From assembly GCF_000970685.1 (NCBI RefSeq), contig NZ_LAJB01000008.1:1-64000 (forward strand): a DNA stretch of 64,000 nt, written 5' to 3'. A model generated the notes under the pieces. That model was not told where the DNA came from and did not search any database. It saw only the letters and a list, made by a program, of their open reading frames with translations. Positions 1 to 64,000 of the stretch are shown here, piece after piece. Every line of letters begins with the position of its first letter. The stretch's first letter is position 1. A program made the position numbers and the translations under genes. This DNA is from Domibacillus indicus. Its GTDB lineage: Bacteria; Bacillota; Bacilli; Bacillales; Domibacillaceae.

Positions 1-18
1 TAGATTCTTTTTGTTTAT

Positions 19-165
19 TTATAGAATTAAAGAAATTGCTTTTTTTAAAAGCCTGATATCTTTCGCTATTTCTTTTTTAACAGCCCCATCACGGCAGCGG
101 CTGTAATCCATATATAATAAAGAAAGTTCTTTCTGTAAAATTGTTCTTTCTGCTGCCATCCCCAT
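19..165 (-). CDS. Small 48-residue protein, unknown function
   Basis: This short reading frame is below the usual ORF cut-off. It starts at ATG 165 and ends in TAA at 19-21. An AAAGGA ribosome binding site lies about ten bases upstream. The product begins MGMAAERTILQKELSLLYMD and is rich in Glu, Lys, Arg and Leu in a pattern that would form one or two amphipathic helices. No signal peptide or membrane segment is visible. Upstream is a perfect 12-bp inverted repeat that could be its operator. I do not recognise the family. The support is the ribosome binding site, the helical composition and the placement of the repeat, so it could still be a chance frame. Confidence 0.5.
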   Translation of the reverse strand: MGMAAERTILQKELSLLYMDYSRCRDGAVKKEIAKDIRLLKKAISLIL

Positions 166-196
166 ACTGGCCACATCCTTTGCGTAGCTTTTCTTT

Positions 197-231
197 TTTC
201 TTTATAGTAATAATTACCCACTATAAAGAAA
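197..231. promoter_or_regulatory. Perfect 12-bp inverted repeat upstream of the small gene
   Basis: TTTCTTTATAGT at 197-208 is followed by 11 bases and then its exact reverse complement ACTATAAAGAAA at 220-231. It lies 32 bases upstream of the ATG at 165, where a promoter and operator would be. A related half site, GTATAAAGAA, recurs near 296-305. Its role as an operator is inferred. Confidence 0.5.
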
Positions 232-402
232 TATATGCCTTATTTTTTAAAGTTTTTCAACTCTTTATTTACAATTGAATTAATGGGGGACACAGTATAA
301 AGAATGCCACTTAAGAAAGGGGCCTTTTCAAATTATCTCAAATAATAAAAAGGGGAATATTTAACCGGATTACTTTTAAATTGGAGATAAAAAAGCAAAA
401 TT

Positions 403-440
403 AAAAAGCTGAGTCAGGCCGTATCCTGTCTCAGCTTTTT
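403..440 (-). terminator. Terminator of the lic operon
   Basis: AAAAAGCTGAG...CTCAGCTTTTT forms a long hairpin, with an inner CAGG/CCTG pair, about 40 bases past the licH stop. T-rich tails on both sides make it potentially bidirectional. Confidence 0.8.
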
Positions 441-482
441 TAATTTTACCTGCTGTAAGATCACAGCCCCGTTTGTATCCTT

Positions 483-1811
483 TTATGCTTCTACTTTTTG
501 AAAAAATTGCGGCAGATGCTCTTTATGGGCTTCCATCATTTCATCTACAATTTCTTTTGCAATTGTATCTGTCGGTGTCAACGGATTGATTGTCAGCGCC
601 AGCACAGCTTTTTCATAATCGCCCGTTACAGCTGCTTCTGCTGAGATACGTTCAAACGATTTAATTTGTTGGACCAGTCCGCGTACCGCTACCGGCAGGT
701 CACCCATGACAATCGGTTTCGGGCCGTCTTTTGTAATTACACAGCTTATTTCTACAGCGGAGTCATCGGGGATGCTCGCAATTGCACCGTTGTTGCGCGT
801 ATTAACCGGCTGAATATCTCTTTTATCCGTGTAAATAGATGTAATAAGACGCACTGCTGCATCCGAATAATAAGCACCGCCGCGTTTTTCAAGCTGTGGC
901 GGCTTGATATCGAGATTTGGATCCTGATAAAGCTCAAATAGTTCTTTTTCGAGCTTCTGCACAACTTCTGCCCTTGTACCTTCTTCTTTCGCATTTTTGA
1001 CGTCTTTTTCGATCATGTTTTTTGTTTTGTAGTAGTACATGTGATAAGGACATGTTAAGACGTTTAAGGATCTTAAAAATTCCGGCTCCCAGCCAAGACC
1101 TTCAATATTTTTTACAAAGCTGCTGTTGTTTGGATCTGTTAACAGCTCAATCACTCTGTCCTTAACGCTTTCTCCATCCACATATACATCAAGTCCGTAC
1201 ACCATATGGTTTAATCCGGCAAAATCAATGCGGACACGTGAATGGTCAACATCTAAAAGCTTGGCAATCCCCATTTCCATTCCGATCGGCACATTGCACA
1301 GCCCGACGACTTTTTCAATGTTGGAATACCGGAGAACCGCCTCTGTCACCATACCAGCCGGATTGGTAAAATTAATTAGCCAGGCATTCGGACAGAGCTC
1401 CTCCATATCCTTGCAAATATCAAGAATGACTGGAATCGTACGCAATCCTTTAAACAAGCCTCCCGGTCCGTTTGTTTCCTGGCCGAGCACACCGTATTTC
1501 ATAGGAATGCGTTCATCTTTTGCCCGTGCATCAAGAAGGCCGACACGAAATTGAGTCGTTACAAAGTCGGCATCCTTTAAAGCGGCACGGCGGTCAAGTG
1601 TTAAATGAACATCAATTGGCAGTCCGGCTTTTTGGATCATTCGTTTCGCCAGGTTTCCGACGATTTCCAGCTTCTCTTTCCCGGCTTCAATATCGACAAG
1701 CCATAACTCACGAATAGGCAGCTCGTCATACCGTTTAATAAACCCTTCGACCAGCTCGGGAGTATAGCTTGAGCCGCCGCCAATTGTAGCGATCTTAATT
1801 CCTTTTGTCAT
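483..1811 (-). CDS. licH: 6-phospho-beta-glucosidase, glycoside hydrolase family 4
   Basis: The 442-residue product hydrolyses 6-phospho-beta-glucosides such as cellobiose-6-phosphate made by the PTS encoded just upstream. Family GH4 enzymes use NAD+ and a divalent metal. The N-terminal nucleotide-binding stretch IATIGGGSSYTPELV is present, as are NFTNPAG, GLCNVPIG with the metal-binding Cys near residue 171, and LNHMVYG with the metal-binding His near residue 201. Length is normal for the family. It is the last gene of licB-licC-licA-licH and is followed by a strong terminator. A gap of about 170 bases separates it from licA; a second promoter or processing site there cannot be excluded. The cytoplasmic location follows from the absence of a signal sequence. 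Confidence 0.93.
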   Translation of the reverse strand: MTKGIKIATIGGGSSYTPELVEGFIKRYDELPIRELWLVDIEAGKEKLEIVGNLAKRMIQKAGLPIDVHLTLDRRAALKDADFVTTQFRVGLLDARAKDERIPMKYGVLGQETNGPGGLFKGLRTIPVILDICKDMEELCPNAWLINFTNPAGMVTEAVLRYSNIEKVVGLCNVPIGMEMGIAKLLDVDHSRVRIDFAGLNHMVYGLDVYVDGESVKDRVIELLTDPNNSSFVKNIEGLGWEPEFLRSLNVLTCPYHMYYYKTKNMIEKDVKNAKEEGTRAEVVQKLEKELFELYQDPNLDIKPPQLEKRGGAYYSDAAVRLITSIYTDKRDIQPVNTRNNGAIASIPDDSAVEISCVITKDGPKPIVMGDLPVAVRGLVQQIKSFERISAEAAVTGDYEKAVLALTINPLTPTDTIAKEIVDEMMEAHKEHLPQFFQKVEA

Positions 1812-1979
1812 TTTGCTGCACCTCCATTTTTGATACGTCTATCATATCGTGCCGGATGTAAGCGGTAAATATATCTTAGCCATTGGGTTTTATATGCCGC
1901 CGAAAGGGATTTGTCACTAACAAGTAACAAGCTGTTACAAGACGGGTTCATTATTTTCTTAATTTGGTTTATTTTTTTT

Positions 1980-2306
1980 TCAAGACTGAATGCTTTGCAT
2001 TTTAAGCACTTTATACATATCGATAAATTCAACAGCAATATCTTTTAATGTCATGGCATTCATTAAATGATCCTGGGCATGCACCATTAATAGTGAAACA
2101 GGTGCGTTTTCTCCCCTCGTTTCCGCTTGAATCAAAGAAGTTTGTAATTTATGAGCTTCACTTAGAGACTGGGCAGCTTCATCCAATTTATTTTTCGCTT
2201 CATCAAAGTTGCCGGCTTTTGCTGCCATAATTGCTTCCATGGCGGCACTCCTGCCGTTTCCTCCATAAAGAATAATTTGAAAAATTGTATTTTCCAGGTT
2301 TTCCAT
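1980..2306 (-). CDS. licA: PTS lactose/cellobiose-family EIIA
   Basis: This 108-residue protein is the EIIA phosphocarrier of a lactose/cellobiose-type phosphotransferase system. It accepts phosphate from HPr and passes it to the EIIB encoded upstream. The phosphorylated histidine is the one in LLMVHAQDHLM, near residue 75 to 80. The N-terminal half is alanine-rich and helical (SAAMEAIMAAKAGNFDEA), as expected for this trimeric helical-bundle family. It lies 33 bases downstream of licC in the same operon. Length matches the family. Confidence 0.93.
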   Translation of the reverse strand: MENLENTIFQIILYGGNGRSAAMEAIMAAKAGNFDEAKNKLDEAAQSLSEAHKLQTSLIQAETRGENAPVSLLMVHAQDHLMNAMTLKDIAVEFIDMYKVLKMQSIQS

Positions 2307-2339
2307 TATACATCCTCCATTTTCCAGCTGATAAGCCGT

Positions 2340-3683
2340 TTACAGTGCTTTTTTATCAAGCGTTCCTGATGTTTCCATGCCGCCTTCTTCAATCACTTTT
2401 TGTTTATCCCACATTTTAAAGAACGGGACATAGATAAAGAAAGCAACCGCTAAATTTACCAGCTGTAAAATCGCCCCGGAAAAATGTCCTCCCGTCGCCA
2501 GATAACCGCCGAAAATTGGAGGAGTCGTCCACGGCAGGGAAATCCCGACCGGCTTGGCAATAAGCCCCGCCTGCATAGAAAGGAAGCTGATTGTAGTGAC
2601 GACAATCGGTACCAAAATAAATGGAATAATCATAATGGGATTCATCACAATAGGCATTCCGAAAATGATCGGTTCATTGATGTTAAATAATCCCGGCGCA
2701 ATGCCTAATCTGCCCAGCTGCTTCATCTGTTTACTTTTTGCAGTGAAAAGCATAGCCAGTACTAATGCCAAGGTAGCTCCTGACCCGCCAATTAAAACGA
2801 AAATATCGATAAATTGCTGTGTAACAATGTTCGGCACTTCTTCCCCTGCCTGAAAAGCAATACGGTTTGCGTCCATTGCCCCCAGCCAGATGGGACCCAT
2901 TACCCCGCCGACAATTGTCTGGCCATGGAGGCCGGTAGACCAGAGCATTTGAACAAGAATTAACGCTAAAATGGTTCCAATTAGTGTACCTCCCAACGCG
3001 CTGAGAGGCTCCTGCAGCAGCTGCGTGACTACATTATGCAGGCTTTCAAAGGAAGTGTTTTCCACCAGCAGCCTCAGCAGCCAAATGGTTAATACAACGG
3101 CAAAGCCCGGGATTAAAGCGACAAACGATTTACTAACTGCTGGCGGAACACCGTCCGGCATTCTAATAACGATATTTTTTTGGATAATAATCCGATAAAT
3201 CTCTGTTGAAACCATGGCCAGAATCATGGCAATAAACAGTCCCTTGCTTCCTGTTAAAGCAGCGGGAATTGCGCCTCCCACCATAATGGCTTCTTCAGCA
3301 CCCTCAGGAGTAAATGGCACCTGGTAAGGGGTAGCCAGCAGGAATGCAACAAGTGAAATGATACCCGCTGACAGCGGGTCAACATGATACTTTTCTGCCA
3401 GCCGGTAGGCAATCGCAAAGGCGGCAACCAGCGCCATAATATCAAATGTAGCTCCTACCGGATATAAAAGCTTATCGAGCCAGCCGTCTCCAAATATACT
3501 GGCCATCATTTCCGGGTAGCCGTTAATCGGCAGAAAGCCAATGATCAAAAACAATGAACCGATAATCATTAACGGCATTGTCGCAATAAGCCCATCACGC
3601 AGCGCCTGCAAATGACGCTGTCCGGCGATACGCCCGGCAACCGGCATCACTTTTGCTTCTAAAAATTGGGTTAACTTATTCAT
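2340..3683 (-). CDS. licC: PTS cellobiose/lichenan-family EIIC permease
   Basis: The 447-residue integral membrane EIIC component transports and helps phosphorylate oligo-beta-glucosides. It has multiple hydrophobic segments from about residue 30 to 425 and the conserved loop FNINEPIIFGMPIVMNP near residue 335, in which the NEP(I/V)(I/V)FG motif is characteristic of the lactose/cellobiose EIIC family. It sits 14 bases downstream of licB and just before licA, an order typical of B. subtilis licBCAH. The sugar is inferred from the neighbouring GH4 phospho-beta-glucosidase and LicR-type activator; a different beta-glucoside remains possible. Confidence 0.93.
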   Translation of the reverse strand: MNKLTQFLEAKVMPVAGRIAGQRHLQALRDGLIATMPLMIIGSLFLIIGFLPINGYPEMMASIFGDGWLDKLLYPVGATFDIMALVAAFAIAYRLAEKYHVDPLSAGIISLVAFLLATPYQVPFTPEGAEEAIMVGGAIPAALTGSKGLFIAMILAMVSTEIYRIIIQKNIVIRMPDGVPPAVSKSFVALIPGFAVVLTIWLLRLLVENTSFESLHNVVTQLLQEPLSALGGTLIGTILALILVQMLWSTGLHGQTIVGGVMGPIWLGAMDANRIAFQAGEEVPNIVTQQFIDIFVLIGGSGATLALVLAMLFTAKSKQMKQLGRLGIAPGLFNINEPIIFGMPIVMNPIMIIPFILVPIVVTTISFLSMQAGLIAKPVGISLPWTTPPIFGGYLATGGHFSGAILQLVNLAVAFFIYVPFFKMWDKQKVIEEGGMETSGTLDKKAL

Positions 3684-3697
3684 GATTTTTTCCTCCT

Positions 3698-4003
3698 TTA
3701 CTTTTTCGCTAAAGATAGTGCTGTTTTCAGCACTTCTGCTCCGTTAACTGTTCCATAATGTATTGGGTTAATCGCATCGACCGGAATATTGTTTTCTTCT
3801 CCTATTTTTTTAACCTGCGGCAGAAGATAGCGAACCTGCGGGCCGAGCAAAATTACATCTGTTCCCCGCACATGATTTTTGATAGAATCCACTCCTTCTG
3901 CCCAAATCTTACAATCGATCCCCAGTTCTGCTGCAGCTGCCTCCATTTTGGTTACCAAAAGACTGGTTGACATACCTGCCGAACAGCATAGTAAAATATT
4001 CAT
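3698..4003 (-). CDS. licB: PTS cellobiose/lichenan-family EIIB
   Basis: This 101-residue EIIB carries the phosphorylated cysteine in the N-terminal loop [17 protein letters not shown] and is the first gene of the licB-C-A-H operon. It relays phosphate from LicA to the sugar bound by LicC. A second, related EIIB is encoded 224 bases upstream, behind licR, so the two presumably overlap in function or serve different sugars. The promoter region holds a 20-bp perfect palindrome and a cre-like element. Confidence 0.92.
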
Positions 4004-4078
4004 CCGAATTCCCCCTTTAATTTTGTTGAAACCAATACTTTGACACAGCCCACTGACCTTTATGCTTATATTTTAATT

Positions 4079-4092
4079 TAAAAGCGCTTTCA
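4079..4092 (-). promoter_or_regulatory. cre-like catabolite repression site, lic promoter
   Basis: On the minus strand the site reads TGAAAGCGCTTTTA, close to the CcpA-binding consensus TGWAARCGYTWNCW. It lies 76 bases upstream of licB, next to a possible -10 (TATAAG). CcpA repression of the operon is inferred. Confidence 0.7.
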
Positions 4093-4107
4093 TTTGAACG
4101 CAGTCTT

Positions 4108-4127
4108 TTTCCGTTACGTAACGGAAA
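4108..4127. promoter_or_regulatory. Perfect 20-bp palindrome, candidate LicR activator site
   Basis: TTTCCGTTACGTAACGGAAA is a perfect inverted repeat. It sits upstream of the cre-like site and the probable core promoter of licB, the position expected of an activator site. In B. subtilis LicR activates the licB promoter through an upstream inverted repeat. The assignment to LicR is inference. Confidence 0.6.
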
Positions 4128-4184
4128 TGATTGACACAAGCAAAAAGCAGCTGGATTCTTAGAAGAGTATTGTGCATAAAAAAA

Positions 4185-4205
4185 CCCATCCTAAAATAGA
4201 ATGGG
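4185..4205 (-). terminator. Terminator of the licR-EIIB operon
   Basis: CCCAT and CTA on one side pair with TAG and ATGGG on the other around a short loop, followed on the minus strand by seven Ts. It separates the licR-EIIB transcript from the licB promoter. Confidence 0.85.
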
Positions 4206-4227
4206 CCAGCCATTTCATTTCCTGGGC

Positions 4228-4545
4228 TCACAATGATTGACCTTTTTCTACGAGCCGTTTAGCAAACTGGTAAACTTCCTCCCCGTTAAAGGTTCCATAA
4301 TGTACCGGGTTAATAATCTCGACAGGAATGCCGTGTACTTTCCCGAGCTCTGCTATTTGCTTGAGCATATGCCGGACATGAGGACCAATAAGGATTACAT
4401 CTGCATCAGCTAAATAATGCCGGACGGAATCGCCCGGGATAGCCCATATCTGGCACTCTTCTCCCAGTATTTCTGCATATTTCTCCATTCTCGTCACTAA
4501 AAGACTGGTTGACATACCTGCTGAACAGCACAACAGTATATTCAT
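4228..4545 (-). CDS. Second PTS cellobiose-family EIIB, linked to licR
   Basis: The product is a 105-residue EIIB of the lactose/cellobiose family, with the phosphorylated Cys in [20 protein letters not shown] and the family segment VILIGPHVRHML. The ATG at 4545 was chosen because AAAGGA lies eight bases before it; the longer frame upstream adds only ten basic residues without a ribosome binding site. It follows licR by 31 bases and ends in its own terminator. The N-terminus is almost the same as LicB's but the rest has diverged, so this is a paralogue and not a recent copy. It may signal to LicR or feed a distant EIIC; neither can be decided here. Confidence 0.88.
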   Translation of the reverse strand: MNILLCCSAGMSTSLLVTRMEKYAEILGEECQIWAIPGDSVRHYLADADVILIGPHVRHMLKQIAELGKVHGIPVEIINPVHYGTFNGEEVYQFAKRLVEKGQSL

Positions 4546-4576
4546 CCGCTTAATCCTTTCTTTTTTGTTTTTCAAT

Positions 4577-6514
4577 TTAAAATCTTACAAACACATGAAC
4601 AAATTCCTCATAGGTTTTACACTTTATCAGCTTTTGTACTTTCGCGCTGTCATCAATAATTTTCCCGAGCAGCCGGTACATCTTTTGCAGGTCTTCTTTG
4701 CTGCTTTTTTTCACACTCAGCAGGCAAACAAATTGAACGAACTGCTCTCCCCATTTGATCGGCTTCTGCAGGGTGCAAATTGCCCAAAAAGTCGAATCGG
4801 TCTGAGGATCAACAGGGTGCGGAATCGCCGTCATATTTCCAAAAGAAGTGGGCGACAATGCCTCTCTCTCTAAAACGGAATTCAAAAATTGATCACCCAC
4901 AAGACCAATTTCCTGCAGTCTGTTACAAATAAAATGGAGAACTTCTTTCTTTGAGTCCAGCTTTTGCTGTAAAAAAACTAATTCTTTTCTCGTGTACTCA
5001 ATATCTATATTTTCTGGGCCGGAAAATACATGCTGAATTTTTTCAAAATCATTATTTCCCAGAAAGGTATTTACCTCAATGATAGGAACAGGAAACGGTT
5101 CAGAAATAGGAATTGTGCTGATGATAAAATCAATATCCTTTAAAGGCTGTTCCTTCAGCTTGTAGTATTCCGTAGTGCCTGCAACCTCTATTTTATCACC
5201 AAACTTTTCCTGAAGCTTATACGAAAGCAGGCGCGAGCTGCCGATCCCGGTAGCGCAAACGACCAGGCACCTCTTCGGCCGGTTCGTGATTTTCCTTCTT
5301 TCTATGGCGGCACCAATATGAAGAGCCAGATACCCCGCTTCATGCTCATTCATTTCAACACCTGTTTCTTTTTCAATTACACGCCCTGCAATAATTCCCG
5401 CTTCAAATGCTACGGGGTAATTGAGTTTTATTTCGTTTAACATAGGGTTGCGAATGTTCATCCCATACTTAAACCGGTTAATTGCCGGCTTTAAATGAAG
5501 ATAGAGAGACATGTTCAGCTCTTTATCCGTTCTTATGCCCAGCCGTAATTCTTTGTCTACTGTTTCAATAATCCTGGCTGTAAGCTGATGCGTTTTATTG
5601 TCAATCACACTTTGATAATCAGATCCTTTTGCATCCATGTACGTAACCAGCTTTGTCCCCATCAAATGAACAGCCACGTAAGCAATTTCTCCTGCCGGGA
5701 AAGAAACCTCCAGCTCTTTTTCAAGAAGCTGAATGATCTTTCCGGCTACTTCATATTCCTTTTGTTTTTCGACTTCTTTTAATTCTTCAGGCACCCAGTA
5801 AACAAAGTTATTGTTTTGAATCCGTTTACAAGCAATTGCAATATGAATAACCAAATTTGTTAATCCTATATCAGAAAGCGTAATATGATGTTCGTTTATT
5901 TGCTTAACAATAATATCCCGTATAATCAGCATATCCTCCCTGGAGAGAATAGAACTATCGAGATTGGCAATGTCAGGGTGGTTGCCTGAATACTGATTAA
6001 AAATAAACTCCGACATACAAAAGCGAAGCTTAAATTCCGGTCCCTTCAGCTTCATGCCATAGTTCGGGCGGGATTCGAGAAAAATCCCGTATTTCTTAAA
6101 TATGTTTCTCACATGGCGAAAATCATACTGGATCGTAGACTTGCTTACAAAAAGCTCTTCCGCTGCGTCTTCCATCTTCAAATAATTTTCCGCCAGTAAA
6201 AGACGCTTCACCAGATATTGAACACGGTCTTCCGGGGTTGTAGGAATTTCCCCTTCGTTAAATCCATCCTTTTGAAAATTTAATTGAAGAAATTTAAGGA
6301 ATTTCGTCTGATCATGGACCATTAAACGAAACCCCGCGCCGCGAACCGACTTAATTTCAGCGCCATAATCAGACAGAAGAATATTCAGTTCTTTGATGTC
6401 ATTTCTGACCGTCCTTGATGTAACCCCGATCACTGCGCCGATTTCTTCACTTGTAACAGAAGCTTCCACTCCCATTAATTCACGTAAAATCACCGCTGTC
6501 CGTGTGTTTAACAT
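4577..6514 (-). CDS. licR: LicR-type PTS-regulated transcriptional activator
   Basis: The 645-residue protein has the full architecture of BglG/LicR-type activators. Two N-terminal helix-turn-helix regions lie at about 1-60 and 85-170. Two PTS regulation domains follow, with histidines in LVIHIAIACKRI and VAVHLMGTKLV, then in LYLHLKPAINRF and LALHIGAAIERR. An EIIB-like domain has Cys in VVCATGIGSSR, and a C-terminal EIIA-like domain has His in TAIPHPVDP. HPr phosphorylation of the PRDs activates such proteins, and phosphorylation by the cognate EIIB inhibits them when substrate is absent. Length matches B. subtilis LicR. The gene is divergent to nothing and reads into a second EIIB, which may be its sugar-sensing partner. 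Confidence 0.92.
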   Translation of the reverse strand: MLNTRTAVILRELMGVEASVTSEEIGAVIGVTSRTVRNDIKELNILLSDYGAEIKSVRGAGFRLMVHDQTKFLKFLQLNFQKDGFNEGEIPTTPEDRVQYLVKRLLLAENYLKMEDAAEELFVSKSTIQYDFRHVRNIFKKYGIFLESRPNYGMKLKGPEFKLRFCMSEFIFNQYSGNHPDIANLDSSILSREDMLIIRDIIVKQINEHHITLSDIGLTNLVIHIAIACKRIQNNNFVYWVPEELKEVEKQKEYEVAGKIIQLLEKELEVSFPAGEIAYVAVHLMGTKLVTYMDAKGSDYQSVIDNKTHQLTARIIETVDKELRLGIRTDKELNMSLYLHLKPAINRFKYGMNIRNPMLNEIKLNYPVAFEAGIIAGRVIEKETGVEMNEHEAGYLALHIGAAIERRKITNRPKRCLVVCATGIGSSRLLSYKLQEKFGDKIEVAGTTEYYKLKEQPLKDIDFIISTIPISEPFPVPIIEVNTFLGNNDFEKIQHVFSGPENIDIEYTRKELVFLQQKLDSKKEVLHFICNRLQEIGLVGDQFLNSVLEREALSPTSFGNMTAIPHPVDPQTDSTFWAICTLQKPIKWGEQFVQFVCLLSVKKSSKEDLQKMYRLLGKIIDDSAKVQKLIKCKTYEEFVHVFVRF

Positions 6515-6767
6515 TTTCCCCCTCCTTTTTAAACATCCCGCAGCAAAAGGATTGATAAAATTATATGCGGTTTGGATGCAAGACGAACACCATAAGTACT
6601 AATTATTATAATCAACTGAGTATAAATGTCTATACAATTAATCAGAAAATTATAAAACCGGACAAAATCTTTTTTCTGCCAGGAAGCTGCAACCGGAATT
6701 CTGGATCAGATTTTTTATTTTTATTCATGATATACTTTTTCTAACTTTACACCCTGGAGGGATGGTT

Positions 6768-7490
6768 TTGTTTACGTCCGAGCAAATCGCTTCATTTAAT
6801 GAGCTGGAAACCATTTTATATCAATATATTACAACGCACAGCGGAAAGGTAGTTCATATGCGTATCCGTGATCTTGCAGATGAAACCCATGTTTCCCCTT
6901 CGACTATTTTACGTTTTTGCCGTAAGGCCGGCTGTGACGGATTCGCAGAATTAAAGGTTAAGTTAAAAATAGAAGCAGAAACACGTAAGAAGGAAGCGGT
7001 GAAAAGCTCAAATTCCGCTTTTGCGGAATTTGCGGAAAAAACATTAGAAGGGCGATTTGAACATGCCATCGGGGAAGTCGCAAGCCTTGCTTCTTCAGCT
7101 AAAAGCGTCATCTTTGTCGGAGGCGGCTCTTCTGGTATTCTTGCCCAGTATGGAGCTCATTATTTCTCCGGGCTTGGCAAGTTTTCCACTTATATAAATG
7201 ATCCTTATTTTCCCGTATATGATGATTTGCGGCATACTGCCACAATTGCTTTATCTGTCAGCGGAGAAACAAAGCAGATGATCGACCTTGCCAGCAAGCT
7301 GAAAAAAGAAGGAAGCCGCCTTATCAGTATTACGAATAATAAGCAATGCACACTTGCCAAAATGTCTGAAGTGAATATCGCCTATTATACGACAGAAGAG
7401 CGCCACCGCTATACGAATATTACTACTCAATTGCCCGTTCTTTACTTAATTGAAGCTATTGCAAGAAATATGTACACTTTTTCAAGTTGA
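6768..7490 (+). CDS. RpiR/MurR-family transcriptional regulator with SIS domain
   Basis: About 240 residues. An N-terminal RpiR-type helix-turn-helix (IRDLADETHVSPSTILRFCRKAGCDGF) is followed by a SIS sugar-phosphate isomerase-like domain (VIFVGGGSSGILAQYGAHYFSGLG...ALSVSGETKQ). Such proteins sense phosphosugars and usually control sugar-phosphate catabolism. A TTG start at 6768 is preferred: the GGAGGG ribosome binding site at 6757-6762 directly abuts the ATG at 6762 but has normal spacing to this TTG. It stands alone between the lic genes and an MFS gene. Its target is unknown, but adjacency to the beta-glucoside genes makes glucose-6-phosphate-type signals plausible. Confidence 0.88.
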   Translation: MFTSEQIASFNELETILYQYITTHSGKVVHMRIRDLADETHVSPSTILRFCRKAGCDGFAELKVKLKIEAETRKKEAVKSSNSAFAEFAEKTLEGRFEHAIGEVASLASSAKSVIFVGGGSSGILAQYGAHYFSGLGKFSTYINDPYFPVYDDLRHTATIALSVSGETKQMIDLASKLKKEGSRLISITNNKQCTLAKMSEVNIAYYTTEERHRYTNITTQLPVLYLIEAIARNMYTFSS

Positions 7491-7612
7491 TTTTTTAGTT
7501 GATTGATCTGGATAAGCATGGCTTCTTTTTTTGATGAAACACCGCTGCAATTAAAAAGAGATCCACTTGAACTCTGTGAAAAATAAATTGCTTTTTCAAG
7601 CTGTATTTTTTG

Positions 7613-7795
7613 TTAATTTAACCATTTTACCAGGGCACGGATACCATACAAAAGGGCTTCTCCACCGTATGTTACTGCTTCAATCAAAATATCGGCTACA
7701 TACCACCTGTCTTCGCCTTTCTTTTTTCTTTTTCTTTCCAAAAAGTCCGCCTCCCTTTTTCTGCTTCTACGAGTGCGGGGAAGAATTTGTTTCAT
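7613..7795 (-). CDS. Possible 60-residue basic protein, unknown
   Basis: The reading frame encodes a very basic N-terminal half (RTRRSRKREADFLERKRKKK) and an amphipathic or hydrophobic C-terminal half (DILIEAVTYGGEALLYGIRA). That division looks protein-like, not random. It runs opposite to the MFS gene, with a purine-rich GAGGAG about 14 bases before the ATG and a TACTAT -10-like sequence further upstream. The ribosome binding site spacing is poor and the family is not recognised. The stretch from 7491 to 7857 contains no other convincing gene. Confidence 0.35.
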   Translation of the reverse strand: MKQILPRTRRSRKREADFLERKRKKKGEDRWYVADILIEAVTYGGEALLYGIRALVKWLN

Positions 7796-7857
7796 TTTCT
7801 TTTCCAGCTCTCCTCATGCTATAGTAAAAAATATTCACCGAACGGAGGCGGCCATGG

Positions 7858-9000
7858 ATGCGGGTGTTTGTTTATATTATCGTCTTTTTTTCTTTTTTTG
7901 ACTTGTTTACCCAGCTGCCCATTATGAGCCCGTTTGCAGAATCACTCGGGGCAACGCCGTTTTTAACCGGACTTGTAGTAGGCATGTATTCTTTTTCAAA
8001 TACAGCTGGAAATATACTTTCTGGTGTTTGGACCGATAAAAAAGGGCCCTTCCGGGTGCTTGTAACGGGCCTTTTTGCTGCGGGTGCCGCTCTTTTGCTG
8101 TATCAGACGGCTGCAACTCCGTGGATGCTGCTGCTGATTCGTTTTCTTCATGGCCTGCTGGCCGGCCTGATTACACCTGCTGCCTTTACCTTCCTGGCAA
8201 ATCACTCTGCACAGGATAAAAAAGGAAAGAACGCAGCCGTTTCAGGAGCATTCGTTGGAATGGCAGCAATTATTGGGCCTGCGTTCAGCGGGATTATGGC
8301 AAGCCGGACAAGTGAAACGGCTGTCATTAACACAACAGCAGCTGCGATGTTTATATTGGGGATCGTTGCCCTTTTTGTGCTAAGAAAACTGCCTTACCAG
8401 GCCATTACTGCTCATGAAAGACATATCTCACTACGCGGCTTTTTTCGAAATACTGGTATGCTTAAGGCGTTCACTGGCGCTTTTCTGCTTATGTTTTCTC
8501 AGGGAGTGCTTGCTTATATGCTCCCTTTAAAAGTGATACATCTTGGTTTTGATTCCCAAACAAGCGGCCTTTTATTAAGCACATTTGGCATTGTGGCTAT
8601 TTTTGTGTTTCTTACTCCCATAAACCGCCTGTTTGACCGGCTGCGGCCGGAAACGACATTTTCATTTGGAATCGCAATGATGGGAATCAGCCTTATCTGT
8701 CTTAGCCAGGCAGAGGTTTCTTCTCTTCTTTATATAATTATGGGACTGTATGGAATCGGGTTTGCTTTCTTGTTTCCTTCTATCAATTCACTGCTTGTCG
8801 GCGCGGTTCCCCCGGAAAACCGCGGCAAAGCATATGGCTATTTTTACGCATTTTTCTCGCTTGGAGTAGTGGCAGGATCAACGGTTACAGGCGGACTTTC
8901 CTTATCGCCTTCCCAGGGCCTTTTCTTTACAGGCATCCTGCTTTGCAGCGCCGGCTTTTTTGTGGGAGCCGGCCAACTGAAAAAAGCATCCGCCAAGTAA
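7858..9000 (+). CDS. MFS transporter, probable drug/metabolite exporter
   Basis: This 380-residue major facilitator has about 12 hydrophobic segments. The conserved loop between TM2 and TM3 reads GVWTDKKGPFRVLV, and the middle holds a basic loop near residue 185-200. Size and layout are those of the small Bacillus exporters of the YfkF/YfmO type. A GGAGG ribosome binding site lies nine bases before the ATG. The stop codon sits in the loop of a hairpin that is duplicated downstream on the far side of a short repeat element. The substrate is unknown. Confidence 0.85.
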   Translation: MRVFVYIIVFFSFFDLFTQLPIMSPFAESLGATPFLTGLVVGMYSFSNTAGNILSGVWTDKKGPFRVLVTGLFAAGAALLLYQTAATPWMLLLIRFLHGLLAGLITPAAFTFLANHSAQDKKGKNAAVSGAFVGMAAIIGPAFSGIMASRTSETAVINTTAAAMFILGIVALFVLRKLPYQAITAHERHISLRGFFRNTGMLKAFTGAFLLMFSQGVLAYMLPLKVIHLGFDSQTSGLLLSTFGIVAIFVFLTPINRLFDRLRPETTFSFGIAMMGISLICLSQAEVSSLLYIIMGLYGIGFAFLFPSINSLLVGAVPPENRGKAYGYFYAFFSLGVVAGSTVTGGLSLSPSQGLFFTGILLCSAGFFVGAGQLKKASAK

Positions 9001-9012
9001 GAGCGGATGCTT
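8985..9012 (+). repeat. Left copy of a 28-bp terminator-hairpin direct repeat
   Basis: The hairpin (AGCATCCGC with GCGGATGCTT) contains the MFS stop codon in its loop. An identical 28-bp copy lies at 9164-9191. This left copy has lost the T-tract, which follows only the right copy. Confidence 0.85.
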
Positions 9013-9017
9013 GAAAG

Positions 9018-9157
9018 TGTAAACAAAGTTAGAACTCAGGCTGATTGAAAGCGCCTGTCTTTCAAGGAACGCGGCCGGTTGGGAAGCGGAGTGACCTTTT
9101 GGGGGTCATGAGCATTCACAGCCGGCAAGTGACACCGAAAGCGGGCGTTTGTCAACA
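9018..9157. mobile_element. Element A: 140-bp non-coding element flanked by duplicated terminator
   Basis: The stretch starts TGTAAACAAAG and ends GTTTGTCAACA, giving imperfect terminal inverted repeats (8 of the first 10 bases match). It lies between two identical copies of the MFS terminator hairpin. It has no reading frame of note and one internal hairpin (TTGAAAG/CTTTCAA near 9044-9064). The ends resemble elements B and C. It could be a small non-autonomous transposable element or a structured spacer; which one is not settled. Confidence 0.45.
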
Positions 9158-9163
9158 GCCTGA

Positions 9164-9197
9164 AGCATCCGCCAAGTAAGAGCGGATGCTTTTTTCT
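9164..9197 (+). terminator. Right copy of the MFS terminator hairpin, with T-tract
   Basis: This is an exact copy of the 28-bp hairpin at 8985-9012, here followed by TTTTTTC, so it can terminate transcription. It also abuts the 3' end of the convergent EAL gene. Confidence 0.8.
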
Positions 9198-10162
9198 TAT
9201 ATATATTGAATATTACCCATCGGCTCTGCAGAAGGCCTGCCAAAATAATAGCCCTGCGCAAGCGGTATGCCCGCAGAACGGCAGTAGTCATATTCCTCTT
9301 TTCGTTCAATTCCTTCTGCAAGTGCTATAATGCCAAGATCTGAGGCTGTTTTTAATGCTCTATTGATAAATGACTGCTTTGTACTGTCCTGGTCACAGAA
9401 GGATATATAAGACCGGTCGATTTTGATGTAGTCCGGCCGCAGCTTCTCCAGCATTTCAATTGTGGAAAAACCCGCTCCTACATCATCAAGCGCCACTTTA
9501 ATCCCTTCTCTTTTGTATACATTCAACACTTTTTTTAAATGATCCACGTCTTCGATTTTCTCCGTTTCCACTACTTCAAAAACAAGGTCATCCGGTCTTA
9601 CATTGTACTTTTCAATAACACTGAATGTATGCTTCAAGCAAAATTCCGGATTATAAATGGTAGAAGGCAGAAAATTGATAAAGCTTTTTTGGCCATCCTT
9701 CACATGCTCTTTTCTTGCAAGAATGGCACTTTCTCTCGCCTGCTTATCAAGATAGGAATGCATGCCTAACTTTTGAGCAGTATGAAAAAGCCTTCCCGGC
9801 GGTATTGCCGCTTCTTCGTTTGTTCTCAATAATGATTCATATCCGTAGACATTGCCGGAAGATGTTTCTACAATCGGCTGCAGAAAACTGACAAACTGCC
9901 CTTTTTCAATTACACGAATCACTTCCTGATGTGAAAACCATTCGGCAACATCACGAAGCGGCGCAGTGCGGACCGGCTTTTGATCGCCGGGCTTTCCAAT
10001 TCCCCCTATGACGTTATCGTTGCCGATGCGGCCGAGCTCTTCTTCTGCTTCTTTTATTGTTTGAAAATCAACAAACGACCAGTGATTTTCATTTGAAATA
10101 AACAGCCTTCCCGGCTCGTAAAACCGAATTGGAATCCGGCATTCAATACAGCTCCCTGTCAT
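9197..10162 (-). CDS. EAL-domain cyclic-di-GMP phosphodiesterase
   Basis: The 321-residue protein has a roughly 85-residue N-terminal region starting with a Cys pair (CIEC) and a C-terminal EAL domain that should hydrolyse c-di-GMP to pGpG. The catalytic set is visible: ESLLR (the EAL position), INFLPSTIYNP, VFEVVETE, ALDDVGAGFS, YIKIDRS, AEGIE and QGYYFGRP. There is no GGDEF domain and no membrane segment. The N-terminal region is not a recognised sensor and may bind a ligand or metal through its cysteines. The same window has a c-di-GMP riboswitch at 46.5 kb, so the second messenger is in use in this organism. Confidence 0.9.
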   Translation of the reverse strand: MTGSCIECRIPIRFYEPGRLFISNENHWSFVDFQTIKEAEEELGRIGNDNVIGGIGKPGDQKPVRTAPLRDVAEWFSHQEVIRVIEKGQFVSFLQPIVETSSGNVYGYESLLRTNEEAAIPPGRLFHTAQKLGMHSYLDKQARESAILARKEHVKDGQKSFINFLPSTIYNPEFCLKHTFSVIEKYNVRPDDLVFEVVETEKIEDVDHLKKVLNVYKREGIKVALDDVGAGFSTIEMLEKLRPDYIKIDRSYISFCDQDSTKQSFINRALKTASDLGIIALAEGIERKEEYDYCRSAGIPLAQGYYFGRPSAEPMGNIQYI

Positions 10163-10381
10163 ACATGCGCGCCCCTTTTCTTTATCTATATACTTTCAAA
10201 CAGCAGATACTACATTAGTCCCCTCGCTCTTTTAGCTATAAACCTTTTTTCATATTAATTTTTAAGCATTTTTAACTAGTTTAATATTTTCAAAAGGAGC
10301 ATTGCAAGTGAAGCTGTTTAAAATTCAGAAAAGCGGTTAAAGTAATTAAGACATGACTCTTGTTGAAGGAGGAAGTTTACA

Positions 10382-10774
10382 ATGACTGCGATTGTTTTAT
10401 TTGATGGTGATTGCAATTTTTGCGATGCAAGTGTTCAATTTATTATACAGCGTGATTCCAAAGGATATTTTAACTATGCGTCTTTACAAAGCGATGTAGG
10501 GCAGAAGTTATTAAAAGAGCACAATATGCCGGAAGATCTTGACAGCTTTATGTTAGTAGAAGATGGGAAAGCATATATTAAATCGGCGGCTGCACTGCGG
10601 ATTACCCGTCATCTGGATGGAGCCTGGAAGCTTTTGTATGCCCTTATTGTTCTTCCAGCACCGCTCCGCAACTTCGTTTATGATTATGTAGCTGCTAACC
10701 GCTACAAATGGTTTGGCAAAAAAGAAGACCACTGCATGCTTCCATCACCGGAAGTTCGCCAGCGCTTTTTATAA
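10382..10774 (+). CDS. yuxK: DCC-family thiol-disulfide oxidoreductase-like protein (DUF393)
   Basis: The 130-residue product begins with the family hallmark LFDGDCNFCDASVQF, in which the DxxCxxC motif gives the family its name. It continues with YFNYASLQSD and the typical ALRI...W...RNFVYDYVAANRYKWFG segment. The family has a thioredoxin-like fold and uncertain physiological role. A strong GAAGGAGG ribosome binding site precedes the ATG. It is monocistronic, with a terminator at 10846-10868. Confidence 0.88.
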   Translation: MTAIVLFDGDCNFCDASVQFIIQRDSKGYFNYASLQSDVGQKLLKEHNMPEDLDSFMLVEDGKAYIKSAAALRITRHLDGAWKLLYALIVLPAPLRNFVYDYVAANRYKWFGKKEDHCMLPSPEVRQRFL

Positions 10775-10845
10775 ATAAGAAGCTGAAACCGTATCTTATA
10801 GATGCACTTCGCCCATATGCGATAATACTTTCTTTGTATAAAGCG

Positions 10846-10868
10846 CCTGCTTAGCCGCAGGTTCTTTT
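10846..10868 (+). terminator. Terminator downstream of yuxK
   Basis: CCTGC...GCAGG hairpin followed by TTCTTTTTTTT. Confidence 0.75.
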
Positions 10869-10927
10869 TTTTGCGCAAAAAATGGTACACTAAAACAAAC
10901 CATGTGATGAAATTGGAGTGGAACATA

Positions 10928-11404
10928 ATGGGGACGAACTATCAAATGCCGGATTTGCATATTGATCAAATAGACAAGCAGATTTTATCTTTGTTACATG
11001 AAAACAGCCGGATGTCTTACACGGATATAGCCAAAGAAGTGGAACTGTCGCGCGTAGCTGTGCAGGCGCGGGTTAATAATTTAATGGAGCAGGGTGTAAT
11101 TGAAAAGTTTACTGCTGTTATTAATCCGGCAAAGATCGGTATTCACGTATCTGCTTTTTTTAACGTGGAAGTTGAGCCGCAGCACCTGGAGCAGGTCGCC
11201 AGCCATTTAGAGACGGAACCGGCTGTGACAAGCCTTTATCATATGACCGGGCCAAGCAAGCTTCATATGCACGGAATTTTTTCGGACAATCAGGAAATGG
11301 AGCAGTTTTTGGTAGAAAAGCTCTATCCCCTGCAGGGGGTAGTGAGTGTTGACTGCCAGATTTTAATTAAACGATATAAAAGCCGGATGGGCATGAAACT
11401 GTAA
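10928..11404 (+). CDS. chrS: Lrp/AsnC-family regulator of chromate efflux
   Basis: The roughly 158-residue protein has an N-terminal AsnC-type helix-turn-helix ([38 protein letters not shown]) and a C-terminal RAM/AsnC ligand domain ([15 protein letters not shown]...[14 protein letters not shown]). The start at 10928 follows GGAG at good spacing; a longer upstream frame has none. In B. subtilis the orthologous position, ywrC/chrS, lies next to ywrB-ywrA (chr3N-chr3C) and represses them. The same order is seen here, with a small gene and dyad-rich promoter in between. The symbol rests on synteny and family. Confidence 0.82.
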
Positions 11405-11503
11405 AAAACACTCTCCGTTAAGCTAAAGCTGTTTTCTTTTGAAGGCAGCTTCAGTTTTTCTTAAACAGGTTACCGTATTGCAGGAAAAGCATGTTATATA
11501 GTT

Positions 11504-11647
11504 ATGCTGACTTCAACAAACTTACAAGAGATCGAAGAGTTTATTAATGAAATCACTTCATTTGCGGAAGCGGTTCCCCACATTATTTTTTCTGAAACAA
11601 AAATTAACTCTTCCATCGAGCAGCATGTTCCTCTTTTAACGGAATGA
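11504..11647 (+). CDS. Small 47-residue acidic protein, unknown
   Basis: An ATG at 11504 opens a frame encoding MLTSTNLQEIEEFINEITSF followed by AEAVPHIIFSETKINSSIEQ and ending LLTE. It is acidic, helix-prone and free of low-complexity runs. It is tightly followed by a good terminator, which suggests a real short transcript. The ribosome binding site is weak: AGGAAAAG lies about 19 bases upstream. No family is recognised. It lies between chrS and chr3N. Confidence 0.4.
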   Translation: MLTSTNLQEIEEFINEITSFAEAVPHIIFSETKINSSIEQHVPLLTE

Positions 11648-11678
11648 AAGAACCCCTTTTTTAAAGACGGGGTTCTTT
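11647..11678 (+). terminator. Terminator before chr3N
   Basis: AAAGAACCCC pairs with GGGGTTCTTT, followed by CTATTTTTTC. It isolates chr3N from chrS and the 47-codon frame. Confidence 0.8.
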
Positions 11679-11725
11679 CTATTTTTTCGCAGCAGTGCTG
11701 AATAAAAAAATGGCTGTCATATGTG

Positions 11726-11742
11726 GAAAACGATTCGTTTTC
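11726..11742. promoter_or_regulatory. Inverted repeat upstream of chr3N, candidate ChrS operator
   Basis: GAAAACG-ATT-CGTTTTC is a perfect 7-bp dyad. A second, imperfect dyad follows (TCGAAGCGAAAG near 11741 with CTTTCTTTTCGA near 11769). Both precede an AT-rich -10-like GATAAAAT and the chr3N start at 11833. Binding by ChrS is inferred from position only. Confidence 0.45.
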
Positions 11743-11832
11743 GAAGCGAAAGATTTTTTCCTTTTTTTCTTTCTTTTCGAATGATAAAATAAATAAAAAA
11801 ATTCGTAATGTTAAGAAGAAAGGGTGTTTTGA

Positions 11833-12393
11833 ATGAAGCAGCGAGATATTTTTGTCGCTTTTTTCCGCAGCAGCATGCTTGGCTATGGCGGCGGCCCTAC
11901 CACGATTCCGCTCGTTCAAAAGGAAGTAGTCGAGCGGTTTAAATGGATGGACAATGAAGAATTTGGAGATGTGCTGGCTATCGGCAACACCCTTCCCGGC
12001 CCGATCAATACCAAGATGGCCGGTTATATTGGCTATCGAGTCGGCGGTATTCCAGGAACCATCAATGCCATTTTAGCCACAGTGCTGCCAACGATTCTTT
12101 TAATGATTATCCTTTTGACGACCTTAACTGCTTTTAAAGACCTGGCCTGGGTGCAGGGAATGACCAGAGGTGTTATGCCGGTTGTCGGTGTTATGCTTGC
12201 CGTTTTAACAAAAGATTTTCTGCAAAGCTCCGTCAAGGGGCTAAAGTGGGCAACAGTCGCCCTTCATACTGTGCTGTCCCTTATTCTTATCGAATTCCTT
12301 CATATTCATCCCGCTGTTATTATTGGAGCTCTTTTGCTATTTGCTTTCTTTAAGCCTGAAACAAACCGTGAAAAGAAAGGACGGCTTACATGA
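11833..12393 (+). CDS. chr3N: Chromate transporter, short-chain CHR subunit (N-type)
   Basis: The 186-residue membrane protein is one of a pair of short CHR proteins that together make a chromate efflux system. The signature SMLGYGGGPTTIPLVQKEVV lies near residue 15-35, and GNTLPGPINTKMAGYIGYRVGG follows; both are conserved in ChrA proteins. About five or six membrane segments are visible. It overlaps its partner by four bases (ATGA), so the two are translationally coupled. B. subtilis ywrB/ywrA have the same arrangement and need both subunits. Confidence 0.9.
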   Translation: MKQRDIFVAFFRSSMLGYGGGPTTIPLVQKEVVERFKWMDNEEFGDVLAIGNTLPGPINTKMAGYIGYRVGGIPGTINAILATVLPTILLMIILLTTLTAFKDLAWVQGMTRGVMPVVGVMLAVLTKDFLQSSVKGLKWATVALHTVLSLILIEFLHIHPAVIIGALLLFAFFKPETNREKKGRLT

Positions 12394-12920
12394 TTTATTT
12401 GCATATTTTTTGGGTCTTTTTCATGACCAACCTTTTAGGCTATGGCGGCGGTCCGGCAACCATTCCGCTTATTCAAAAAGAAGTGGTGGACCGTTACGGC
12501 TGGATGACTGTACAGGAATTTAACGAAGCATTTGCCATGGGCAATGCGCTGCCTGGCCCGATTGCGACAAAAATGGGCGGTTATATTGGATTCCAGGAAG
12601 GCGGATGGCTCGGCGCATTTCTCGCTGTTCTTGCAACGGTTACCCCGTCTCTTATCTTAATGATCACACTGATGGGCATTTTGTATAAAAACCGGACCTC
12701 TCCCCGTGTGAAGCGGATGACTGCTTATGTAAAGCCAACGATTGCTGTTCTGCTCGGCGTCATGGCGTTTCAAGCATTTGCAGATGTATATTTTGATGTA
12801 AGCATTATTCATATTATCATTTTGGCGGCCGGCAGCTACTGGCTTATGGAAAAAAGAAAAGTCCACCCCGGTCTTGTGGTCTTATCTTCTCTTATTTACG
12901 GGGCTGTTTTTCTTTCTTAA
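12390..12920 (+). CDS. chr3C: Chromate transporter, short-chain CHR subunit (C-type)
   Basis: This 176-residue partner of the previous gene repeats the same family motifs: NLLGYGGGPATIPLIQKEVV near residue 14-33, then GNALPGPIATKMGGYIGFQEGG. It has about five to six hydrophobic segments. The pair probably arose by duplication and inserts with opposite topology, as described for paired short CHR proteins. Downstream is a 231-bp non-coding repeat element and then a terminator. Confidence 0.9.
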   Translation: MIYLHIFWVFFMTNLLGYGGGPATIPLIQKEVVDRYGWMTVQEFNEAFAMGNALPGPIATKMGGYIGFQEGGWLGAFLAVLATVTPSLILMITLMGILYKNRTSPRVKRMTAYVKPTIAVLLGVMAFQAFADVYFDVSIIHIIILAAGSYWLMEKRKVHPGLVVLSSLIYGAVFLS

Positions 12921-12939
12921 ACCGGCACGCCTTTCACAG

Positions 12940-13170
12940 TGTTGAAAAAGAGAGTCGTCAAGAAGATAGTCTGTTTTTGGGCCGACATGATCTTTCTTTT
13001 GCGGGCTGGAGACGGGCTAGTTTCTTTTCAAAGCTGTATTAGGGGCTGCGGTCTGCCGGCTGCGCTTTTTTGAAGCGAACACCGAACCAGCCATCGTGCT
13101 GGAGACCTGAACGTTCATAAATAGGTTAAATGTAACCTGGAAAAGGTGTAGACAGTTGCTTATTTCAACA
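12940..13170. mobile_element. Element B: 231-bp non-coding repeat with TGTTGAAA ends
   Basis: It begins TGTTGAAAAAGAGAGTCGTC and ends CTTATTTCAACA, giving an 8-bp perfect terminal inverted repeat. Most of its length aligns with element C at 37187-37462, including AGGGGCTGCGGTCTGCCGGC and ATCGTGCT. No coding frame is convincing. A terminator hairpin follows at once at 13181. Together with a few bases on either side it accounts for the whole gap between chr3C and adaB. Confidence 0.65.
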
Positions 13171-13180
13171 GCATGAAAGA

Positions 13181-13207
13181 CGGGCTCTTACAAGAGCCCG
13201 CCTTTTT
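13181..13207 (+). terminator. Terminator right of element B
   Basis: CGGGCTCTTACAAGAGCCCG hairpin followed by CCTTTTT. It serves chr3C and, read the other way, may serve adaB. Confidence 0.8.
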
Positions 13208-13247
13208 AAACAGCGGAATCCATAAATCCCCGGACTCTGCTTTTGCT

Positions 13248-13760
13248 TTATTTATTTCCTTCTAATTCCAATTCAAGCAAATAGCGCTTTAATTCCAGCC
13301 CGCCCCTGTAGCCTGTTATGGCTCCATTTTTGCCAATAACCCGGTGGCACGGAATTGTCACCAATACCGGATTGGCGCCAATGGCAGCACCAACGGCCCT
13401 GACTGCGGCCGGCCTGTTAATTGCTTTTGCAACCTCAGAGTATGACCATGTTTCTCCATATGGGATTTTTTTAAGCGCCTCCCAAATCTGCTTTTGAAAC
13501 ACGGTTCCTTTTATGTCGACAGGCAGTGTAAATTCCCGGTTCTTTCCTTCCAGATATTCCTGTAATTCCTCACGGTATGGCTTTAATGCTTCATCGTTCC
13601 GGTACAAGATGGACTCAGGATAGTGCTTCTTTATTTTGCTTTCCAATTCTTCTATTGTTGCACCCGGCGAGCTGACATAACAAAGCCCTCTTTCTGTTTT
13701 CGCAATGTAAAGATGCCAGTGATCTTGCTTTACAGCCGAGTAACAGATCATTTCCATCAA
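13248..13760 (-). CDS. adaB: Methylated-DNA-protein-cysteine methyltransferase
   Basis: The 170-residue protein transfers methyl groups from O6-methylguanine to its own cysteine. The active-site motif TIPCHRVIG is near residue 140, and the helix-turn-helix wing GAITGYRGGLELKR follows. The segment VFQKQIWEALKKIPYGETWSYSEVA is also family-typical. Its start overlaps the adaA stop by four bases (ATGA), so the pair is coupled as in the B. subtilis adaA-adaB operon. A stand-alone ogt role cannot be excluded by sequence. Confidence 0.92.
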   Translation of the reverse strand: MMEMICYSAVKQDHWHLYIAKTERGLCYVSSPGATIEELESKIKKHYPESILYRNDEALKPYREELQEYLEGKNREFTLPVDIKGTVFQKQIWEALKKIPYGETWSYSEVAKAINRPAAVRAVGAAIGANPVLVTIPCHRVIGKNGAITGYRGGLELKRYLLELELEGNK

Positions 13761-14323
13761 GATTCACCTGCTTTTTTTCGATATTGCAGAGGCGTACAGC
13801 CTGTTATTCGTTTAAAAAGAGCTGAAAAATAAGGAGTGCTTAAAAATCCAATTTCCCGGCTGATATCTGAAACCGTGCGGCCAGTCGATCGAAGCAGGCA
13901 GCACGCCCGGTTAAGCCTCGCCATTTGAACATATTCAGCCGGCGACAGGCCGGCTATCCGCTTGAATGACCGCTGCAGATGAGAAGGACTTCCATGCCAT
14001 TCACGGGCCAGTGATTGAAGTGTAATAGGCTCTGCGTAATGAGCATCAATCCATTGGGTTATTTGGAGGATCCAGTTTTCTGCCGGCAGCCGCAGTTCGT
14101 CTGGCTTGCAGCGCTTGCATGGGCGGAAATTGTTTTCGAGTGCGCTGTAAGCATTTTTAAAAATGCGCACATTTTCTTTTTTAGGCAGCCGTGATTTGCA
14201 TGAAGGACGGCAGAAAATTCCTGTCGTTTTCACTCCATAAAAAAATGTACCGTCATAGTCTTTGTCACATTGTTCAATGGCCCGCCAGTATTCTTCTGAA
14301 ACGATCTGCTTTCCTGCTCTCAT
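13757..14323 (-). CDS. adaA: AdaA-type methylphosphotriester sensor and AraC-family activator
   Basis: The 188-residue product combines an N-terminal Ada zinc domain and a C-terminal AraC-type DNA-binding domain. The four zinc ligands and methyl-accepting cysteines are FCRPSCKSR and PCKRCKPDE. The helix-turn-helix region includes ITLQSLAREWHGSPSHLQRSFKRIAG and VSDISREIGFLSTPYFSALFK. Methylation of the Cys by DNA phosphotriesters turns it into an activator of the ada operon. The start at 14323 follows GAGGTGA at seven bases; a longer frame to 14395 lacks support. Confidence 0.92.
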   Translation of the reverse strand: MRAGKQIVSEEYWRAIEQCDKDYDGTFFYGVKTTGIFCRPSCKSRLPKKENVRIFKNAYSALENNFRPCKRCKPDELRLPAENWILQITQWIDAHYAEPITLQSLAREWHGSPSHLQRSFKRIAGLSPAEYVQMARLNRACCLLRSTGRTVSDISREIGFLSTPYFSALFKRITGCTPLQYRKKAGES

Positions 14324-14415
14324 AACGCTCACCTCTTCATTCACTATACACCGAAATCTCCAGGATAAAGCAGGAAAAGAATGAAAAAGCAACATATCAT
14401 AATTTCTGCAAATTC

Positions 14416-14444
14416 AAAAGCAGCCTTTTGTAAAGGCCGGCTTT
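14416..14444 (-). terminator. Hairpin after the HAD phosphatase gene
   Basis: AAAAGCCGGCCTTT pairs with AAAGGCTGCTTTT directly after the stop. The trailing T-run is short. Confidence 0.55.
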
Positions 14445-15287
14445 TCAGTCAAAGGTTTTCTTTAAGAACTTGTACAGCCCGTCTTCCTTGTATGAAAAAG
14501 CAGTTACTTCATCCGCCTGACTTTTCACAAAATCAGATGCGTTTTTCATGGCGATGCAGCGGCCGGCCAGCTTAAAAAGAGGCAGATCATTTTCACCGTC
14601 ACCAATAGCCATGATCTCTTCCTTTTTCAAATGAAACCGGTCCAGCAGCTGAACAACGCCGGTTGCTTTCGAGATTCCTTCTACTGTCACTTCAACATTA
14701 TGGCTGGTAGAAGAAGCAGTCGTAAAAGCCGTTTTCTCTTTTTTCTGCTCCAATTCTGCTTTCCACTCCTCCATCACCTGCTCTTCCCGGCTGAAAAAGT
14801 AAATTTTCACAGTATCCTTTGTTTCCAGCTTATCGGTCCAGTAAATTTTAGACTGAACAGCTTCCTGGCGCGACAGCCATTCATTTTCATGAACGGTTGG
14901 CGGCTTCGGCTCAGTGGCAGCTTTTATCATAAACGGCTGATCTGTTTTTAAAGCCGTCCTCGGCCCATCACTCGGATGAATTTCATAATAAATCCCCTGT
15001 TCACTGGCTTTGCCTGCAAGCTCTTCCACCAGTTCAGCAGAAAGCGCATGACTGGAGATTTGCTTTTCTCCTACAAAAGCGGACATCCCGTTCGCCGTCA
15101 CAATTCCGTCTGCTTCAAAACTTGGCGGCAGCACATCCTTTGCTTCCTTTAACGTCCGGCCCGTAGCAATAAACACGAGCATACCGCTTTGCCGAAGTTC
15201 TGCCACATAATCGGTCAGTGTATCGTTCACCGTGTTAAATTCCGTTAAGGTTGTTCCGTCCAAATCCAAAACAATTGCTTTATACAT
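14445..15287 (-). CDS. Cof-type HAD-family hydrolase
   Basis: The 280-residue cytoplasmic hydrolase has the HAD motifs LDLDGTT (nucleophile Asp near residue 8 and acid Asp two further on), FIATGRT, a Lys further on, and the metal motif AIGDGENDLPLF near residue 230. The inserted cap domain in the middle is of the Cof/C2B type. Family members dephosphorylate sugar phosphates, pyridoxal phosphate or flavin phosphates, and substrate cannot be inferred. It lies downstream of the ascorbate-type PTS but is separated from it by a terminator, so a link to that pathway is uncertain. Confidence 0.88.
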   Translation of the reverse strand: MYKAIVLDLDGTTLTEFNTVNDTLTDYVAELRQSGMLVFIATGRTLKEAKDVLPPSFEADGIVTANGMSAFVGEKQISSHALSAELVEELAGKASEQGIYYEIHPSDGPRTALKTDQPFMIKAATEPKPPTVHENEWLSRQEAVQSKIYWTDKLETKDTVKIYFFSREEQVMEEWKAELEQKKEKTAFTTASSTSHNVEVTVEGISKATGVVQLLDRFHLKKEEIMAIGDGENDLPLFKLAGRCIAMKNASDFVKSQADEVTAFSYKEDGLYKFLKKTFD

Positions 15288-15329
15288 AGTTGAATCACCT
15301 CGTTGAAAAAGGGTATGTAAATAAAAGAA

Positions 15330-15367
15330 CCAGCAGCTTACCTGTTTATAACATCATAAGCTGCTGG
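15330..15367 (-). terminator. Terminator of the ascorbate-type PTS operon
   Basis: CCAGCAGCTTA pairs perfectly with TAAGCTGCTGG; on the minus strand it is followed by TTCTTTTATTT. Confidence 0.82.
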
Positions 15368-15399
15368 CAAATACAAATTATTTTCACTTTTAAGCTTCG

Positions 15400-16677
15400 T
15401 TAAGCTAGCCCCAACAATTCCATGATACTTAGAATTAAAATACCAACCACGCCAAAATCTGAATCTCCAAAAGTAGTGCCTTCAAACCCGATGTCCCCAA
15501 GCAAAACAAGTAAAACAGCCGGCAGGAAACTGATAATAATTCCATTTGCAAAAGCACCGGCCATTGCGCCACGGCGTCCTCCTGTGATGTTTCCGAAAAC
15601 GCCTGCGGCCGCTCCAGTAAAGAAGTGAGGAACCAGGCCTGGAACAATAACTTTTAATCCAATAACCGGGAGAACAAACATAGATAAGAGTCCAGCTAAA
15701 AAACTAAATAAAAATCCAATAATGACGGCATTCGGCGCGAAAGGAAAAACAGTCGGACAATCCAGTGCCGGCTTTGTATTTGGAGCCAGTTTATCGGCAA
15801 TTCCTTTAAAAGCCGGTACGATTTCTGCGATAAGCATACGCACGCCGGCAAGAATAATATAAACACCTGCAGCGAATGTTATTGCCTGGATAAAAGAAAA
15901 GACAATAAAATTCGATCCGCCTGAAAGCTCTGTTTCGATATAACTTTGACCAGCAAATAAAGCGACCGCAATAAAAAAGATTGTCATCGTCAAGGAAACC
16001 GCAACTGAAGTATCACGCAGAAAGCCTAACGATTGCGGAACTTTGATTTGTTCAGTCGTTTTTTCTTTGTTGCCCACCCATTTTCCAACCATCGCAGACA
16101 CAAAATACCCAATTGTGCCGAAGTGGCCGATCGCAAAATCGTCACTACCTGTTATTTGACGAACGTACGGCTGAAGCATAGCAGGAAAGATGACCATACA
16201 TAAGCCAAGCAAAATAGAGCCAATTATGATTTGGGCAGGTCCATTAAGACCACCCACTGACAAAGCAACCGCAATTAAACAAGCCATGAAAAGTGTATGA
16301 TGCCCAGTTAAGAAAATATATTTGAGAGGTGTGAATCTCGCTAATAGAATATTCACGATCATTCCAAAAACCATAATAAGTGCTGTAGCTGTACCAAATT
16401 CACTTTGCGCGGCAGCTACAATCGCTTCGTTATTAGGAATGACTCCCTGCACATTAAATGCATGATCGAACATTTTGCTAAATATATCTAAAGCTCCCGT
16501 TAAAACAGATGCCCCGGCTCCAATAATGACAAATCCCATTACCGTTTTCAGTGTTCCTGAGACAATATCCGCACTTGATTTTTTCTGAAGCAATAACCCG
16601 ATAAGCGCGAATAGGCCCACTAAAATGGAAGGTGTGCCTAAAATATCATTCATAATCACGTCTAACATGCTTTTCAA
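15400..16677 (-). CDS. PTS ascorbate-family EIIC permease (UlaA/SgaT type)
   Basis: The 425-residue membrane protein belongs to the L-ascorbate EIIC family, as shown by VGLFALIGLLLQKKSSADIV near residue 20, GHHTLFMACLIAVALS, IGHFGTIGYF and the C-terminal PHFFTGAAAGVFGNITGGRRGA loop. About eleven hydrophobic segments are visible. It is the third gene after the BglG-type regulator and EIIB. No ulaD/E/F-type enzymes for ascorbate-6-phosphate breakdown are nearby, so the actual sugar is unknown. EIIA function is probably supplied by the C-terminal domain of the regulator or by a distant gene. Confidence 0.88.
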   Translation of the reverse strand: MKSMLDVIMNDILGTPSILVGLFALIGLLLQKKSSADIVSGTLKTVMGFVIIGAGASVLTGALDIFSKMFDHAFNVQGVIPNNEAIVAAAQSEFGTATALIMVFGMIVNILLARFTPLKYIFLTGHHTLFMACLIAVALSVGGLNGPAQIIIGSILLGLCMVIFPAMLQPYVRQITGSDDFAIGHFGTIGYFVSAMVGKWVGNKEKTTEQIKVPQSLGFLRDTSVAVSLTMTIFFIAVALFAGQSYIETELSGGSNFIVFSFIQAITFAAGVYIILAGVRMLIAEIVPAFKGIADKLAPNTKPALDCPTVFPFAPNAVIIGFLFSFLAGLLSMFVLPVIGLKVIVPGLVPHFFTGAAAGVFGNITGGRRGAMAGAFANGIIISFLPAVLLVLLGDIGFEGTTFGDSDFGVVGILILSIMELLGLA

Positions 16678-16707
16678 CCCCCTTTATATATACGAGTTCC
16701 TCATTAC

Positions 16708-16974
16708 TTATCCTAAAAGCGGCTCTAATTTCGATTTGATTTCAGGTATGCTCATCATGTTTTCCAGCGTAACAATTTTTCGGCTTCCGTCATTAAGCTG
16801 CCCGACAATATCAGCTGCTCCGATAAAGATATCTGCTTGTTCCGTTTTAGCTGAAGCTAAATCAGTATGATCAACGTCTGCTGTTTTCCCCATCTCTGTT
16901 AACGCTTTTTTCACATTCATCTCCATAATAAAGCTGCTTCCTAATCCATTTCCGCATACGACCATGATTTTCAT
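16708..16974 (-). CDS. PTS ascorbate-family EIIB (UlaB type)
   Basis: The 88-residue EIIB has the phosphorylated cysteine in MKIMVVCGNGLGSSFIMEMNV and ends in a short C-terminal helix. Family length is about 90 to 100 residues. It overlaps the regulator stop by four bases and lies 30 bases before the EIIC gene. It transfers phosphate to the sugar carried by the neighbouring permease. Confidence 0.9.
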   Translation of the reverse strand: MKIMVVCGNGLGSSFIMEMNVKKALTEMGKTADVDHTDLASAKTEQADIFIGAADIVGQLNDGSRKIVTLENMMSIPEIKSKLEPLLG

Positions 16975-19031
16975 TTTGTTTCCTCCTTAGAATATTTATG
17001 AATGTACTCCATCAATTGAGCTGGTTTCGAGCTTTTAATCATTTCTTCAATATTGGACGGCTCACCCAGCAGCTGCGTTAATTGAACAAGGGCTTTTAAA
17101 TGTGTGTCATTGTCTACAGCAGCTAACACGATGATCAGATGAACCGGCTTATCCGGCGCAAAGGAAACTGGCTCATCAAGCTTTAAAAGACTCATAGATA
17201 AAGAACGGACCCCTTGTTCAGGACGGGCATGTGGAATCGCCACATTTGGTGTAATCACCACATAAGGGCCGTTCACGTCAATCGCTTGAATCATTGCGTC
17301 AACGTACCGCTCTTCAATTGTTCCAATGTCAACTAAAGGTTGGGATGCAGTACGGATGCCTTCTTTCCAATCCACCACACTTCGTTTTATTTGAATCGTC
17401 TGTATTGTGAGCAATTCTTCAAGCACGGGTTTTTTTACCTCCTTTAAGGAATGTTTATTTACTTGATGCGTGTACATGTTGGCCTGCAGCGCTTTTTCCA
17501 GCTGCTCCCTTTCATGGACAGTCGCGTACTTCGAAATAATAGACAGCAATGATGAAAGGTCGATTTCCTGTAAAGCATATCCGTATAACTCCTGCATGAC
17601 CTGCTGTCTGAGCTTATGTTTGTCATCTGCTGATAAAATAGGCGGAACTACAAACAGTGTGGATGATGTCCGTAAATGAACCGTCGAAAAAACCAGGTCA
17701 ACAGCAAGAGGATATTCCGCTGCTTTGCGAACGGACAGTACATCCAAAAACAAAATATCAGGAAATAGCTCTCTCAAAGTGTAAATAAGAATATTGCTAA
17801 TCCCTATGCCGTTGGGACATACAACAATTGCTTTTTTCCGCTCATCCAACGCGGTTCCCTGTTTGCGAAGCCAGCCGCCAAAATGAATGGTGAAATAGGC
17901 AATTTCGTCTTCAGATATTGATCTTTTTATTTCTTTTTCCAGCACCTGCATTGATTTTTTTGTTAAATGATGAAGCTCTGGATATATATCCTGCACCCGT
18001 TTCGTTAAAGGATTCGTCTGAGAAAATCCATATTTCATTCGAAAGTATGCCGGACGAAAGTGCACATACAATTGTTTATACAGCTGCTGTTTATCATGCA
18101 AATGAACGCAAGCGAGCCGTTCGAACTCCTCTACAATACCGTTCAACAGAGGACGAATTTGTTCATCCTCATGAAGAGGCGAAAAATCTCTTATGCGGTT
18201 CATGCCAAGCAAATGAAGTGCTGCATATAAAATCTCCGTTTGATTCCAATCACCATAAAAAGCCGGGGATTCGATCAGCTGGCTGACTATTTCATATTCT
18301 CGTGAAGATAAAAGAGGATTCCAGCTGTCTTCCAGATCTAATATTTCTCCTTTTTCAATAAACTGATCTGTACATAAAAACCAGTACGTAAATTCATGAA
18401 GCTGTTCATCGGTAAATGTGATCCCCATTTTTTTCTCAATTTGTTCAAGCTCGCTTCGAATAGTACTTATCTGTTTTTCCTTATCTGCCCAGATACACTC
18501 AATAACCATCTCACTGTTTATATGATGCAGCATTTCGTGGACAAGACGTTCAATCACATAACGTTTTTGACGAACAGTTCCTTTAGCGATATAACCGTCC
18601 TGCTTAGAGTACAAAATTTCAAGACCATGAGCTCTGGCATTTTCTTTCAAACGCTGAATATCTGATAGAACGGTATTTCTCGAAACACCCATCAATGATT
18701 GAAAATGGTAAACCGATAAAGGAGCCTTGCTCAGTAAAATCATAAAATAATAAATTTTTTCTCGATCTTCTTCCGAGAATGCATATACTTTTTTGGAAAA
18801 TCGAATCTCCTGCGCTTTTAATTGGAGACCCGCCGGCAAAGAATAACCGACCCTGCGGCTGTATTGAATCCCCTCATGCCCATTGAAGTAAAGCCAGTCA
18901 TTAATTTTTCCAAATCCGTATTGGATCTGCCGGCGTGTTAATCCCGTCTTTTCTTCTAAGTCATTCATTTTCCAAATAGGAGAATGCTGTAGCAGTTTTA
19001 GCAAAGAAGCGCTTCTTTCATCTAAATACAT
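16971..19031 (-). CDS. BglG-type PTS-regulated activator with EIIB-like and EIIA-like domains
   Basis: This 686-residue regulator has an N-terminal helix-turn-helix (LEEKTGLTRRQIQYGFGKI) and a second one (LMGVSRNTVLSDIQRLKEN) near residue 115. PRD domains follow, with histidines in YAALHLLGMNRI, LYVHFRPAYFRMKYG and FTIHFGGWLRKQ. An EIIB-like domain has Cys in IVVCPNGIGISNIL, and a C-terminal mannitol/fructose-type EIIA domain has its His in NVAIPHARPEQGV. It is the first gene of the operon and overlaps the EIIB gene. The EIIA domain may phosphorylate the neighbouring EIIB, because no separate EIIA is encoded here. Two operator-like repeats precede it. Confidence 0.88.
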   Translation of the reverse strand: MYLDERSASLLKLLQHSPIWKMNDLEEKTGLTRRQIQYGFGKINDWLYFNGHEGIQYSRRVGYSLPAGLQLKAQEIRFSKKVYAFSEEDREKIYYFMILLSKAPLSVYHFQSLMGVSRNTVLSDIQRLKENARAHGLEILYSKQDGYIAKGTVRQKRYVIERLVHEMLHHINSEMVIECIWADKEKQISTIRSELEQIEKKMGITFTDEQLHEFTYWFLCTDQFIEKGEILDLEDSWNPLLSSREYEIVSQLIESPAFYGDWNQTEILYAALHLLGMNRIRDFSPLHEDEQIRPLLNGIVEEFERLACVHLHDKQQLYKQLYVHFRPAYFRMKYGFSQTNPLTKRVQDIYPELHHLTKKSMQVLEKEIKRSISEDEIAYFTIHFGGWLRKQGTALDERKKAIVVCPNGIGISNILIYTLRELFPDILFLDVLSVRKAAEYPLAVDLVFSTVHLRTSSTLFVVPPILSADDKHKLRQQVMQELYGYALQEIDLSSLLSIISKYATVHEREQLEKALQANMYTHQVNKHSLKEVKKPVLEELLTIQTIQIKRSVVDWKEGIRTASQPLVDIGTIEERYVDAMIQAIDVNGPYVVITPNVAIPHARPEQGVRSLSMSLLKLDEPVSFAPDKPVHLIIVLAAVDNDTHLKALVQLTQLLGEPSNIEEMIKSSKPAQLMEYIHKYSKEETK

Positions 19032-19264
19032 GTTGTGATCCTCTCCCTGCTTTTACGATATCTTATTTTTTAGTGAAAATATATTTCTTCAAAGACTGAT
19101 TTTTGTTCTTTCTTCTGCACACTGCTATACACTTCGCATAAAACTAGCCTCTAATGAAATTTTTAAAATGAATATCCAGCTCTACGGCATGTATTTTTAA
19201 AGTCCAACAAACCAAAACCTGCGTTATGCTTCAATAATTAGTTTGAGCATACGTAAAATCAGAT

Positions 19265-19278
19265 TGGTATCGTTCCCA
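19265..19278. promoter_or_regulatory. LacI-type operator-like site, distal copy
   Basis: TGGTATCGTTCCCA is a quasi-palindrome around a central CG, like LacI/GalR-family operators. It recurs exactly 100 bases away at 19365-19378, and both copies follow GTAAAATCAG. The gap 19032-19415 holds no gene, only these sites and the promoter region of the ascorbate-type PTS operon. Confidence 0.6.
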
Positions 19279-19364
19279 AAGGCTGTTTTTCAGTCTTTTC
19301 GCTCCTTTTTTCAATAAATTGGAATAAACTATTTTTAAAAATATAACCCTTGTAAAATCAGTAT

Positions 19365-19378
19365 TGGTATCGTTCCCA
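19365..19378. promoter_or_regulatory. LacI-type operator-like site, proximal copy
   Basis: This is an identical copy of the site at 19265-19278. The LacI-family regulator encoded immediately upstream on the same strand is the obvious candidate to bind it; two sites 100 bp apart would allow looping. Binding is inferred. Confidence 0.6.
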
Positions 19379-19390
19379 CAATGCTTTTTA

Positions 19391-19417
19391 AAAAATGCGG
19401 GGAAAAATCCCGCATTT
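19391..19417 (-). terminator. Terminator of the LacI-family regulator gene
   Basis: AAATGCGGG pairs with CCCGCATTT across a T-rich loop, with trailing Ts on the minus strand; it overlaps the stop codon. Confidence 0.8.
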
Positions 19418-20408
19418 AAGTAGATTTTCGGATAATAATGTCACTCGCCAGCTCGTATGGCTCCATCCCTGCCTGGTTATTGTGTAGAAGTTCCAATATG
19501 ACCTGGGTCGATTTTCGACCCATACCATCAGCAGGCTGCTGGATTGTTGTTAATGCCGGAGTGATCCACTGAGCTACCGGCTGGTTGCCAAAACCCATAA
19601 TCGCCAGATCCTCTGGAACGCGGACCCCCTGCTCGTTTGCTTGTGTGATCATGCCGGCGGCAATATCATCACTTCCCGTAAACACAGCAGTGGGCCGGTC
19701 TTCCATATTCATAACATGAGTAAGCAGCTGTTTTCCGTCTTCGGCTGTATGCCGATCAACGAAGATCCACGCAGGATTAATAGAAAGCCCTGCTTCTGCC
19801 ATCGCTTTTTGGTAGCCCTGGTTGCGGTCCTTGTCTCTTCCTTTTTCAGCAAAAAGAGCGCCGGTGCAATAACCAATCTTTTGATGCCCTTGTTGAATCA
19901 AATGTTTAATCCCTGTATATGTTCCACTCAATTGATCAAACTTAATAACCGGAACAGACGGCTCAGAAATATCTTCGTTACACAGCACGATCGGGCCGTG
20001 CTTCGTAAACGGCTGAACGTCCTTCCAGTCGTTTTCTAAAGCGCCTATGATCATACCGTCCGCCTGCTTTGTTTTAAGCAGATTTAAAAATAGCCGTTCT
20101 TTTTCTTTATCTCCGCTGCTCTGGCATATCATCGTTTTATAGCCCTTTTCATACGCCGTTTGCTCAACAGCTGCAATTAGAGAAGCGAAAAAGGGGTCGG
20201 TAACAGCTGGAACCACAACCCCAATTGTCATCGTCAGCTGCCCTCTTAATCTTCTGGCAGCTGGATTCGGGTGATAATCAAGCTCTTTCATGGCCTGCAG
20301 TACCAGTGCCCTTTTTTCTTCTGATACATGGGCCTGATTATTGATTACGCGCGACACTGTTGTTTTCGATAAACCGGCTCGTTTCGCTACGTCTAAAATG
20401 GTGGCCAT
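19416..20408 (-). CDS. LacI/GalR-family transcriptional repressor
   Basis: The 330-residue protein begins with a classic LacI helix-turn-helix (MATILDVAKRAGLSKTTVSRVINN) and continues with a periplasmic-binding-protein-like sensor domain (TIGVVVPAVTDPFFASLIAAVEQ...AVFTGSDDIAAGMI). ATG 20408 is favoured over 20435 because AAGGA lies six bases before it. It probably controls the ascorbate-type PTS operon through the two TGGTATCGTTCCCA sites just downstream. The effector sugar is unknown. Confidence 0.88.
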   Translation of the reverse strand: MATILDVAKRAGLSKTTVSRVINNQAHVSEEKRALVLQAMKELDYHPNPAARRLRGQLTMTIGVVVPAVTDPFFASLIAAVEQTAYEKGYKTMICQSSGDKEKERLFLNLLKTKQADGMIIGALENDWKDVQPFTKHGPIVLCNEDISEPSVPVIKFDQLSGTYTGIKHLIQQGHQKIGYCTGALFAEKGRDKDRNQGYQKAMAEAGLSINPAWIFVDRHTAEDGKQLLTHVMNMEDRPTAVFTGSDDIAAGMITQANEQGVRVPEDLAIMGFGNQPVAQWITPALTTIQQPADGMGRKSTQVILELLHNNQAGMEPYELASDIIIRKST

Positions 20409-20489
20409 CCTGCTTCCTTCTTTCTTTGATTTCAATTTTGTTCATTGTAGCGCCTATTTAAATTCAAGTGCAATACTGCACAAAAAAAA

Positions 20490-20511
20490 CAGCCGGTCTG
20501 CTTTCCGGCTG
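20490..20511 (-). terminator. Terminator after the 124-residue protein gene
   Basis: CAGCCGG...CCGGCTG hairpin followed on the minus strand by eight Ts. Confidence 0.85.
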
Positions 20512-20520
20512 CTTCCTTTT

Positions 20521-20895
20521 TCATGATTCCGGCACTGCTTCCATATGAAGCACTTTAAAAAATTCAAGAATGTAGCGGTAGCTGTTCCCGAAATCACCCA
20601 GCGTTCCATCTTTCGAACAATATACATCAATTGCCGACCGCATTGGCGTTAACTTATAAATCGTAATCACCATGCCGTAAGCGCCTTTTTCAAGCATAAC
20701 TTCACCGCGCGCTACGTCTTCATTCGCAATTGTCCAGCCGCCCAGCCTGCCATCCTGAATAACCTTTTTGATGTCATTAATGAGCGATTCTCTGCTTTTT
20801 CGGTAATAGCGGGTTTTTAATGCAGGGTCCTTCGGAGTTTCCTTTGTTTCTTCATGCTTTCTCCAAATCCCGGTCAGCACTCGTGTCGTTGACAT
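20521..20895 (-). CDS. Conserved hypothetical protein, weak DUF1499 resemblance
   Basis: The product is 124 residues, soluble, with a basic N-terminal half and mixed alpha/beta composition. The segment SAIDVYCSKDGTLGDFGNSYRYILEFFKVL recalls the C-terminal motif of DUF1499 proteins (aspartate, glycine and asparagine pattern, then a helix), but the match is loose and I am not certain. It lies 18 bases after the esterase gene on the same strand and shares its terminator, so the two are co-transcribed. No function is proposed. Confidence 0.7.
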   Translation of the reverse strand: MSTTRVLTGIWRKHEETKETPKDPALKTRYYRKSRESLINDIKKVIQDGRLGGWTIANEDVARGEVMLEKGAYGMVITIYKLTPMRSAIDVYCSKDGTLGDFGNSYRYILEFFKVLHMEAVPES

Positions 20896-20913
20896 AAATA
20901 CTCCTCCATTAAA

Positions 20914-21684
20914 CTATTTTTTTAATGGCAGCCAGTTGAGCACATCTTGAATTTTTCGATCCCAATAGCCCCATTCGTGCTCTCCTGGTTCAAACTCAGC
21001 TGTTAATTCATAAGACGTTTTTTCACAAGCGCCTTTAAAGCGAATATTGCCTTCGTACAAAAAATCTTCTGTTCCGCAGCACTGATACAATTTCGGCCGT
21101 TGGCGGGTATTTGGCTGTTTTTCGATGAGTGTAAACAAATCATGATCAGTGCCGGCGATTTGATCGTCGCCAAACACAAGATCAAATACACCGCTGCGAA
21201 TTGGGTTTTTCGCTGCAGAAACAATATCTGTCACACCGGATAAACTTGCCGCCGCGCTAAAGTGTTCAGGATACGAAAGCGCCCATTTCAATGCTCCGTA
21301 GCCGCCCATTGAAAGCCCTGCCACAAAATTGTCCTCCCATGCGTCAGACAATGGAAAAAAGGAACGGGCTAGTGCTGGCAGTTCTTCCGTTAAAAAAGTC
21401 CAATAGCGATTTCCATGCTTCATGTCTGTGTAAAAGCTATGGTGCACCTGCGGCATCACGACCGCCAGCCCAAGCGGCGCCACGTAGCGTTCAATCGATG
21501 TCCGCCGCGTCCAGATGGTGTCATCATCGCTCAGTCCATGAAGCAAATAAAGCGTTTGATGCTTAGCAGCAGCTTTTTTGTTTTGCATGCCAATTTGCGA
21601 AGATGTTTGCTGCGGAAGAATAACCGTCATAGATGTGCTCAAATGTAATACCTCAGAATAAAATTGACAATGAATAAGAGCCAT
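20914..21684 (-). CDS. Esterase D/tributyrin-esterase family serine hydrolase
   Basis: The roughly 256-residue cytoplasmic alpha/beta hydrolase resembles the EstA/esterase D group. The nucleophile elbow is [14 protein letters not shown] near residue 125, the oxyanion region is [14 protein letters not shown], and a likely catalytic His lies in GEHEWGYWD near the C-terminus. The start at 21684 is chosen because AAAGGA has correct spacing to it but directly touches the ATG at 21693. The substrate is probably a short-chain ester, possibly an acetylated carbohydrate. Confidence 0.85.
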
Positions 21685-21852
21685 TTCTTTCATCCTTTTT
21701 GGTTTTCAGAATATTTTCATTATACCATTCTCTCTTTCTCATCCGAAGAAATAAGATCATTTGCACCAAAAATAATATTTTCGCATATTGGAATGCCCAC
21801 GCCATGTTGTGGGTACAACAGAAGTATAACTAATTACTAAACAGGAAAAGAG

Positions 21853-22341
21853 GTGTTTGCACTGGCTGATTTAAGAAAACAAGCCGTCAGCCAACGCCAG
21901 TGCCGTGCTCGCAACATGTGGTCAGGCTTTTTATTTGGCGTGGGATTTGCTGCTTTTTTTGACGAAGCTGTTTTTCACCAGCTGCTTCATTGGCACCATT
22001 TTTATGATAAATCCACTACGAGCGCGGGTCTTGTTTCTGACGGCTTTTTCCATGCATTCAGCTGGTTTGCAACGGTTGGCGGATTGTTTTTATTTGCGGA
22101 CCTCCAGCGGCGGAACGCTCTCTGGCTGAAAAGGTGGCTCGGCGGCACCCTGCTGGGGATCGGTGTATTTCAGCTTTACGATGGAACAGTCCAGCACAAG
22201 GTAATGCAAATTCACCAGATTCGCTATGTCGAAAATATTTTAGTGTATGATCTTATCTGGAATATGAGCGCGGTTGTTCTTCTCCTAATTGGAGCCATTG
22301 TCTTGTATCGGACAGGAAAAGAGGCGTCATATGAGCAGTGA
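21853..22341 (+). CDS. DUF2243 membrane protein
   Basis: The roughly 160-residue protein has four hydrophobic segments and the DUF2243 pattern GFLFGVGFAAFFDEAVFHQLLHWHHFYD, GLVSDGFFHAFSWFAT and FQLYDGTVQHKVMQIHQIRY, rich in conserved His and Asp. The start is uncertain: a GTG at 21853 is almost touched by the AAGAGG ribosome binding site, whereas a CTG at 21862 has ideal spacing. It overlaps the next gene, a CtaG-like protein, a pairing seen in other Bacillaceae and suggesting a role in copper or cytochrome oxidase assembly. That role is inference. Confidence 0.85.
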   Translation: MFALADLRKQAVSQRQCRARNMWSGFLFGVGFAAFFDEAVFHQLLHWHHFYDKSTTSAGLVSDGFFHAFSWFATVGGLFLFADLQRRNALWLKRWLGGTLLGIGVFQLYDGTVQHKVMQIHQIRYVENILVYDLIWNMSAVVLLLIGAIVLYRTGKEASYEQ

Positions 22342-23110
22342 ACATCTGCATCATTCAGCAGGAGACACAGCTTCATTTTTACTAGCAGCCCTTTTTTGCC
22401 TTGCCCTGATTTTTTATATCTGGGCTTCTCTTTATTCGAGCCGGTTTTATAAAAAGTGGCCTGTTTATCGGTCCGTTCTTTGGACAGGCGGAATCGTATG
22501 CGCTATAGGAGCGATTGCCGGCCCTCTGGCTGAAAAAGCGCATACCCATTTTACTGCTCATATGGCCGGCCACCTGCTTCTCGGCATGCTGGCTCCGCTT
22601 CTGCTTGTTTTGTCAGCACCAATGACGCTGCTTTTCCGGACGCTCCGCACCGGCAGTGCCCGCTTGCTTGTCGGGATATTGAAAAGCGGGCCTGTACGGT
22701 TTATAGGCGACCCGGCCACAGCTGCCGTTTTCAATATAGGCGGCCTCTGGCTTCTTTATACGACAGGCCTTTACGCAGCGATGCATCAAAATCTTTTTCT
22801 TTATCTTTTGATTCACCTGCATGTTTTTTTAGCCGGCTGCTTGTTTACAGCTTCCATTCTCTACATCGATCCAGTGCCGCACCGCAGAACTTTTCAGTAC
22901 CGGGCTGCTGTACTCGTTTTTGCACTTGCCGGCCACGGTATTTTATCCAAGTACCTGTACGCGCACCCGCCCCGCCATGTGTCCGCTTCACAGGCAGAAA
23001 CAGGCAGCATGCTTATGTATTACGGCGGAGATGCCATTGACCTTGTGCTCATCACCATTTTTTGTTTTCAGTGGTACAAGGCTGCACGCCCCCGTTCTGT
23101 CCCGGTTTAA
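22331..23110 (+). CDS. CtaG-like cytochrome c oxidase assembly membrane protein
   Basis: The 259-residue protein has about seven membrane segments and the caa3_CtaG family features HFTAHMAGHLLLGMLAPLLLVLSAPMTLLFR, LLIHLHVFLAGCLFTASILYIDP and GHGILSKYLYAHP. Several membrane-embedded histidines could bind copper or heme. The ATG at 22331 was chosen because GAGG precedes it and it overlaps the DUF2243 stop by 11 bases. The family helps to build caa3-type oxidase in Bacillus. It is followed by a terminator shared with the convergent copZ. Confidence 0.85.
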   Translation: MSSEHLHHSAGDTASFLLAALFCLALIFYIWASLYSSRFYKKWPVYRSVLWTGGIVCAIGAIAGPLAEKAHTHFTAHMAGHLLLGMLAPLLLVLSAPMTLLFRTLRTGSARLLVGILKSGPVRFIGDPATAAVFNIGGLWLLYTTGLYAAMHQNLFLYLLIHLHVFLAGCLFTASILYIDPVPHRRTFQYRAAVLVFALAGHGILSKYLYAHPPRHVSASQAETGSMLMYYGGDAIDLVLITIFCFQWYKAARPRSVPV

Positions 23111-23141
23111 CTAAGCCTTCGAGGACTTTGAGATAAAAAAG

Positions 23142-23166
23142 AAACGTGCTGCTTTCAGCACGTTTT
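23142..23166. terminator. Bidirectional terminator between ctaG-like gene and copZ
   Basis: AAACGTGCTG-CTTT-CAGCACGTTT hairpin with A-run before and T-run after, so it works for both converging genes. Confidence 0.88.
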
Positions 23167-23167
23167 T

Positions 23168-23374
23168 TTAAACAACATCATAGCCCTGATCGTCGATCGT
23201 TTCTTTAATCTGGTCAAGCGTTACTTTTGCGCCATCATATTGGACATCCACTTGATTGTCCTGTAAATGAACAGTTACTGATTGAACGCCGTCCAGTTTA
23301 CCGACGCTTCCTTCAATTGCTTTTACGCAATGCTCGCATGACATTCCCTGTACATTTAATTTCGTTTGTTCCAT
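23168..23374 (-). CDS. copZ: Copper chaperone CopZ
   Basis: The 68-residue heavy-metal-associated domain protein carries the Cu(I)-binding MSCEHC motif at residues 11-16 and the family end DQGYDVV. It delivers copper to CopA-type ATPases. Unlike the usual Bacillus csoR-copZ-copA order, neither csoR nor copA is adjacent; the neighbours are a CtaG-like gene and czcD. A CsoR-like operator overlaps the promoter, so copper induction is likely. Confidence 0.93.
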   Translation of the reverse strand: MEQTKLNVQGMSCEHCVKAIEGSVGKLDGVQSVTVHLQDNQVDVQYDGAKVTLDQIKETIDDQGYDVV

Positions 23375-23462
23375 TTTAAACGCATCCCTTCCGATTTTTT
23401 TGTTCTTATGAAATCGTCACAAACCACTCATTCAGACTGTTCTCACATACCCCTCCCCTATC

Positions 23463-23490
23463 ATTATACTACCATACCCCCCTAATGTAT
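23463..23490 (-). promoter_or_regulatory. copZ promoter with CsoR-like operator
   Basis: On the minus strand TTAGGGGGGTATGGTA precedes a perfect TATAAT -10 at 23468-23463. The G-tract followed by TATGGTA closely resembles the CsoR site of B. subtilis copZA (TACGGGGGTATGGTA). The operator lies between -35 and -10. A second C-rich run is at 23443-23459. Regulation is inferred from similarity. Confidence 0.7.
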
Positions 23491-23582
23491 TAAAACGTTA
23501 TGCCTGCTTTTTTATTTTTTCCATAAACGGTCTGCTAAAAACATGGGCAGACACAGAACCGTTCTCTGTTTGTTCATATCTT

Positions 23583-24476
23583 TTAATTACATGTTTCGCA
23601 CTCTGCGGCTCCTTCTTTTTCAATTTGAATGGTTACATGATGCAGTTCGAATTCATCATGCAGCAGTTTTTTCGCTTTGGCAAGAACACTCTGGTTATCT
23701 TCTCCTTCTTTCACAACTAAGTGGCAGCTGATGGCAGGAAAATCAGATGTAATAGACCAGATATGCAGATCATGAACATTTTGAATTTCTGCTACTGAAA
23801 GAAGTTTTTCTTTTACCTTTTCAGCGTCAATGTTAGAAGGCACTCCCTCCATCAGTATGTGAATAGAATCTTTTGTTACCCGATATCCGCTGATCATAAT
23901 TAATAGAGCTACAAGGATGCTTGCGATTGTATCTGCTGCTCCCCAGCCAAAAAACAAAATCAGCAATGCGGCCAAAATAGCACCTACTGATCCAAGCAGA
24001 TCACCTAAAACATGAAGAAAGGCGCTTCTCACATTCAGGTTTTCGTCCTTGTCCCCTTTCATTAAAATAAAAGCCGCCGCAATATTTACAATTAAACCGA
24101 TAGTTGAAATAATGAGCATTCCCGTACTGGCAACTTCCGGGGGGTTGATAAGCCGCTGGTATGCTTCGAAAAAGATATACGCTGAAATAGCAATTAAGGT
24201 AATTCCATTAATAAATGCCGCTAAAATTTCAAAGCGCTTATAGCCGTATGTTTTTTTACTGGACGCTGCTCTTTGTCCAAATGTTATCGCCGCATAGCTG
24301 AGGCCAAGCGCTGCAGCATCACTCAGCATATGCCCTGCATCAGACAGCAGTGCCAGGCTGTTTGTTAAAATACCGCCAATCACTTCCACAATCATAAAAC
24401 CACTGACCAAGAAAAAAGCCCATTTCAACGCTGACTTATTACTGCTTCCATGATGATGATCATGCGAATGTCCCAT
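23583..24476 (-). CDS. czcD: Cation diffusion facilitator CzcD (Zn/Cd/Co efflux)
   Basis: The 297-residue transporter starts with a His-rich tail (MGHSHDHHHG) and has six membrane segments. The metal-site motifs are SLALLSDAGHMLSDAAAL and HVLGDLLGS. A cytoplasmic domain follows, with HILMEGVPSNIDAEKVKEKL and DLHIWSIT. It exports divalent metals in exchange for protons. The start at 24476 has GGAG at nine bases; a longer frame to 24578 runs into the promoter. Two inverted repeats upstream are candidate ArsR/SmtB-family sites. Confidence 0.93.
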   Translation of the reverse strand: MGHSHDHHHGSSNKSALKWAFFLVSGFMIVEVIGGILTNSLALLSDAGHMLSDAAALGLSYAAITFGQRAASSKKTYGYKRFEILAAFINGITLIAISAYIFFEAYQRLINPPEVASTGMLIISTIGLIVNIAAAFILMKGDKDENLNVRSAFLHVLGDLLGSVGAILAALLILFFGWGAADTIASILVALLIMISGYRVTKDSIHILMEGVPSNIDAEKVKEKLLSVAEIQNVHDLHIWSITSDFPAISCHLVVKEGEDNQSVLAKAKKLLHDEFELHHVTIQIEKEGAAECETCN

Positions 24477-24506
24477 TTCATTCACTCCTTTTTCTTTATT
24501 TATATT

Positions 24507-24524
24507 CAAACAATGATTTGTTTG
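24507..24524. promoter_or_regulatory. Inverted repeat CAAACA-N6-TGTTTG in the czcD leader
   Basis: CAAACA at 24507-24512 and TGTTTG at 24519-24524 form a dyad between the promoter region and czcD. A related dyad is at 24569-24588. Metal-sensor binding is inferred. Confidence 0.4.
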
Positions 24525-24568
24525 TGTGATTGACATTATTTCACTTTCATCATACACTAAAAATACAC

Positions 24569-24588
24569 ATTCAAACAACCATTTGAAT
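24569..24588. promoter_or_regulatory. ATTCAAA-N6-TTTGAAT dyad between czcD and ATPase remnant
   Basis: The perfect 7-bp dyad resembles ArsR/SmtB-family (CzrA, CadC) operators in which TTGAA half sites face one another. It lies between czcD and the start of the decayed ATPase region, as expected of a shared divergent operator. Confidence 0.55.
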
Positions 24589-24698
24589 GATATATCATAA
24601 TGACTGTAAAACCGCTTGCTTTAATAAAAATGTCGTCAGCCTCGTTCAGCCGAAAATCGAAGAGGTTAATGGAGTTGAGCTTTCATTTAAGGCATTAA

Positions 24699-24938
24699 GA
24701 GGCAGCTTTAATGGCGGATGATCTGAAAAAGCTGCCCACGATCACTCTCAGCCGGAAAACCCTCCAGATCATTCAGCAAAATATAGCTTTTGCTTTTGTC
24801 CGACAGCTTTTTGCTTTTCTGCTCGTTATTCCGAGGTTGCTGACGCCTTAGCTGGCGGCAGTATTCGCTGATGCATGCTCCATCTTCATCGTAGTATTGA
24901 ATTCAATGCGTCTAATAAAAACAAAAATAAATGAATGA
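24699..24938 (+). pseudogene. Remnant of a heavy-metal P1B-type ATPase (cadA/zosA-like), C-terminal end
   Basis: One frame reads [20 protein letters not shown], then [30 protein letters not shown], a stop, then LAAVFADACSIFIVVLNSMR and LIKTK before the terminal TGA. This is the C-terminal end of a P1B ATPase: the ALM(A/G)DDL segment and the last two membrane helices. An amber codon replaces the usual Trp (TLWIA) and one residue is lost before CSIF. The rest of a roughly 700-residue gene is missing; 24603-24698 may hold scraps of the N-terminal metal-binding domain. Its position opposite czcD suggests a former divergent metal-efflux pair. Confidence 0.8.
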
Positions 24939-24942
24939 AAAG

Positions 24943-25024
24943 AGCCGGGTAATTGGCTGGAACGTCCGAATAGTTCTTCTTTCGGTTTGCCGTCCGCCTT
25001 ATCCGGCTATTCATTCCAGGCCAA
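24943..25024. other. Candidate pseudoknot-forming sequence
   Basis: AGCCGGGTAA (24943-24952) pairs with TTATCCGGCT (24999-25008). The directly adjacent TTGGCTGGAA (24953-24962) pairs with TTCCAGGCCAA (25014-25024, one bulge). A small CCGAA/TTCGG hairpin sits in the loop at 24966-24985. The two 10-bp helices interleave, so they form either an H-type pseudoknot or two alternative hairpins. It lies about 100 bases upstream of the DUF3817 gene. Function unknown. Confidence 0.4.
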
Positions 25025-25121
25025 ACACTGACAATCTGGTGAACAGCGGCGAAAAAGGATGAAATTTATTTGTGTATCCGCTATCTTTAAAGAAATGATA
25101 TTTCCAGCACTGGAGGAACCT

Positions 25122-25424
25122 ATGTTAAAAACAACTGTGGGCAAGCTGCGGTTTGCCGGTTATTTTGAAGGAATTTCTTTGCTTGTTCTTTTATTTATCG
25201 CAATGCCGCTGAAATACTGGTTTGGCATACCAGAGGCCGTCCGCATTGTTGGCTCTATTCACGGAGCTCTGTTTATTACCTATTGTGTGATCATTGCCTA
25301 TGTAACATTGAAAACACGCTGGAATCTGATCTGGCCGATTCTTTCTGTTGTAGTGGCATTTATTCCATTTGGCAATTTTCTTTTGGACAAAAAGCTGCAT
25401 CAGCTCGAACAAGTGCATGGATAA
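25122..25424 (+). CDS. DUF3817 small membrane protein
   Basis: The 100-residue protein has about three membrane segments. It matches the DUF3817 pattern: GKLRFAGYFEGISLLVLLFIAMPLKYWFG, then GSIHGALFITY and a C-terminal PFGNFLLDKKL. The ATG at 25122 follows GGAGG at five bases; the frame extends upstream without support. The function of the family is not known. It is monocistronic and ends in a strong terminator. Confidence 0.87.
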   Translation: MLKTTVGKLRFAGYFEGISLLVLLFIAMPLKYWFGIPEAVRIVGSIHGALFITYCVIIAYVTLKTRWNLIWPILSVVVAFIPFGNFLLDKKLHQLEQVHG

Positions 25425-25427
25425 CGA

Positions 25428-25460
25428 AAAACCCGCCTGAATTTTCATTCAGGCGGGTTT
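25428..25460. terminator. Terminator after the DUF3817 gene
   Basis: AAACCCGCCTGAAT pairs with ATTCAGGCGGGTTT around a four-base TTTC loop; A- and T-runs on either side make it usable in both directions. Confidence 0.85.
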
Positions 25461-25553
25461 GTTTCTTTGTGCAGCCATATAGCCGTTCCTTACAATTTTC
25501 CAAATAATAAAGAAAGCTCGTTTTAAGAAAAGACAAGTACGAAAAATTGAGCT

Positions 25554-26309
25554 TTAGTTTTCTGATTGTTTTTTTGCTTTCATTAAAAGCGGCCAGATCA
25601 TAATCGCCAGACAAGCAATTATTGTTACAGCAGCACTCCCATATAAAATCGTTTCCTCTGTCAGCTCCATGCGTGCCATTACTAAAGACGGGCCAAATAA
25701 AATGAGCGGGATGACTATTGTAAACCAGGTTTTGCTCCAGACCGCCAGTCCAATAAAAGCAATGGCGCACAAGGCGGCAATGATATTGTTCGCAAGCGGC
25801 CCTGCCGTATAAATGGGCGGCGCCAGAACATTTCCCCCGAGCATAATTGCCACAAAGAGAGCCGTCAAAACAAAATAGGAGATCATGGCATATACGAACA
25901 TTTTCTGGTCAGAATATTGCTTTTTGCCGGCATTTTGAAGAAAGACAATGTAAATGGCCAGTCCGACCAGAACCACAACCGGAAAACCGGTCAGCTGAAC
26001 AATGTTCACAGAGAAGCCGCCACGGACAGCCGGGCCCATAATAAAATATGCCAGCACTCCAATAAAAAACACCGGCAGGCTTTTTAACAATCCTTTGTAG
26101 TCTGTTTCAAGCTCATCCTTAATCGATTCCATGTAAGCCTCCGGCGATCCGCCTGTTATTTCATGAATATCTTTCCCTCTTTTTTCCGCTTCGGCTAAAT
26201 GATCACTCAGTTCTGCTGTAATATCCTCTACTTCCTTATCCTTTTTCCCTGAAGTGATTAAATAAAGACGCAGGTTATGAATAAACTGCTCACTTTTTTC
26301 GGACAGCAC
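25554..26309 (-). CDS. HAAS-domain membrane protein
   Basis: The 251-residue protein has a soluble N-terminal helical domain of about 75 residues (QFIHNLRLYLITSGKKDKEVEDITAELSDHLAEAEKRG) typical of the HAAS signalling domain. Six or so membrane segments follow. HAAS proteins are nearly always encoded after a PadR-family regulator, as here (16-base gap), and are thought to transmit or respond to membrane signals. The specific signal is unknown. Confidence 0.82.
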   Translation of the reverse strand: MLSEKSEQFIHNLRLYLITSGKKDKEVEDITAELSDHLAEAEKRGKDIHEITGGSPEAYMESIKDELETDYKGLLKSLPVFFIGVLAYFIMGPAVRGGFSVNIVQLTGFPVVVLVGLAIYIVFLQNAGKKQYSDQKMFVYAMISYFVLTALFVAIMLGGNVLAPPIYTAGPLANNIIAALCAIAFIGLAVWSKTWFTIVIPLILFGPSLVMARMELTEETILYGSAAVTIIACLAIMIWPLLMKAKKQSEN

Positions 26310-26325
26310 ACCAATCCCTCCCTGA

Positions 26326-26640
26326 TTAAAATAACCGGTTCATAGCCGATGAAAGCTCCAGCCATTTTTCTTTAAACTCCGCCAGCTCTTTTATCCCTTT
26401 TTCCGTAAGTGTATAGTACTTCCGTTTTGGTCCGCTTGGAGACTTTTTCATAACCGTCTCCACCAGCCCTTCCTTTTGCATTCGGATAAGAACCGGGTAG
26501 ATGCTTCCTTCACTTACCATATGAAAGCCGTATTCTTCAAGGCGTTCAATCATTTCATAGCCATACGTTTCACCTTTTTCGATAACCGCGAGCAGACAGC
26601 CTTCTAATATACCTTTTAACATTTGACTGGACGATGCCAT
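26326..26640 (-). CDS. PadR-family transcriptional regulator
   Basis: The 104-residue winged-helix protein shows the PadR signature MLKGILEGCLLAVIEKGETYGYEMIERLEEYGF, then SEGSIYPVLIRMQKEGLVETV and KRKYYTLTEKGIKEL. The ATG at 26640 was chosen for its GGTGG upstream; 22 further upstream codons have no ribosome binding site and run through the promoter repeats. It probably autoregulates itself and the HAAS gene through the repeats just upstream. Confidence 0.9.
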   Translation of the reverse strand: MASSSQMLKGILEGCLLAVIEKGETYGYEMIERLEEYGFHMVSEGSIYPVLIRMQKEGLVETVMKKSPSGPKRKYYTLTEKGIKELAEFKEKWLELSSAMNRLF

Positions 26641-26666
26641 AATTCCACCACATTTCCAACAGCTAT

Positions 26667-26728
26667 CTTGTATAACACAATAGCATTGATAAAATTCTTT
26701 CGTCAACTAACTTGCATAACAAAATAGC
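26667..26728 (-). promoter_or_regulatory. Paired 18-bp direct repeats upstream of padR
   Basis: CTTGTATAACACAATAGC (26667-26684) and CTTGCATAACAAAATAGC (26711-26728) match at 16 of 18 positions, 44 bases apart. They sit in the promoter of the PadR gene, and the minus-strand reading TGTTATACAAG contains -10-like bases. They are candidate PadR operators. Confidence 0.5.
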
Positions 26729-26753
26729 CCAGCTGGCCAGTTCAAACAAAAAA

Positions 26754-26785
26754 ACAGTTCTTTTCCCCGCATGGAAAAGAACTGT
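26754..26785 (-). terminator. Terminator of the pectin operon
   Basis: ACAGTTCTTTTCC pairs perfectly with GGAAAAGAACTGT; the minus strand continues with seven Ts. Confidence 0.88.
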
Positions 26786-26791
26786 TCTTCT

Positions 26792-27745
26792 TTATTTTAC
26801 TGTTTCACTTTTTTGAAACCGGCGAATATAGCCGGCCGCCTGTTCAGCGGATAAGCGATGCGCCCATTGAACCCGGCTTTCCATCCTTCCGCCTGGCCCG
26901 CTGCTGTTATATTCAGCATAAAACGTTGTTTTCTCCGCCCGTTTTTTATCCCAATTGTGCCACCCTTCTTTTTTAATATGCGGTCCCATCCAGCAGTTAA
27001 TAAAGACCGTTCTGGCATAGTCACGCCAGGGTCTTCCTAAATAAACGGTTTCAGGAGCCGCGCTGCCTGTTAAGCGGCAGTTGAGAAAAACGTATCCAAA
27101 CGGCTGGCCTTCAGGAGTGGACGCAGCTGTAATATAGCCGTTTACTTCTTCCCGCCGGTCCAGGCTGAAAATTTCACAGGAATCAAAAACAGCAGTGGAC
27201 GAGCCGAAAATAAAGTCAATATCCCCTTCAAGATAGCAGTCGTAAAAATAGCTATGCCCTGCCTTCCGCTCTTTCCCTTCCATCGGTCCGCCAAAGGTTG
27301 TTCCTTCAATTGGTTTCGGGGGAAGAGGACCGGTAAAAAGGGTATCCTGGTGCCCTAAAAACCGGCAATGGTGAAATTCCATTTGATCACCGTCTACATA
27401 AGCAGCAACTGCCTGTCCTACAACACTGCCGCAGCCGGCGCTGTTTTCAAACGTTATATTTTTGGCAGTAAAGTGATCAGCTCCGATAAATACGCTATAA
27501 GAAGCAAAAGTCCTCATTTCTTCGCCGTTCGGCCCCTTTTTTTTCGCATAATCATCATACGTAATCGTCACTTTTTCCGGCGAGATTCCCATTAATGAGA
27601 CAAATGGCTTTGTAATCACCAGCTTTTCTTTATATACTCCATCCTTAATATAAATGGTTACCCATTCTGTGTTGCTGTCAGGAACGCTGTCGATTGCCTC
27701 TTGAATAGATGTGAAGGCACCGCTTCCGTCTTTCGCCACGATCAT
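26792..27745 (-). CDS. Pectinesterase, carbohydrate esterase family 8
   Basis: The 317-residue enzyme removes methyl esters from galacturonic acid residues. Family motifs are GQAVAAYVDGDQMEFHHCRF followed by LGHQDTLF, then EGDIDFIFGSSTAVF (catalytic Asp residues) and YLGRPWRDYARTVF (catalytic Arg). It starts directly with VAKDGSGAFTSIQEAIDSVP, with no signal peptide, so it acts in the cytoplasm on imported oligomers; most CE8 enzymes are secreted. It is the last gene of the operon, 12 bases after the hydrolase gene. Confidence 0.92.
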   Translation of the reverse strand: MIVAKDGSGAFTSIQEAIDSVPDSNTEWVTIYIKDGVYKEKLVITKPFVSLMGISPEKVTITYDDYAKKKGPNGEEMRTFASYSVFIGADHFTAKNITFENSAGCGSVVGQAVAAYVDGDQMEFHHCRFLGHQDTLFTGPLPPKPIEGTTFGGPMEGKERKAGHSYFYDCYLEGDIDFIFGSSTAVFDSCEIFSLDRREEVNGYITAASTPEGQPFGYVFLNCRLTGSAAPETVYLGRPWRDYARTVFINCWMGPHIKKEGWHNWDKKRAEKTTFYAEYNSSGPGGRMESRVQWAHRLSAEQAAGYIRRFQKSETVK

Positions 27746-27757
27746 TTCATCCGCCTC

Positions 27758-28672
27758 CTACAAATACTTTTGAAGAAATGAACAAACCTCGCTCCGCATG
27801 CCTGCTGTTTCGATATGGCCGCAGGAGTAATGGCTCATTTTCCAATGCCCGGGCACTCCCGCTTCTTCATACATTTTTGACAGCCCTGCATCAATAAGGC
27901 CGAGCCCTTCATACGGCGTCAGCCGGTCCTGATCGCCAACAAGGCTCAAATGAGGACGGGGAACAATGAGCGATTGAATATCCGTTGTTTGAAACGCTTT
28001 TAAAAGGCCCGGTACATACGAATAAAAACCGTGATGATCCAGGCCCCGCTGGCGGATTAATGCCTGTGCTTCCACCTGTGCAGCAATATCGATGCAAACG
28101 CGAATCCGCTCATCCAGCGCGGACAGCCACCATGCCATTAAGCCGCCCATAGACATGCCGATTGTGGCAATTCTCTTTTCATCAACATCTTCTCTTGCCG
28201 TTAAGTAATCGATACCGCGCATGCTGTCATAAATCATCATGCCCCACATGACCTGGCCATTCCAGAGCATTTCTTTAAAAAGCTCGCTTTCCGTTTTGCC
28301 TCTGCGCTCTCCAAATCCCCACATGTCCATGCATAAAACGCTGCAGCCCAGCCGGGTCAGCTCCTCGGCATAAGAGAGCTGCTGCAGGTACGGGCTGCTG
28401 GTAAGCAGCTCCGTTTTTCCTCTCTCATACTGCCCCCCATGGGAATGGTTAAATAAAACAGCCGGCCGTTTTAAATCTGTATTTTTAGGACGGACAAAGT
28501 AAGCGGGAATTTTTTCTGTTCCATTCAGCTCCATCAGCAAAACTTCAAGAATATAAGTCTCTTTTTCTTCTTCCTTTAATTTTTGCACAGTTAATCCAGT
28601 GCTTTCAGGCAGGTCACCGAGCAAAGCCAGCAGCTGCCGGCGCTTTTTTTCCTTACTCATTTTTTTCGACAA
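27758..28672 (-). CDS. Alpha/beta hydrolase, probable pectin-linked acetylesterase
   Basis: The 304-residue cytoplasmic hydrolase belongs to the dienelactone-hydrolase/acetyl-xylan-esterase-like superfamily. The nucleophile motif is TIGMSMGGLMAWWLSAL near residue 175; the acid is probably in LVGDQDRLTP and the His in YSCGHIETAG. Its start overlaps the GH28 gene by 20 bases and it precedes pectinesterase, so it most likely removes acetyl groups from pectic oligomers. That substrate is inferred from context. Confidence 0.8.
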   Translation of the reverse strand: MSKKMSKEKKRRQLLALLGDLPESTGLTVQKLKEEEKETYILEVLLMELNGTEKIPAYFVRPKNTDLKRPAVLFNHSHGGQYERGKTELLTSSPYLQQLSYAEELTRLGCSVLCMDMWGFGERRGKTESELFKEMLWNGQVMWGMMIYDSMRGIDYLTAREDVDEKRIATIGMSMGGLMAWWLSALDERIRVCIDIAAQVEAQALIRQRGLDHHGFYSYVPGLLKAFQTTDIQSLIVPRPHLSLVGDQDRLTPYEGLGLIDAGLSKMYEEAGVPGHWKMSHYSCGHIETAGMRSEVCSFLQKYL

Positions 28673-29996
28673 CCATTGGACCGTTGGATTTCGGCTGTTT
28701 TACCCTGCATTCATGAAATTCAACGCCCTGTCCGTTTTCCACATAAAAAGCCGGGCCTTCATGATTGCTTATCGTCACCCTGTTAAATTGCACATCTCTT
28801 ACATTGCCACAGTAAAAGCCGCGCTGCTTCATCGGCTCAAGCTGAGACATCATTGCCGGCATGCCCGGCTCCGCATCTTCTGCCATGGCAACCGCAATAT
28901 CGTTAAAGGTAATATCTTCTACGTACATTTCCGGAAGCCCGTATAGAAATCCGGCCGCCGCACTTACTTCCCGCGCCGTAATATTGGAAAAATGAATCCG
29001 CCTGAAGGACGGGGTTTCTTCTGTCACCGGATACGGAGCCTTGTCCCATACATACTTTTCTTTTCCGCGCGGTCCACAGAAATAATAAGCATTAATGATG
29101 AACGGACAAATCACATTTTTCATAATGATATTATTCACACGGATATCTTCCACAGCTCCGCCGCGTCCGCGCCGTGATTTAAGCCTGATTCCCCGGTCTG
29201 TCCCTTCAAATACACAGTTACTTACTGTCACGTTGCGAATGTCTCCACTCATCTCGCTTCCTAATACTACTCCGCCGTGCCCGTGGATCATCGTACAGTT
29301 TGTAATAGTGATGTTCTCACATGGAACGCGTTCCGGAGAATCCTCAGTTCCCGACTTAACCGCAATGCAATCATCCCCTACATCAATATGACAGTCTGAA
29401 ATGCGTACATTTCGGCAGGATTCGGGATCAATGCCGTCTGTATTCGGAGAGTTACTCGGATTTAAAATGGAAATATTGTGAACCGTTACATCCTCGCAGC
29501 GGATTGGATTCACTGTCCAGCTCGGCGAATCAACCATTTTCACGCCGGAAATCAAGACACGCCGGCACCGGTCAAAGCTGACCAGCTTCGGACGCGGATA
29601 CTTGTTTTCTTTTTTTGAAAAAAGCTCCCACCAGAATGCGCCGTTTCCATTTAGCGTTCCTTCTCCTTTTACGGATACATTTTCAAGGTCCTCGCCATAA
29701 ATACAGGAGGCATATACCTCCCGGTTGACCCCTTCCCACCGGGAGTGTACCACCGGATAATCATCCGGACTGGTGCTGAACAGGAGAACTGCCCCCGCCT
29801 CTAAATAAAGCGTAACGTTGCTTTTCAATATAATCGCCCCTGTCAGAAAGCGGCCGGCCGGCACATACACTGTGCCGCCTCCTGCTTGCGCGCACGCTTC
29901 GACAGCCCGGGCAATTGCCTCCGTATTTAATGTCTGGCCGTCTCCTTTTGCTCCAAAGCTTTGTATATTAAATGCATGAGCTGCTGTTGCTTCCAT
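28653..29996 (-). CDS. Glycoside hydrolase family 28 (polygalacturonase-type)
   Basis: The 447-residue right-handed beta-helix enzyme hydrolyses alpha-1,4-galacturonosyl linkages. The GH28 catalytic motifs are SPNTDGIDPESCRN, GDDCIAVKSG, GHGGVVLGSEMSGDIRNV and RGIRLKSRRGRGG. There is no signal peptide: after a short start the chain goes straight into FNIQSFGAKGDGQTLNTEAI. It probably acts exo-wise on imported oligogalacturonides or rhamnogalacturonan pieces. It follows GH105 by 17 bases. Confidence 0.92.
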   Translation of the reverse strand: MEATAAHAFNIQSFGAKGDGQTLNTEAIARAVEACAQAGGGTVYVPAGRFLTGAIILKSNVTLYLEAGAVLLFSTSPDDYPVVHSRWEGVNREVYASCIYGEDLENVSVKGEGTLNGNGAFWWELFSKKENKYPRPKLVSFDRCRRVLISGVKMVDSPSWTVNPIRCEDVTVHNISILNPSNSPNTDGIDPESCRNVRISDCHIDVGDDCIAVKSGTEDSPERVPCENITITNCTMIHGHGGVVLGSEMSGDIRNVTVSNCVFEGTDRGIRLKSRRGRGGAVEDIRVNNIIMKNVICPFIINAYYFCGPRGKEKYVWDKAPYPVTEETPSFRRIHFSNITAREVSAAAGFLYGLPEMYVEDITFNDIAVAMAEDAEPGMPAMMSQLEPMKQRGFYCGNVRDVQFNRVTISNHEGPAFYVENGQGVEFHECRVKQPKSNGPMVVEKNE

Positions 29997-30013
29997 CCAT
30001 ACTGCTCCTTTCT

Positions 30014-31132
30014 TTATTGGTTTTCCATTTCCGCCGCTGCCAAAATAAACGCACCGACTCCTTTTAAATCGTTGGTAATAATCGGTTCACTAATGTAATA
30101 TTCAAACGTTCCATCCCGCTGATCGGGCCCGCCCAGTCCGGCTACCTGACAGTTTTTATTTAAATTCACAAACCCTTCCGCTGTTACTGTTATAAATTCA
30201 GAGAGGATGCCTTCATATGCTTTGTTTGCCGTTTCGATCCATCGTTTATCCAAATAACCAAGGCGGACACCTTTTGCGATAGCGTACACAATCATGCATG
30301 AGCAGGATGCTTCTAAATAATTTCCTTTCCGCCTTGCCTGATCTAAAACCTGGTACCAGACCCCGCTCTCTTGATCCTGCACTTTTTTAAGCGCTTCCAG
30401 TGTATCCATTAAAATACTGATTAGTTTTTCCCGATCCTGCTGATGCTCAGGCAGAATAGCCAGCGTATCAACAAGGCCCATGACGAACCAGCCCATCGAA
30501 CGCCCCCAAAAGTTTTTAGACAGGCCGGTTTCGGGATCACACCATGGCTGTTCTTTTTTCTCATCAAAAGCATGGTACAGCAAGCCTGTTTTTTCATCCT
30601 TCGTGTTTTTCACACAAAGAACAAACTGCTTTGTAATATCATCAAACTCGGCTTCTTCTCCAAATTCTTTTACGTACTCCGCATAAAAAGGTGCACCCAT
30701 ATACAAGCCGTCCAGCCAAATCTGGTACGGGTATACTTTTTTATGCCAAAAAACCTGCTCGGAAGTGCGGGGATGCTGTTCAAGCTGCCCGCGAAGCAAA
30801 TCGGCCGCTTTTTTATATTTTTCTTCTTTCGTTTCTTTATAGAGTGTAAGCAGCACTTTTCCATTGTTGATATGGTCAATATTAAATGCTGCCGTCTCAT
30901 AATGGCGGATGCTTCCATCTTCACTTACAAAGGCATCCATGTTGCGCTTCATATACTCCAAATATTTCAGATCTCCTGTTTTTTTCCAGACTAGCTCGAT
31001 TCCTTTTAACACTACTCCGTAATCATATGACCACTTGTCATTTTGAACACCCTTTGAAAGCAGCGGTCGGCGGGCGATCGTTGAATCTGTCATTTTTTTA
31101 GACCAGTCTGCGGTTTGAATGGCTGTTGTCAT
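30014..31132 (-). CDS. Unsaturated rhamnogalacturonyl hydrolase, GH105
   Basis: The 372-residue alpha/alpha-barrel protein resembles B. subtilis YteR/YesR. Typical stretches are WSYDYGVVLKGIELVWKKTGD, YPYQIWLDGLYMGAPFYAEY, WGRSMGWFVMGLVDTL (with RSMGW characteristic) and EASCSCMIVYAIAKG. It removes the unsaturated galacturonyl group left by rhamnogalacturonan lyase through hydration of the double bond. No signal peptide is present. Its start overlaps the GH43 stop by four bases. Confidence 0.92.
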   Translation of the reverse strand: MTTAIQTADWSKKMTDSTIARRPLLSKGVQNDKWSYDYGVVLKGIELVWKKTGDLKYLEYMKRNMDAFVSEDGSIRHYETAAFNIDHINNGKVLLTLYKETKEEKYKKAADLLRGQLEQHPRTSEQVFWHKKVYPYQIWLDGLYMGAPFYAEYVKEFGEEAEFDDITKQFVLCVKNTKDEKTGLLYHAFDEKKEQPWCDPETGLSKNFWGRSMGWFVMGLVDTLAILPEHQQDREKLISILMDTLEALKKVQDQESGVWYQVLDQARRKGNYLEASCSCMIVYAIAKGVRLGYLDKRWIETANKAYEGILSEFITVTAEGFVNLNKNCQVAGLGGPDQRDGTFEYYISEPIITNDLKGVGAFILAAAEMENQ

Positions 31133-32709
31133 TTTGTTTTCAGCTCCTTATATGAAAAATAATCAAAATCGGCAGGAAGGCCGGTTCCCTTCAGATCTTG
31201 AACGCATATTCCGGCAAAGTTTCCGGTAAATCCGTTTCCTTCATCTGACAAGTGGGCGATGCTGACAGCCGTAAATACTTCCGTCCATGTACCGCCGTTA
31301 TCCGCATAATAAAACTGGGCCTGATCATATTGAATAACAGCTTTTACTTTTACCGTTTCGCCCGAAAGCGGTATACAAATATCAAGCTTTTCAAATTCTC
31401 CTTTTACACATTTCATGATACCAAGGCATTCCCCCTTCTTTTCATCAAAAGAAATGAAGACGTATACATAATTATCGGTATTGTAATACAAAACAAGACC
31501 CGCCATCTGCAGGAAGGATTCCGGTTTGAAATCAATGGCTGTTTCCACCTCGCAGCAAACGTGCTGCTGCCGCCTGGCGATTAAGTGCTGCCGGTAAAGT
31601 GAGTGAAGGGACTCTCCTCCTTTAATTCTTGCATGCCCTTTTCTTTCGGATAAAGAGCACCATGATTCATCGGCTGCCATTCGAAGCGTGTTCCAGGCAG
31701 GGTGCAGCTGTTTTTCATCAAAATCGTCATAGCGGTTTTCGTCCAGCTCAAACGGATGCGGGGGAAGCTTCGGTGCCTGAACCTCCATTTGGGCTTCTCT
31801 TCCGCCCGATTCGAGGCGCAGCCAGCCATCATCCGTCCACTTTACCCGTTGCAGCGCGGTTTCCCGTCCCAGGATCGAATATTTTCCATGAACCGGCCGG
31901 CTGCATAAGTGTGCTATAAACCATTCGCCTGTTTGTGTTTCCACCAGACTGGCGTGCCCGGCTTTTTGCAAAGGAAGCGACTCGTCATGAGCTGATGTCA
32001 TCATCGGATTTTCAGGATCTACTTTATACGGACCGGTAATGTTCTTTGCCCGGGCGACTGTTACCGCATGCGTGCTGCCGGTGCCTCCTTCTGCCGTGAC
32101 CAGGTAATAATAGCCTCCATGCTTGTATAGATGCGGCGCTTCTGTTTTTCTTAAGTCTGTTCCTTCAAAAATATGAAAAACCGGGCCCTTCAGTTTTTCT
32201 TCTTCTGAATATTCCTGCATAACAATACCGGCCGATTTGTTTCGCCCTTCCATTCGATAATCCCAGTGAACATTGAGAAACCATTTTCGCCCATCGTCAT
32301 CGTGAAATAATGAAGGATCAAAGCTGCCGCTGTTTAAAAAAACAGGCTCTGACCAGGGTCCGGTGATTTTCTCTGCTGTCCGCAAATAATTATGGGCGTC
32401 TTTAAATGGGTACTTGCTTCTCTTTACGTCCGTGTAAACCAGATAAAAAAGGCCATCATGGAAGCTTAACGCCGGTGCCCAGACTCCTGCCGAATCAGGG
32501 TTTCCTTCGAATTCAACATGGTCGGTAAGAATATTAGTTATATGCCGCCAGTGAACTAAATCCCGGGAATGGTAAACAGGTATTCCCGGAAACCATTCAA
32601 AGGTTGACGTAATAATATAGAAGTCTTCCTCAACGCGGACAATACATGGGTCAGGGTTAAACCCTTTTAAAATGGGATTTTGAATTGTTACGAGCGTCTT
32701 CGTTTCCAC
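31129..32709 (-). CDS. Glycoside hydrolase family 43 (beta-xylosidase/arabinofuranosidase type)
   Basis: The roughly 526-residue protein opens with NPILKGFNPDPCIVRVEEDFYIITSTFEWFPGIPVYHSRDL, the five-bladed propeller start with the catalytic base Asp (NPDP). Further motifs are VWAPALSFHDGLFYLVYTD, SFDPSLFHDDDG and KTEAPHLYK (acid Glu). The last 200 residues form the beta-sandwich accessory domain of GH43 xylosidases. A GTG start at 32709 is preferred because GGAGGG lies before it; the ATG at 32730 has no ribosome binding site. It probably trims xylose or arabinose from pectin side chains in the cytoplasm. Confidence 0.88.
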   Translation of the reverse strand: METKTLVTIQNPILKGFNPDPCIVRVEEDFYIITSTFEWFPGIPVYHSRDLVHWRHITNILTDHVEFEGNPDSAGVWAPALSFHDGLFYLVYTDVKRSKYPFKDAHNYLRTAEKITGPWSEPVFLNSGSFDPSLFHDDDGRKWFLNVHWDYRMEGRNKSAGIVMQEYSEEEKLKGPVFHIFEGTDLRKTEAPHLYKHGGYYYLVTAEGGTGSTHAVTVARAKNITGPYKVDPENPMMTSAHDESLPLQKAGHASLVETQTGEWFIAHLCSRPVHGKYSILGRETALQRVKWTDDGWLRLESGGREAQMEVQAPKLPPHPFELDENRYDDFDEKQLHPAWNTLRMAADESWCSLSERKGHARIKGGESLHSLYRQHLIARRQQHVCCEVETAIDFKPESFLQMAGLVLYYNTDNYVYVFISFDEKKGECLGIMKCVKGEFEKLDICIPLSGETVKVKAVIQYDQAQFYYADNGGTWTEVFTAVSIAHLSDEGNGFTGNFAGICVQDLKGTGLPADFDYFSYKELKTK

Positions 32710-32778
32710 TCCGTTTTTCCCTCCAGACATTTAAGTTGTGGAAAAAGAAAGAGGGGATTTTCCTTCCCCTCCATCTGG

Positions 32779-34290
32779 TCATTTTGCCGCTTTATATGCT
32801 TCTGCATATTCTTTCGCGATCTGGTCACCGCCTGATTCACGCCATTTTTTTACGGCATCTTTAAAGCCGGCATCGTCTAAATCACCCATAATATATTTAA
32901 TAGTCGCATCCGTAATAATTTTCTCAAGCTCTGTTCCGCGTTCATTTGCGGTAGCCGAATCAAGCGGTACAGTCGGATCAATGACCGCGAATTGATCGTT
33001 TTCAACGACCAGTTCGTTCGCCAGCTGTTTATCAGGATCAGCGTCTATAAGCTCATGTGTGACTTCGCTTGGCCGCGAGCTGGAAAAAGGCTGGACTTCA
33101 TTTTTCCATGAGTCCGTATCGAGGATCTTTAACGCTCCATTCTCATCCATTTCATAATGCGTGCCTTCAACTCCGCCTGTCATTAATAAATAAGCCTCTT
33201 TATCAATTAAATCATCGACAAATTGCAGCAGCCGCTTCAATTCCGCTTCGGATTCTACTTCAGATTTCGGAAATGCCAGCAGCCCGCCTACACCCGTGTT
33301 TTCTGACCATACATGGTACTCTCCATCCGGCCCGGCAATTTTATTAACCGGAACCAGCTTCATGCCCTCCTGAAGGCCCTGGGATAAGTTTTTCAAATTT
33401 AAAATGTCGATCATGCCTGTGTAAATGCCTGTTTTTCCTTGAGCAAAATTTTGCTGCTGATCTGTTTTGGCGGTTACGGCAAAATCCTGTGCTAAATACC
33501 CGTTTTTATAAAGATCCCTGGAATATTTCATGGCATTCGTATACTCTTCTGTTTCAAATTCCGGCGTGAAAGTGCCATCCTCTTCAACCTTCCAGTTATT
33601 CGGCGCTCCATGATAAGAGGCAATCAGCTTAAAGCTGCTGTATTTCAAATCGCTTCTGTCGCCGAAGCCGACGGTATCATTTTTCCCGTTTCCGTCCGGG
33701 TCTTCTTCAGTAAAAGCTCTGGCCACTTCATACAGCTCATCTAAATTTGTCGGCTCTTTCAAGCCTACATTATCGAGCCAGTCTTTACGGATAACCAGTC
33801 CCGAACGGGCAAGCGGTTTTTGAAACGGCACTCCATACAGAGTTCCTTCAATAGAGGCCGCATTGCGGACCTCTTCAGGAATCTGTTTTAAATTTTCATA
33901 ATCATCCAGGTATTTTCCAACGTCCCAGAACATTCCTGACTTTAGTGACTGCCGTACTGAGGAATTGGTCATCATTGTTAAGGACACAATGTCAGAAAGT
34001 TCGCCGGAAGCGAGCGCCGCTGTTATTCTTTCTTCTTTGGATGCATCCGGCACCCAGTTAAAGTTTATCTCGGCATTTGTATGCTCTTCCAGCTTATCCA
34101 GTACATCTCCGCTTGGCGGCGAAGGAGTGTGAAGCATTGCAGTCCAATTTACCTCAAGCTTTGAATCCGGGTCGTAATCAGCCGACTGGGCAGAATCCGA
34201 TGATCCGTCATTTGAGCAGGCAGCCATGAGCATAGCAGAAGCAAGCAGGGCTTTAAGTGACAAAACTTTTGTTACGTTGTTTTTTTTCAT
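32779..34290 (-). CDS. Lipoprotein solute-binding protein of an LplA-type ABC importer
   Basis: The 503-residue lipoprotein has a signal peptide ending in LMAAC with the lipid-modified Cys at position 25, followed by an acidic, Ser-rich linker. The mature part is a large extracellular solute-binding protein of the LplA/YtcQ type (WTAMLHTPSPPSGDVLDKLEEHTNAEINF). It should capture oligogalacturonides or rhamnogalacturonan oligomers outside the membrane. It lies five bases after the DUF624 gene and 69 bases before GH43. Confidence 0.9.
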   Translation of the reverse strand: MKKNNVTKVLSLKALLASAMLMAACSNDGSSDSAQSADYDPDSKLEVNWTAMLHTPSPPSGDVLDKLEEHTNAEINFNWVPDASKEERITAALASGELSDIVSLTMMTNSSVRQSLKSGMFWDVGKYLDDYENLKQIPEEVRNAASIEGTLYGVPFQKPLARSGLVIRKDWLDNVGLKEPTNLDELYEVARAFTEEDPDGNGKNDTVGFGDRSDLKYSSFKLIASYHGAPNNWKVEEDGTFTPEFETEEYTNAMKYSRDLYKNGYLAQDFAVTAKTDQQQNFAQGKTGIYTGMIDILNLKNLSQGLQEGMKLVPVNKIAGPDGEYHVWSENTGVGGLLAFPKSEVESEAELKRLLQFVDDLIDKEAYLLMTGGVEGTHYEMDENGALKILDTDSWKNEVQPFSSSRPSEVTHELIDADPDKQLANELVVENDQFAVIDPTVPLDSATANERGTELEKIITDATIKYIMGDLDDAGFKDAVKKWRESGGDQIAKEYAEAYKAAK

Positions 34291-34295
34291 GTTAT

Positions 34296-34934
34296 TTATC
34301 CCCTTTGTTTGTCGATTGCCAGGCGGCTTTCGTTATTTGACTGTTCTTTTTCCGCTTTTTGAAACACCTGATGAACCATCCACATGGTTATATAAATAAT
34401 GGGACTCAGGCCAAAGACGAAGAAAAAGCCAGGATTGATCATAAGCAGCACTGCCGCAGCGCTTAACGCAACAAGCAGCACAAGCGTGTATTGAAAATAA
34501 GCGATTCCAAGAAAAACAGCATACTTGATTTTCTTTAACAACGTTTTCATTTCATAGTGTACAACAATACAGGGCACATAAAAGATCGAAACCAGATAAA
34601 GAATTCCCACTGTGATTACAACTGCTCTAATGGCAAAAGACTGGACATACAACAAATCAATATATAAAATCCAGCCGGCAAGTCCGTAGAAGAACAAGAG
34701 CAGGTTTCCTTCTTTGAAATGAAGCTTGTACAGCTCTTTGAAGGTTTGAAAAATGGGAATGTCTTCATTGCCGCGAATCCACTGGCGAACAACACCGAAC
34801 ATGGCGATTGCAGCCGGACCCGCCCCGAAAATAACCAGGCCCATCAGCGTAAAAGCCAGCCATAAAAGGTGCACGTATACAAGCTTCAGTATAAGAGAAC
34901 AAAAGCTGTTCGCCTTTTCTGCCATTCTTCCCAT
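34296..34934 (-). CDS. DUF624 (YesL-like) membrane protein
   Basis: The 212-residue protein has four or five membrane segments and the DUF624 signature LVYVHLLWLAFTLMGLVIFGAGPAAIAMFGVVRQW. Such proteins are commonly encoded with LplABC-type sugar importers (for example yesL, yteU) and their function is not established. GAGGTGA lies eight bases before the ATG. It sits between permease and binding-protein genes. Confidence 0.88.
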   Translation of the reverse strand: MGRMAEKANSFCSLILKLVYVHLLWLAFTLMGLVIFGAGPAAIAMFGVVRQWIRGNEDIPIFQTFKELYKLHFKEGNLLLFFYGLAGWILYIDLLYVQSFAIRAVVITVGILYLVSIFYVPCIVVHYEMKTLLKKIKYAVFLGIAYFQYTLVLLVALSAAAVLLMINPGFFFVFGLSPIIYITMWMVHQVFQKAEKEQSNNESRLAIDKQRG

Positions 34935-34977
34935 TCAGATCACCTCTTTTGAATGCGCTGTCATTTTTAAACGAAAA

Positions 34978-35955
34978 TTAATAGAGCCCGTCTTCTCCAA
35001 ACTTTTTCGCCAGCTTGTTTGCTCCGATGACAAGAACAAGCCCGACTACCCCTTTAAATAATCCAACTGCTGTACTGTAGCTCAGCTGTCCATTTTTCAG
35101 GCCTGCTGTATATACGTACGTATCAAAAATTTCTGCTACTTCCCGGTTTAACGAATTTAATAGAAGATACACATGCTCAAATCCTAAATCCAATGTCTGG
35201 CCGATTTTTAAAATCAGCAGGATGATGATAACCGGCCGGATGGCTGGCAGCGTAACATGCCAGATCTGGCGCAGCCTGTTTGCCCCGTCTATTTTCGCAG
35301 CTTCATATAACTGGGGATCCACTGCTGTAACAGCCGCCAGATAAATAATCGTTGACCAGCCCATTTCCTTCCATATTACCTGTATAATATATAATGACCG
35401 TGTCCAGTCAGGACTTGTCAGAAAGTCGATTTTCTCGCCGCCTATACGGGCAATCAATTCATTGATGATTCCGCCGTCTACAGTCAAAAACACATAAAAG
35501 ATAGAGACGATAATAACCCAGGACATAAAATGGGGAATGTAAATAATGGTTTGAACAGTACCTTTGAATGCTTTCAGCCGCACTTCATTTAACATTAGTG
35601 CAACGATAATCGGAATAGGAAAAAAGATAAACAGGTTTAAAGCAAAAAAGATGAGTGTATTTTTTAATAACATAAAGAAGGTAGGCTCCGTAAAAAGCCG
35701 TTCAAAATGCTTAAAACCGACCCATTCACTTCCTGCCATGCCGAGAAAAGGCTGATAATCCTGAAAGGCGATCACAACTCCGGCCATCGGCACGTATTTA
35801 AAAATAAGAAAGTATAAGAGACCCGGCAAAATCATAAGGTAGAGATATTTGTTCCTTACCAGGCTTGCTGCGTTTTTTCTCCTTGCCATTTGCTTGATTT
35901 CTTTTTTGGATACGGCTGTTGATACTTGATCCACTGCTACATTGGTTTCTCTCAC
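34978..35955 (-). CDS. ABC sugar permease, LplB/YteP type
   Basis: The 325-residue inner-membrane permease starts from GTG with an AGGAGGAGGGG site eight bases upstream. Family features are YLMILPGLLYFLIFKYVPMAGVVIAFQDYQPFLG, WVGFKHFERLF and the EAA loop EAAKIDGANRLRQIWHVTLPAIRP that contacts the ATPase. About six membrane segments are present. It is the first gene of the eight-gene operon. Its partner permease is encoded divergently. No ATPase is encoded in the window; in Bacillus the shared ATPase MsmX serves such importers. Confidence 0.9.
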   Translation of the reverse strand: MRETNVAVDQVSTAVSKKEIKQMARRKNAASLVRNKYLYLMILPGLLYFLIFKYVPMAGVVIAFQDYQPFLGMAGSEWVGFKHFERLFTEPTFFMLLKNTLIFFALNLFIFFPIPIIVALMLNEVRLKAFKGTVQTIIYIPHFMSWVIIVSIFYVFLTVDGGIINELIARIGGEKIDFLTSPDWTRSLYIIQVIWKEMGWSTIIYLAAVTAVDPQLYEAAKIDGANRLRQIWHVTLPAIRPVIIILLILKIGQTLDLGFEHVYLLLNSLNREVAEIFDTYVYTAGLKNGQLSYSTAVGLFKGVVGLVLVIGANKLAKKFGEDGLY

Positions 35956-36062
35956 AATGCGAACCCCTCCTCCTGGTTTCGTTTGGTTTACACATTCAGA
36001 TTAAAGGCAGCATGCTTATAACGTCTATACTCATCTGCCCGGTCTCCTTGAAAACCGCATTT

Positions 36063-36076
36063 TGAAAGCGTTTTCT
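36063..36076 (+). promoter_or_regulatory. cre-like site between the divergent permease genes
   Basis: TGAAAGCGTTTTCT fits the CcpA consensus well. The intergenic stretch 35956-36252 holds this site and the two divergent promoters; no gene is seen in it. Glucose repression of the pectin locus is inferred. Confidence 0.75.
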
Positions 36077-36252
36077 AAGGTTATCCTACTAAGATGATCA
36101 TTCTCATAAAAAATGATTACCCCAAGAAAAACCCAGCTTTTATTTTACATTTTACAGGCATGGACAAATGATTATAGACGCACCAGGCAGCTTATTGTTA
36201 CATTAAACGAAGACAAGCATCATTTACTATTTTGACTTAAGGGAGGTTCTTT

Positions 36253-37122
36253 ATGAAAGACTATTCATTGGGAAATCGTTTATTTAACGTCGTTAACTAC
36301 ACACTGCTCACTTTAATCTCGCTTGCCTGCCTTCTTCCATTTTTAAATGTTATCGCCAGTTCGTTTGCCACAACAGATGAAGTAATGGAAAAATCATTTA
36401 TTTTATTTCCTACTACTTTTTCACTTGATGCTTACACCTTTATTTTTTCAACACCAACCATTTTTAAAAGCCTTGCTGTTTCGATTGGCGTAACGGGTAT
36501 TGGCACACTGGTCAGTATGATCCTTACGGCAACAATGGCCTACGGGTTATCCCGAACTTATTTATATGGCCGGCGTACTCTTAACTTCCTTGTTGTCTTT
36601 ACAATGCTTTTCAGCGGCGGTATGATTCCTACTTATTTAGTAGTAAAAAACCTCGGGCTGATTAACTCCTACTGGGCTCTTATTCTCCCTGTAGCTATCA
36701 GCGCCTTCAACCTTATTATAATGAGAAACTTCTTCCAGGCCATCCCGGACAGCTTAGAGGAATCAGCTAAAATTGATGGCTGCAATGACATTATGATTTT
36801 CTTAAAAATTATTCTGCCGCTTTCCATGCCGTCCATTGCGACTATCTCGCTGTTTTACGCTGTGGCTTACTGGAACGAATACATGAATGCCATTTTATAT
36901 TTAAACGATTCCACCAAATGGCCGATCCAAATTTTGCTTCGCCAAATTGTAATCGTTTCCAGCGGTATGCAGGCGGACACAACTGCCGTTGATATTGTTC
37001 CTCCCGCACAAACTGTAAAGATGGCTGTTATTGCCGTGGCCACTCTGCCAATGCTGATTATTTATCCATTCCTTCAGAAGTACTTCGTAAAAGGAGCGCT
37101 TGTCGGCTCTGTCAAAGCATAA
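36253..37122 (+). CDS. ABC sugar permease, LplC/YtcP type
   Basis: The 289-residue permease has six membrane segments, the N-terminal pattern NVVNYTLLTLISLACLLPFLNVIASSFA and the EAA loop EESAKIDGCNDIMIFLKIILPLSMPS. It would pair with the LplB-type permease on the other strand. Being divergent from its partner is unusual, as these genes normally lie side by side. GGGAGG precedes the ATG. Its terminator hairpin is duplicated on either side of element C. Confidence 0.9.
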   Translation: MKDYSLGNRLFNVVNYTLLTLISLACLLPFLNVIASSFATTDEVMEKSFILFPTTFSLDAYTFIFSTPTIFKSLAVSIGVTGIGTLVSMILTATMAYGLSRTYLYGRRTLNFLVVFTMLFSGGMIPTYLVVKNLGLINSYWALILPVAISAFNLIIMRNFFQAIPDSLEESAKIDGCNDIMIFLKIILPLSMPSIATISLFYAVAYWNEYMNAILYLNDSTKWPIQILLRQIVIVSSGMQADTTAVDIVPPAQTVKMAVIAVATLPMLIIYPFLQKYFVKGALVGSVKA

Positions 37123-37151
37123 GCAGCCTGTGCCAATAAGAACAACAAGTA

Positions 37152-37180
37152 TAAGCCGGATTCAGGAAGAATCCGGCTTA
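37152..37180 (+). terminator. Hairpin after the LplC-type gene, left copy
   Basis: TAAGCCGGATTC pairs with GAATCCGGCTTA. A copy with three base differences lies at 37469-37497, on the far side of element C. Confidence 0.75.
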
Positions 37181-37186
37181 TCAAAG

Positions 37187-37462
37187 TGTTGAAAAAGAGA
37201 GTCGTCAAGAAGATATTTCGTTTTTTAGCTAAAATTATTTTTCTTTTATGGGCTGGAAATAGGCTATTTTCTTTTAAAAGCAGTGTCAGGGGCTGCGGTC
37301 TGCCGGCTGAATTTCCTCCACGACTGCCCCGTGAAAAGCGGAATGCCGCCACTTCTATGCCCGGGCAAAGCACGGCGGTTATCCATCGTGCTAGAGATCC
37401 GAACGTTTATAAATGTGTTGGACTTAACCTGGGAAAGGTATAAAGAGCCGCTTATTTCAACA
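37187..37462. mobile_element. Element C: 276-bp non-coding repeat with TGTTGAAA ends
   Basis: It begins TGTTGAAAAAGAGAGTCGTC and ends CTTATTTCAACA, the same ends as element B. It aligns with B over most of its length but carries about 50 extra bases in the middle (around 37315-37375). It sits between two near-identical terminator hairpins. Frames crossing it are not convincing. It fills the gap between the LplC-type gene and the AraC regulator gene. Confidence 0.65.
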
Positions 37463-37468
37463 GCATGG

Positions 37469-37497
37469 TAAGCCGGGTTCAGGAAGAGCCCGGCTTA
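37469..37497. terminator. Hairpin right of element C, second copy
   Basis: TAAGCCGGGTTC pairs with GAGCCCGGCTTA. Of the three changes from the left copy, at least one pair is compensatory (A-T to G-C), so the stem is kept. It also lies 15 bases past the convergent regulator gene. Confidence 0.7.
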
Positions 37498-37512
37498 TGC
37501 TTTTACAAGCTG

Positions 37513-39783
37513 TTATTCGTTTTCTATGGACAGGCTGCCAAAGCGGTTTTGTTCGCGATACTTTCCTGGTGTCGTTCCTTCCATTTTGCGAAAGAACCGG
37601 ATAAAATTTTGCGAATTATTGTATTGTAGACGCTCGGCAATTTCTTTTACGGACATATTTGTGTCTTTCAGCCATGTTTTCGCTACAGTATACCGGTAAT
37701 TGGACAAGTAGTCACTGAAAGACTGGCCAAACTCCTTTTTAAAAATTTCACTTAAATAATTCGGATTGTAATGAAGCCGGGAAGCGATTGTATCAAGGGT
37801 TAATTTTGTATCAAATTCCTGCTGGATCACATGAATAATTTTTTCAGAGACTGATTTATATTGAGAGCTTTCTCTTTCTTCCATAAGCTTAATCATCGGG
37901 TACACAATTTCCTCTTTAATAAATGCCTCTATTTCCTCTGCCGTTTCCATTTCAAAAGCAGCTTTATACAATGTTTTTTGATCTTTTACCATTAACGAAT
38001 CCATTCCTAAAAGCTGCATAAGCTCAATCACATCATTAATAAACCGCATGATGTGTATTTCCAGCTCATACGCGCCCCGGTTTTGCGCAAACAAATCGGA
38101 CAGCAAAGAATCAAGCTCTCTCCTGGCTGTTTCACTGTCACCCGCTTTAATAGAGTCAAAAAGCCGGTTTTCTAGCAATTTCGGAAAATAGCTTGTTTTT
38201 ACTTCTGGCGATTCAAACACTTTTTCGTAAAAAACAATTGCTTCTTTGCCCGCCTTCAGCCGGTATTTCAGTGAACTGAATCCTTGCTCGAGCGCCTGAT
38301 TGCTTTCACTTAATTGATAAAAAGGCCTGCTGATTCCTACACTGATTGATACATTAAACAATTCTTTAACCGTTCTTTGAATGGTTTCAGCATACGCCTG
38401 AATAGCAATAGGTCTTTGCTTTTCCTCTTCCTCACAGCCAATAAAAACGGCTGCCTGGGTTTTAGAGTCAATTGCTGCCACAGCAAGCCGCTCATTTTCT
38501 TTAATGACTTCTGAGACAATCTGGCTTATTCCGAATAACAGTACATCTTTTTCTTTACTCGTGTATTTTTGTGAATCCAGCTGGTCAATTTGAAGAACAA
38601 GTACATATAAATGCGTCCACTGAAGAGGATAGCCGAATTTCTCCAGCTCTTCCCGGATCTCATCTTCCGTTTTTCTTCCGTGAAGCAAATTAATTGTAAA
38701 TAATGTTTTTAACTGTTCTAATTGACTTGTAACCATATTTTCTAATGATTGGTTTTGGTCCAGAACATTGCGAATCGATGTACCAATCAATTCAAATTCA
38801 TCTTTATACTGGCCGCTTTTGGTTCTGGGAATCAGCGTTTGAAGCTCTTGAATCGGTCTTGAGAAATAGTTCGAGCTTAAATAGGCGATAATAACCGTTA
38901 ATGCAAGCATAAGGATGCTCATCATAACTGTCCCAATAACAGTAGGCTTCATCGCCGCAGAAAATTCTGTATCGTCAATTTTTGAAACGTATATCCAGCT
39001 GTTGTACATTGATTTGGAGTACACAAGCTTAGACGAATCTTCCTTCGCATCCGTGTTTATGATGCCGATTTGCTGATGATCCTCCTCCATTAACGCGGCA
39101 ATGTCCTCCGCCTTTATTGCTTTAGTATCTGCTGCACCGCTCTGGTATACCAGCTGGCCATTCTGATTATAAATAAAAATCGGGCTGGATTCCTCTTCCT
39201 TATAAACCAGGTTTGTTACGGACTCTAACGGGATATGAATAATTAGTGCTCCCGATTTTTTAGATTTATGCAAAGGCACTTTTTTTACGAGCTGAATTTC
39301 ATTCGGGTGGCTTTCTTTTTTCAGCCAGGCTGATGCATGAGGCAGTTCCATATAATCTTTATAGAGCTGACTTTCCTGTGAATCTGTTAACTGCTTTAAT
39401 CCATATTGATTAATGCTCCAGTTCCCGTCAAAGCTGACCAGTTCGGCAGTCGTCTGGTTGGGGCCAAATGTTGAGATATAATTTAACCGCTGATCGATGG
39501 TCTGATAAATATCAAAATGACTGGCAGCCAGTGGCTGCTGGATAATGCGTTCAAAAGACGGATCGTACACATAGGAATTAAACGTATAGTCAACAGCCTG
39601 GAGTTTTTGCTCGATTGTATTCATCGTTTGAACGACGTTTTCCTGCTTTTCGAGCGTTATCTTTTCTTCCAGTGAATCCTTCGTAAAAAAGTAAGCAAAT
39701 CCGTTAAATAAAATCATAGCGAGGACGCCGGTGACAACAAAAGGCAAAAAGATCCGATAAAAATATTTTGGTTTATTCTTCAT
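37513..39783 (-). CDS. ytdP: Membrane-bound AraC-family sensor-regulator, YtdP type
   Basis: The 756-residue protein has an N-terminal membrane helix (FLPFVVTGVLAMILFNGFAYF), an extracellular sensor region to about residue 280 and a second helix (VIGTVMMSILMLALTVIIAYL). A HAMP-like linker and cytoplasmic region follow, ending in an AraC DNA-binding domain (KLTLDTIASRLHYNPNYLSEIFKKEFGQSFSDYL...MSVKEIAERLQYNNSQNFIRFFRKMEGTTPGKYR). B. subtilis YtdP/YesS have this design beside rhamnogalacturonan genes. It probably senses pectic oligomers or the loaded receptor and activates the operon. Confidence 0.88.
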   Translation of the reverse strand: MKNKPKYFYRIFLPFVVTGVLAMILFNGFAYFFTKDSLEEKITLEKQENVVQTMNTIEQKLQAVDYTFNSYVYDPSFERIIQQPLAASHFDIYQTIDQRLNYISTFGPNQTTAELVSFDGNWSINQYGLKQLTDSQESQLYKDYMELPHASAWLKKESHPNEIQLVKKVPLHKSKKSGALIIHIPLESVTNLVYKEEESSPIFIYNQNGQLVYQSGAADTKAIKAEDIAALMEEDHQQIGIINTDAKEDSSKLVYSKSMYNSWIYVSKIDDTEFSAAMKPTVIGTVMMSILMLALTVIIAYLSSNYFSRPIQELQTLIPRTKSGQYKDEFELIGTSIRNVLDQNQSLENMVTSQLEQLKTLFTINLLHGRKTEDEIREELEKFGYPLQWTHLYVLVLQIDQLDSQKYTSKEKDVLLFGISQIVSEVIKENERLAVAAIDSKTQAAVFIGCEEEEKQRPIAIQAYAETIQRTVKELFNVSISVGISRPFYQLSESNQALEQGFSSLKYRLKAGKEAIVFYEKVFESPEVKTSYFPKLLENRLFDSIKAGDSETARRELDSLLSDLFAQNRGAYELEIHIMRFINDVIELMQLLGMDSLMVKDQKTLYKAAFEMETAEEIEAFIKEEIVYPMIKLMEERESSQYKSVSEKIIHVIQQEFDTKLTLDTIASRLHYNPNYLSEIFKKEFGQSFSDYLSNYRYTVAKTWLKDTNMSVKEIAERLQYNNSQNFIRFFRKMEGTTPGKYREQNRFGSLSIENE

Positions 39784-39805
39784 TTATCTGCCAGCCCCCT
39801 TTCTT

Positions 39806-39819
39806 TTAAAGCGCTTACA
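39806..39819 (-). promoter_or_regulatory. cre-like site upstream of the ytdP-like gene
   Basis: On the minus strand TGTAAGCGCTTTAA matches the CcpA consensus. It lies between a TATAAT box (about 39832) and the start codon, where CcpA would block transcription. The rest of 39784-40087 holds the pfpI promoter with two palindromes, and no gene. Confidence 0.7.
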
Positions 39820-39973
39820 AAGATTATCCATTATATTACTCAAAGAAGTCAATATGATTTCAGAAGCATTAATGAGAAAAGAAATAAAACCGACAAATAA
39901 AAAGCAGACCGCAGTTCATGATCCTGCTTTTGAAAAAAGACCGCGCATTTCCGGCTGATTTGTTCATTCATCA

Positions 39974-39991
39974 TTATTGCCCGGGCAATAA
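39974..39991. promoter_or_regulatory. Perfect 18-bp palindrome upstream of the DJ-1/PfpI gene
   Basis: TTATTGCCCGGGCAATAA is a perfect palindrome, just upstream of a TTTACA -35-like element at about 39998. It is a candidate operator or activator site. Confidence 0.5.
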
Positions 39992-40017
39992 GAAATATTT
40001 ACACAACGACCTTACTT

Positions 40018-40037
40018 AATAATACTGATGTATTATT
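40018..40037. promoter_or_regulatory. AATAATAC-N4-GTATTATT operator-like dyad
   Basis: A perfect 8-bp dyad overlaps the probable -10 and transcription start of the DJ-1/PfpI gene, the normal place for a repressor such as a MarR-type sensor. The regulator is unknown. Confidence 0.5.
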
Positions 40038-40087
40038 TTTGAATTCTCTTTTCCTCTGTTACACTGAAAAGCGAGGGAGGGATATAA

Positions 40088-40609
40088 ATGCGTTTAGCAG
40101 GAAAGAAAGTGATCGCGCTTGTTGAAGAGGAATTTGAAGATTTAGAGCTCTGGTATCCAATTTTGCGCCTGCAGGAGGAAGGAGCGGACGTACACCTTGT
40201 CGGCAAGGAAGCCGGCAAAAAGTATACAGGCAAGTACGGAGTGCCGGCAACCGCAGACTATTCGTTTGAAGAAATAAATGCAGACCAATACGATGCCATT
40301 CTGGTACCGGGCGGATGGGCGCCGGACAAGCTGCGCCGTTACCCCGAAGTACTTCATTTTGTCCGTGCTATGAATGATTCAAAAAAACCGATCGGCCAAA
40401 TTTGTCATGCCGGCTGGGTGCTTATTTCAGCAAACATTCTGCACGGGAAGAATGTGACCAGCACACCCGGAATTAAAGATGATATGACGAATGCCGGTGC
40501 AGCCTGGCATGATGAGCCGGTCGTAGTAGATGGCCATATTGTATCAAGCCGGCGCCCGCCAGACCTTCCTCCGTATGTGAAAGCCTTTGCGGACAAGCTG
40601 GCGGAATAA
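40088..40609 (+). CDS. DJ-1/PfpI-family protein
   Basis: The 173-residue protein belongs to the type 1 glutamine amidotransferase-like DJ-1/PfpI group. The nucleophile elbow PIGQICHAGWVLISA has the conserved Cys-His pair near residue 104, and the acidic residue is in EEEFEDLELWYP near the N-terminus. Relatives include YfkM and YraA, general stress proteins with deglycase or glyoxalase-like activity. A GAGGGAGG ribosome binding site precedes the ATG. Two palindromes in its promoter suggest tight control. Confidence 0.9.
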   Translation: MRLAGKKVIALVEEEFEDLELWYPILRLQEEGADVHLVGKEAGKKYTGKYGVPATADYSFEEINADQYDAILVPGGWAPDKLRRYPEVLHFVRAMNDSKKPIGQICHAGWVLISANILHGKNVTSTPGIKDDMTNAGAAWHDEPVVVDGHIVSSRRPPDLPPYVKAFADKLAE

Positions 40610-40668
40610 AAAAGAGACCGCTGTCCAAATAGGAAGCAGTCTTCTTGAAGAGCGATAATTTTTATTTT

Positions 40669-40715
40669 GGGGCGGTTTCTTATGCTTTAAAGGCGGGGTA
40701 TACTTTTACCGCCCC
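40669..40715 (-). terminator. Probable terminator of the gal operon
   Basis: GGGGCGGT pairs with ACCGCCCC across a long loop that itself contains another GGCGGGG able to pair with the same arm. The minus strand then runs into AAAATAAAAATT, so the structure is suggestive but not a textbook terminator. Confidence 0.4.
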
Positions 40716-40761
40716 AGGCATCATAATTACCGCCCTAAATTTTAGTACACCGGCTTCCATT

Positions 40762-41778
<1,017 letters not shown>

Positions 41779-43257
41779 TTAAAGTTGCTTTAAAAAACGG
41801 GCGAATCCCGCTCTTCCTTCTACTGTCTGCTTGAAGACGCCACAATCCTCCAGGCCTCTTAAAAATTTCGCCGCCACTGCCTGGCGGACAAATTCATCTG
41901 CATTTTCCTGCCCGTCATATGCCTTACGCAGTTCTTCTGCCCATTTGAGATGCTCTTCTTTTACTTTTCCAGATCCATCCGCTACGAAGGCCGCGACTTC
42001 GCTTAACTCTTCTTTTAAACGTGACGGCAGCACGGCCAGCCCCATTACTTCAATTAATCCGATATTTTCACGCTTAATATGGTGAATATCGGCATGCGGA
42101 TGAAATAAGCCGAGAGGGTGTTCCTCTGTTGTCCGGTTATTGCGCAGGACCAGATCCAATTCATAAACAGAGCCGCGCTTTCGGGCAATCGGTGTAATGG
42201 TATTATGGCGGGTGCTTCCTGTGAAAGAATAAATATCGCAGGCTTTGTCATCAAACGTTTTCCAGGAGTTTAATATATAATCGGCCGCCGCGGCCAATTC
42301 ATTCCGGTCTTCACTTTTCAGCCGGATAACGGACATTGGCCAGTACAGGGTAACGCCCTCCACTGCCGGGAAGCGTTCCATTGAAAACGACAGGTCCTCT
42401 CTTGCTTTCGCCATCGCAAATTCATATCGGCCTCCCTGGTAATGGTCATGGGTTAAAATAGACCCCCCCACGATCGGCAAATCAGCATTGGAGCCAGCGA
42501 AATAATGCGGAAACTGGGAAACAAAATCAAGAAGCCGTTCAAACCCTTCCCGGTCAATTTTCATATCACGGTGTTCACCCGATAATAAAATACAATGTTC
42601 ATTGTAATATAAATATGGAGAATACTGCAGGAACCATTCCTCACCGCCAAGCTCGACCGGAATAATCCGGTGATTGGCGCGGGCAGGATGATTCGCATGC
42701 CCTTCATATCCTTCATTCTCTACACAAAGCAGGCATTTTGGGTAATTTGTCTCCGGCTCCGGGCGCAGCTTTGCCCGGGCAATTTCAGCCGGATCTTTTT
42801 CCGGCTTCGATAAATTAATAGTAATATCAATTTCTCCATAATCGGTTGATGCTTTATAAGAAATATTTTTAGCAATCCGCTTTGTTTGAATATAATTGGA
42901 ATTTCGGCTCATATTATAAAAGAAATCGGTTGCCTGCTGCGGGGAAGACTGATAGTTTTCCCAGAATTCGCGGGCAATTTCGGACGGCTTTGATATAAAA
43001 ACATTCATAAGATCAGCGGCAAACATTTCTTTATCCTCTAAAAATGGCTGAACAATTCCTTTTCCAACTGCATATTCGGTAATTTTTTCTGCCAGATCTG
43101 GAATTGATATCTCTGTTTTTTCTCCGTCGGGCTGTTCAAAATTGTTCTCTTCCAGCAGGGCAAGCAGCCGGTTCCTTGTATACACATGGTCCCTTTTTTC
43201 AATCAGCCCCGCTGTTTGAGCTTTGCTGATAAGTTCTTCAATATAAGCAAAGATCAT
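41779..43257 (-). CDS. galT: UDP-glucose-hexose-1-phosphate uridylyltransferase, GalT2 type
   Basis: The 492-residue Firmicutes-type GalT exchanges UDP between glucose-1-phosphate and galactose-1-phosphate. The active-site region is GGSILTHDHYQGGRYEFAM near residue 280 (His triad-like HDHYQ), preceded by CLLCVENEGYEGHANHPARANHRIIP. It is longer than the E. coli type and matches B. subtilis GalT. It overlaps galE by four bases. Confidence 0.93.
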   Translation of the reverse strand: MIFAYIEELISKAQTAGLIEKRDHVYTRNRLLALLEENNFEQPDGEKTEISIPDLAEKITEYAVGKGIVQPFLEDKEMFAADLMNVFISKPSEIAREFWENYQSSPQQATDFFYNMSRNSNYIQTKRIAKNISYKASTDYGEIDITINLSKPEKDPAEIARAKLRPEPETNYPKCLLCVENEGYEGHANHPARANHRIIPVELGGEEWFLQYSPYLYYNEHCILLSGEHRDMKIDREGFERLLDFVSQFPHYFAGSNADLPIVGGSILTHDHYQGGRYEFAMAKAREDLSFSMERFPAVEGVTLYWPMSVIRLKSEDRNELAAAADYILNSWKTFDDKACDIYSFTGSTRHNTITPIARKRGSVYELDLVLRNNRTTEEHPLGLFHPHADIHHIKRENIGLIEVMGLAVLPSRLKEELSEVAAFVADGSGKVKEEHLKWAEELRKAYDGQENADEFVRQAVAAKFLRGLEDCGVFKQTVEGRAGFARFLKQL

Positions 43258-44255
43258 GAGCGGTCTGCTCCCTTATAGCCGTGAGGATGATGCTGATGCC
43301 AGTTCCACGCGTCGCGGATAATGGTCACAATGTCGGTCCGTGACGGAGACCACTCCAATGTTTTCCGCGCTTTTTCAGAAGAAGCGATTAATACTGCCGG
43401 ATCACCCGCGCGTTTTTCACCAATTACAGCTGGAATTTTGTGCCCTGTAACTGTGCGGGCTGTTTCGACAATTTCTTTGACTGAAAAGCCCTGGTTAGAC
43501 CCCAGGTTAAAAATGTCGCTTTCGCCGCCTTCTTTTAAATAGTCCAGCGCCAGAATATGGGCATCAACCAGGTCTTCTACATGGATGTAATCACGAATGC
43601 ATGTTCCATCCTCTGTCGGGTAATCCTCTCCAAAGATCGTAATATGCTCCCGCTGTCCGTTAGCCACCTGCAGAACCAGCGGAATTAAATGGGTTTCAGG
43701 CTCGTGATCTTCTCCAATCACTCCCGATGCACTTGCGCCGGCTACATTAAAGTAACGGAGGGAAACGAATTTTGTTCCATGCGCTGCATCACACCATTTC
43801 ATCATCCGTTCCATCGCCAGCTTTGTTTCGCCGTACGCACTTGTTGGAGCAGTTGGCGCTTCTTCAGTAATGGGCATTTTCTTTTGCTCGCCGTATGTGG
43901 CAGCGGAAGATGAAAAGACGATATTCTTTACTCCGTGCTTAATCATCGTTTCAAGGAGGATCTGTGTGCCAAATACATTGTTGTCGTAATATTTCAGTGG
44001 ATTTTCCATTGATTCGCCGACAAGAGAATTGGCAGCAAAGTGAACAACCTGGTCAATTTGCTCATGTTCGAATACTTCATTTAAAAAGTCCCGGTCACGA
44101 ATATCCCCTTTGTAAAATTGAACTCCTTCTGGTACTGATTCCTCATGCCCTGTTTCTAAATTATCAATCACCACAATATCACGATTTTGTGCCAGAAGCG
44201 CCCGGACTGCATGAGATCCAATATATCCTGCTCCACCTACAACTGCAATACTCAT
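43254..44255 (-). CDS. galE: UDP-glucose 4-epimerase
   Basis: The 333-residue short-chain dehydrogenase-like epimerase interconverts UDP-galactose and UDP-glucose. The NAD-binding motif is VVGGAGYIGSHAVRALL, the catalytic residues are SSSAATYGE and the YxxxK pair in SAYGETKLAMERMM. The ATG at 44255 has a GGAGGAGG ribosome binding site and overlaps the galK stop (ATGA). A longer frame to 44330 lies inside galK and is not used. Confidence 0.94.
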   Translation of the reverse strand: MSIAVVGGAGYIGSHAVRALLAQNRDIVVIDNLETGHEESVPEGVQFYKGDIRDRDFLNEVFEHEQIDQVVHFAANSLVGESMENPLKYYDNNVFGTQILLETMIKHGVKNIVFSSSAATYGEQKKMPITEEAPTAPTSAYGETKLAMERMMKWCDAAHGTKFVSLRYFNVAGASASGVIGEDHEPETHLIPLVLQVANGQREHITIFGEDYPTEDGTCIRDYIHVEDLVDAHILALDYLKEGGESDIFNLGSNQGFSVKEIVETARTVTGHKIPAVIGEKRAGDPAVLIASSEKARKTLEWSPSRTDIVTIIRDAWNWHQHHPHGYKGADRS

Positions 44256-45433
44256 ACCGTTTCCTCCTCCGTTAATTCGCGCGCACCGCCGCCGATATTG
44301 GCCATATAAAACGCCGCTTCGATGCCGCATTCTTCTTTATACCGTTTTCCTACTTCCTGAATAAATGAATCTATGTTTTCATTTTTCACAATGGCAATGG
44401 CACAGCCTCCAAATCCAGCGCCGGTCATACGCGCCCCGATAACACCCGGCTGCTCCCACGCCGTTTGAACAAGCGTGTCCAGCTCTTTTCCGGTTACTTC
44501 ATAATCACGTTCAAGTGAGCGGTGCGATTCATTCATCAAGCGCCCGACAGCTTCCAGGTTTCCTTCCTTCAGCTTGTTTAACGCTTCAATCGTCCGGGCA
44601 TTCTCATAAACAGCGTGCCTGGCCCGCTTTTCTAAAACAGCATCCCCAATTGCCGGGCGGTGCTGGTCAAATTGTTCAACTGTCAGCTCACCTAATGATG
44701 TAACATGTATTTGTTTCTGCAGCCTTTTTACTGCTTCCTCACACTCGCTTCGCCGTTCATTGTACTTAGATGAAGCAAGCTCACGGCGTTTGTTCGTATT
44801 CATTATAACAATGCTTGCATCCGGGAGCTCGATTGGCGCATATTGATATTCAAGTGTTTCACAGTTAAGCCAAATCGCCGCTCCTTCTTTTCCCATCCCA
44901 ATGGCAAACTGATCCATAATGCCGCTGTTTACACCAATGTAATTGTTCTCAACCTTCTGTCCGATTTTCACCATTTCAACACGGTCAATCGATAAATTGA
45001 ATAATCCTTCAAGCATCACCCCGGTTGCCAGCTCAATAGAAGCCGAAGAAGAAAGGCCGGCACCATTTGGAATATTGCCGTAAAAAAGAATGTCATATCC
45101 TTTACTAATTGGATAGCCTGCTTCAATCATCAGTTTCGTCATGCCTTTCGGATAGTTCGTCCAGCTGTCTTCTTCTTTGTAATGAAGTGCCTGAAGTGAG
45201 CTTTCTATAATGCCTTTTTCCGCAAAATTGACCGAGTAAAAACGAAGCTGATCATCCTCGCGCTTTGCTGCCAGAGCATACGTACCAAATGTAATAGCAA
45301 GTGGAAAAACGTGTCCGCCATTGTAATCGGTATGCTCTCCGATTAAATTAATTCGACCTGGCGCAAAAAAGATCCTCTCTGCCTGCTTCCCAAAGACTTC
45401 TTTAAATTTTAATTTTAATGATTTTAAATTCAT
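44252..45433 (-). CDS. galK: Galactokinase
   Basis: The 393-residue GHMP kinase phosphorylates galactose at C1. The galactokinase signature GRINLIGEHTDYNGGHVFPLAI is near residue 27 to 48, the ATP-binding motif is IPNGAGLSSSASIELATG, and the C-terminal motif is MTGAGFGGCAIAIV. It is the first gene of the Leloir operon. An AT-rich dyad lies in the promoter region upstream. Confidence 0.95.
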   Translation of the reverse strand: MNLKSLKLKFKEVFGKQAERIFFAPGRINLIGEHTDYNGGHVFPLAITFGTYALAAKREDDQLRFYSVNFAEKGIIESSLQALHYKEEDSWTNYPKGMTKLMIEAGYPISKGYDILFYGNIPNGAGLSSSASIELATGVMLEGLFNLSIDRVEMVKIGQKVENNYIGVNSGIMDQFAIGMGKEGAAIWLNCETLEYQYAPIELPDASIVIMNTNKRRELASSKYNERRSECEEAVKRLQKQIHVTSLGELTVEQFDQHRPAIGDAVLEKRARHAVYENARTIEALNKLKEGNLEAVGRLMNESHRSLERDYEVTGKELDTLVQTAWEQPGVIGARMTGAGFGGCAIAIVKNENIDSFIQEVGKRYKEECGIEAAFYMANIGGGARELTEEETV

Positions 45434-45470
45434 GAAAGCGCCCCCTTTTTTACTTCAATTTAACTTATAT

Positions 45471-45500
45471 TTTACTAAAAGTAAATATTTTTTTAGTAAA
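45471..45500. promoter_or_regulatory. AT-rich dyads in the galK promoter, candidate GalR site
   Basis: TTTACTAAAAGTAAA (45471-45485) is a dyad, and a further TTTAGTAAA half follows at 45492-45500. They overlap -35/-10-like sequences of the gal operon. The absence of the central CG usual for LacI-type sites makes the GalR link tentative. Confidence 0.45.
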
Positions 45501-45536
45501 AATTATTCCTTCAGCCATAAAATTTTCAAAAAAAAA

Positions 45537-45567
45537 ATAAGACCGTCGATTTTATCGACAGTCTTAT
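45537..45567 (-). terminator. Terminator after the secreted-protein gene
   Basis: ATAAGACTGTCGAT pairs with ATCGACGGTCTTAT, followed on the minus strand by nine Ts. Confidence 0.88.
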
Positions 45568-45586
45568 AAAAGTTGGATTTTCCATT

Positions 45587-46462
45587 TTATGGTTTCATTG
45601 TCATCCAGCTGCCGACATGGTGAACAGCCGTGCCGCCGAACGCTGAAGAATTTGCGTAAAATGCCTGTACTGCAGCCAATTCATTTTTCATTGCCGCTTC
45701 GCCTTCTTCAAAAAAAGAAATATTATCTCCTTCGCCGGTTTCTCCTGTCTCAACCCCAACTACAAGCAGCTTTCCATGCTTTTGAGCCATAGCGATTTCA
45801 TTTTTGACAAATTCAATAATAAGAGGCGCGCTGTCGCGATAAGCCATAATCGTTACGCTGTTTGTATTGGCAATTACCCATTCCGCTAAATTTCCTTTTC
45901 CATACGTATTTTTATAGGCTATTTCATCAAACCAGAATGGCATGTCGGCTTCAAGCGGAATTTTCAAAGAAGCTGCGCTGCTTTTTGCTTTCAGCAATAG
46001 AGCCTGGTAGGATTTAATTGCTGCTGCTTGATTTGATGTCCAGCCGCTGTATAAGTAAGGCTCTACATCCAAATGAATGCCGGCAAATTTCTGGCTGGCC
46101 GCTGAACCGTTTTGATAGCTGCTGAGCCACTGTATAAGCTGGTCCTGGCTCGTGTATCCCTTTGGAGCCACCCAGCCCGGCGCTCCATCAAGCGCATAAA
46201 TTTTCATTCCTCTGGCAGCGGCTTTTTCAATAAAGCTGCGGTATACATTCACAGAAACATCACGGTCAATTTGTACATACACTTTATTTACCTGCTTGCT
46301 TTCCAAAAAAGCCAGTGTTCCTGCTTCATCATTGACAATCATCCATGGGTTCCAGAGCCAGGTCGCCTGGCCGTTTGGCGCAGAAGCCTCTGCGTTAAGC
46401 CGGGGACCCGAGGAAGCGAGCAGCACAAAAAACAAAGCTGAAACGATTATTTTTTTCAACAC
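45587..46462 (-). CDS. Secreted TIM-barrel-like protein under c-di-GMP riboswitch control
   Basis: The 291-residue protein has an N-terminal signal peptide (KKIIVSALFFVLLASSGPRL, cleavage near AEA). The mature part has alternating strands and helices as in a TIM barrel: VNKVYVQIDRDVS, KIYALDGAPGWV, FAGIHLDVEPYL, IPLEADMPFWFDE, VTIMAYRDSA and LLVVGVETGE. The acidic DVEP at the end of a strand recalls glycoside hydrolases such as GH18-like proteins, but no family is certain. The start is GTG 46462 (or the following TTG) after GGAGGG. A class I c-di-GMP riboswitch lies directly upstream, pointing to a role in biofilm, adhesion or matrix turnover. Confidence 0.8.
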   Translation of the reverse strand: MLKKIIVSALFFVLLASSGPRLNAEASAPNGQATWLWNPWMIVNDEAGTLAFLESKQVNKVYVQIDRDVSVNVYRSFIEKAAARGMKIYALDGAPGWVAPKGYTSQDQLIQWLSSYQNGSAASQKFAGIHLDVEPYLYSGWTSNQAAAIKSYQALLLKAKSSAASLKIPLEADMPFWFDEIAYKNTYGKGNLAEWVIANTNSVTIMAYRDSAPLIIEFVKNEIAMAQKHGKLLVVGVETGETGEGDNISFFEEGEAAMKNELAAVQAFYANSSAFGGTAVHHVGSWMTMKP

Positions 46463-46500
46463 AAAAAGCCCTCCATTCTGTCAGCCGGGACTCACAGAAT
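46463..46500 (-). terminator. Riboswitch expression platform: terminator hairpin holding the ribosome binding site
   Basis: CATTCTGT pairs with ACAGAATG, extended by GCTCT (at the riboswitch 3' edge) with AGGGC, followed by TTTTTG. The gene's GGAGGG ribosome binding site lies in the 3' arm, so the same hairpin could stop transcription or hide the site. Confidence 0.65.
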
Positions 46501-46589
46501 GAGAGCCTGGCAACCTGACGACCATATGCTTATTAAGCATTTAGGCTCACGGCTTTGCGTCCTTTCCTTTCGGAGAAGTTTGCCTTTTA
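46501..46589 (-). ncRNA. Cyclic-di-GMP class I (GEMM-I) riboswitch
   Basis: On the minus strand the conserved GEMM-I blocks appear in order: AAGGCAAACTTCTCC, the GAAA tetraloop, GGACGCAAAGCC, the tetraloop receptor GCCTAAATG...TATGG, and GTCGTCAGGTTGCCAGGCTC. Spacing fits the Vibrio Vc2 aptamer. It precedes the secreted-protein gene. Whether ligand turns expression on or off cannot be read with certainty. Confidence 0.88.
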
Positions 46590-46652
46590 CAGATTATTTT
46601 GTACCACTATTATACATCCCATAAATACTTTTTGCCTAGTCCTTTTATCAGA

Positions 46653-47393
46653 TTACATTACTAAAAGAAGGGCTGCTGCTGTCGGCGTTAAAATAATCGC
46701 CGATTTTAGTAAAGGCTTAGGCACTATATTTGTGAACTTTGCTCCCAGATAAGCCCCGCATGCCGTACCGATTAAGACTTTCAGCAGCAGGAAAAAGTCG
46801 ATAAAGCCTTCCGAAAGGTATCCCGCCCCTCCTCCAATTGCAAGCGGGACAATCACAAGCATAGTTGTTCCAACAGACTGACGGATCGTTAAATGCAAAA
46901 GAATCATTAAGCCTATTTGAATAAAAGGTGCCGATCCAATCCCAAATGTGCCCGACAGCACTCCTGCCAGCAGGCCCAAAAACATACTTTTGAGAAAAAC
47001 TATGTACCTTCTTTCATCAATTTCCTTTGAAGTCTCCTGTAAGAAAAATAATTTCACTGCCAGCAGAAGCGCTGATAAAAACAGCATGCCTGCTGTGAGC
47101 CAATGCAGGGACTCATCCGGTATAACAGCTGCCAGCCTGGCGCCGCCAAACGAACCGGCCGCTGCAAATCCTCCGACGATCAGCCCTATCTTCAAATGGA
47201 TATTTCCTTCCCGATAATGGCTGAACGCCCCGGATATGCTTGTAAATGCCATTGCCGCCAGTGACGTGCCGAGTGCCATATGAATGGGTATATGAAAAAA
47301 TACCGTTAACACCGCAATAACAAAGCCGGCACCTCCCGCTCCAATAAAGCCGAACAGTGTGCCCAGCAAAAACATTGTGAGTACAATAAGCAT
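46653..47393 (-). CDS. TauE/SafE-family membrane transporter
   Basis: The 246-residue protein has about eight membrane segments in two repeats, each starting with a glycine-rich stretch (GTLFGFIGAGGAGFVIAVL near residue 12 and GLLAGVLSGTFGIGSAPFIQIGLM near residue 135). The TauE/SafE family exports sulfite or sulfoacetate or other organic anions. It lies downstream of ycsA on the same strand, but a terminator-like hairpin intervenes. Confidence 0.87.
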   Translation of the reverse strand: MLIVLTMFLLGTLFGFIGAGGAGFVIAVLTVFFHIPIHMALGTSLAAMAFTSISGAFSHYREGNIHLKIGLIVGGFAAAGSFGGARLAAVIPDESLHWLTAGMLFLSALLLAVKLFFLQETSKEIDERRYIVFLKSMFLGLLAGVLSGTFGIGSAPFIQIGLMILLHLTIRQSVGTTMLVIVPLAIGGGAGYLSEGFIDFFLLLKVLIGTACGAYLGAKFTNIVPKPLLKSAIILTPTAAALLLVM

Positions 47394-47446
47394 TTATCTA
47401 TTCATCTCCAGCTTCTTCTAATCTGTTTTCCATTTTAACAAAATAG

Positions 47447-47485
47447 AAAAAAGCCGCGCGGAAAATGAATTTCTTTCCTGCAGCT
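47447..47485 (-). terminator. Terminator-like hairpin after ycsA
   Basis: GCTGCAGGAAA faces TTTCCGCGCGGC with a few mismatches, then TTTTTTC on the minus strand. Confidence 0.55.
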
Positions 47486-47501
47486 CTTTCAACTTCTTTT
47501 T

Positions 47502-48560
47502 TTATTTCTTTTTCAGCCGTGCAATGATTTCATCGGTTACATCCTTCGTGGAATGCCTGCCGCCAATATCGCGTGTTAAAAAGCCATCGCTTGTCACGCT
47601 TTCAACAGTGTCGAGCAGCACCCGGCCCAGTTCTTCCTCGCCGAAATGGTCAAGCATCATTTTCGCCGTCCAGATCTGGCCAATTGGATTGGCCAGCCCT
47701 TTGCCCGCAATGTCAGGCGCTGAGCCATGCACGGGCTCGAACATAGACGGATACTTGCCGTTTACATTAATATTCGCCGCTGGGGCAATACCGATGCTGC
47801 CCATAATGGCTGCCCCAAGGTCAGTTAAAATATCCCCAAATAAATTGCTGGCTACGATCACATCAAACCGGTCAGGCTGGGTGACAAAAAAGGCAGCTAA
47901 TGCATCAATGTGCTGGGAATCGGTTTGAATACCAGGGTAATCTTTAGCCACATCTTCGAAAACGCTGTCCCAAAACGGCATAGAATACACAATCCCATTC
48001 GATTTCGTCGCGCTTGTAACACGGCTGTTTCGTTTTTTTGCCAGGTCAAATGCAAAACGCATGGCACGCTCGGTTGCTTTTCGCGAAAAAACAGCATTTT
48101 GAATGGCGATCTCATCATCTCCTTGATACATTTTCCCGCCAATCGAGCTGTACTCTCCTTCACTGTTTTCCCGGACAACCATAATATCGAAATCTTTTGG
48201 ATTCAACAGCGGCGAGCGAATCCCTTTGATCACTTTTGCCGGGCGAAGATTGATAGACTGCTCAAACTCACGGCGTATTTTAATAAGCAGGCCCCATAGT
48301 GATATGTGATCCGGCACAAGATTTGGATCACCGACCGCTCCCAGGAAGATGCCATCGAATTGAGAGAGCTGGTTCATTCCATCTTCCGGCATCATAGCTC
48401 CATGTTCCAGGTAATAACGGCAGTTCCACGGGAAATCGGTAAATTCAAAAGATAATCCTCCATGGATATCTGATACCGTTTTCAAAATTTCCGTTGCCGC
48501 TGCGACTACTTCTGTTCCGATCCCATCTCCGGGAATGTTAGCAATTTTCAATTGTTTCAT
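47502..48560 (-). CDS. ycsA: Tartrate/D-malate dehydrogenase, isocitrate-dehydrogenase superfamily
   Basis: The 352-residue NAD-dependent beta-decarboxylating dehydrogenase oxidises tartrate or D-malate. It has IANIPGDGIGTEV at the N-terminus, DIMVVRENSEGEYSSIGG, VTSATKSNGIVYSMPFWDSVF (catalytic Lys), FDVIVASNLFGDILTDLGAA (metal-binding Asp) and the NAD loop EPVHGSAPDIAGKGLANPIG. Relatives are B. subtilis YcsA and TtuC/DmlA. A palindromic operator lies just upstream of its ribosome binding site, and a GntR regulator is encoded one gene upstream. Confidence 0.92.
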   Translation of the reverse strand: MKQLKIANIPGDGIGTEVVAAATEILKTVSDIHGGLSFEFTDFPWNCRYYLEHGAMMPEDGMNQLSQFDGIFLGAVGDPNLVPDHISLWGLLIKIRREFEQSINLRPAKVIKGIRSPLLNPKDFDIMVVRENSEGEYSSIGGKMYQGDDEIAIQNAVFSRKATERAMRFAFDLAKKRNSRVTSATKSNGIVYSMPFWDSVFEDVAKDYPGIQTDSQHIDALAAFFVTQPDRFDVIVASNLFGDILTDLGAAIMGSIGIAPAANINVNGKYPSMFEPVHGSAPDIAGKGLANPIGQIWTAKMMLDHFGEEELGRVLLDTVESVTSDGFLTRDIGGRHSTKDVTDEIIARLKKK

Positions 48561-48577
48561 ACTCTATTCCTCCTTTT

Positions 48578-48594
48578 AGTCGACAGTCGACTGT
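48578..48594. promoter_or_regulatory. ACAGTCGACTGT palindrome upstream of ycsA, candidate GntR operator
   Basis: On the minus strand ACAGTCGACTGT (12-bp perfect) overlaps a second dyad AGTCGACTGTCGACT, immediately before the AGGAGG of ycsA. FCD-type GntR regulators bind short palindromes of this kind. The link to the upstream regulator is inferred. Confidence 0.5.
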
Positions 48595-48601
48595 ATTTTC
48601 T

Positions 48602-48838
48602 TTAGTTTACTAAATTAACGGTTTGCCGGCAATAAAAAAAAGAGCTATTTCTCGTTTTCAGCATACAAACACATTCACCTGGAGCCGGACAGATACAGAC
48701 TCCTTCGATACAGTAAACCGGAAGACCTCGCAGGCTCAAGGCCGAAGACGGACAGGTGAGACAGACGGCGCAGCGTGCCGGCTGGTCCATCGTTCGCCTC
48801 ATAGAAAAAGAGCAGCCGGCAGCCGCAGCCCCTTGCAA
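48602..48838 (-). CDS. Possible cysteine-rich small protein (TTG start), doubtful
   Basis: A 78-codon frame lies between the GntR gene and ycsA on the same strand. It contains ten cysteines, several in CxxC or CxC arrangements (RCAVCLTCP, YCIEGVCICP, ECVCM). If real it could bind metal. The start would be TTG 48838 or ATG 48799, neither with a good ribosome binding site, and no family is recognised. The frame may be fortuitous in a GC-rich leader. Confidence 0.25.
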   Translation of the reverse strand: MQGAAAAGCSFSMRRTMDQPARCAVCLTCPSSALSLRGLPVYCIEGVCICPAPGECVCMLKTRNSSFFYCRQTVNLVN

Positions 48839-48852
48839 GACTGCCCATCGCC

Positions 48853-49521
48853 TCAGGTCATTTGCTGCAGGACCTGTGTAATATGAGCTAGATCATGCTC
48901 CAAGTGTGTGATCATTTCCTGCGAAGCTTTTTCCTTATTCCGCGACCGAATATGGCCAAATATTTGCTGGTGTTCCCTTAAAATAATGGATGCCCGGTTT
49001 TGATCCTGGAAATGTAAAATACGGTAAAACTGTGTTAACGATTTTAAATCGTCTACTTGCTTTTGAAGCCGCTTGTTTTTGGTGAATTGAACAATAAACC
49101 GGTGGAATTTCGCGTTTAACGCTATAATTTCACTTGCTTCTGCCCCTCGCTGAATGGCCCTTTCCGCTTCCTCAAGCGCTGTTTTTATTTCGTTTAGTTC
49201 CTTGTCGGAGGCTAAAGCAACGGTTAAACTGACTGCAAATGATTCCAGAGCCATCCGGCAATAATAAATATCTTCTACATCCTTCAATGTCGGTTCGTAC
49301 ACCATCACTCGCGATTTATCATCAACTACAACCAGTCCTTCTTTTTCAAGAAGGCGGATTGCTTCCCGCACCGGACTTTTGCTTACACCGAACTGCTTGG
49401 CCAGCTGCGTCTCAACAATGCGCTCCCCTGGCTTGTACGTCCCATCAAAAATCATTTTTTTAATCGAATGATAAAATTGTTCATAATACGGTATTGGTTT
49501 TTCAATTGAAAATTCCTTCAT
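48853..49521 (-). CDS. GntR-family regulator, FCD subfamily
   Basis: The 222-residue protein has a winged helix-turn-helix (YKPGERIVETQLAKQFGVSKSPVREAIRLLEKEGLVVVDDKSRV) and a helical FCD ligand domain (DIYYCRMALESFAVSLTVA...LNAKFHRFIVQFTKNKRL) with metal-binding Asp/His residues. FCD regulators respond to organic acids. Its position upstream of ycsA and the palindrome there suggest it controls tartrate or malate use. Confidence 0.9.
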   Translation of the reverse strand: MKEFSIEKPIPYYEQFYHSIKKMIFDGTYKPGERIVETQLAKQFGVSKSPVREAIRLLEKEGLVVVDDKSRVMVYEPTLKDVEDIYYCRMALESFAVSLTVALASDKELNEIKTALEEAERAIQRGAEASEIIALNAKFHRFIVQFTKNKRLQKQVDDLKSLTQFYRILHFQDQNRASIILREHQQIFGHIRSRNKEKASQEMITHLEHDLAHITQVLQQMT

Positions 49522-49622
49522 TCTTCCACCTCCGGTTTGTTCCGTTTATTTTATCTTATCACAGCGGATTTTTTTAATTTCATTTTACATTAATGTTCTT
49601 TTTCAGAAAATTATGGTATAGT

Positions 49623-49641
49623 ATTAGTATCTAGTACTAAT
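49623..49641. promoter_or_regulatory. ATTAGTA-N5-TACTAAT dyad after the -10 of the YiaA-like gene
   Basis: The perfect 7-bp dyad directly follows a TATAGT -10 box (49617-49622) and precedes the GGGGG ribosome binding site. A repressor could act here; none is adjacent. Confidence 0.45.
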
Positions 49642-49662
49642 TCCATACAAGGGGGAAATAAT

Positions 49663-49932
49663 ATGCAGCGATACCGGAAAAGAAATACACCCGCTTTTAC
49701 ATTTTTAGCTTATTTCACTTTTGTTGCAGGTGTTGCCCTGTTTTCAATCGGGCTTTTTAACGCGGATATGGAATTAAATGAAAAAGGTTATTATATTGCC
49801 GTGATGATTTTAGTGGCGGTCGGCGCCATCTTAACACAAAAAGTCACTCGCGATAATGCGGAAGACGCCGAAATTATGGCTCAGGAAGAAGAAGAAAGAA
49901 GACGGGGCAGCAGCAAGTCTCCTTCTGAATAA
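49663..49932 (+). CDS. YiaA/YiaB-type two-helix membrane protein
   Basis: The 89-residue protein has two membrane helices (FTFLAYFTFVAGVALFSIGL and GYYIAVMILVAVGAILTQ) joined by NADMELNEKGYY, the pattern of the YiaA/B two-helix domain, and a charged C-terminal tail (EEEERRRGSS). Function is unknown. It is monocistronic, with an operator-like dyad upstream and a terminator downstream. Confidence 0.8.
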   Translation: MQRYRKRNTPAFTFLAYFTFVAGVALFSIGLFNADMELNEKGYYIAVMILVAVGAILTQKVTRDNAEDAEIMAQEEEERRRGSSKSPSE

Positions 49933-49940
49933 AAAGAAAC

Positions 49941-49968
49941 AAAAAAGATGCCTTTGTGCATCTTTTTT
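49941..49968 (+). terminator. Terminator of the YiaA-like gene
   Basis: AAAAAAGATGC-CTTTGT-GCATCTTTTTT; the A/T arms make it potentially bidirectional. Confidence 0.87.
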
Positions 49969-50064
49969 GTTTCACGTGAAACATTTTGAGAAAGCAGATA
50001 GTTAGACGAACCTCCCCTGCCGCTATATAATCAGCTGAAAGGAATAAGAAAGGAGACTTTCGCT

Positions 50065-50724
50065 ATGACGTTAAAAATCAACATATACTCCGATTATGTG
50101 TGCCCATTTTGTTTTTTGGCGGAACAACCGCTCCTTGAAGCTATTAAAGGAAAAAAGAATATAGAGATTGAATGGATGCCGTTTGAGCTTCGTCCTTATC
50201 CAAATGAAACACTCCGCCCTGAAGGAAGCTATCTTCAAACTACATGGAAGCAGTCTGTGTACCCGCTGGCAAAAGAAATGGGAATCCCGATTGTCCTGCC
50301 GAATGTTTCTCCACAGCCTTACACCCACCTTGCCTTTGAAGGGTATCAATTTGCCAGGGAAAATGGCAAAGGCCATGAGTACAACATCCGGTTATTGCGG
50401 GCTTTTTTTCAGGAAGAGCAGAACATTGGTGATGTAGATGTTTTAACAAAGCTAGCCGGAGAAGTTGGCTTACATGAAGAAAAATACCGTACGGCTCTTC
50501 AAAACCGCACGTATCAAGAAGCTCATAAAAAAGCGCTTAAGCATGCTTATCATGAAGCAGAAGTGACCGGAGTTCCAACATTTATTATCGGCAGTTCAAA
50601 GGTGTCCGGTATCCGCTCTAAAGAGGCAATTGAAGAAATCATTGAACAGGAACAAAAAAAACAAAAGAAAAAAGTAACTCTTTTAATGGAGGGACAGTCC
50701 TGTAATCTGGATGGCTGTTCATAA
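50065..50724 (+). CDS. FrnE-like DsbA-family oxidoreductase
   Basis: The 219-residue cytoplasmic protein has a thioredoxin fold with the active site DYVCPFCFLAE near residue 12 (CPFC) and the cis-proline region GVPTFIIGSSKVSGI near residue 175. An inserted helical domain separates them. FrnE/YwbO-type proteins are disulfide isomerases or reductases linked to oxidative stress. The C-terminal tail (EGQSCNLDGCS) carries two extra cysteines, which may form a regulatory disulfide. AAGGAGA precedes the ATG and a terminator follows. Confidence 0.88.
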   Translation: MTLKINIYSDYVCPFCFLAEQPLLEAIKGKKNIEIEWMPFELRPYPNETLRPEGSYLQTTWKQSVYPLAKEMGIPIVLPNVSPQPYTHLAFEGYQFARENGKGHEYNIRLLRAFFQEEQNIGDVDVLTKLAGEVGLHEEKYRTALQNRTYQEAHKKALKHAYHEAEVTGVPTFIIGSSKVSGIRSKEAIEEIIEQEQKKQKKKVTLLMEGQSCNLDGCS

Positions 50725-50725
50725 T

Positions 50726-50755
50726 AAAATCGTCCAGAACGGTCTGGACGGTTTT
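50726..50755 (+). terminator. Terminator of the FrnE-like gene
   Basis: AAAATCGTCCAGA pairs with TCTGGACGGTTTT. Confidence 0.8.
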
Positions 50756-50840
50756 ATAGGAAGTTAACTGGCAGATATAATCCAATTAACGTAAATGATT
50801 GTTTATCACCGTTTCAGCTCCGCTGGCAGCCAGGCTTCTC

Positions 50841-51911
50841 TTACGTTTCTTCGGTAATAGGAAGCCGAATACAAAAAGTGGTCCCTTCTCCAGGTGTACT
50901 GTCAACAGAAATATGGCCGCCGTGTTCATGAATCGTGGTATATACTTGTGTCAGCCCGAGTCCGGTTCCTTCCGCCTTGCTTGAGAAAAAAGGAGTACCA
51001 AGCATATTAAGCTTATCTTTCGGTATCCCTATCCCTGTATCTGTTATTTCAATATGAAGCCATTGATTTTCGGCATAATGGACAATTTTTATTTTCCCTT
51101 TTTCAGGAATCGCTTCCAAAGCGTTTTTGATCAAGTTAAAAAATGCTTTTAAGTACAGGTTTTTTTTACCTAGAACCCGAATGCCCCGGTCACGCAAATC
51201 CATTTCCACTTCCACATCGTAAAGCTTATCCTGAAACAGCAGCATTAATGATTTTAATTCATTGCAAAAATCAATTGGAACGAGCAGCTCGTCCTGAAGG
51301 TCCGGTTTGGATACCTGCAATAGATTTTGCAAGGTCAGAAGGGCCTTATCCAATTCATTTTCCATTGTCTGTAAATATGGATGTGAATGAGATTCTTTCA
51401 GCAATTGCAAAAATCCTTTTACGGCTGTTAATGGGTTTTTCACTTCATGGGCAATCCCTGCTGCAATTTGGCCAATGGAGACAAGCTTCTCCCGGTCATT
51501 TAATATTTTCTCCGCCTCTTTCCGGTACGTAATGTCCTGAAAAGCAGTTTGAATCATGTTTTTCTTGCCGAAAGTAACTGGCCGGCTGTGGATTTCCGCC
51601 TCTATAACCGTTTCATCAGCCCGCATCACTTTTTCTTCCATACGCAATACTGCTTCGTCTTTTTTGATTGCTTTCTGAATCCATTCTTGTATTATCCCGC
51701 GCGATGAAGACGGAAATATTGAGAAAATATCGCTGCCAATTAACGCTTCTTTTGATGTTCGAAAAAAAGAAGCGGCTGTTTGGTTAACATACGTAATCTC
51801 ACAGTCCGTGTGAACGATAATTGCTTCAAATGAGTAGTCAATAATGTCTCTGAACATTTCTTCCCGCTCTGTGACGCTCCTATGGGTTTGATCAGGTTTT
51901 ATACCTGGCAA
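50841..51911 (-). CDS. PAS-domain sensor histidine kinase
   Basis: The roughly 356-residue soluble kinase has a PAS domain (FRDIIDYSFEAIIVHTDCEITYVNQTAASFFRTSKEALIG) and a HisKA dimerisation domain with the phosphorylated His in GIAHEVKNPLTAVKGFLQLL. Its ATPase domain shows NLIKNALEAIP, ITDTGIGIPKDKL and GTGLGLTQVY. It resembles Bacillus sporulation kinases (KinE/KinA-like) and has no adjacent response regulator. A TTG start at 51911 behind AGAGGAGGGG is preferred: the longer frame to 52028 runs back through the terminator of the next gene. Confidence 0.87.
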   Translation of the reverse strand: MPGIKPDQTHRSVTEREEMFRDIIDYSFEAIIVHTDCEITYVNQTAASFFRTSKEALIGSDIFSIFPSSSRGIIQEWIQKAIKKDEAVLRMEEKVMRADETVIEAEIHSRPVTFGKKNMIQTAFQDITYRKEAEKILNDREKLVSIGQIAAGIAHEVKNPLTAVKGFLQLLKESHSHPYLQTMENELDKALLTLQNLLQVSKPDLQDELLVPIDFCNELKSLMLLFQDKLYDVEVEMDLRDRGIRVLGKKNLYLKAFFNLIKNALEAIPEKGKIKIVHYAENQWLHIEITDTGIGIPKDKLNMLGTPFFSSKAEGTGLGLTQVYTTIHEHGGHISVDSTPGEGTTFCIRLPITEET

Positions 51912-52000
51912 TTGCCCCCCCTCCTCTTTCCCCTTAATTCCCCTGTTTATTGTTACAATTCGATACCAGTTCTCCTTTTTCCTGTAAAGATCAAAAAAAA

Positions 52001-52025
52001 CCACGCTTATTTTACATAAGCATGG
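52001..52025 (-). terminator. Terminator between membrane-protein gene and kinase gene
   Basis: CCATGCTTA pairs with TAAGCGTGG, followed by eight Ts on the minus strand. Confidence 0.85.
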
Positions 52026-52059
52026 CAACTATGGAACAAATTAGGCTAAGGAAAGCGTG

Positions 52060-53088
52060 TTACTGATTATGTATTGACAGCTCTGCTTCGATCAGCTGTT
52101 TCAGCTTCTCAGGCTCATCAACACGAAACGCCAATTCCTCTACTTCTTTTTTCCTTCCCATAAACAGGCGGGCTGTTACAGGCTCACATAGAGTGATCAC
52201 TACCTGGGCTTCAGGCGTTTCAAAATCCTTTAAAATAAATTCAAGAGCCTGCTTATTCGGCCTGGCACCCCATTTTACTTCTTTTACTTTTTCTAATGGC
52301 ACAATAATTCGTTTGGTTAATCCATGTGCTGCATATAGCTTTCCTTCTTTTATTTCGATAGGAGCCAGCCGGATCAGTTGTGTTTCAGCCAAAAAGAAAA
52401 TAACAGAGTATACATTCAACACGAGCAAAACAATGGAAATAACAATCGATTTTTCATGCAGCCACCAGTGGAGGCCAATTGTTTCGATGACGATTGCATG
52501 GATAAGCATTAGATTCATCGCAACCGCGCTTGTTTTCACATGCATCGTAACCACGCCCTGATGAGATGGCGCCTTTTTTCTCCAGGTAAAAAAAGCGTAA
52601 TAGAACATAAGAAATTCAGAAGCAGCGAGAGCGACAAGCTTGTTGCCAGAAGCGGCTTTTTCAACAGCCGGAAGCAGTGAGTAAATGGCCGCTGTCCCAT
52701 TCATCTCTTTGCGGATGGCTGGTATTTTCCAAAGAACATAAAACAGCAGCCCGAGCTCAGCTGCTAAAAGAAGCCCTTCTGCTGCGGCACCCGCGTACAA
52801 AATACTTTTGTAAGGAGCGAAAAACTCTTCGGGCACAAGCAGCCGTGCCATGACCACTCCTAGAAACATCAGCCCGATTGTCTGCTTGGCTGACAGCTTA
52901 AAAGCAAAATAAGCAAGAACGGGTGCAATAATAACAAGATCAATGAGTGAACCGATCACAACGCCGTTTTCAATTTGAATAGAAAGAAGTTCCTGAACAG
53001 CAGGCTGATAAAGAAGTGTGTTGCTGGCAAGCACAAGCGCCAGGAAGGCAACGAGCCAGTACGGATATCGCAGCTGCCGGTAAACCAT
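52060..53088 (-). CDS. Membrane protein of unknown function with C-terminal soluble domain
   Basis: The 342-residue protein has about seven membrane segments between residues 10 and 240. A cytoplasmic C-terminal domain of about 95 residues follows (IEIKEGKLYAAHGLTKRIIVPLEKVKEVKWG...), which reads like a small PH-like beta domain. I do not recognise the family with certainty; similar Bacillus proteins have been mislabelled as carotene monooxygenases. The ATG at 53088 follows GGGAGGAG; an upstream extension is unsupported. A poor cre-like sequence lies at about 53102-53118. Confidence 0.75.
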   Translation of the reverse strand: MVYRQLRYPYWLVAFLALVLASNTLLYQPAVQELLSIQIENGVVIGSLIDLVIIAPVLAYFAFKLSAKQTIGLMFLGVVMARLLVPEEFFAPYKSILYAGAAAEGLLLAAELGLLFYVLWKIPAIRKEMNGTAAIYSLLPAVEKAASGNKLVALAASEFLMFYYAFFTWRKKAPSHQGVVTMHVKTSAVAMNLMLIHAIVIETIGLHWWLHEKSIVISIVLLVLNVYSVIFFLAETQLIRLAPIEIKEGKLYAAHGLTKRIIVPLEKVKEVKWGARPNKQALEFILKDFETPEAQVVITLCEPVTARLFMGRKKEVEELAFRVDEPEKLKQLIEAELSIHNQ

Positions 53089-53186
53089 TGGATCTCCTCC
53101 CGTAAAAGCGTTTTCTTTTAGCTTACCGTAAAACAGCTTAAAAAGAGAAAACATAAATGAACATTTATTGAATAAAGAGGAAATAC

Positions 53187-54365
53187 TCACTCTTCCTGCA
53201 AACGATCTTTTTCATACCGGCTAAACCTGGCCATCGATACGATCCCTAAAATCGGGCCCAGTCCCAGCAAAATAAAAACTCCTTCCCATCCCATGTATGG
53301 CTGCAGAAAAGAAACAAGATTAATAGACAGGATTGTAATCAAAAAGCCAATGCTCATCTGAAAAGTCAGAGCGGTGCCCATATATTCTGACTCGGCGAAT
53401 TCAGAGACGGCTGCAGAAAATTGAGCCGAATCCGCGATGACCGCAGCCCCCCAAATCAAGGCAAGAATGACTGTTAAAACAGCCGAGCGCCCAAATACAA
53501 AGCCAATTGAAATAGAGCAGGCTGCACTGATGCCCATTGCCCATATCGTTAAACGGGCCCGCCCTATTTTGTCTGCCAGTATGCCTCCTGCTACGCAGCC
53601 GGCGGCACCCGCCAATCCAATCGCCGTAAAGGATAGGAGTGATGAAGGAATCGAACCTCCGGCTGCGAGAAATACGGGCAGCCATGTCCACATAGCATAC
53701 AGCTCCCACATGTGGCCGAAGTACCCGTAGTTTGCCAGCATAACCGGCTTATTGCGGAGAACTTTGCCGATCATATTAAAAGAAAACACCGAGGCTGTGC
53801 CCTTCTGAGGAGGATCTTTCACCAGGATGCTCATAATGGCCGCTGCTAAAACAGCTAATCCCGAGCTTATGCTGATCACAGCCTGCCACTTCAATCCGGA
53901 AGCGATCCATGCAAGCAGATGGGGCAGAGCCGAACCCATCGTTAGTGCACCAATGACAATGCCAATCGCAAAGCCGCGTCTTTTCGGAAACCACAGGGTC
54001 AGAACTTTCACGGCAGTCGGATAGACTCCGGCAAGTGCCGCCCCTGTCAGGAACCGAAGAGCAACCCCATAAAAAGCACTGTCTGCAAGCAAAATCAAAC
54101 TGTTTATCAACGCGCCCGCCAGAGCACAGATCGCAAATAGCTTGCGTGCATTAAACCGGTCTGCCAGGCCAAAATAAGAGCTGGCCAATGCGCCTGCCGT
54201 AAAGCCCGCCGGCACGGCCGCGGATACCCACGGTTTCGCTGTCTCCCCCAAACCCCATCTCTCCGTTAATTCGTCAATAACAACAGATGCACTGAACCAG
54301 AGACTGAGCGCAAATAAAACAGCGGCTGAAATCCAGCTCAGTGCTCCCCATTTTGATTGCTTCAT
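53187..54365 (-). CDS. MFS transporter
   Basis: The 392-residue major facilitator has 12 membrane segments, with the conserved TM2-3 loop as YFGLADRFNARKLFA, motif FPKRRGFAIGIVIGALTMGSALPHLLAW and a second-half loop GGILADKIGRARLT. Substrate is not evident; the layout is that of the nitrate/cyanate/oxalate-formate-like MFS groups. GGAGG precedes ATG 54365; the frame upstream to 54425 lacks a site. The gene diverges from the guanidine locus, so a functional link is possible but unproven. Confidence 0.85.
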   Translation of the reverse strand: MKQSKWGALSWISAAVLFALSLWFSASVVIDELTERWGLGETAKPWVSAAVPAGFTAGALASSYFGLADRFNARKLFAICALAGALINSLILLADSAFYGVALRFLTGAALAGVYPTAVKVLTLWFPKRRGFAIGIVIGALTMGSALPHLLAWIASGLKWQAVISISSGLAVLAAAIMSILVKDPPQKGTASVFSFNMIGKVLRNKPVMLANYGYFGHMWELYAMWTWLPVFLAAGGSIPSSLLSFTAIGLAGAAGCVAGGILADKIGRARLTIWAMGISAACSISIGFVFGRSAVLTVILALIWGAAVIADSAQFSAAVSEFAESEYMGTALTFQMSIGFLITILSINLVSFLQPYMGWEGVFILLGLGPILGIVSMARFSRYEKDRLQEE

Positions 54366-54550
54366 TTTATTTCCTCCGTCTCCATATACCACACATTTTA
54401 CATAAAAAGAAAAATGAATCGGCATACAAATACATTTTGTTTAAAATATATTGTTATAAAATCTAACATGTTTGTTGAACCTCTTCCTTTTTCTCCTTAT
54501 ACTCCATGATATCAAATATATAAGGGTTCTTATTAATGCAATCAAGAACA

Positions 54551-54643
54551 AAATTGCTCTCTAGGGTTCCGGTTGAAAAACGTCTGGTCCGAGAGAGAGC
54601 GTACAGTTTTGCTGTATACACGGAGGGACAAAAGCCCGGGAGA
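54551..54643 (+). ncRNA. Guanidine-I (ykkC) riboswitch, first copy
   Basis: The conserved blocks CTAGGGTTCCG, CTGGTCCGAGAG, ACACGGAGGGACAAAAGCCCGGGAG appear in order. GCTCTCT at the 5' side pairs with AGAGAGC to form P1. The 3' end of the aptamer forms one arm of the following terminator, so guanidine binding would prevent termination (an ON switch, as known for this class). It controls the APC permease gene. Confidence 0.95.
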
Positions 54644-54680
54644 ATTTTTTTACATAAAATTCTCCCGGGCTTTTTGTTTT
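54631..54680 (+). terminator. Riboswitch-controlled terminator before the permease
   Basis: AAAGCCCGGGAGAATTTT pairs with AAAATTCTCCCGGGCTTT, then TTGTTTTT. It overlaps the aptamer 3' arm. Confidence 0.92.
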
Positions 54681-54712
54681 TCCATTCAAATTTGGAAAAG
54701 AGGGTGAATGGA

Positions 54713-56074
54713 ATGAAAGAACAACCGACATTAGCAAAATCACTGAAGCTGAGCCAAGTCGTTTTCATGGGTCTTGCCTGGATGACGCCAATGATTTTCT
54801 TTACTGTATACGGTGTCGCCTTTGAAGCGGCCGGAGGAATGATGGCCGCAGCGTATGTAACGGCCTTTATTGCTATTTTCTTCACTGCCTACAGCTACAG
54901 CCGCATGGTTAAAGCTTATCCAATTTCAGGATCCGCTTACACATACACCAAAAAAGCGATCCATCCAAAAGCCGGCTTCCTCGTCGGCTGGGCGCTATTG
55001 ATGGATTATATCTTCTCACCGATTATTGCGATCCTGACATTCGGCATTTTTATGAATACTGAATTTCCGGCCATTCCTGTTTTTGTCTGGATTATTGTGA
55101 TGAACGTTATCCTGGCTGTCGTGAACATTGTCGGCATCAAATCAGCAGCGCGGGTAAGCGGCCTGTCTGTTCTTGTTCAGATCGGATTTATCCTCCTCTT
55201 CTGCATTTTGATCGTTAAGGACATTATAGCCGGTGATACTGGCGCAGGCTCTTTATTCTCTCTTACTCCGTTTCTCAGTGATCAGATGACGTTTGGCGCC
55301 GTTTTTTCCGGTGCAGCGTTAATCTGCTTTTGTTTCCTTGGTTTTGATGCTGTGACAACCATGGCTGAAGAAACCATTGATGCCCAAAAAACGATTCCAA
55401 AAGCCATATTCTTTATTGTATTTATTGCTGCGGCTATGTATATTGCCATTTCCTATTTAACACAGGTTGCGTATCCAGGCTTCACATTTACAAATCCGGA
55501 TAATGCGGCTTACAGCCTTGTTCAGCTTGTCGGCGGAAATCTGCTCAGCTCCCTTTTTATTATGGTGTTAATGGTCGCTACGTTTACACAGGGAGTTTCA
55601 TCCGTGACGAGCGTCAGCCGTTTTTTATACGCTCTTGGACGCGAATCCGTTTTGCCAGAAAAACTGTTTACTACTATTCATCCGAAATATAAAACACCCG
55701 TTGCAAACATTTTGTTTGTCGCCGCTGTTTCATTATCTGCTGTTTTTATCAATCTTGACACAGCCGTGACATTTGTCAGCTTTGGCGCTCTTACCGCTTT
55801 TACATTTGTTAATTTGTCAGTCATTGCCCACTACTATGTAAAACTAAAAAAACGCTCATTAAAAGAAACATTTTTGTATCTTATTTTCCCATTAACCGGC
55901 GCTGGATTTATTGGCTGGCTGCTTACTCTTTTAGATAAGCATACACTAACTTATGGAATCATCTGGGTAGTGATTGGATTTGTTTATTTAGCTTTGAAAA
56001 ATGCATGGGGCACATCGAAAGAAAGCACAGCAGCTTCTTCTCGAAAAGTACTGGCACATCGAAAAACCATGTAA
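54713..56074 (+). CDS. APC-superfamily permease, probable guanidine importer
   Basis: The 453-residue transporter of the amino acid-polyamine-organocation superfamily has 12 membrane segments and the family stretch VVFMGLAWMTPMIFFTVYGVAFEAAGG near the start, then GSAYTYTKKAIHPKAGFLVGWALLMDYIFSP. GAGGGTG lies six bases before ATG 54713; the frame open upstream crosses the riboswitch and is not translated. Control by a guanidine-I riboswitch and adjacency to guanidine-degrading genes point to guanidine (or a related guanidinium compound) as substrate. Confidence 0.85.
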   Translation: MKEQPTLAKSLKLSQVVFMGLAWMTPMIFFTVYGVAFEAAGGMMAAAYVTAFIAIFFTAYSYSRMVKAYPISGSAYTYTKKAIHPKAGFLVGWALLMDYIFSPIIAILTFGIFMNTEFPAIPVFVWIIVMNVILAVVNIVGIKSAARVSGLSVLVQIGFILLFCILIVKDIIAGDTGAGSLFSLTPFLSDQMTFGAVFSGAALICFCFLGFDAVTTMAEETIDAQKTIPKAIFFIVFIAAAMYIAISYLTQVAYPGFTFTNPDNAAYSLVQLVGGNLLSSLFIMVLMVATFTQGVSSVTSVSRFLYALGRESVLPEKLFTTIHPKYKTPVANILFVAAVSLSAVFINLDTAVTFVSFGALTAFTFVNLSVIAHYYVKLKKRSLKETFLYLIFPLTGAGFIGWLLTLLDKHTLTYGIIWVVIGFVYLALKNAWGTSKESTAASSRKVLAHRKTM

Positions 56075-56166
56075 GATAATCTGACACGTTTATTGTTTTC
56101 AGTTTTTTCAGACTGCTATACTTGTTGCATAAACCAATAAAGGTTTCCACAATGAGTTGGAAACAA

Positions 56167-56267
56167 AAAGCTGCCTAGGGTTCCGTTTAAAGAAACTTCT
56201 TTAAAGACTGGTCCAAGAGGGAGCGTGCAGCAGCTGCTGTATACACGGAAGGATAAAAGCCTGGGAG
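56167..56267 (+). ncRNA. Guanidine-I (ykkC) riboswitch, second copy
   Basis: CTAGGGTTCCG, GACTGGTCCAAGAGG and ACACGGAAGGATAAAAGCCTGGGAG are present in the right order. The P2 hairpin (TTTAAAGAAAC/ACTTCTTTAAA) differs from that of the first copy, so the two are not a recent duplication. It controls the catabolic operon. Confidence 0.95.
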
Positions 56268-56298
56268 ACGATCATGTCCCGGGCTTTTATCCTTTTTA
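56251..56298 (+). terminator. Riboswitch-controlled terminator before the catabolic operon
   Basis: GGATAAAAGCC pairs with GGCTTTTATCC (inner GGGA with TCCC), followed by TTTTTATTTTTT; the 5' arm belongs to the aptamer. Confidence 0.92.
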
Positions 56299-56322
56299 TT
56301 TTTTATAAGGAGGATGTCTACT

Positions 56323-57051
56323 ATGACTACTAGTTTCACGAAACGTATTCCTGCCGGCGGCAAATGGTCCGGACGGATCAGCCGCGGCAAATCCATTACA
56401 TTTACTGCTATGGAAGAAGGCGCGAATGTGTCTCTTCTTCTCTATTACGCTCACGACACCGCAGAGCGCTACAATATGCCCGATACATTGAAAGCCCAGC
56501 ATACAGCTCACTTAACAACAGGAAATGTTTTGATGAGCGATAACGGCCGCGTCCTGGCAAGTATTACGGCCGACTCACTCGGCTGGCATGATACCATTTC
56601 CGGCTATGCATCCCGCAGCATGATCGATGCATGTTACGGAAAAACAACGTATCAGGAAAAACGGAATGACTGGTACCGAAGCGGCGAAGAAAACTTTGCG
56701 GTTGAGCTTTTCCGCAACGGCCTGACAGCACGTGATGTCGTCCCTGTTATGAATCTTTTTTCTAAAGTGTACTGCACAGAAGACGGCGCGATGCACTTTG
56801 TTTCCGGCCATGCCAAAAAAGGCGATCACATTACTTTGCGGACGGAATTAGACGTTCTTCTTATTTTGTCCAATACACCTAACCCGCTTGACCCGGCCGC
56901 TTCTTACCCGTCTGTTCCGGTAGAAGTAACAATCACAGATGCGGCACCGGTACAGAAGGATGACATTTGCTTGAATCACCGCCCGGAAAACCGGCGCGCG
57001 TTCGAAAATACATGGGACCATACTTTGCTTACTGAAGGAGGCGTTCGATAA
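56323..57051 (+). CDS. cgdA: DUF1989 protein, carboxyguanidine deiminase subunit
   Basis: The 242-residue protein is a urea-carboxylase-associated protein (DUF1989). It begins with [21 protein letters not shown] and has [35 protein letters not shown] followed by [24 protein letters not shown]. In guanidine operons two such proteins form the deiminase that converts carboxyguanidine to allophanate plus ammonia. Start ATG 56323 was chosen because AAGGAGG touches the ATG at 56314. It overlaps the next gene by one base. Which of the pair is A or B is assigned by order. Confidence 0.88.
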
Positions 57052-57701
57052 TGGCTGTTTTGCATCAGGCTGTAAGTGAACGAAAAGCGGAAGAAGCCGT
57101 TTACAACGAAATCATTCCTGCCGGAGATGGCTGGACATATACACTCGAACCCGGACAGGTGCTCCGCATTGTGGACCTTAAAGGAAACCAGGCAGCCGAT
57201 ACGCTCTTTTATGATGCTGATAATCCCTCGGACCATTACAGCGCAGTCAATACGATTCAGCGTCAGGGCAATGTGTATTTAACAGCCGGTTCTGTTCTTG
57301 TTTCCGAGTCTGGAAAAGAGCTTGTTAAAATTGTGGCGGATACATGCGGAAATCATGATACTCTCGGCGGTGCCTGCTCTGCACAAAGCAACACGGTCCG
57401 TTATTCACACGATACGCTTCCAATGCACAACTGCCGTGACACCTTCATGCTGCAGCTGTCAAAAAATGATCCGCGCTTTACAAAGCGCGACCTGGCTCCA
57501 AACGTTAACTTTTTCATGAATGTACCGGTGACACCGGACGGCGGCCTGACCTTTGCGGACGGCGTCTCTGCACCCGGCTATTATGTGGAAATGCAGGCCG
57601 CAAGCCGGACACTTGTTTTAATCAGCAACTGTCCACAGTTAAACAATCCATGCAATGCTTATAACCCGACACCGATCCAGCTGCTGATCTGGAATAACTA
57701 A
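57051..57701 (+). CDS. cgdB: DUF1989 protein, second carboxyguanidine deiminase subunit
   Basis: The 216-residue paralogue of the previous protein has the DUF1989 pattern [33 protein letters not shown] followed by [28 protein letters not shown] and [28 protein letters not shown]. Conserved Cys and His residues (TCGNHDT, ACS) probably bind metal or take part in catalysis. The stop-start overlap with its partner (TAATG) suggests equal production of both subunits. Confidence 0.88.
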
Positions 57702-57717
57702 AAAAGGAGCGATCACT

Positions 57718-60700
57718 ATGTTTACAAAAGTATTAATAGCCAACCGCGGAGCCATCGCAGTCCGCATTGAGCGCACGCTTCGCCGTATGGGAATCGCTTC
57801 TGTTGCTGTATACACAAAAGCCGATCAAGACAGTCTCCATGTCGACCTGGCAGATGAAGCGGTTTTAATTGGCGAAGGTGCGGCGAAAGACAGCTACTTA
57901 AATGCCAAGCTTATTTTAAAAACCGCGATTGAAATAGGTGCCGAGGCGATTCATCCCGGATACGGATTTTTAAGTGAAAATGCAGACTTTGCCCGTGCCT
58001 GCCGCGAAAACGGCATTGTGTTTATCGGCCCGACGCCGGAGCAGATGGAAGTGTTCGGCTTAAAGCATTCCGCCCGCGAAATGGCAGCAAAAGCGAATGT
58101 TCCGCTTTTACCTGGAACCCCGCTGATTACCGATCTTGAGACAGCTTTGTCAGAAGCAGCGCGAATCGGTTACCCGGTTATGCTGAAAAGCACAGCGGGA
58201 GGCGGCGGCATCGGCATGCGTGTCTGCGCCGATGAAACAGCGCTTCAAGAAGCATTTCATTCGGTCTGCCGGCTGGCTGAAACAAATTTCAACAATGGCG
58301 GCGTGTTTTTAGAGAAATATATTCAAAAAGCCCGCCACGTGGAAGTGCAGATTTTCGGCAGCCAGTTTGGCGAAGTCGCGGCCCTCGGTGAACGGGACTG
58401 CTCGATTCAGCGGCGCAATCAAAAAGTTGTAGAAGAAAGCCCGGCTCCCCTTCTTTCTTCTTCTGTTCGGGGGCATATGCTTGCCTCTGCAAAGCGCCTT
58501 GCGGAAGAAGTCGGCTACCGGAGTGCCGGCACAGTTGAATTCCTGTATGACCCGGAAGCGGAAGAATTTTATTTTCTTGAAGTCAACACCCGCCTTCAAG
58601 TAGAGCACGGTGTAACAGAAGAAGTACTGGGCATCGATTTAGTCGAGTGGATGGTTCGTGAAGCAGCTGGTGAATTGCGCGGGCTTGACCAATTGTACGA
58701 AGCACCAAAAGGACACAGCATTCAGGCACGCATTTATGCAGAAGACTGCTTAAATGCTTTCCGCCCAAGCGGCGGCCAGCTGGATAAAGTTCAATTCTCT
58801 GACCGGGCCCGGATTGAAACGTGGGTACGGGACGGTCTGAACGTTACCTCTCTTTATGATCCGATGCTGGCTAAAATTATTGTTCATGGCGAAACACGCG
58901 AGGAAGCAATTAACAAGCTGTCTGACGCGTTAAACGAAACACGCCTTTACGGAGTAACAACAAACCTGCAATACATTCAAGCACTTTTACAGGAGGAGAA
59001 CTGCCGAAGCGGGCTCGTCCATACACGTATGCTGGAGAACTTCACGCCGGCTGAGCGGGCGATTGAAGTGCTGGATGGCGGCATTCAAACAACCGTGCAA
59101 GACTGGCCGGGACGTATCGGCCACTGGGATGTCGGTGTTCCTCCATGCGGACCGATGGACCCTTTTTCGTTCCGAATCGGCAACAAGCTGTTAGGAAACG
59201 GCGATCGGGCGGCAGGACTTGAGCTGACATTGCGCGGCGGCTCCTATCGCTTTCGGGGCGACACTGCTTTTTGTTTAACCGGAGCAGATATGAATGCTGT
59301 TCTTGATGAAGAAGCTGTGCCGATGTACAGCGTGATACAGGCAAAAAGCGGGCAGGTGATTACATTCGGTGAAGCAGCCAGAGGCATGCGGACTTATCTC
59401 CTCATAGCAGGCGGTTTGGATATGCCGCTGCACCTTGGCAGCGCTGCAACCTTTACACTGGGCGGCTTCGGCGGACATGGCGGCCGCGCCCTTCGCACCG
59501 GTGATGTCCTCCAGGTACATGCAGCTGATGCTCCTGCTGCTGCCGCGCTTGCTGCAGAAGAACAGCCAGTTTTAACGAAAGAATGGACAATCGGAGTTAT
59601 TCCCGGTCCTCACTGCACAAATGAATTTTTACTGCCAGAATATTTGAACCAGCTGACCGAAACAAGCTGGGAGGTTCACTTTAACAGCTCCCGCACCGGC
59701 GTCCGCTTAATCGGGCCGGCTCCACTTTGGACACGTGAAGATGGTGGTGAAGCAGGACTTCATCCTTCAAATATTCACGATAATGCGTACGCCATTGGAA
59801 CGCTTGATTTAACGGGTGATATGCCGATTTTACTCGGACCGGACGGGCCGAGTCTTGGCGGCTTTGTCTGCCCTGTCACCACTGCTTCCGCCGAGTTTTG
59901 GAAAATCGGCCAGCTTCACGCTGGCGACCGCATTCGTTTTCAGCTGCTGACGCTGGAAGAAGCAGAATCACTGCGTCAAAAGCAGGAATGTCATTTGAGC
60001 GCTATTGGTTCGGGCAGTACTGATTATTCACTTCCAGTTCTGCCGGCAGAAGCAGCGAAATTGTCAGCTGATTATCCCGTTTTTATTGAGCAGTCAAAGA
60101 GCCGCTTCCCGATGACAATCCGCGCGGCAGGTGATGAGCATGTACTGATTGAGTACGGCGATATGGAGCTGGATCTTCCGCTCCGGTTCCAGGTACATGC
60201 GCTGATGGAAGCTATTCAGGCACGGACAGATCTTCCTGTGCTGGACTTAACACCGGGTATTCGCTCCCTGCAAATTCATATTGACGCATCGAAAATGTCC
60301 ATTACGGAACTTTTCGAGGTTATTGCTTCAATTGATGAAAGCCTGCCGCCACTGGAAGAAATCGAAGTACCATCGCGCATTGTCCGCCTACCGCTTTCAT
60401 GGAATGATCCGGCCACGCAGCTGGCGATTGACCGCTACCAGCAAAATGTCCGTCCTGATGCACCCTGGTGCCCAAGCAATCTGGAATTTATCCGCCGGGT
60501 TAATGGATTGAACGAAATTGAAGATGTCAAACGTATTGTCTTTGATGCCAACTACCTTGTTCTCGGTCTTGGTGATGTATATCTAGGCGCGCCTGTAGCA
60601 ACACCGGTAGACCCGCGCCACCGCCTTGTCACAACGAAATACAATCCGGCCCGCACGTGGACACCGGAAAATGCCGTTGGAATAGGCGGCGCGTATATGT

Positions 60701-61374
60701 GCGTGTACGGCATGGAAGGACCAGGCGGCTACCAGTTTGTCGGCCGCACGGTTCAAGTATGGAACCGGCTTCGTGAAACGGAAAGCTTCAAGGCTGGCAA
60801 GCCATGGCTGCTACGCTTTTTTGACCAGATTCAATTTTATCCGGTCAGCGCCGATGAGCTGCTGCAAATGCGTGAGGACTTCCTGCGTGGACGATTTGAA
60901 GTCGATATTACGGAAACAACTTTTAAACTCGGTGAATATCTGTCTTTCCTGGATTCGATTGAAGAAAGCGCCCGGGAATTCCGTGAAACACAGCAGGCTG
61001 CTTTTCGTGCCGAGCGGGAAAGCTGGCGGGAGCTTGGCCTTGCAGAATATGTGTCAGAGCATGAAGCTGCAGAGCCGGCAGAAGAAGTTCTTTCCGAAGG
61101 AGCTGAAGCCGTCCGCTGCACAATGCCGGGAAGCGTCTGGAAGGTGCTTGTGTCACCGGGTGACGAGGTGAAAAAAGGCGATACATTAATCATTGAAGAA
61201 AGCATGAAAATGGAGTTTCCTCAAACAGCACCGAGCGACGGATTTGTTGAATCAGTTTATGTTTCACCAGGCGATGAAGTTCACGCCGGCCAGCTGATTG
61301 TCTCCATTACAAAAGAAAAGCGGGGTGTATCCGATGCAGACAATGAGCGTACCGAAAATGTTGTCCATTCGTGA
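57718..61374 (+). CDS. Biotin-dependent guanidine/urea carboxylase
   Basis: The 1218-residue enzyme carboxylates guanidine (or urea) using ATP, bicarbonate and biotin. Residues 1-450 are a biotin carboxylase domain with ATP grasp (YPVMLKSTAGGGGIGMRVC, EKYIQKARHVEVQIFG, FLEVNTRLQVEH). Residues about 460-780 resemble allophanate hydrolase subunit 2/KipA (TVQDWPGRIGHWDVGVPPCGPMD). About 800-1010 resemble subunit 1/KipI. The C-terminal biotinyl domain has the lysine in EESMKMEFP (Lys 1164). The guanidine riboswitch and the deiminase genes favour guanidine as the true substrate. It ends overlapping allophanate hydrolase by 41 bases. Confidence 0.93.
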   Translation: MFTKVLIANRGAIAVRIERTLRRMGIASVAVYTKADQDSLHVDLADEAVLIGEGAAKDSYLNAKLILKTAIEIGAEAIHPGYGFLSENADFARACRENGIVFIGPTPEQMEVFGLKHSAREMAAKANVPLLPGTPLITDLETALSEAARIGYPVMLKSTAGGGGIGMRVCADETALQEAFHSVCRLAETNFNNGGVFLEKYIQKARHVEVQIFGSQFGEVAALGERDCSIQRRNQKVVEESPAPLLSSSVRGHMLASAKRLAEEVGYRSAGTVEFLYDPEAEEFYFLEVNTRLQVEHGVTEEVLGIDLVEWMVREAAGELRGLDQLYEAPKGHSIQARIYAEDCLNAFRPSGGQLDKVQFSDRARIETWVRDGLNVTSLYDPMLAKIIVHGETREEAINKLSDALNETRLYGVTTNLQYIQALLQEENCRSGLVHTRMLENFTPAERAIEVLDGGIQTTVQDWPGRIGHWDVGVPPCGPMDPFSFRIGNKLLGNGDRAAGLELTLRGGSYRFRGDTAFCLTGADMNAVLDEEAVPMYSVIQAKSGQVITFGEAARGMRTYLLIAGGLDMPLHLGSAATFTLGGFGGHGGRALRTGDVLQVHAADAPAAAALAAEEQPVLTKEWTIGVIPGPHCTNEFLLPEYLNQLTETSWEVHFNSSRTGVRLIGPAPLWTREDGGEAGLHPSNIHDNAYAIGTLDLTGDMPILLGPDGPSLGGFVCPVTTASAEFWKIGQLHAGDRIRFQLLTLEEAESLRQKQECHLSAIGSGSTDYSLPVLPAEAAKLSADYPVFIEQSKSRFPMTIRAAGDEHVLIEYGDMELDLPLRFQVHALMEAIQARTDLPVLDLTPGIRSLQIHIDASKMSITELFEVIASIDESLPPLEEIEVPSRIVRLPLSWNDPATQLAIDRYQQNVRPDAPWCPSNLEFIRRVNGLNEIEDVKRIVFDANYLVLGLGDVYLGAPVATPVDPRHRLVTTKYNPARTWTPENAVGIGGAYMCVYGMEGPGGYQFVGRTVQVWNRLRETESFKAGKPWLLRFFDQIQFYPVSADELLQMREDFLRGRFEVDITETTFKLGEYLSFLDSIEESAREFRETQQAAFRAERESWRELGLAEYVSEHEAAEPAEEVLSEGAEAVRCTMPGSVWKVLVSPGDEVKKGDTLIIEESMKMEFPQTAPSDGFVESVYVSPGDEVHAGQLIVSITKEKRGVSDADNERTENVVHS

Positions 61375-63079
61375 GTTAACAGAGAGTTATCAGTCAGGTG
61401 CTTTGCAGCCTGAAATGGTTATGAACGAAATTATCGAGCGCGCTCAGGCGGATAAAGAGATGAATATCTGGATCACGCCGCCTTCCTGGACATTCATCCG
61501 CCCTTATGTGGAACGGTTAAAATCGATCAGCCGTGAACAAGCACCGCTGTGGGGGATTCCATTTGCCATTAAAGATAATATTGACCTTGCCGGCGTGCCG
61601 ACCACTGCCGGCTGTGCAGAATTTGCTTATACGCCGGAGGAGCATGCAACAGTAGTTCAGCGCTTAATTGACGCCGGGGCTGTTCCTGTTGGAAAAACGA
61701 ATTTAGATCAGTTTGCGACCGGTCTTGTCGGCACAAGAAGTCCCTACGGCGAAACAAAAAATGCCCTGAAGCCTGAATTAATAAGCGGCGGTTCAAGCTC
61801 AGGCTCTGCTGTATCAGTTGCCCGCGGCCAGGCTGCTTTCTCACTTGGCACGGACACAGCCGGGTCCGGCCGGGTGCCAGCCGGGCTCAACCGCCTTGTC
61901 GGCTATAAGCCGAGCCTCGGGGCGTGGCCGGTGAGAGGAGTTGTTCCGGCATGTGCAAGCCTTGACTGTGTGACGGTTTTTGCCAGCAGCCTGAATGATG
62001 TGGATTTGGTCGATCAAGCTGCCCGCGGCTTTGATGCTGATGATCCATGGTCAAGACCGATTAAGCGTAAGGCGGCGGCTCTTCCAAAAAAAGTATACAT
62101 GCCAGATGGTCTGCCTGTTTTCTATGGCCCATTTGCTGACCAGTATAAGCATGCATGGCAGCAGGCCGCTGCAAAAATAAAGGAACTCGGTATTCCAGTT
62201 CAAACAATGGATGTCAGCTATCTGTCAGAAGCGGCGGCTCTTTTATACGACGGTCCCATGGTAGCCGAGCGATGGGCGGATTTAGGAGAATTTATTACGG
62301 AGCATGAGAATGCTGCCTTCCCGGTGACGGAAACCGTGCTGCGGTCCGGCGCAAAGCCTGAATACGACGCGGCTTCCCTTTTTAAAGCGATGCATACAAT
62401 GCAGGCCTTTAAACAAAAGGCACGCCAGCAGCTGGAGGATGCGGTACTGGTTATGCCGACAGCTGGAGGCACCTGGACGCGCGGAGAGGTGCGGAAAAAT
62501 CCGATTGGGACGAACAGCCAGATGGGGCTTTATACAAACCACTGCAACCTGCTTGATCTATGCGCTATTAATATTCCAGCTGAAGATGCAGCTGAAGATC
62601 TGCCGTTTGGCATCACCCTGTTTTCAGGCAACAAAGAGGAGCATTTGATCAATGGCCTGGCGGATCTTTTTCTGCACGGCCGCCGTGCTCCCGAACAAAA
62701 AACTACTGCACTCGTAGCAGTCTGCGGACTTCACATGAGAGGGTTTCCGCTTGAGAAACAAATGAAGGAACATAGTGCCCTTTTTATAAAAGAAGCCAAA
62801 ACGGCACCACACTATCAGCTTGTCCGGCTGCCTGCTTCTCCAGAAAAGCCGGGCCTTATCCGGACCAATAATCCCGGCTCTTCAATCGAGCTTGAAATAT
62901 GGGAAATGCCTGTTGCTGAACTGGGCTCTTTCGTTTCGTTAATTCCAGCTCCGCTCGGCTTTGGCACGATTGAACTCGAAGATGGAACGCATGTGCAGGG
63001 CTTTCTTTGTGAGGCGAGTGCTGCCAGAGACAGCGAGGATATTTCTTCATTTGGAGGATGGAAATACGCGCAGGGTTGA
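61334..63079 (+). CDS. atzF: Allophanate hydrolase
   Basis: The 581-residue enzyme splits allophanate to ammonia and CO2. The amidase Ser-Ser-Lys triad is visible: IPFAIKDNIDLAGVPTTAG (Lys), ISGGSSSGSAVSVARGQAAF (first Ser) and LGTDTAGSGRVPAG (nucleophile Ser). After about residue 440 comes the C-terminal domain typical of AtzF (LVAVCGLHMRGFPLEKQM...APLGFGTIELEDGTHVQGFLCEA). The start ATG 61334 overlaps the carboxylase end and has GGGGTG upstream. It completes guanidine breakdown. Confidence 0.93.
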   Translation: MQTMSVPKMLSIRELTESYQSGALQPEMVMNEIIERAQADKEMNIWITPPSWTFIRPYVERLKSISREQAPLWGIPFAIKDNIDLAGVPTTAGCAEFAYTPEEHATVVQRLIDAGAVPVGKTNLDQFATGLVGTRSPYGETKNALKPELISGGSSSGSAVSVARGQAAFSLGTDTAGSGRVPAGLNRLVGYKPSLGAWPVRGVVPACASLDCVTVFASSLNDVDLVDQAARGFDADDPWSRPIKRKAAALPKKVYMPDGLPVFYGPFADQYKHAWQQAAAKIKELGIPVQTMDVSYLSEAAALLYDGPMVAERWADLGEFITEHENAAFPVTETVLRSGAKPEYDAASLFKAMHTMQAFKQKARQQLEDAVLVMPTAGGTWTRGEVRKNPIGTNSQMGLYTNHCNLLDLCAINIPAEDAAEDLPFGITLFSGNKEEHLINGLADLFLHGRRAPEQKTTALVAVCGLHMRGFPLEKQMKEHSALFIKEAKTAPHYQLVRLPASPEKPGLIRTNNPGSSIELEIWEMPVAELGSFVSLIPAPLGFGTIELEDGTHVQGFLCEASAARDSEDISSFGGWKYAQG

Positions 63080-63110
63080 AAAAAGAGGCTCTGTTTTTCC
63101 ATACTGTAGA

Positions 63111-63137
63111 AAAAGGGGCTGTTAACGCCCCTTTTTT
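63111..63137. terminator. Terminator of the guanidine operon
   Basis: AAAAGGGGC-GTTAAC-like loop-GCCCCTTTTTT; A and T runs allow use by the convergent gene as well. Confidence 0.85.
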
Positions 63138-63185
63138 GCTTCAAAGAAAAACGGCTGATCAGCCAGCCGTTTCAAAAAATCCTTT

Positions 63186-63617
63186 TTAACGAGAAAAAAG
63201 CTCCCGTATATACGCTCCAAGCTGCTCGTCGCTTAAATTGCTGCTTGCTGCCCCGCGAATCATATCAACCGTAATATCCGTCTTTTTTTGCAGGTGAAGA
63301 ATATCAGTCATCCAGAGCGTTTTGTATTTTTTATGTTCTTTTTTTACAAGCTCCATTGCCTGCTCAGCCGTTTTTACGTTCATTCTGCTCCAATGCATCG
63401 CAATTTTAAAAAGTGATGGATGGCTTAATGACAAGGAGGCCAGCAATATATACTGTACAAGCACATTTATAACTTCATCCGGCAGATTATATCGTTTGCT
63501 TAAATCTGTTATAACCGTCATATCCATCTTCGAGACAGATTGCTCCCCCGTTGTATGCATAATCATCTGCCGGGGATGAATGCTTTTAAAATAAGCAGCA
63601 GCACTCTGGCTGGCCAT
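63186..63617 (-). CDS. Stand-alone DnaB/DnaD-like domain protein
   Basis: The 143-residue protein corresponds to the C-terminal DnaD-like domain of Firmicute replication-initiation proteins DnaB/DnaD. Recognisable stretches are YNLPDEVINVLVQYILLAS and KIAMHWSRMNVKTAEQAMELVKKEHKKYK. Full DnaB is several times longer, and the N-terminal part is absent here. Such short proteins could be diverged paralogues with a nucleic-acid-binding role. There is no neighbouring replication gene. Confidence 0.75.
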   Translation of the reverse strand: MASQSAAAYFKSIHPRQMIMHTTGEQSVSKMDMTVITDLSKRYNLPDEVINVLVQYILLASLSLSHPSLFKIAMHWSRMNVKTAEQAMELVKKEHKKYKTLWMTDILHLQKKTDITVDMIRGAASSNLSDEQLGAYIRELFSR

Positions 63618-63782
63618 AAAAAAGACCCTCCTTTTATTAAAAGAATAATTATCTTTTTTTCTTTCCCTTCCCGCTTGCTTCTAAAGCATTATTTTTATGA
63701 AAAATGTTTTATTTTCTTAAATGATGGCTAATGTTAGGAGGAAACAGCCAGCATTTAAACCAAAAGAAGAGAGGTTTTTTAT

Positions 63783-64000
63783 ATGAATACAGCACGTGAT
63801 CTTCATTACACGGATGAAATGGTTGAAGAAACAGGGACGTATATTTGCGAAGCCGGAAAAAGAGCCGATCTGGAAAAAGGAGAACAGTTTCCGGTTTGCC
63901 CAACGAAAAACCAGCCGACAACATGGCGCCATGCTGATCATGTGCATAATACAGGTGACCAGGTCACGGAAGCAGGAACATATATAGATACAAATGGCGG
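63783..64000 (+). CDS. Small repeat/zinc-ribbon-like protein, cut by window end
   Basis: The reading frame starts MNTARDLHYTDEMVEETGTY and continues with ICEAGKRADLEKGEQFPVCP, TTWRHADHVHNTGDQVTEAG and TYIDTNGG to the edge of the window. TGTYICEAG and EAGTYID look like two copies of a short beta motif also found in YjzC-like Bacillus proteins, and Cys spaced by about 18 residues (ICEAG...VCP) may bind zinc. AGAGAGG lies eight bases before the ATG. The 3' end is outside the window and the family is only tentatively recognised. Confidence 0.6.
   Translation, partial: MNTARDLHYTDEMVEETGTYICEAGKRADLEKGEQFPVCPTKNQPTTWRHADHVHNTGDQVTEAGTYIDTNG

Follow-up and report, generated by a model that had tools for sequence, protein, structure and literature searches.

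The locus described here lies in a stretch of 64,000 nucleotides of Domibacillus indicus (hereafter, the window), in the gap between an lplC-like gene and a convergent yesN-like gene (Table 1), and is occupied by a 276-bp segment, TGTTGAAAAAGAG...TTATTTCAACA (element C, 37187-37462), which opens with TGT, closes with ACA, contains no open reading frame of 100 amino acids and is found between two hairpins. The flanks form a direct repeat, TAAGCCGGATTCAGGAAGAATCCGGCTTAT at 37152-37181 and TAAGCCGGGTTCAGGAAGAGCCCGGCTTAT at 37469-37498, the two being 90% identical and each folding as a hairpin with the loop AGGAA; the 3 differences in 30 positions correspond to one compensatory exchange of A-T for G-C and one change from T-A to T-G. 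A preliminary description of this DNA had reported a terminator hairpin on both sides of the element, with three differences and at least one compensatory pair, and had taken C for a relative of another element of the window, element B; the first two observations are confirmed, and the kinship is borne out by an alignment of C and its surroundings to B (12929-13204) with 69% identity over 322 columns.

Table 1. Features of the window that are discussed in the text (positions are those of the window).
Feature	Position	Strand	Remarks
Element A, left hairpin	8984..9012	none	identical to the right copy
Element A	9013..9162	+	150-bp MITE; IS1182-like ends GAAAG-TGTAAACAAAG...GTTTGTCAACA-GCCTG
Element A, right hairpin	9163..9191	none	
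Element B, C family	about 12935..13175	+	only the right-hand hairpin intact
lplC-like permease gene, upstream of element C	36253..37122	+	open reading frame and translation; name from the preliminary description; orthologue in G010 beside the same terminator
Left terminator hairpin (copy of the target duplication)	37151..37181	none	3′ of the lplC-like gene; single orthologous hairpin in G010
Element C with its 5-nt outer ends	37182..37467 (286 bp)	+	CAAAG-TGTTGAAA...TTTCAACA-GCATG
Conserved left end of the C family	37187..37311	+	about 125 bp; without a consensus RNA fold
Conserved right end of the C family	37342..37462	+	about 120 bp
Right terminator hairpin copy	37468..37498	none	GCTTTT directly after
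Convergent gene of 756 aa, putatively AraC/YesN-like	37513..39783	-	judged by reading; orthologues in G010 and G001
C-family left-end fragment	39904..39958	-	

In the window, 48 hairpins reached a stem score of 8 or more in a hairpin finder, and among them pairs lying 60-1800 bp apart were sought. Only two such pairs were alike by the threshold applied, and they flank the TGT...ACA elements A and C, which makes chance pairing unlikely and upholds the earlier view of two loci at which such an element is nested in a duplicated hairpin peculiar to that locus. The hairpins around element A (8984-9191) are identical over 29 nt; the stop codon of the gene upstream falls within the target hairpin, and the duplication leaves that gene whole.

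The orthologous loci free of the element, which the preliminary description had proposed to look for, do exist. Genomes are labelled here G000 for D. indicus itself, G010 for D. robiginosus, and G001, G002 and so on for the others of the genus. In G010 the gap between the lplC and yesN orthologues contains one hairpin, AGTAAGCCGGATTC-TGACCC-GAATCCGGCTTACT, and no element, in the place where the window has two copies of the hairpin and element C. As for the site of element A, 7 of the 9 other matches in the genus were read: in five genomes (G001, G002, G004, G008 and G012) there is a single hairpin without an element, in G010 the same terminator carries an A-type element, inverted relative to A, beside which a single hairpin can be recognised, and the match in G006 belongs to a different context. 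Most likely, then, the second hairpin arose through the insertion, as a target-site duplication.

Element C belongs to a family that is numerous in its own genome, where a DNA search gave 37 match pieces (certain copies being split in two) and a profile of the left end gave 59 matches at E≤0.01. Such left ends are present in 8 of the 13 Domibacillus genomes, and under stricter filters 5 of 397 genomes drawn from the order were matched, all of them Domibacillus; a 32-base DNA match to element C in another family of the order (G031) did not recur under the left-end profile, and a search of plasmids gave no match to the C family. The ends of the family have the form CATAG-TGTTGAAAA and, as reverse complement, CATGC-TGTTGAAAA. 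On RNA folding, the left end yields 0 consensus pairs and the right end a weak consensus fold, so that these conserved ends look like protein-binding DNA ends. An RNA element was considered for the identity of C and rejected, the left end having no fold and Rfam at gathering thresholds recognising in the window three riboswitches, all elsewhere (Guanidine-I at 54550-54644 and 56164-56269, and c-di-GMP-I at 46506-46594). In longer copies (L010, L028) GC-rich palindromic modules in the middle of the element seem, by eye, to give much of the variation in size. On three contigs of G001 (C7, C14 and C18) C-family left ends are found 59-73 bases from the contig start, and these repeats may break the assembly.

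The pairing of the hairpins was surveyed over 79 left ends scoring 30 bits or more; right ends, sought with interior profiles, were found for 47, of which 46 could be tested, the 4 nt adjoining the element being dropped from the flank scores and ties counted as best in row. The mean similarity of a copy's own flanks was 19.5 as opposed to 7.1 for cross pairs, with a maximum of 9.76 in 10,000 permutations; own flanks were best in their row in 34 of the 46 copies, and scored above every cross pair in 28. Two of the right-end profiles had been seeded with copies chosen for their duplicated hairpins, 16 of these seeds being among the 46, and among the 30 non-seed copies 18 rank first in their row, one of them tied. 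The genome of D. indicus contributes 8 of the 12 pairs that were not best in row. When left ends are taken with or without a right end, 76 could be tested, and for 42 of these a downstream copy of the adjoining hairpin scores beyond the 99th percentile of cross scores (9/30 in G000, 20/26 in G010, 12/19 in G001 and 1/1 in G002); by a stricter measure, the cross maximum of 26, the number falls to 16 of 76. The duplications of the C family are 20-38 nt long.

The 150-bp copies of the A family, which provides the cleaner of the two samples, are found in 8 of the 13 genomes of the genus, with 40 scored matches in G000, from which 20 copies were picked by DNA match among the better-scoring and away from contig ends. 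Nineteen of these 20 have a duplicated hairpin (own mean 21.4 vs 6.5 for cross pairs, cross maximum 13). In a set from eight genomes, which has 3 copies in common with the former sample, 23 of 29 testable copies were best in row, and 3 of the 29 own pairs exceeded the cross maximum of 24, some of the loci being orthologous sites.

The survey thus answers in two ways to what was expected at the outset, namely, that copies should be flanked by paired hairpins, and that a majority lacking them would speak against a terminator-seeking element. The A family and the C-family copies of the two sister species, D. robiginosus and G001, mostly retain the pair; the C-family copies of D. indicus mostly do not, and taken alone would count against the idea. 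Since the copies in the sister species and the A family pass, we infer that the missing pairs in D. indicus are a matter of decay, and the proposal of a terminator-seeking mobile element is supported by the duplication of locus-specific hairpins in both families.

Transposase genes were sought in the genus, and this brought up members of the IS1182 family (NCBIfam NF033551). One of them, L113 in D. robiginosus (475 bits), is found between identical 23-nt hairpins, with the ends CAGAC-TGTAGACAAA...TTTGTCTACA-GTCTG. In a sample of 35 IS1182 loci (30 from a search of the order and 5 from the genus), 20 have exact palindromic direct repeats of 19-42 nt directly outside ends of the CAG-N2-TG...CTG type. 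Flank scores between different loci are 16 or more in 31 of 1190 comparisons, up to 32, probably owing to the shared ends of the insertion sequences, and because these cross-locus scores are also high the result rests on the exactness, palindromy and position of the repeats. In a tree of the 35 transposases, in which, by the program's own warning, L112, L115 and L178 sit on long branches and long branches meet, all 20 hairpin loci fall in one clade of 23 with support 95/93; the other members of this clade (L114, L171 and L173) have no hairpin repeat, and outside it hairpin repeats were found at 0 of 12 loci, ten with longer matched transposase stretches plus the genus loci L112 and L115. The matched stretch measures 433-440 aa in the hairpin clade as against 497-519 aa in those ten, which (L153, L158, L174 and L176-L182) form one clade without hairpin repeats, some of their ends resembling GGAGCTGTCTCAAAAG.

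The same form of repeat is found beyond this sample. Eight plasmid loci were fetched out of 50 matches listed, and 6 of the 8 (Staphylococcus, Peribacillus, two Rhizobium, Aminobacter and Providencia, that is, two phyla) have hairpin repeats, those of Enterococcus ISEfa7 and Sphingobium having none. Among 20 IS1182 copies from five genomes, 4 of them already counted among the other loci, 19 have hairpin repeats, the ends of the repeats at L246 and L247 having been read directly. Over 26 hairpin loci of insertion sequences the repeat length is 19-42 nt, with a median of 23.5. Nearly or wholly identical copies within one genome differ in the length of the repeat: five in G270, identical over 1523 bp, have repeats of 22, 28, 19, 26 and 25 nt, every one of which is the hairpin of its own site, and five in G258, at most 4 substitutions and one gap apart, have repeats of 23, 24, 27, 33 and 23 nt. 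Three copies in G093 (L246, L247 and L248) share the hairpin core CACACCAATTATGGTGTG and have repeats of 22, 18 and 34 nt centred on it, from which the cuts are read as symmetric about the hairpin, at a variable height on the A/T-rich stem and not always at its full foot; elsewhere the repeat ends before the flanking A/T tract (e.g., at L157). The habit of duplicating hairpins is not family-wide, as two IS1182 elements, ISPse1 (PMC3281130) and ISCaa15 (PMC3196728), are listed with 4-bp repeats in the accessible parts of those papers; ISfinder is cited for direct repeats of 2-60 bp in the family in the accessible part of a 2020 paper on IS982 (PMC7335449).

Further measures concern the duplicated hairpins themselves. 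At one of the copies surveyed, L261, only the right hairpin remains. In 27 gap-free hairpin pairs, differences between the copies are rarer at paired positions (34/626) than at unpaired ones (22/174), with 4 compensatory changes observed, where a simple null model averages 0.27 and never exceeds 2 in 500 runs, and 14 broken pairs, where that model averages 19 and goes no lower than 12. The earlier suggestion that both hairpins are kept as stems thereby receives modest support. At least 4 T within the 8 nt after the right copy are found in 21 of 32 repeats of the C family, 17 of 22 of the A family and 24 of 26 at loci of insertion sequences; a centred self-complementarity of at least 0.8 is found in 12/32, 15/22 and 19/24, respectively, and in 0.14% of random 28-mers. 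As to orientation relative to the terminator, comparison of T after the right copy with A before the left copy gave no clear difference (Wilcoxon p 0.80 for C, 0.054 for A and 0.16 for insertion sequences).

It is probable that C is to be placed with IS1182 and is transposed by a transposase of this family, because its ends appear to resemble CA-N3-TGTNGANAA, because the hairpin type of target duplication is common to the C family and the IS1182 elements, and because there are four chimeric copies. The likeness of the ends was judged by eye against IS1182 ends such as CAGAC-TGTAGACAAA and CAGGC-TGTTGAGAAA; certain IS1182 ends depart from this form (L156 with CGT, L163 with GAGGAA, and the proteobacterial plasmid elements with TGC). 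The ends nearest to those of C belong to L112, TGCTGAAAAAGTC, which has a 10-nt non-hairpin repeat and a transposase outside the hairpin clade. The chimeras (L007, L022, L072 and L090) have a C-type left end and a right end of the IS1182/A type (TTGTCTACA or TTGTCCACA) between duplicated hairpins, and one transposase may be able to accept both types of end. At three further loci (L045, L049 and L086) a stretch of the TTGTCTACA-type end is followed by a hairpin and then by a C-type left end, and here the same terminator appears to have been struck by two elements. In the draft genome of D. indicus (99.42% complete) there were 0 matches to the IS1182 transposase at E≤0.001, and no autonomous element with TGTTGAAAA ends was found around the genus transposases inspected (10 + 5 loci).

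Ordinarily, a DDE transposase cuts the two strands of its target at a fixed stagger, and the length of the target duplication is treated as a constant of the transposase. In the case of C, a DDE transposase of the IS1182 family, acting in trans, would act on the ends CA-N3-TGTTGAAAA...TTTCAACA-N3-TG and carry the element into the hairpin of the intrinsic terminator that separates the lplC-like gene from the yesN-like one; strand transfer would take place at two symmetric points, on each strand at the 5′ side of the hairpin, and repair would then copy the hairpin to both sides of the element. We hold with considerable confidence this overall account, that is, that C is an IS1182-type MITE carried by such a transposase into the lplC/yesN terminator, the hairpin having been copied by repair. 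How the target is recognised is a further step. It would be read as an extruded cruciform or hairpin, and in the simplest geometry an attack on opposite strands of the four-way junction of the cruciform would bring the two points close together in space whatever the length of the stem; the junction can migrate within the stem, and the three lengths in G093 would be in keeping with this. As the palindromic duplication varies with the hairpin for identical elements, the cut sites are set by the hairpin, and we incline, if only slightly, to the view that one IS1182 clade picks both of them from the shape of its target, on opposite strands of the junction, so that the duplication is always palindromic and centred on the hairpin, with a length set by the position of the junction.

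Other explanations for the doubled hairpins have been weighed against this one. That they belong to the element itself, as its own terminators at both ends, might be suggested by the many copies in which they abut it; however, hairpins at different loci differ in sequence, those that face each other at one locus agree, and the same hairpin is found alone at orthologous loci free of the element, all of which leaves this reading next to no probability. Duplication could also have come about without a transposase, by template switching during replication, which hairpins are able to provoke, with the trapping of a repeat, or because two terminators were selected for, and some selection or conversion is indeed evident in the paired hairpins; but the element ends recur and have inverted repeats, the same duplication is found at different sites around IS1182 copies that encode a transposase and share their ends, and element-free sites exist, so that this origin is highly improbable. 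A different question is whether the insertion at the yesN terminator could be ancestral and common to the species, instead of the target having been struck repeatedly. In its favour, the terminator beside the yesN orthologue of G001 is likewise occupied by a C-family element, L064; nevertheless, the left neighbour gene is different there, D. robiginosus is element-free at this terminator, and its element at the terminator of A is related but oppositely oriented. Moreover, the left ends most similar to that of C, six in number, without exception belong to G000, and the six most similar to that of L064 likewise to G001, although gene conversion among copies could mimic this, and since the nearest left ends of each come from its own genome, C and L064 are read as separate hits on the yesN terminator. 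A common ancestral insertion is accordingly judged improbable.

It might be, finally, that C is a MITE of some other kind of transposon with TGT...ACA ends, for example of the IS1202 group, and that the hairpin merely happens to fall within a long duplication. The IS1202 family does have TGT...ACA ends, which are Tn7-like, with duplications of 16-28 bp in one subgroup and no target found, according to the accessible text of PMC10132070, and the words "hairpin" and "palindrom" are absent from the main text of that paper. These ends and long duplications are, however, also common to the IS1182 elements, and are therefore not diagnostic. The IS1202 transposase (NF033593) as driver was rejected: it gave no match above the cut-off in the 13 genomes of the genus, and the two weak matches that were checked are IS1182 proteins. 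The duplications, besides, are centred on hairpins and variable in length in both the C family and the IS1182 elements, and the chimeras have IS1182-type ends. An origin of this kind is thus unlikely, and the placement of C with IS1182 is preferred.

Terminator-hairpin duplication by insertion accounts for the duplicated terminators of the window, and the insertion likely does little harm, as each direction of transcription would retain one complete terminator. It shows how mobile elements can settle at gene ends in numbers, as the A family has done with its 40 matches, while keeping a terminator on each side. If the target is indeed read by its shape, the rule followed would differ from the fixed stagger usual in DDE transposition, it would account for the long and variable repeats reported for the IS1182 family, and it would provide a near-harmless landing site in which the terminator is copied rather than broken. 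Lengths set by the hairpin suggest why values from 2 to 60 bp are cited for IS1182, and the identical insertion sequences of a single genome with repeats that follow the hairpin (19-28 nt in G270) make shape-directed targeting directly testable.

Among known systems, group IIC introns insert, like C, at terminator hairpins; to our knowledge, a target duplication is not expected of them, and C differs in having inverted-repeat DNA ends, Rfam recognising in the window the three riboswitches only. A literature search on Domibacillus gave no match. Within the IS1182 family, IS1272 and TnSha1 of staphylococci target, like C, stem-loops, including proven terminators, without sequence specificity, according to the accessible portions of PMC4923244 and PMC5678879; in those portions the hairpin is reported as deleted or replaced without duplication (insertion into terminator hairpins with partial deletion in Furi et al., 2016, PMC4923244), whereas C has two copies, which speaks against a replacement of the IS1272 kind for C. 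Duplication of the whole stem-loop is given in the accessible part of PMC5678879 as a hypothetical pathway b only, whose outcome is the one observed at C, and as an observed event was not found in the literature searched, in what was accessible of it, ISfinder and most subscription literature being outside its scope. The closest likeness is to the IS1182 hairpin clade, which has, as C has, a hairpin directly outside ends like CA-N3-TG and direct repeats that are terminator-like hairpins, C differing in its lack of a transposase and in an inner end sequence unlike that of the IS1182 ends given above. Hairpin targeting within the IS1182 family was known beforehand; what is added here are two MITE families of Domibacillus and, should the reading of the target by its shape be correct, a duplication set by that shape in one IS1182 clade.
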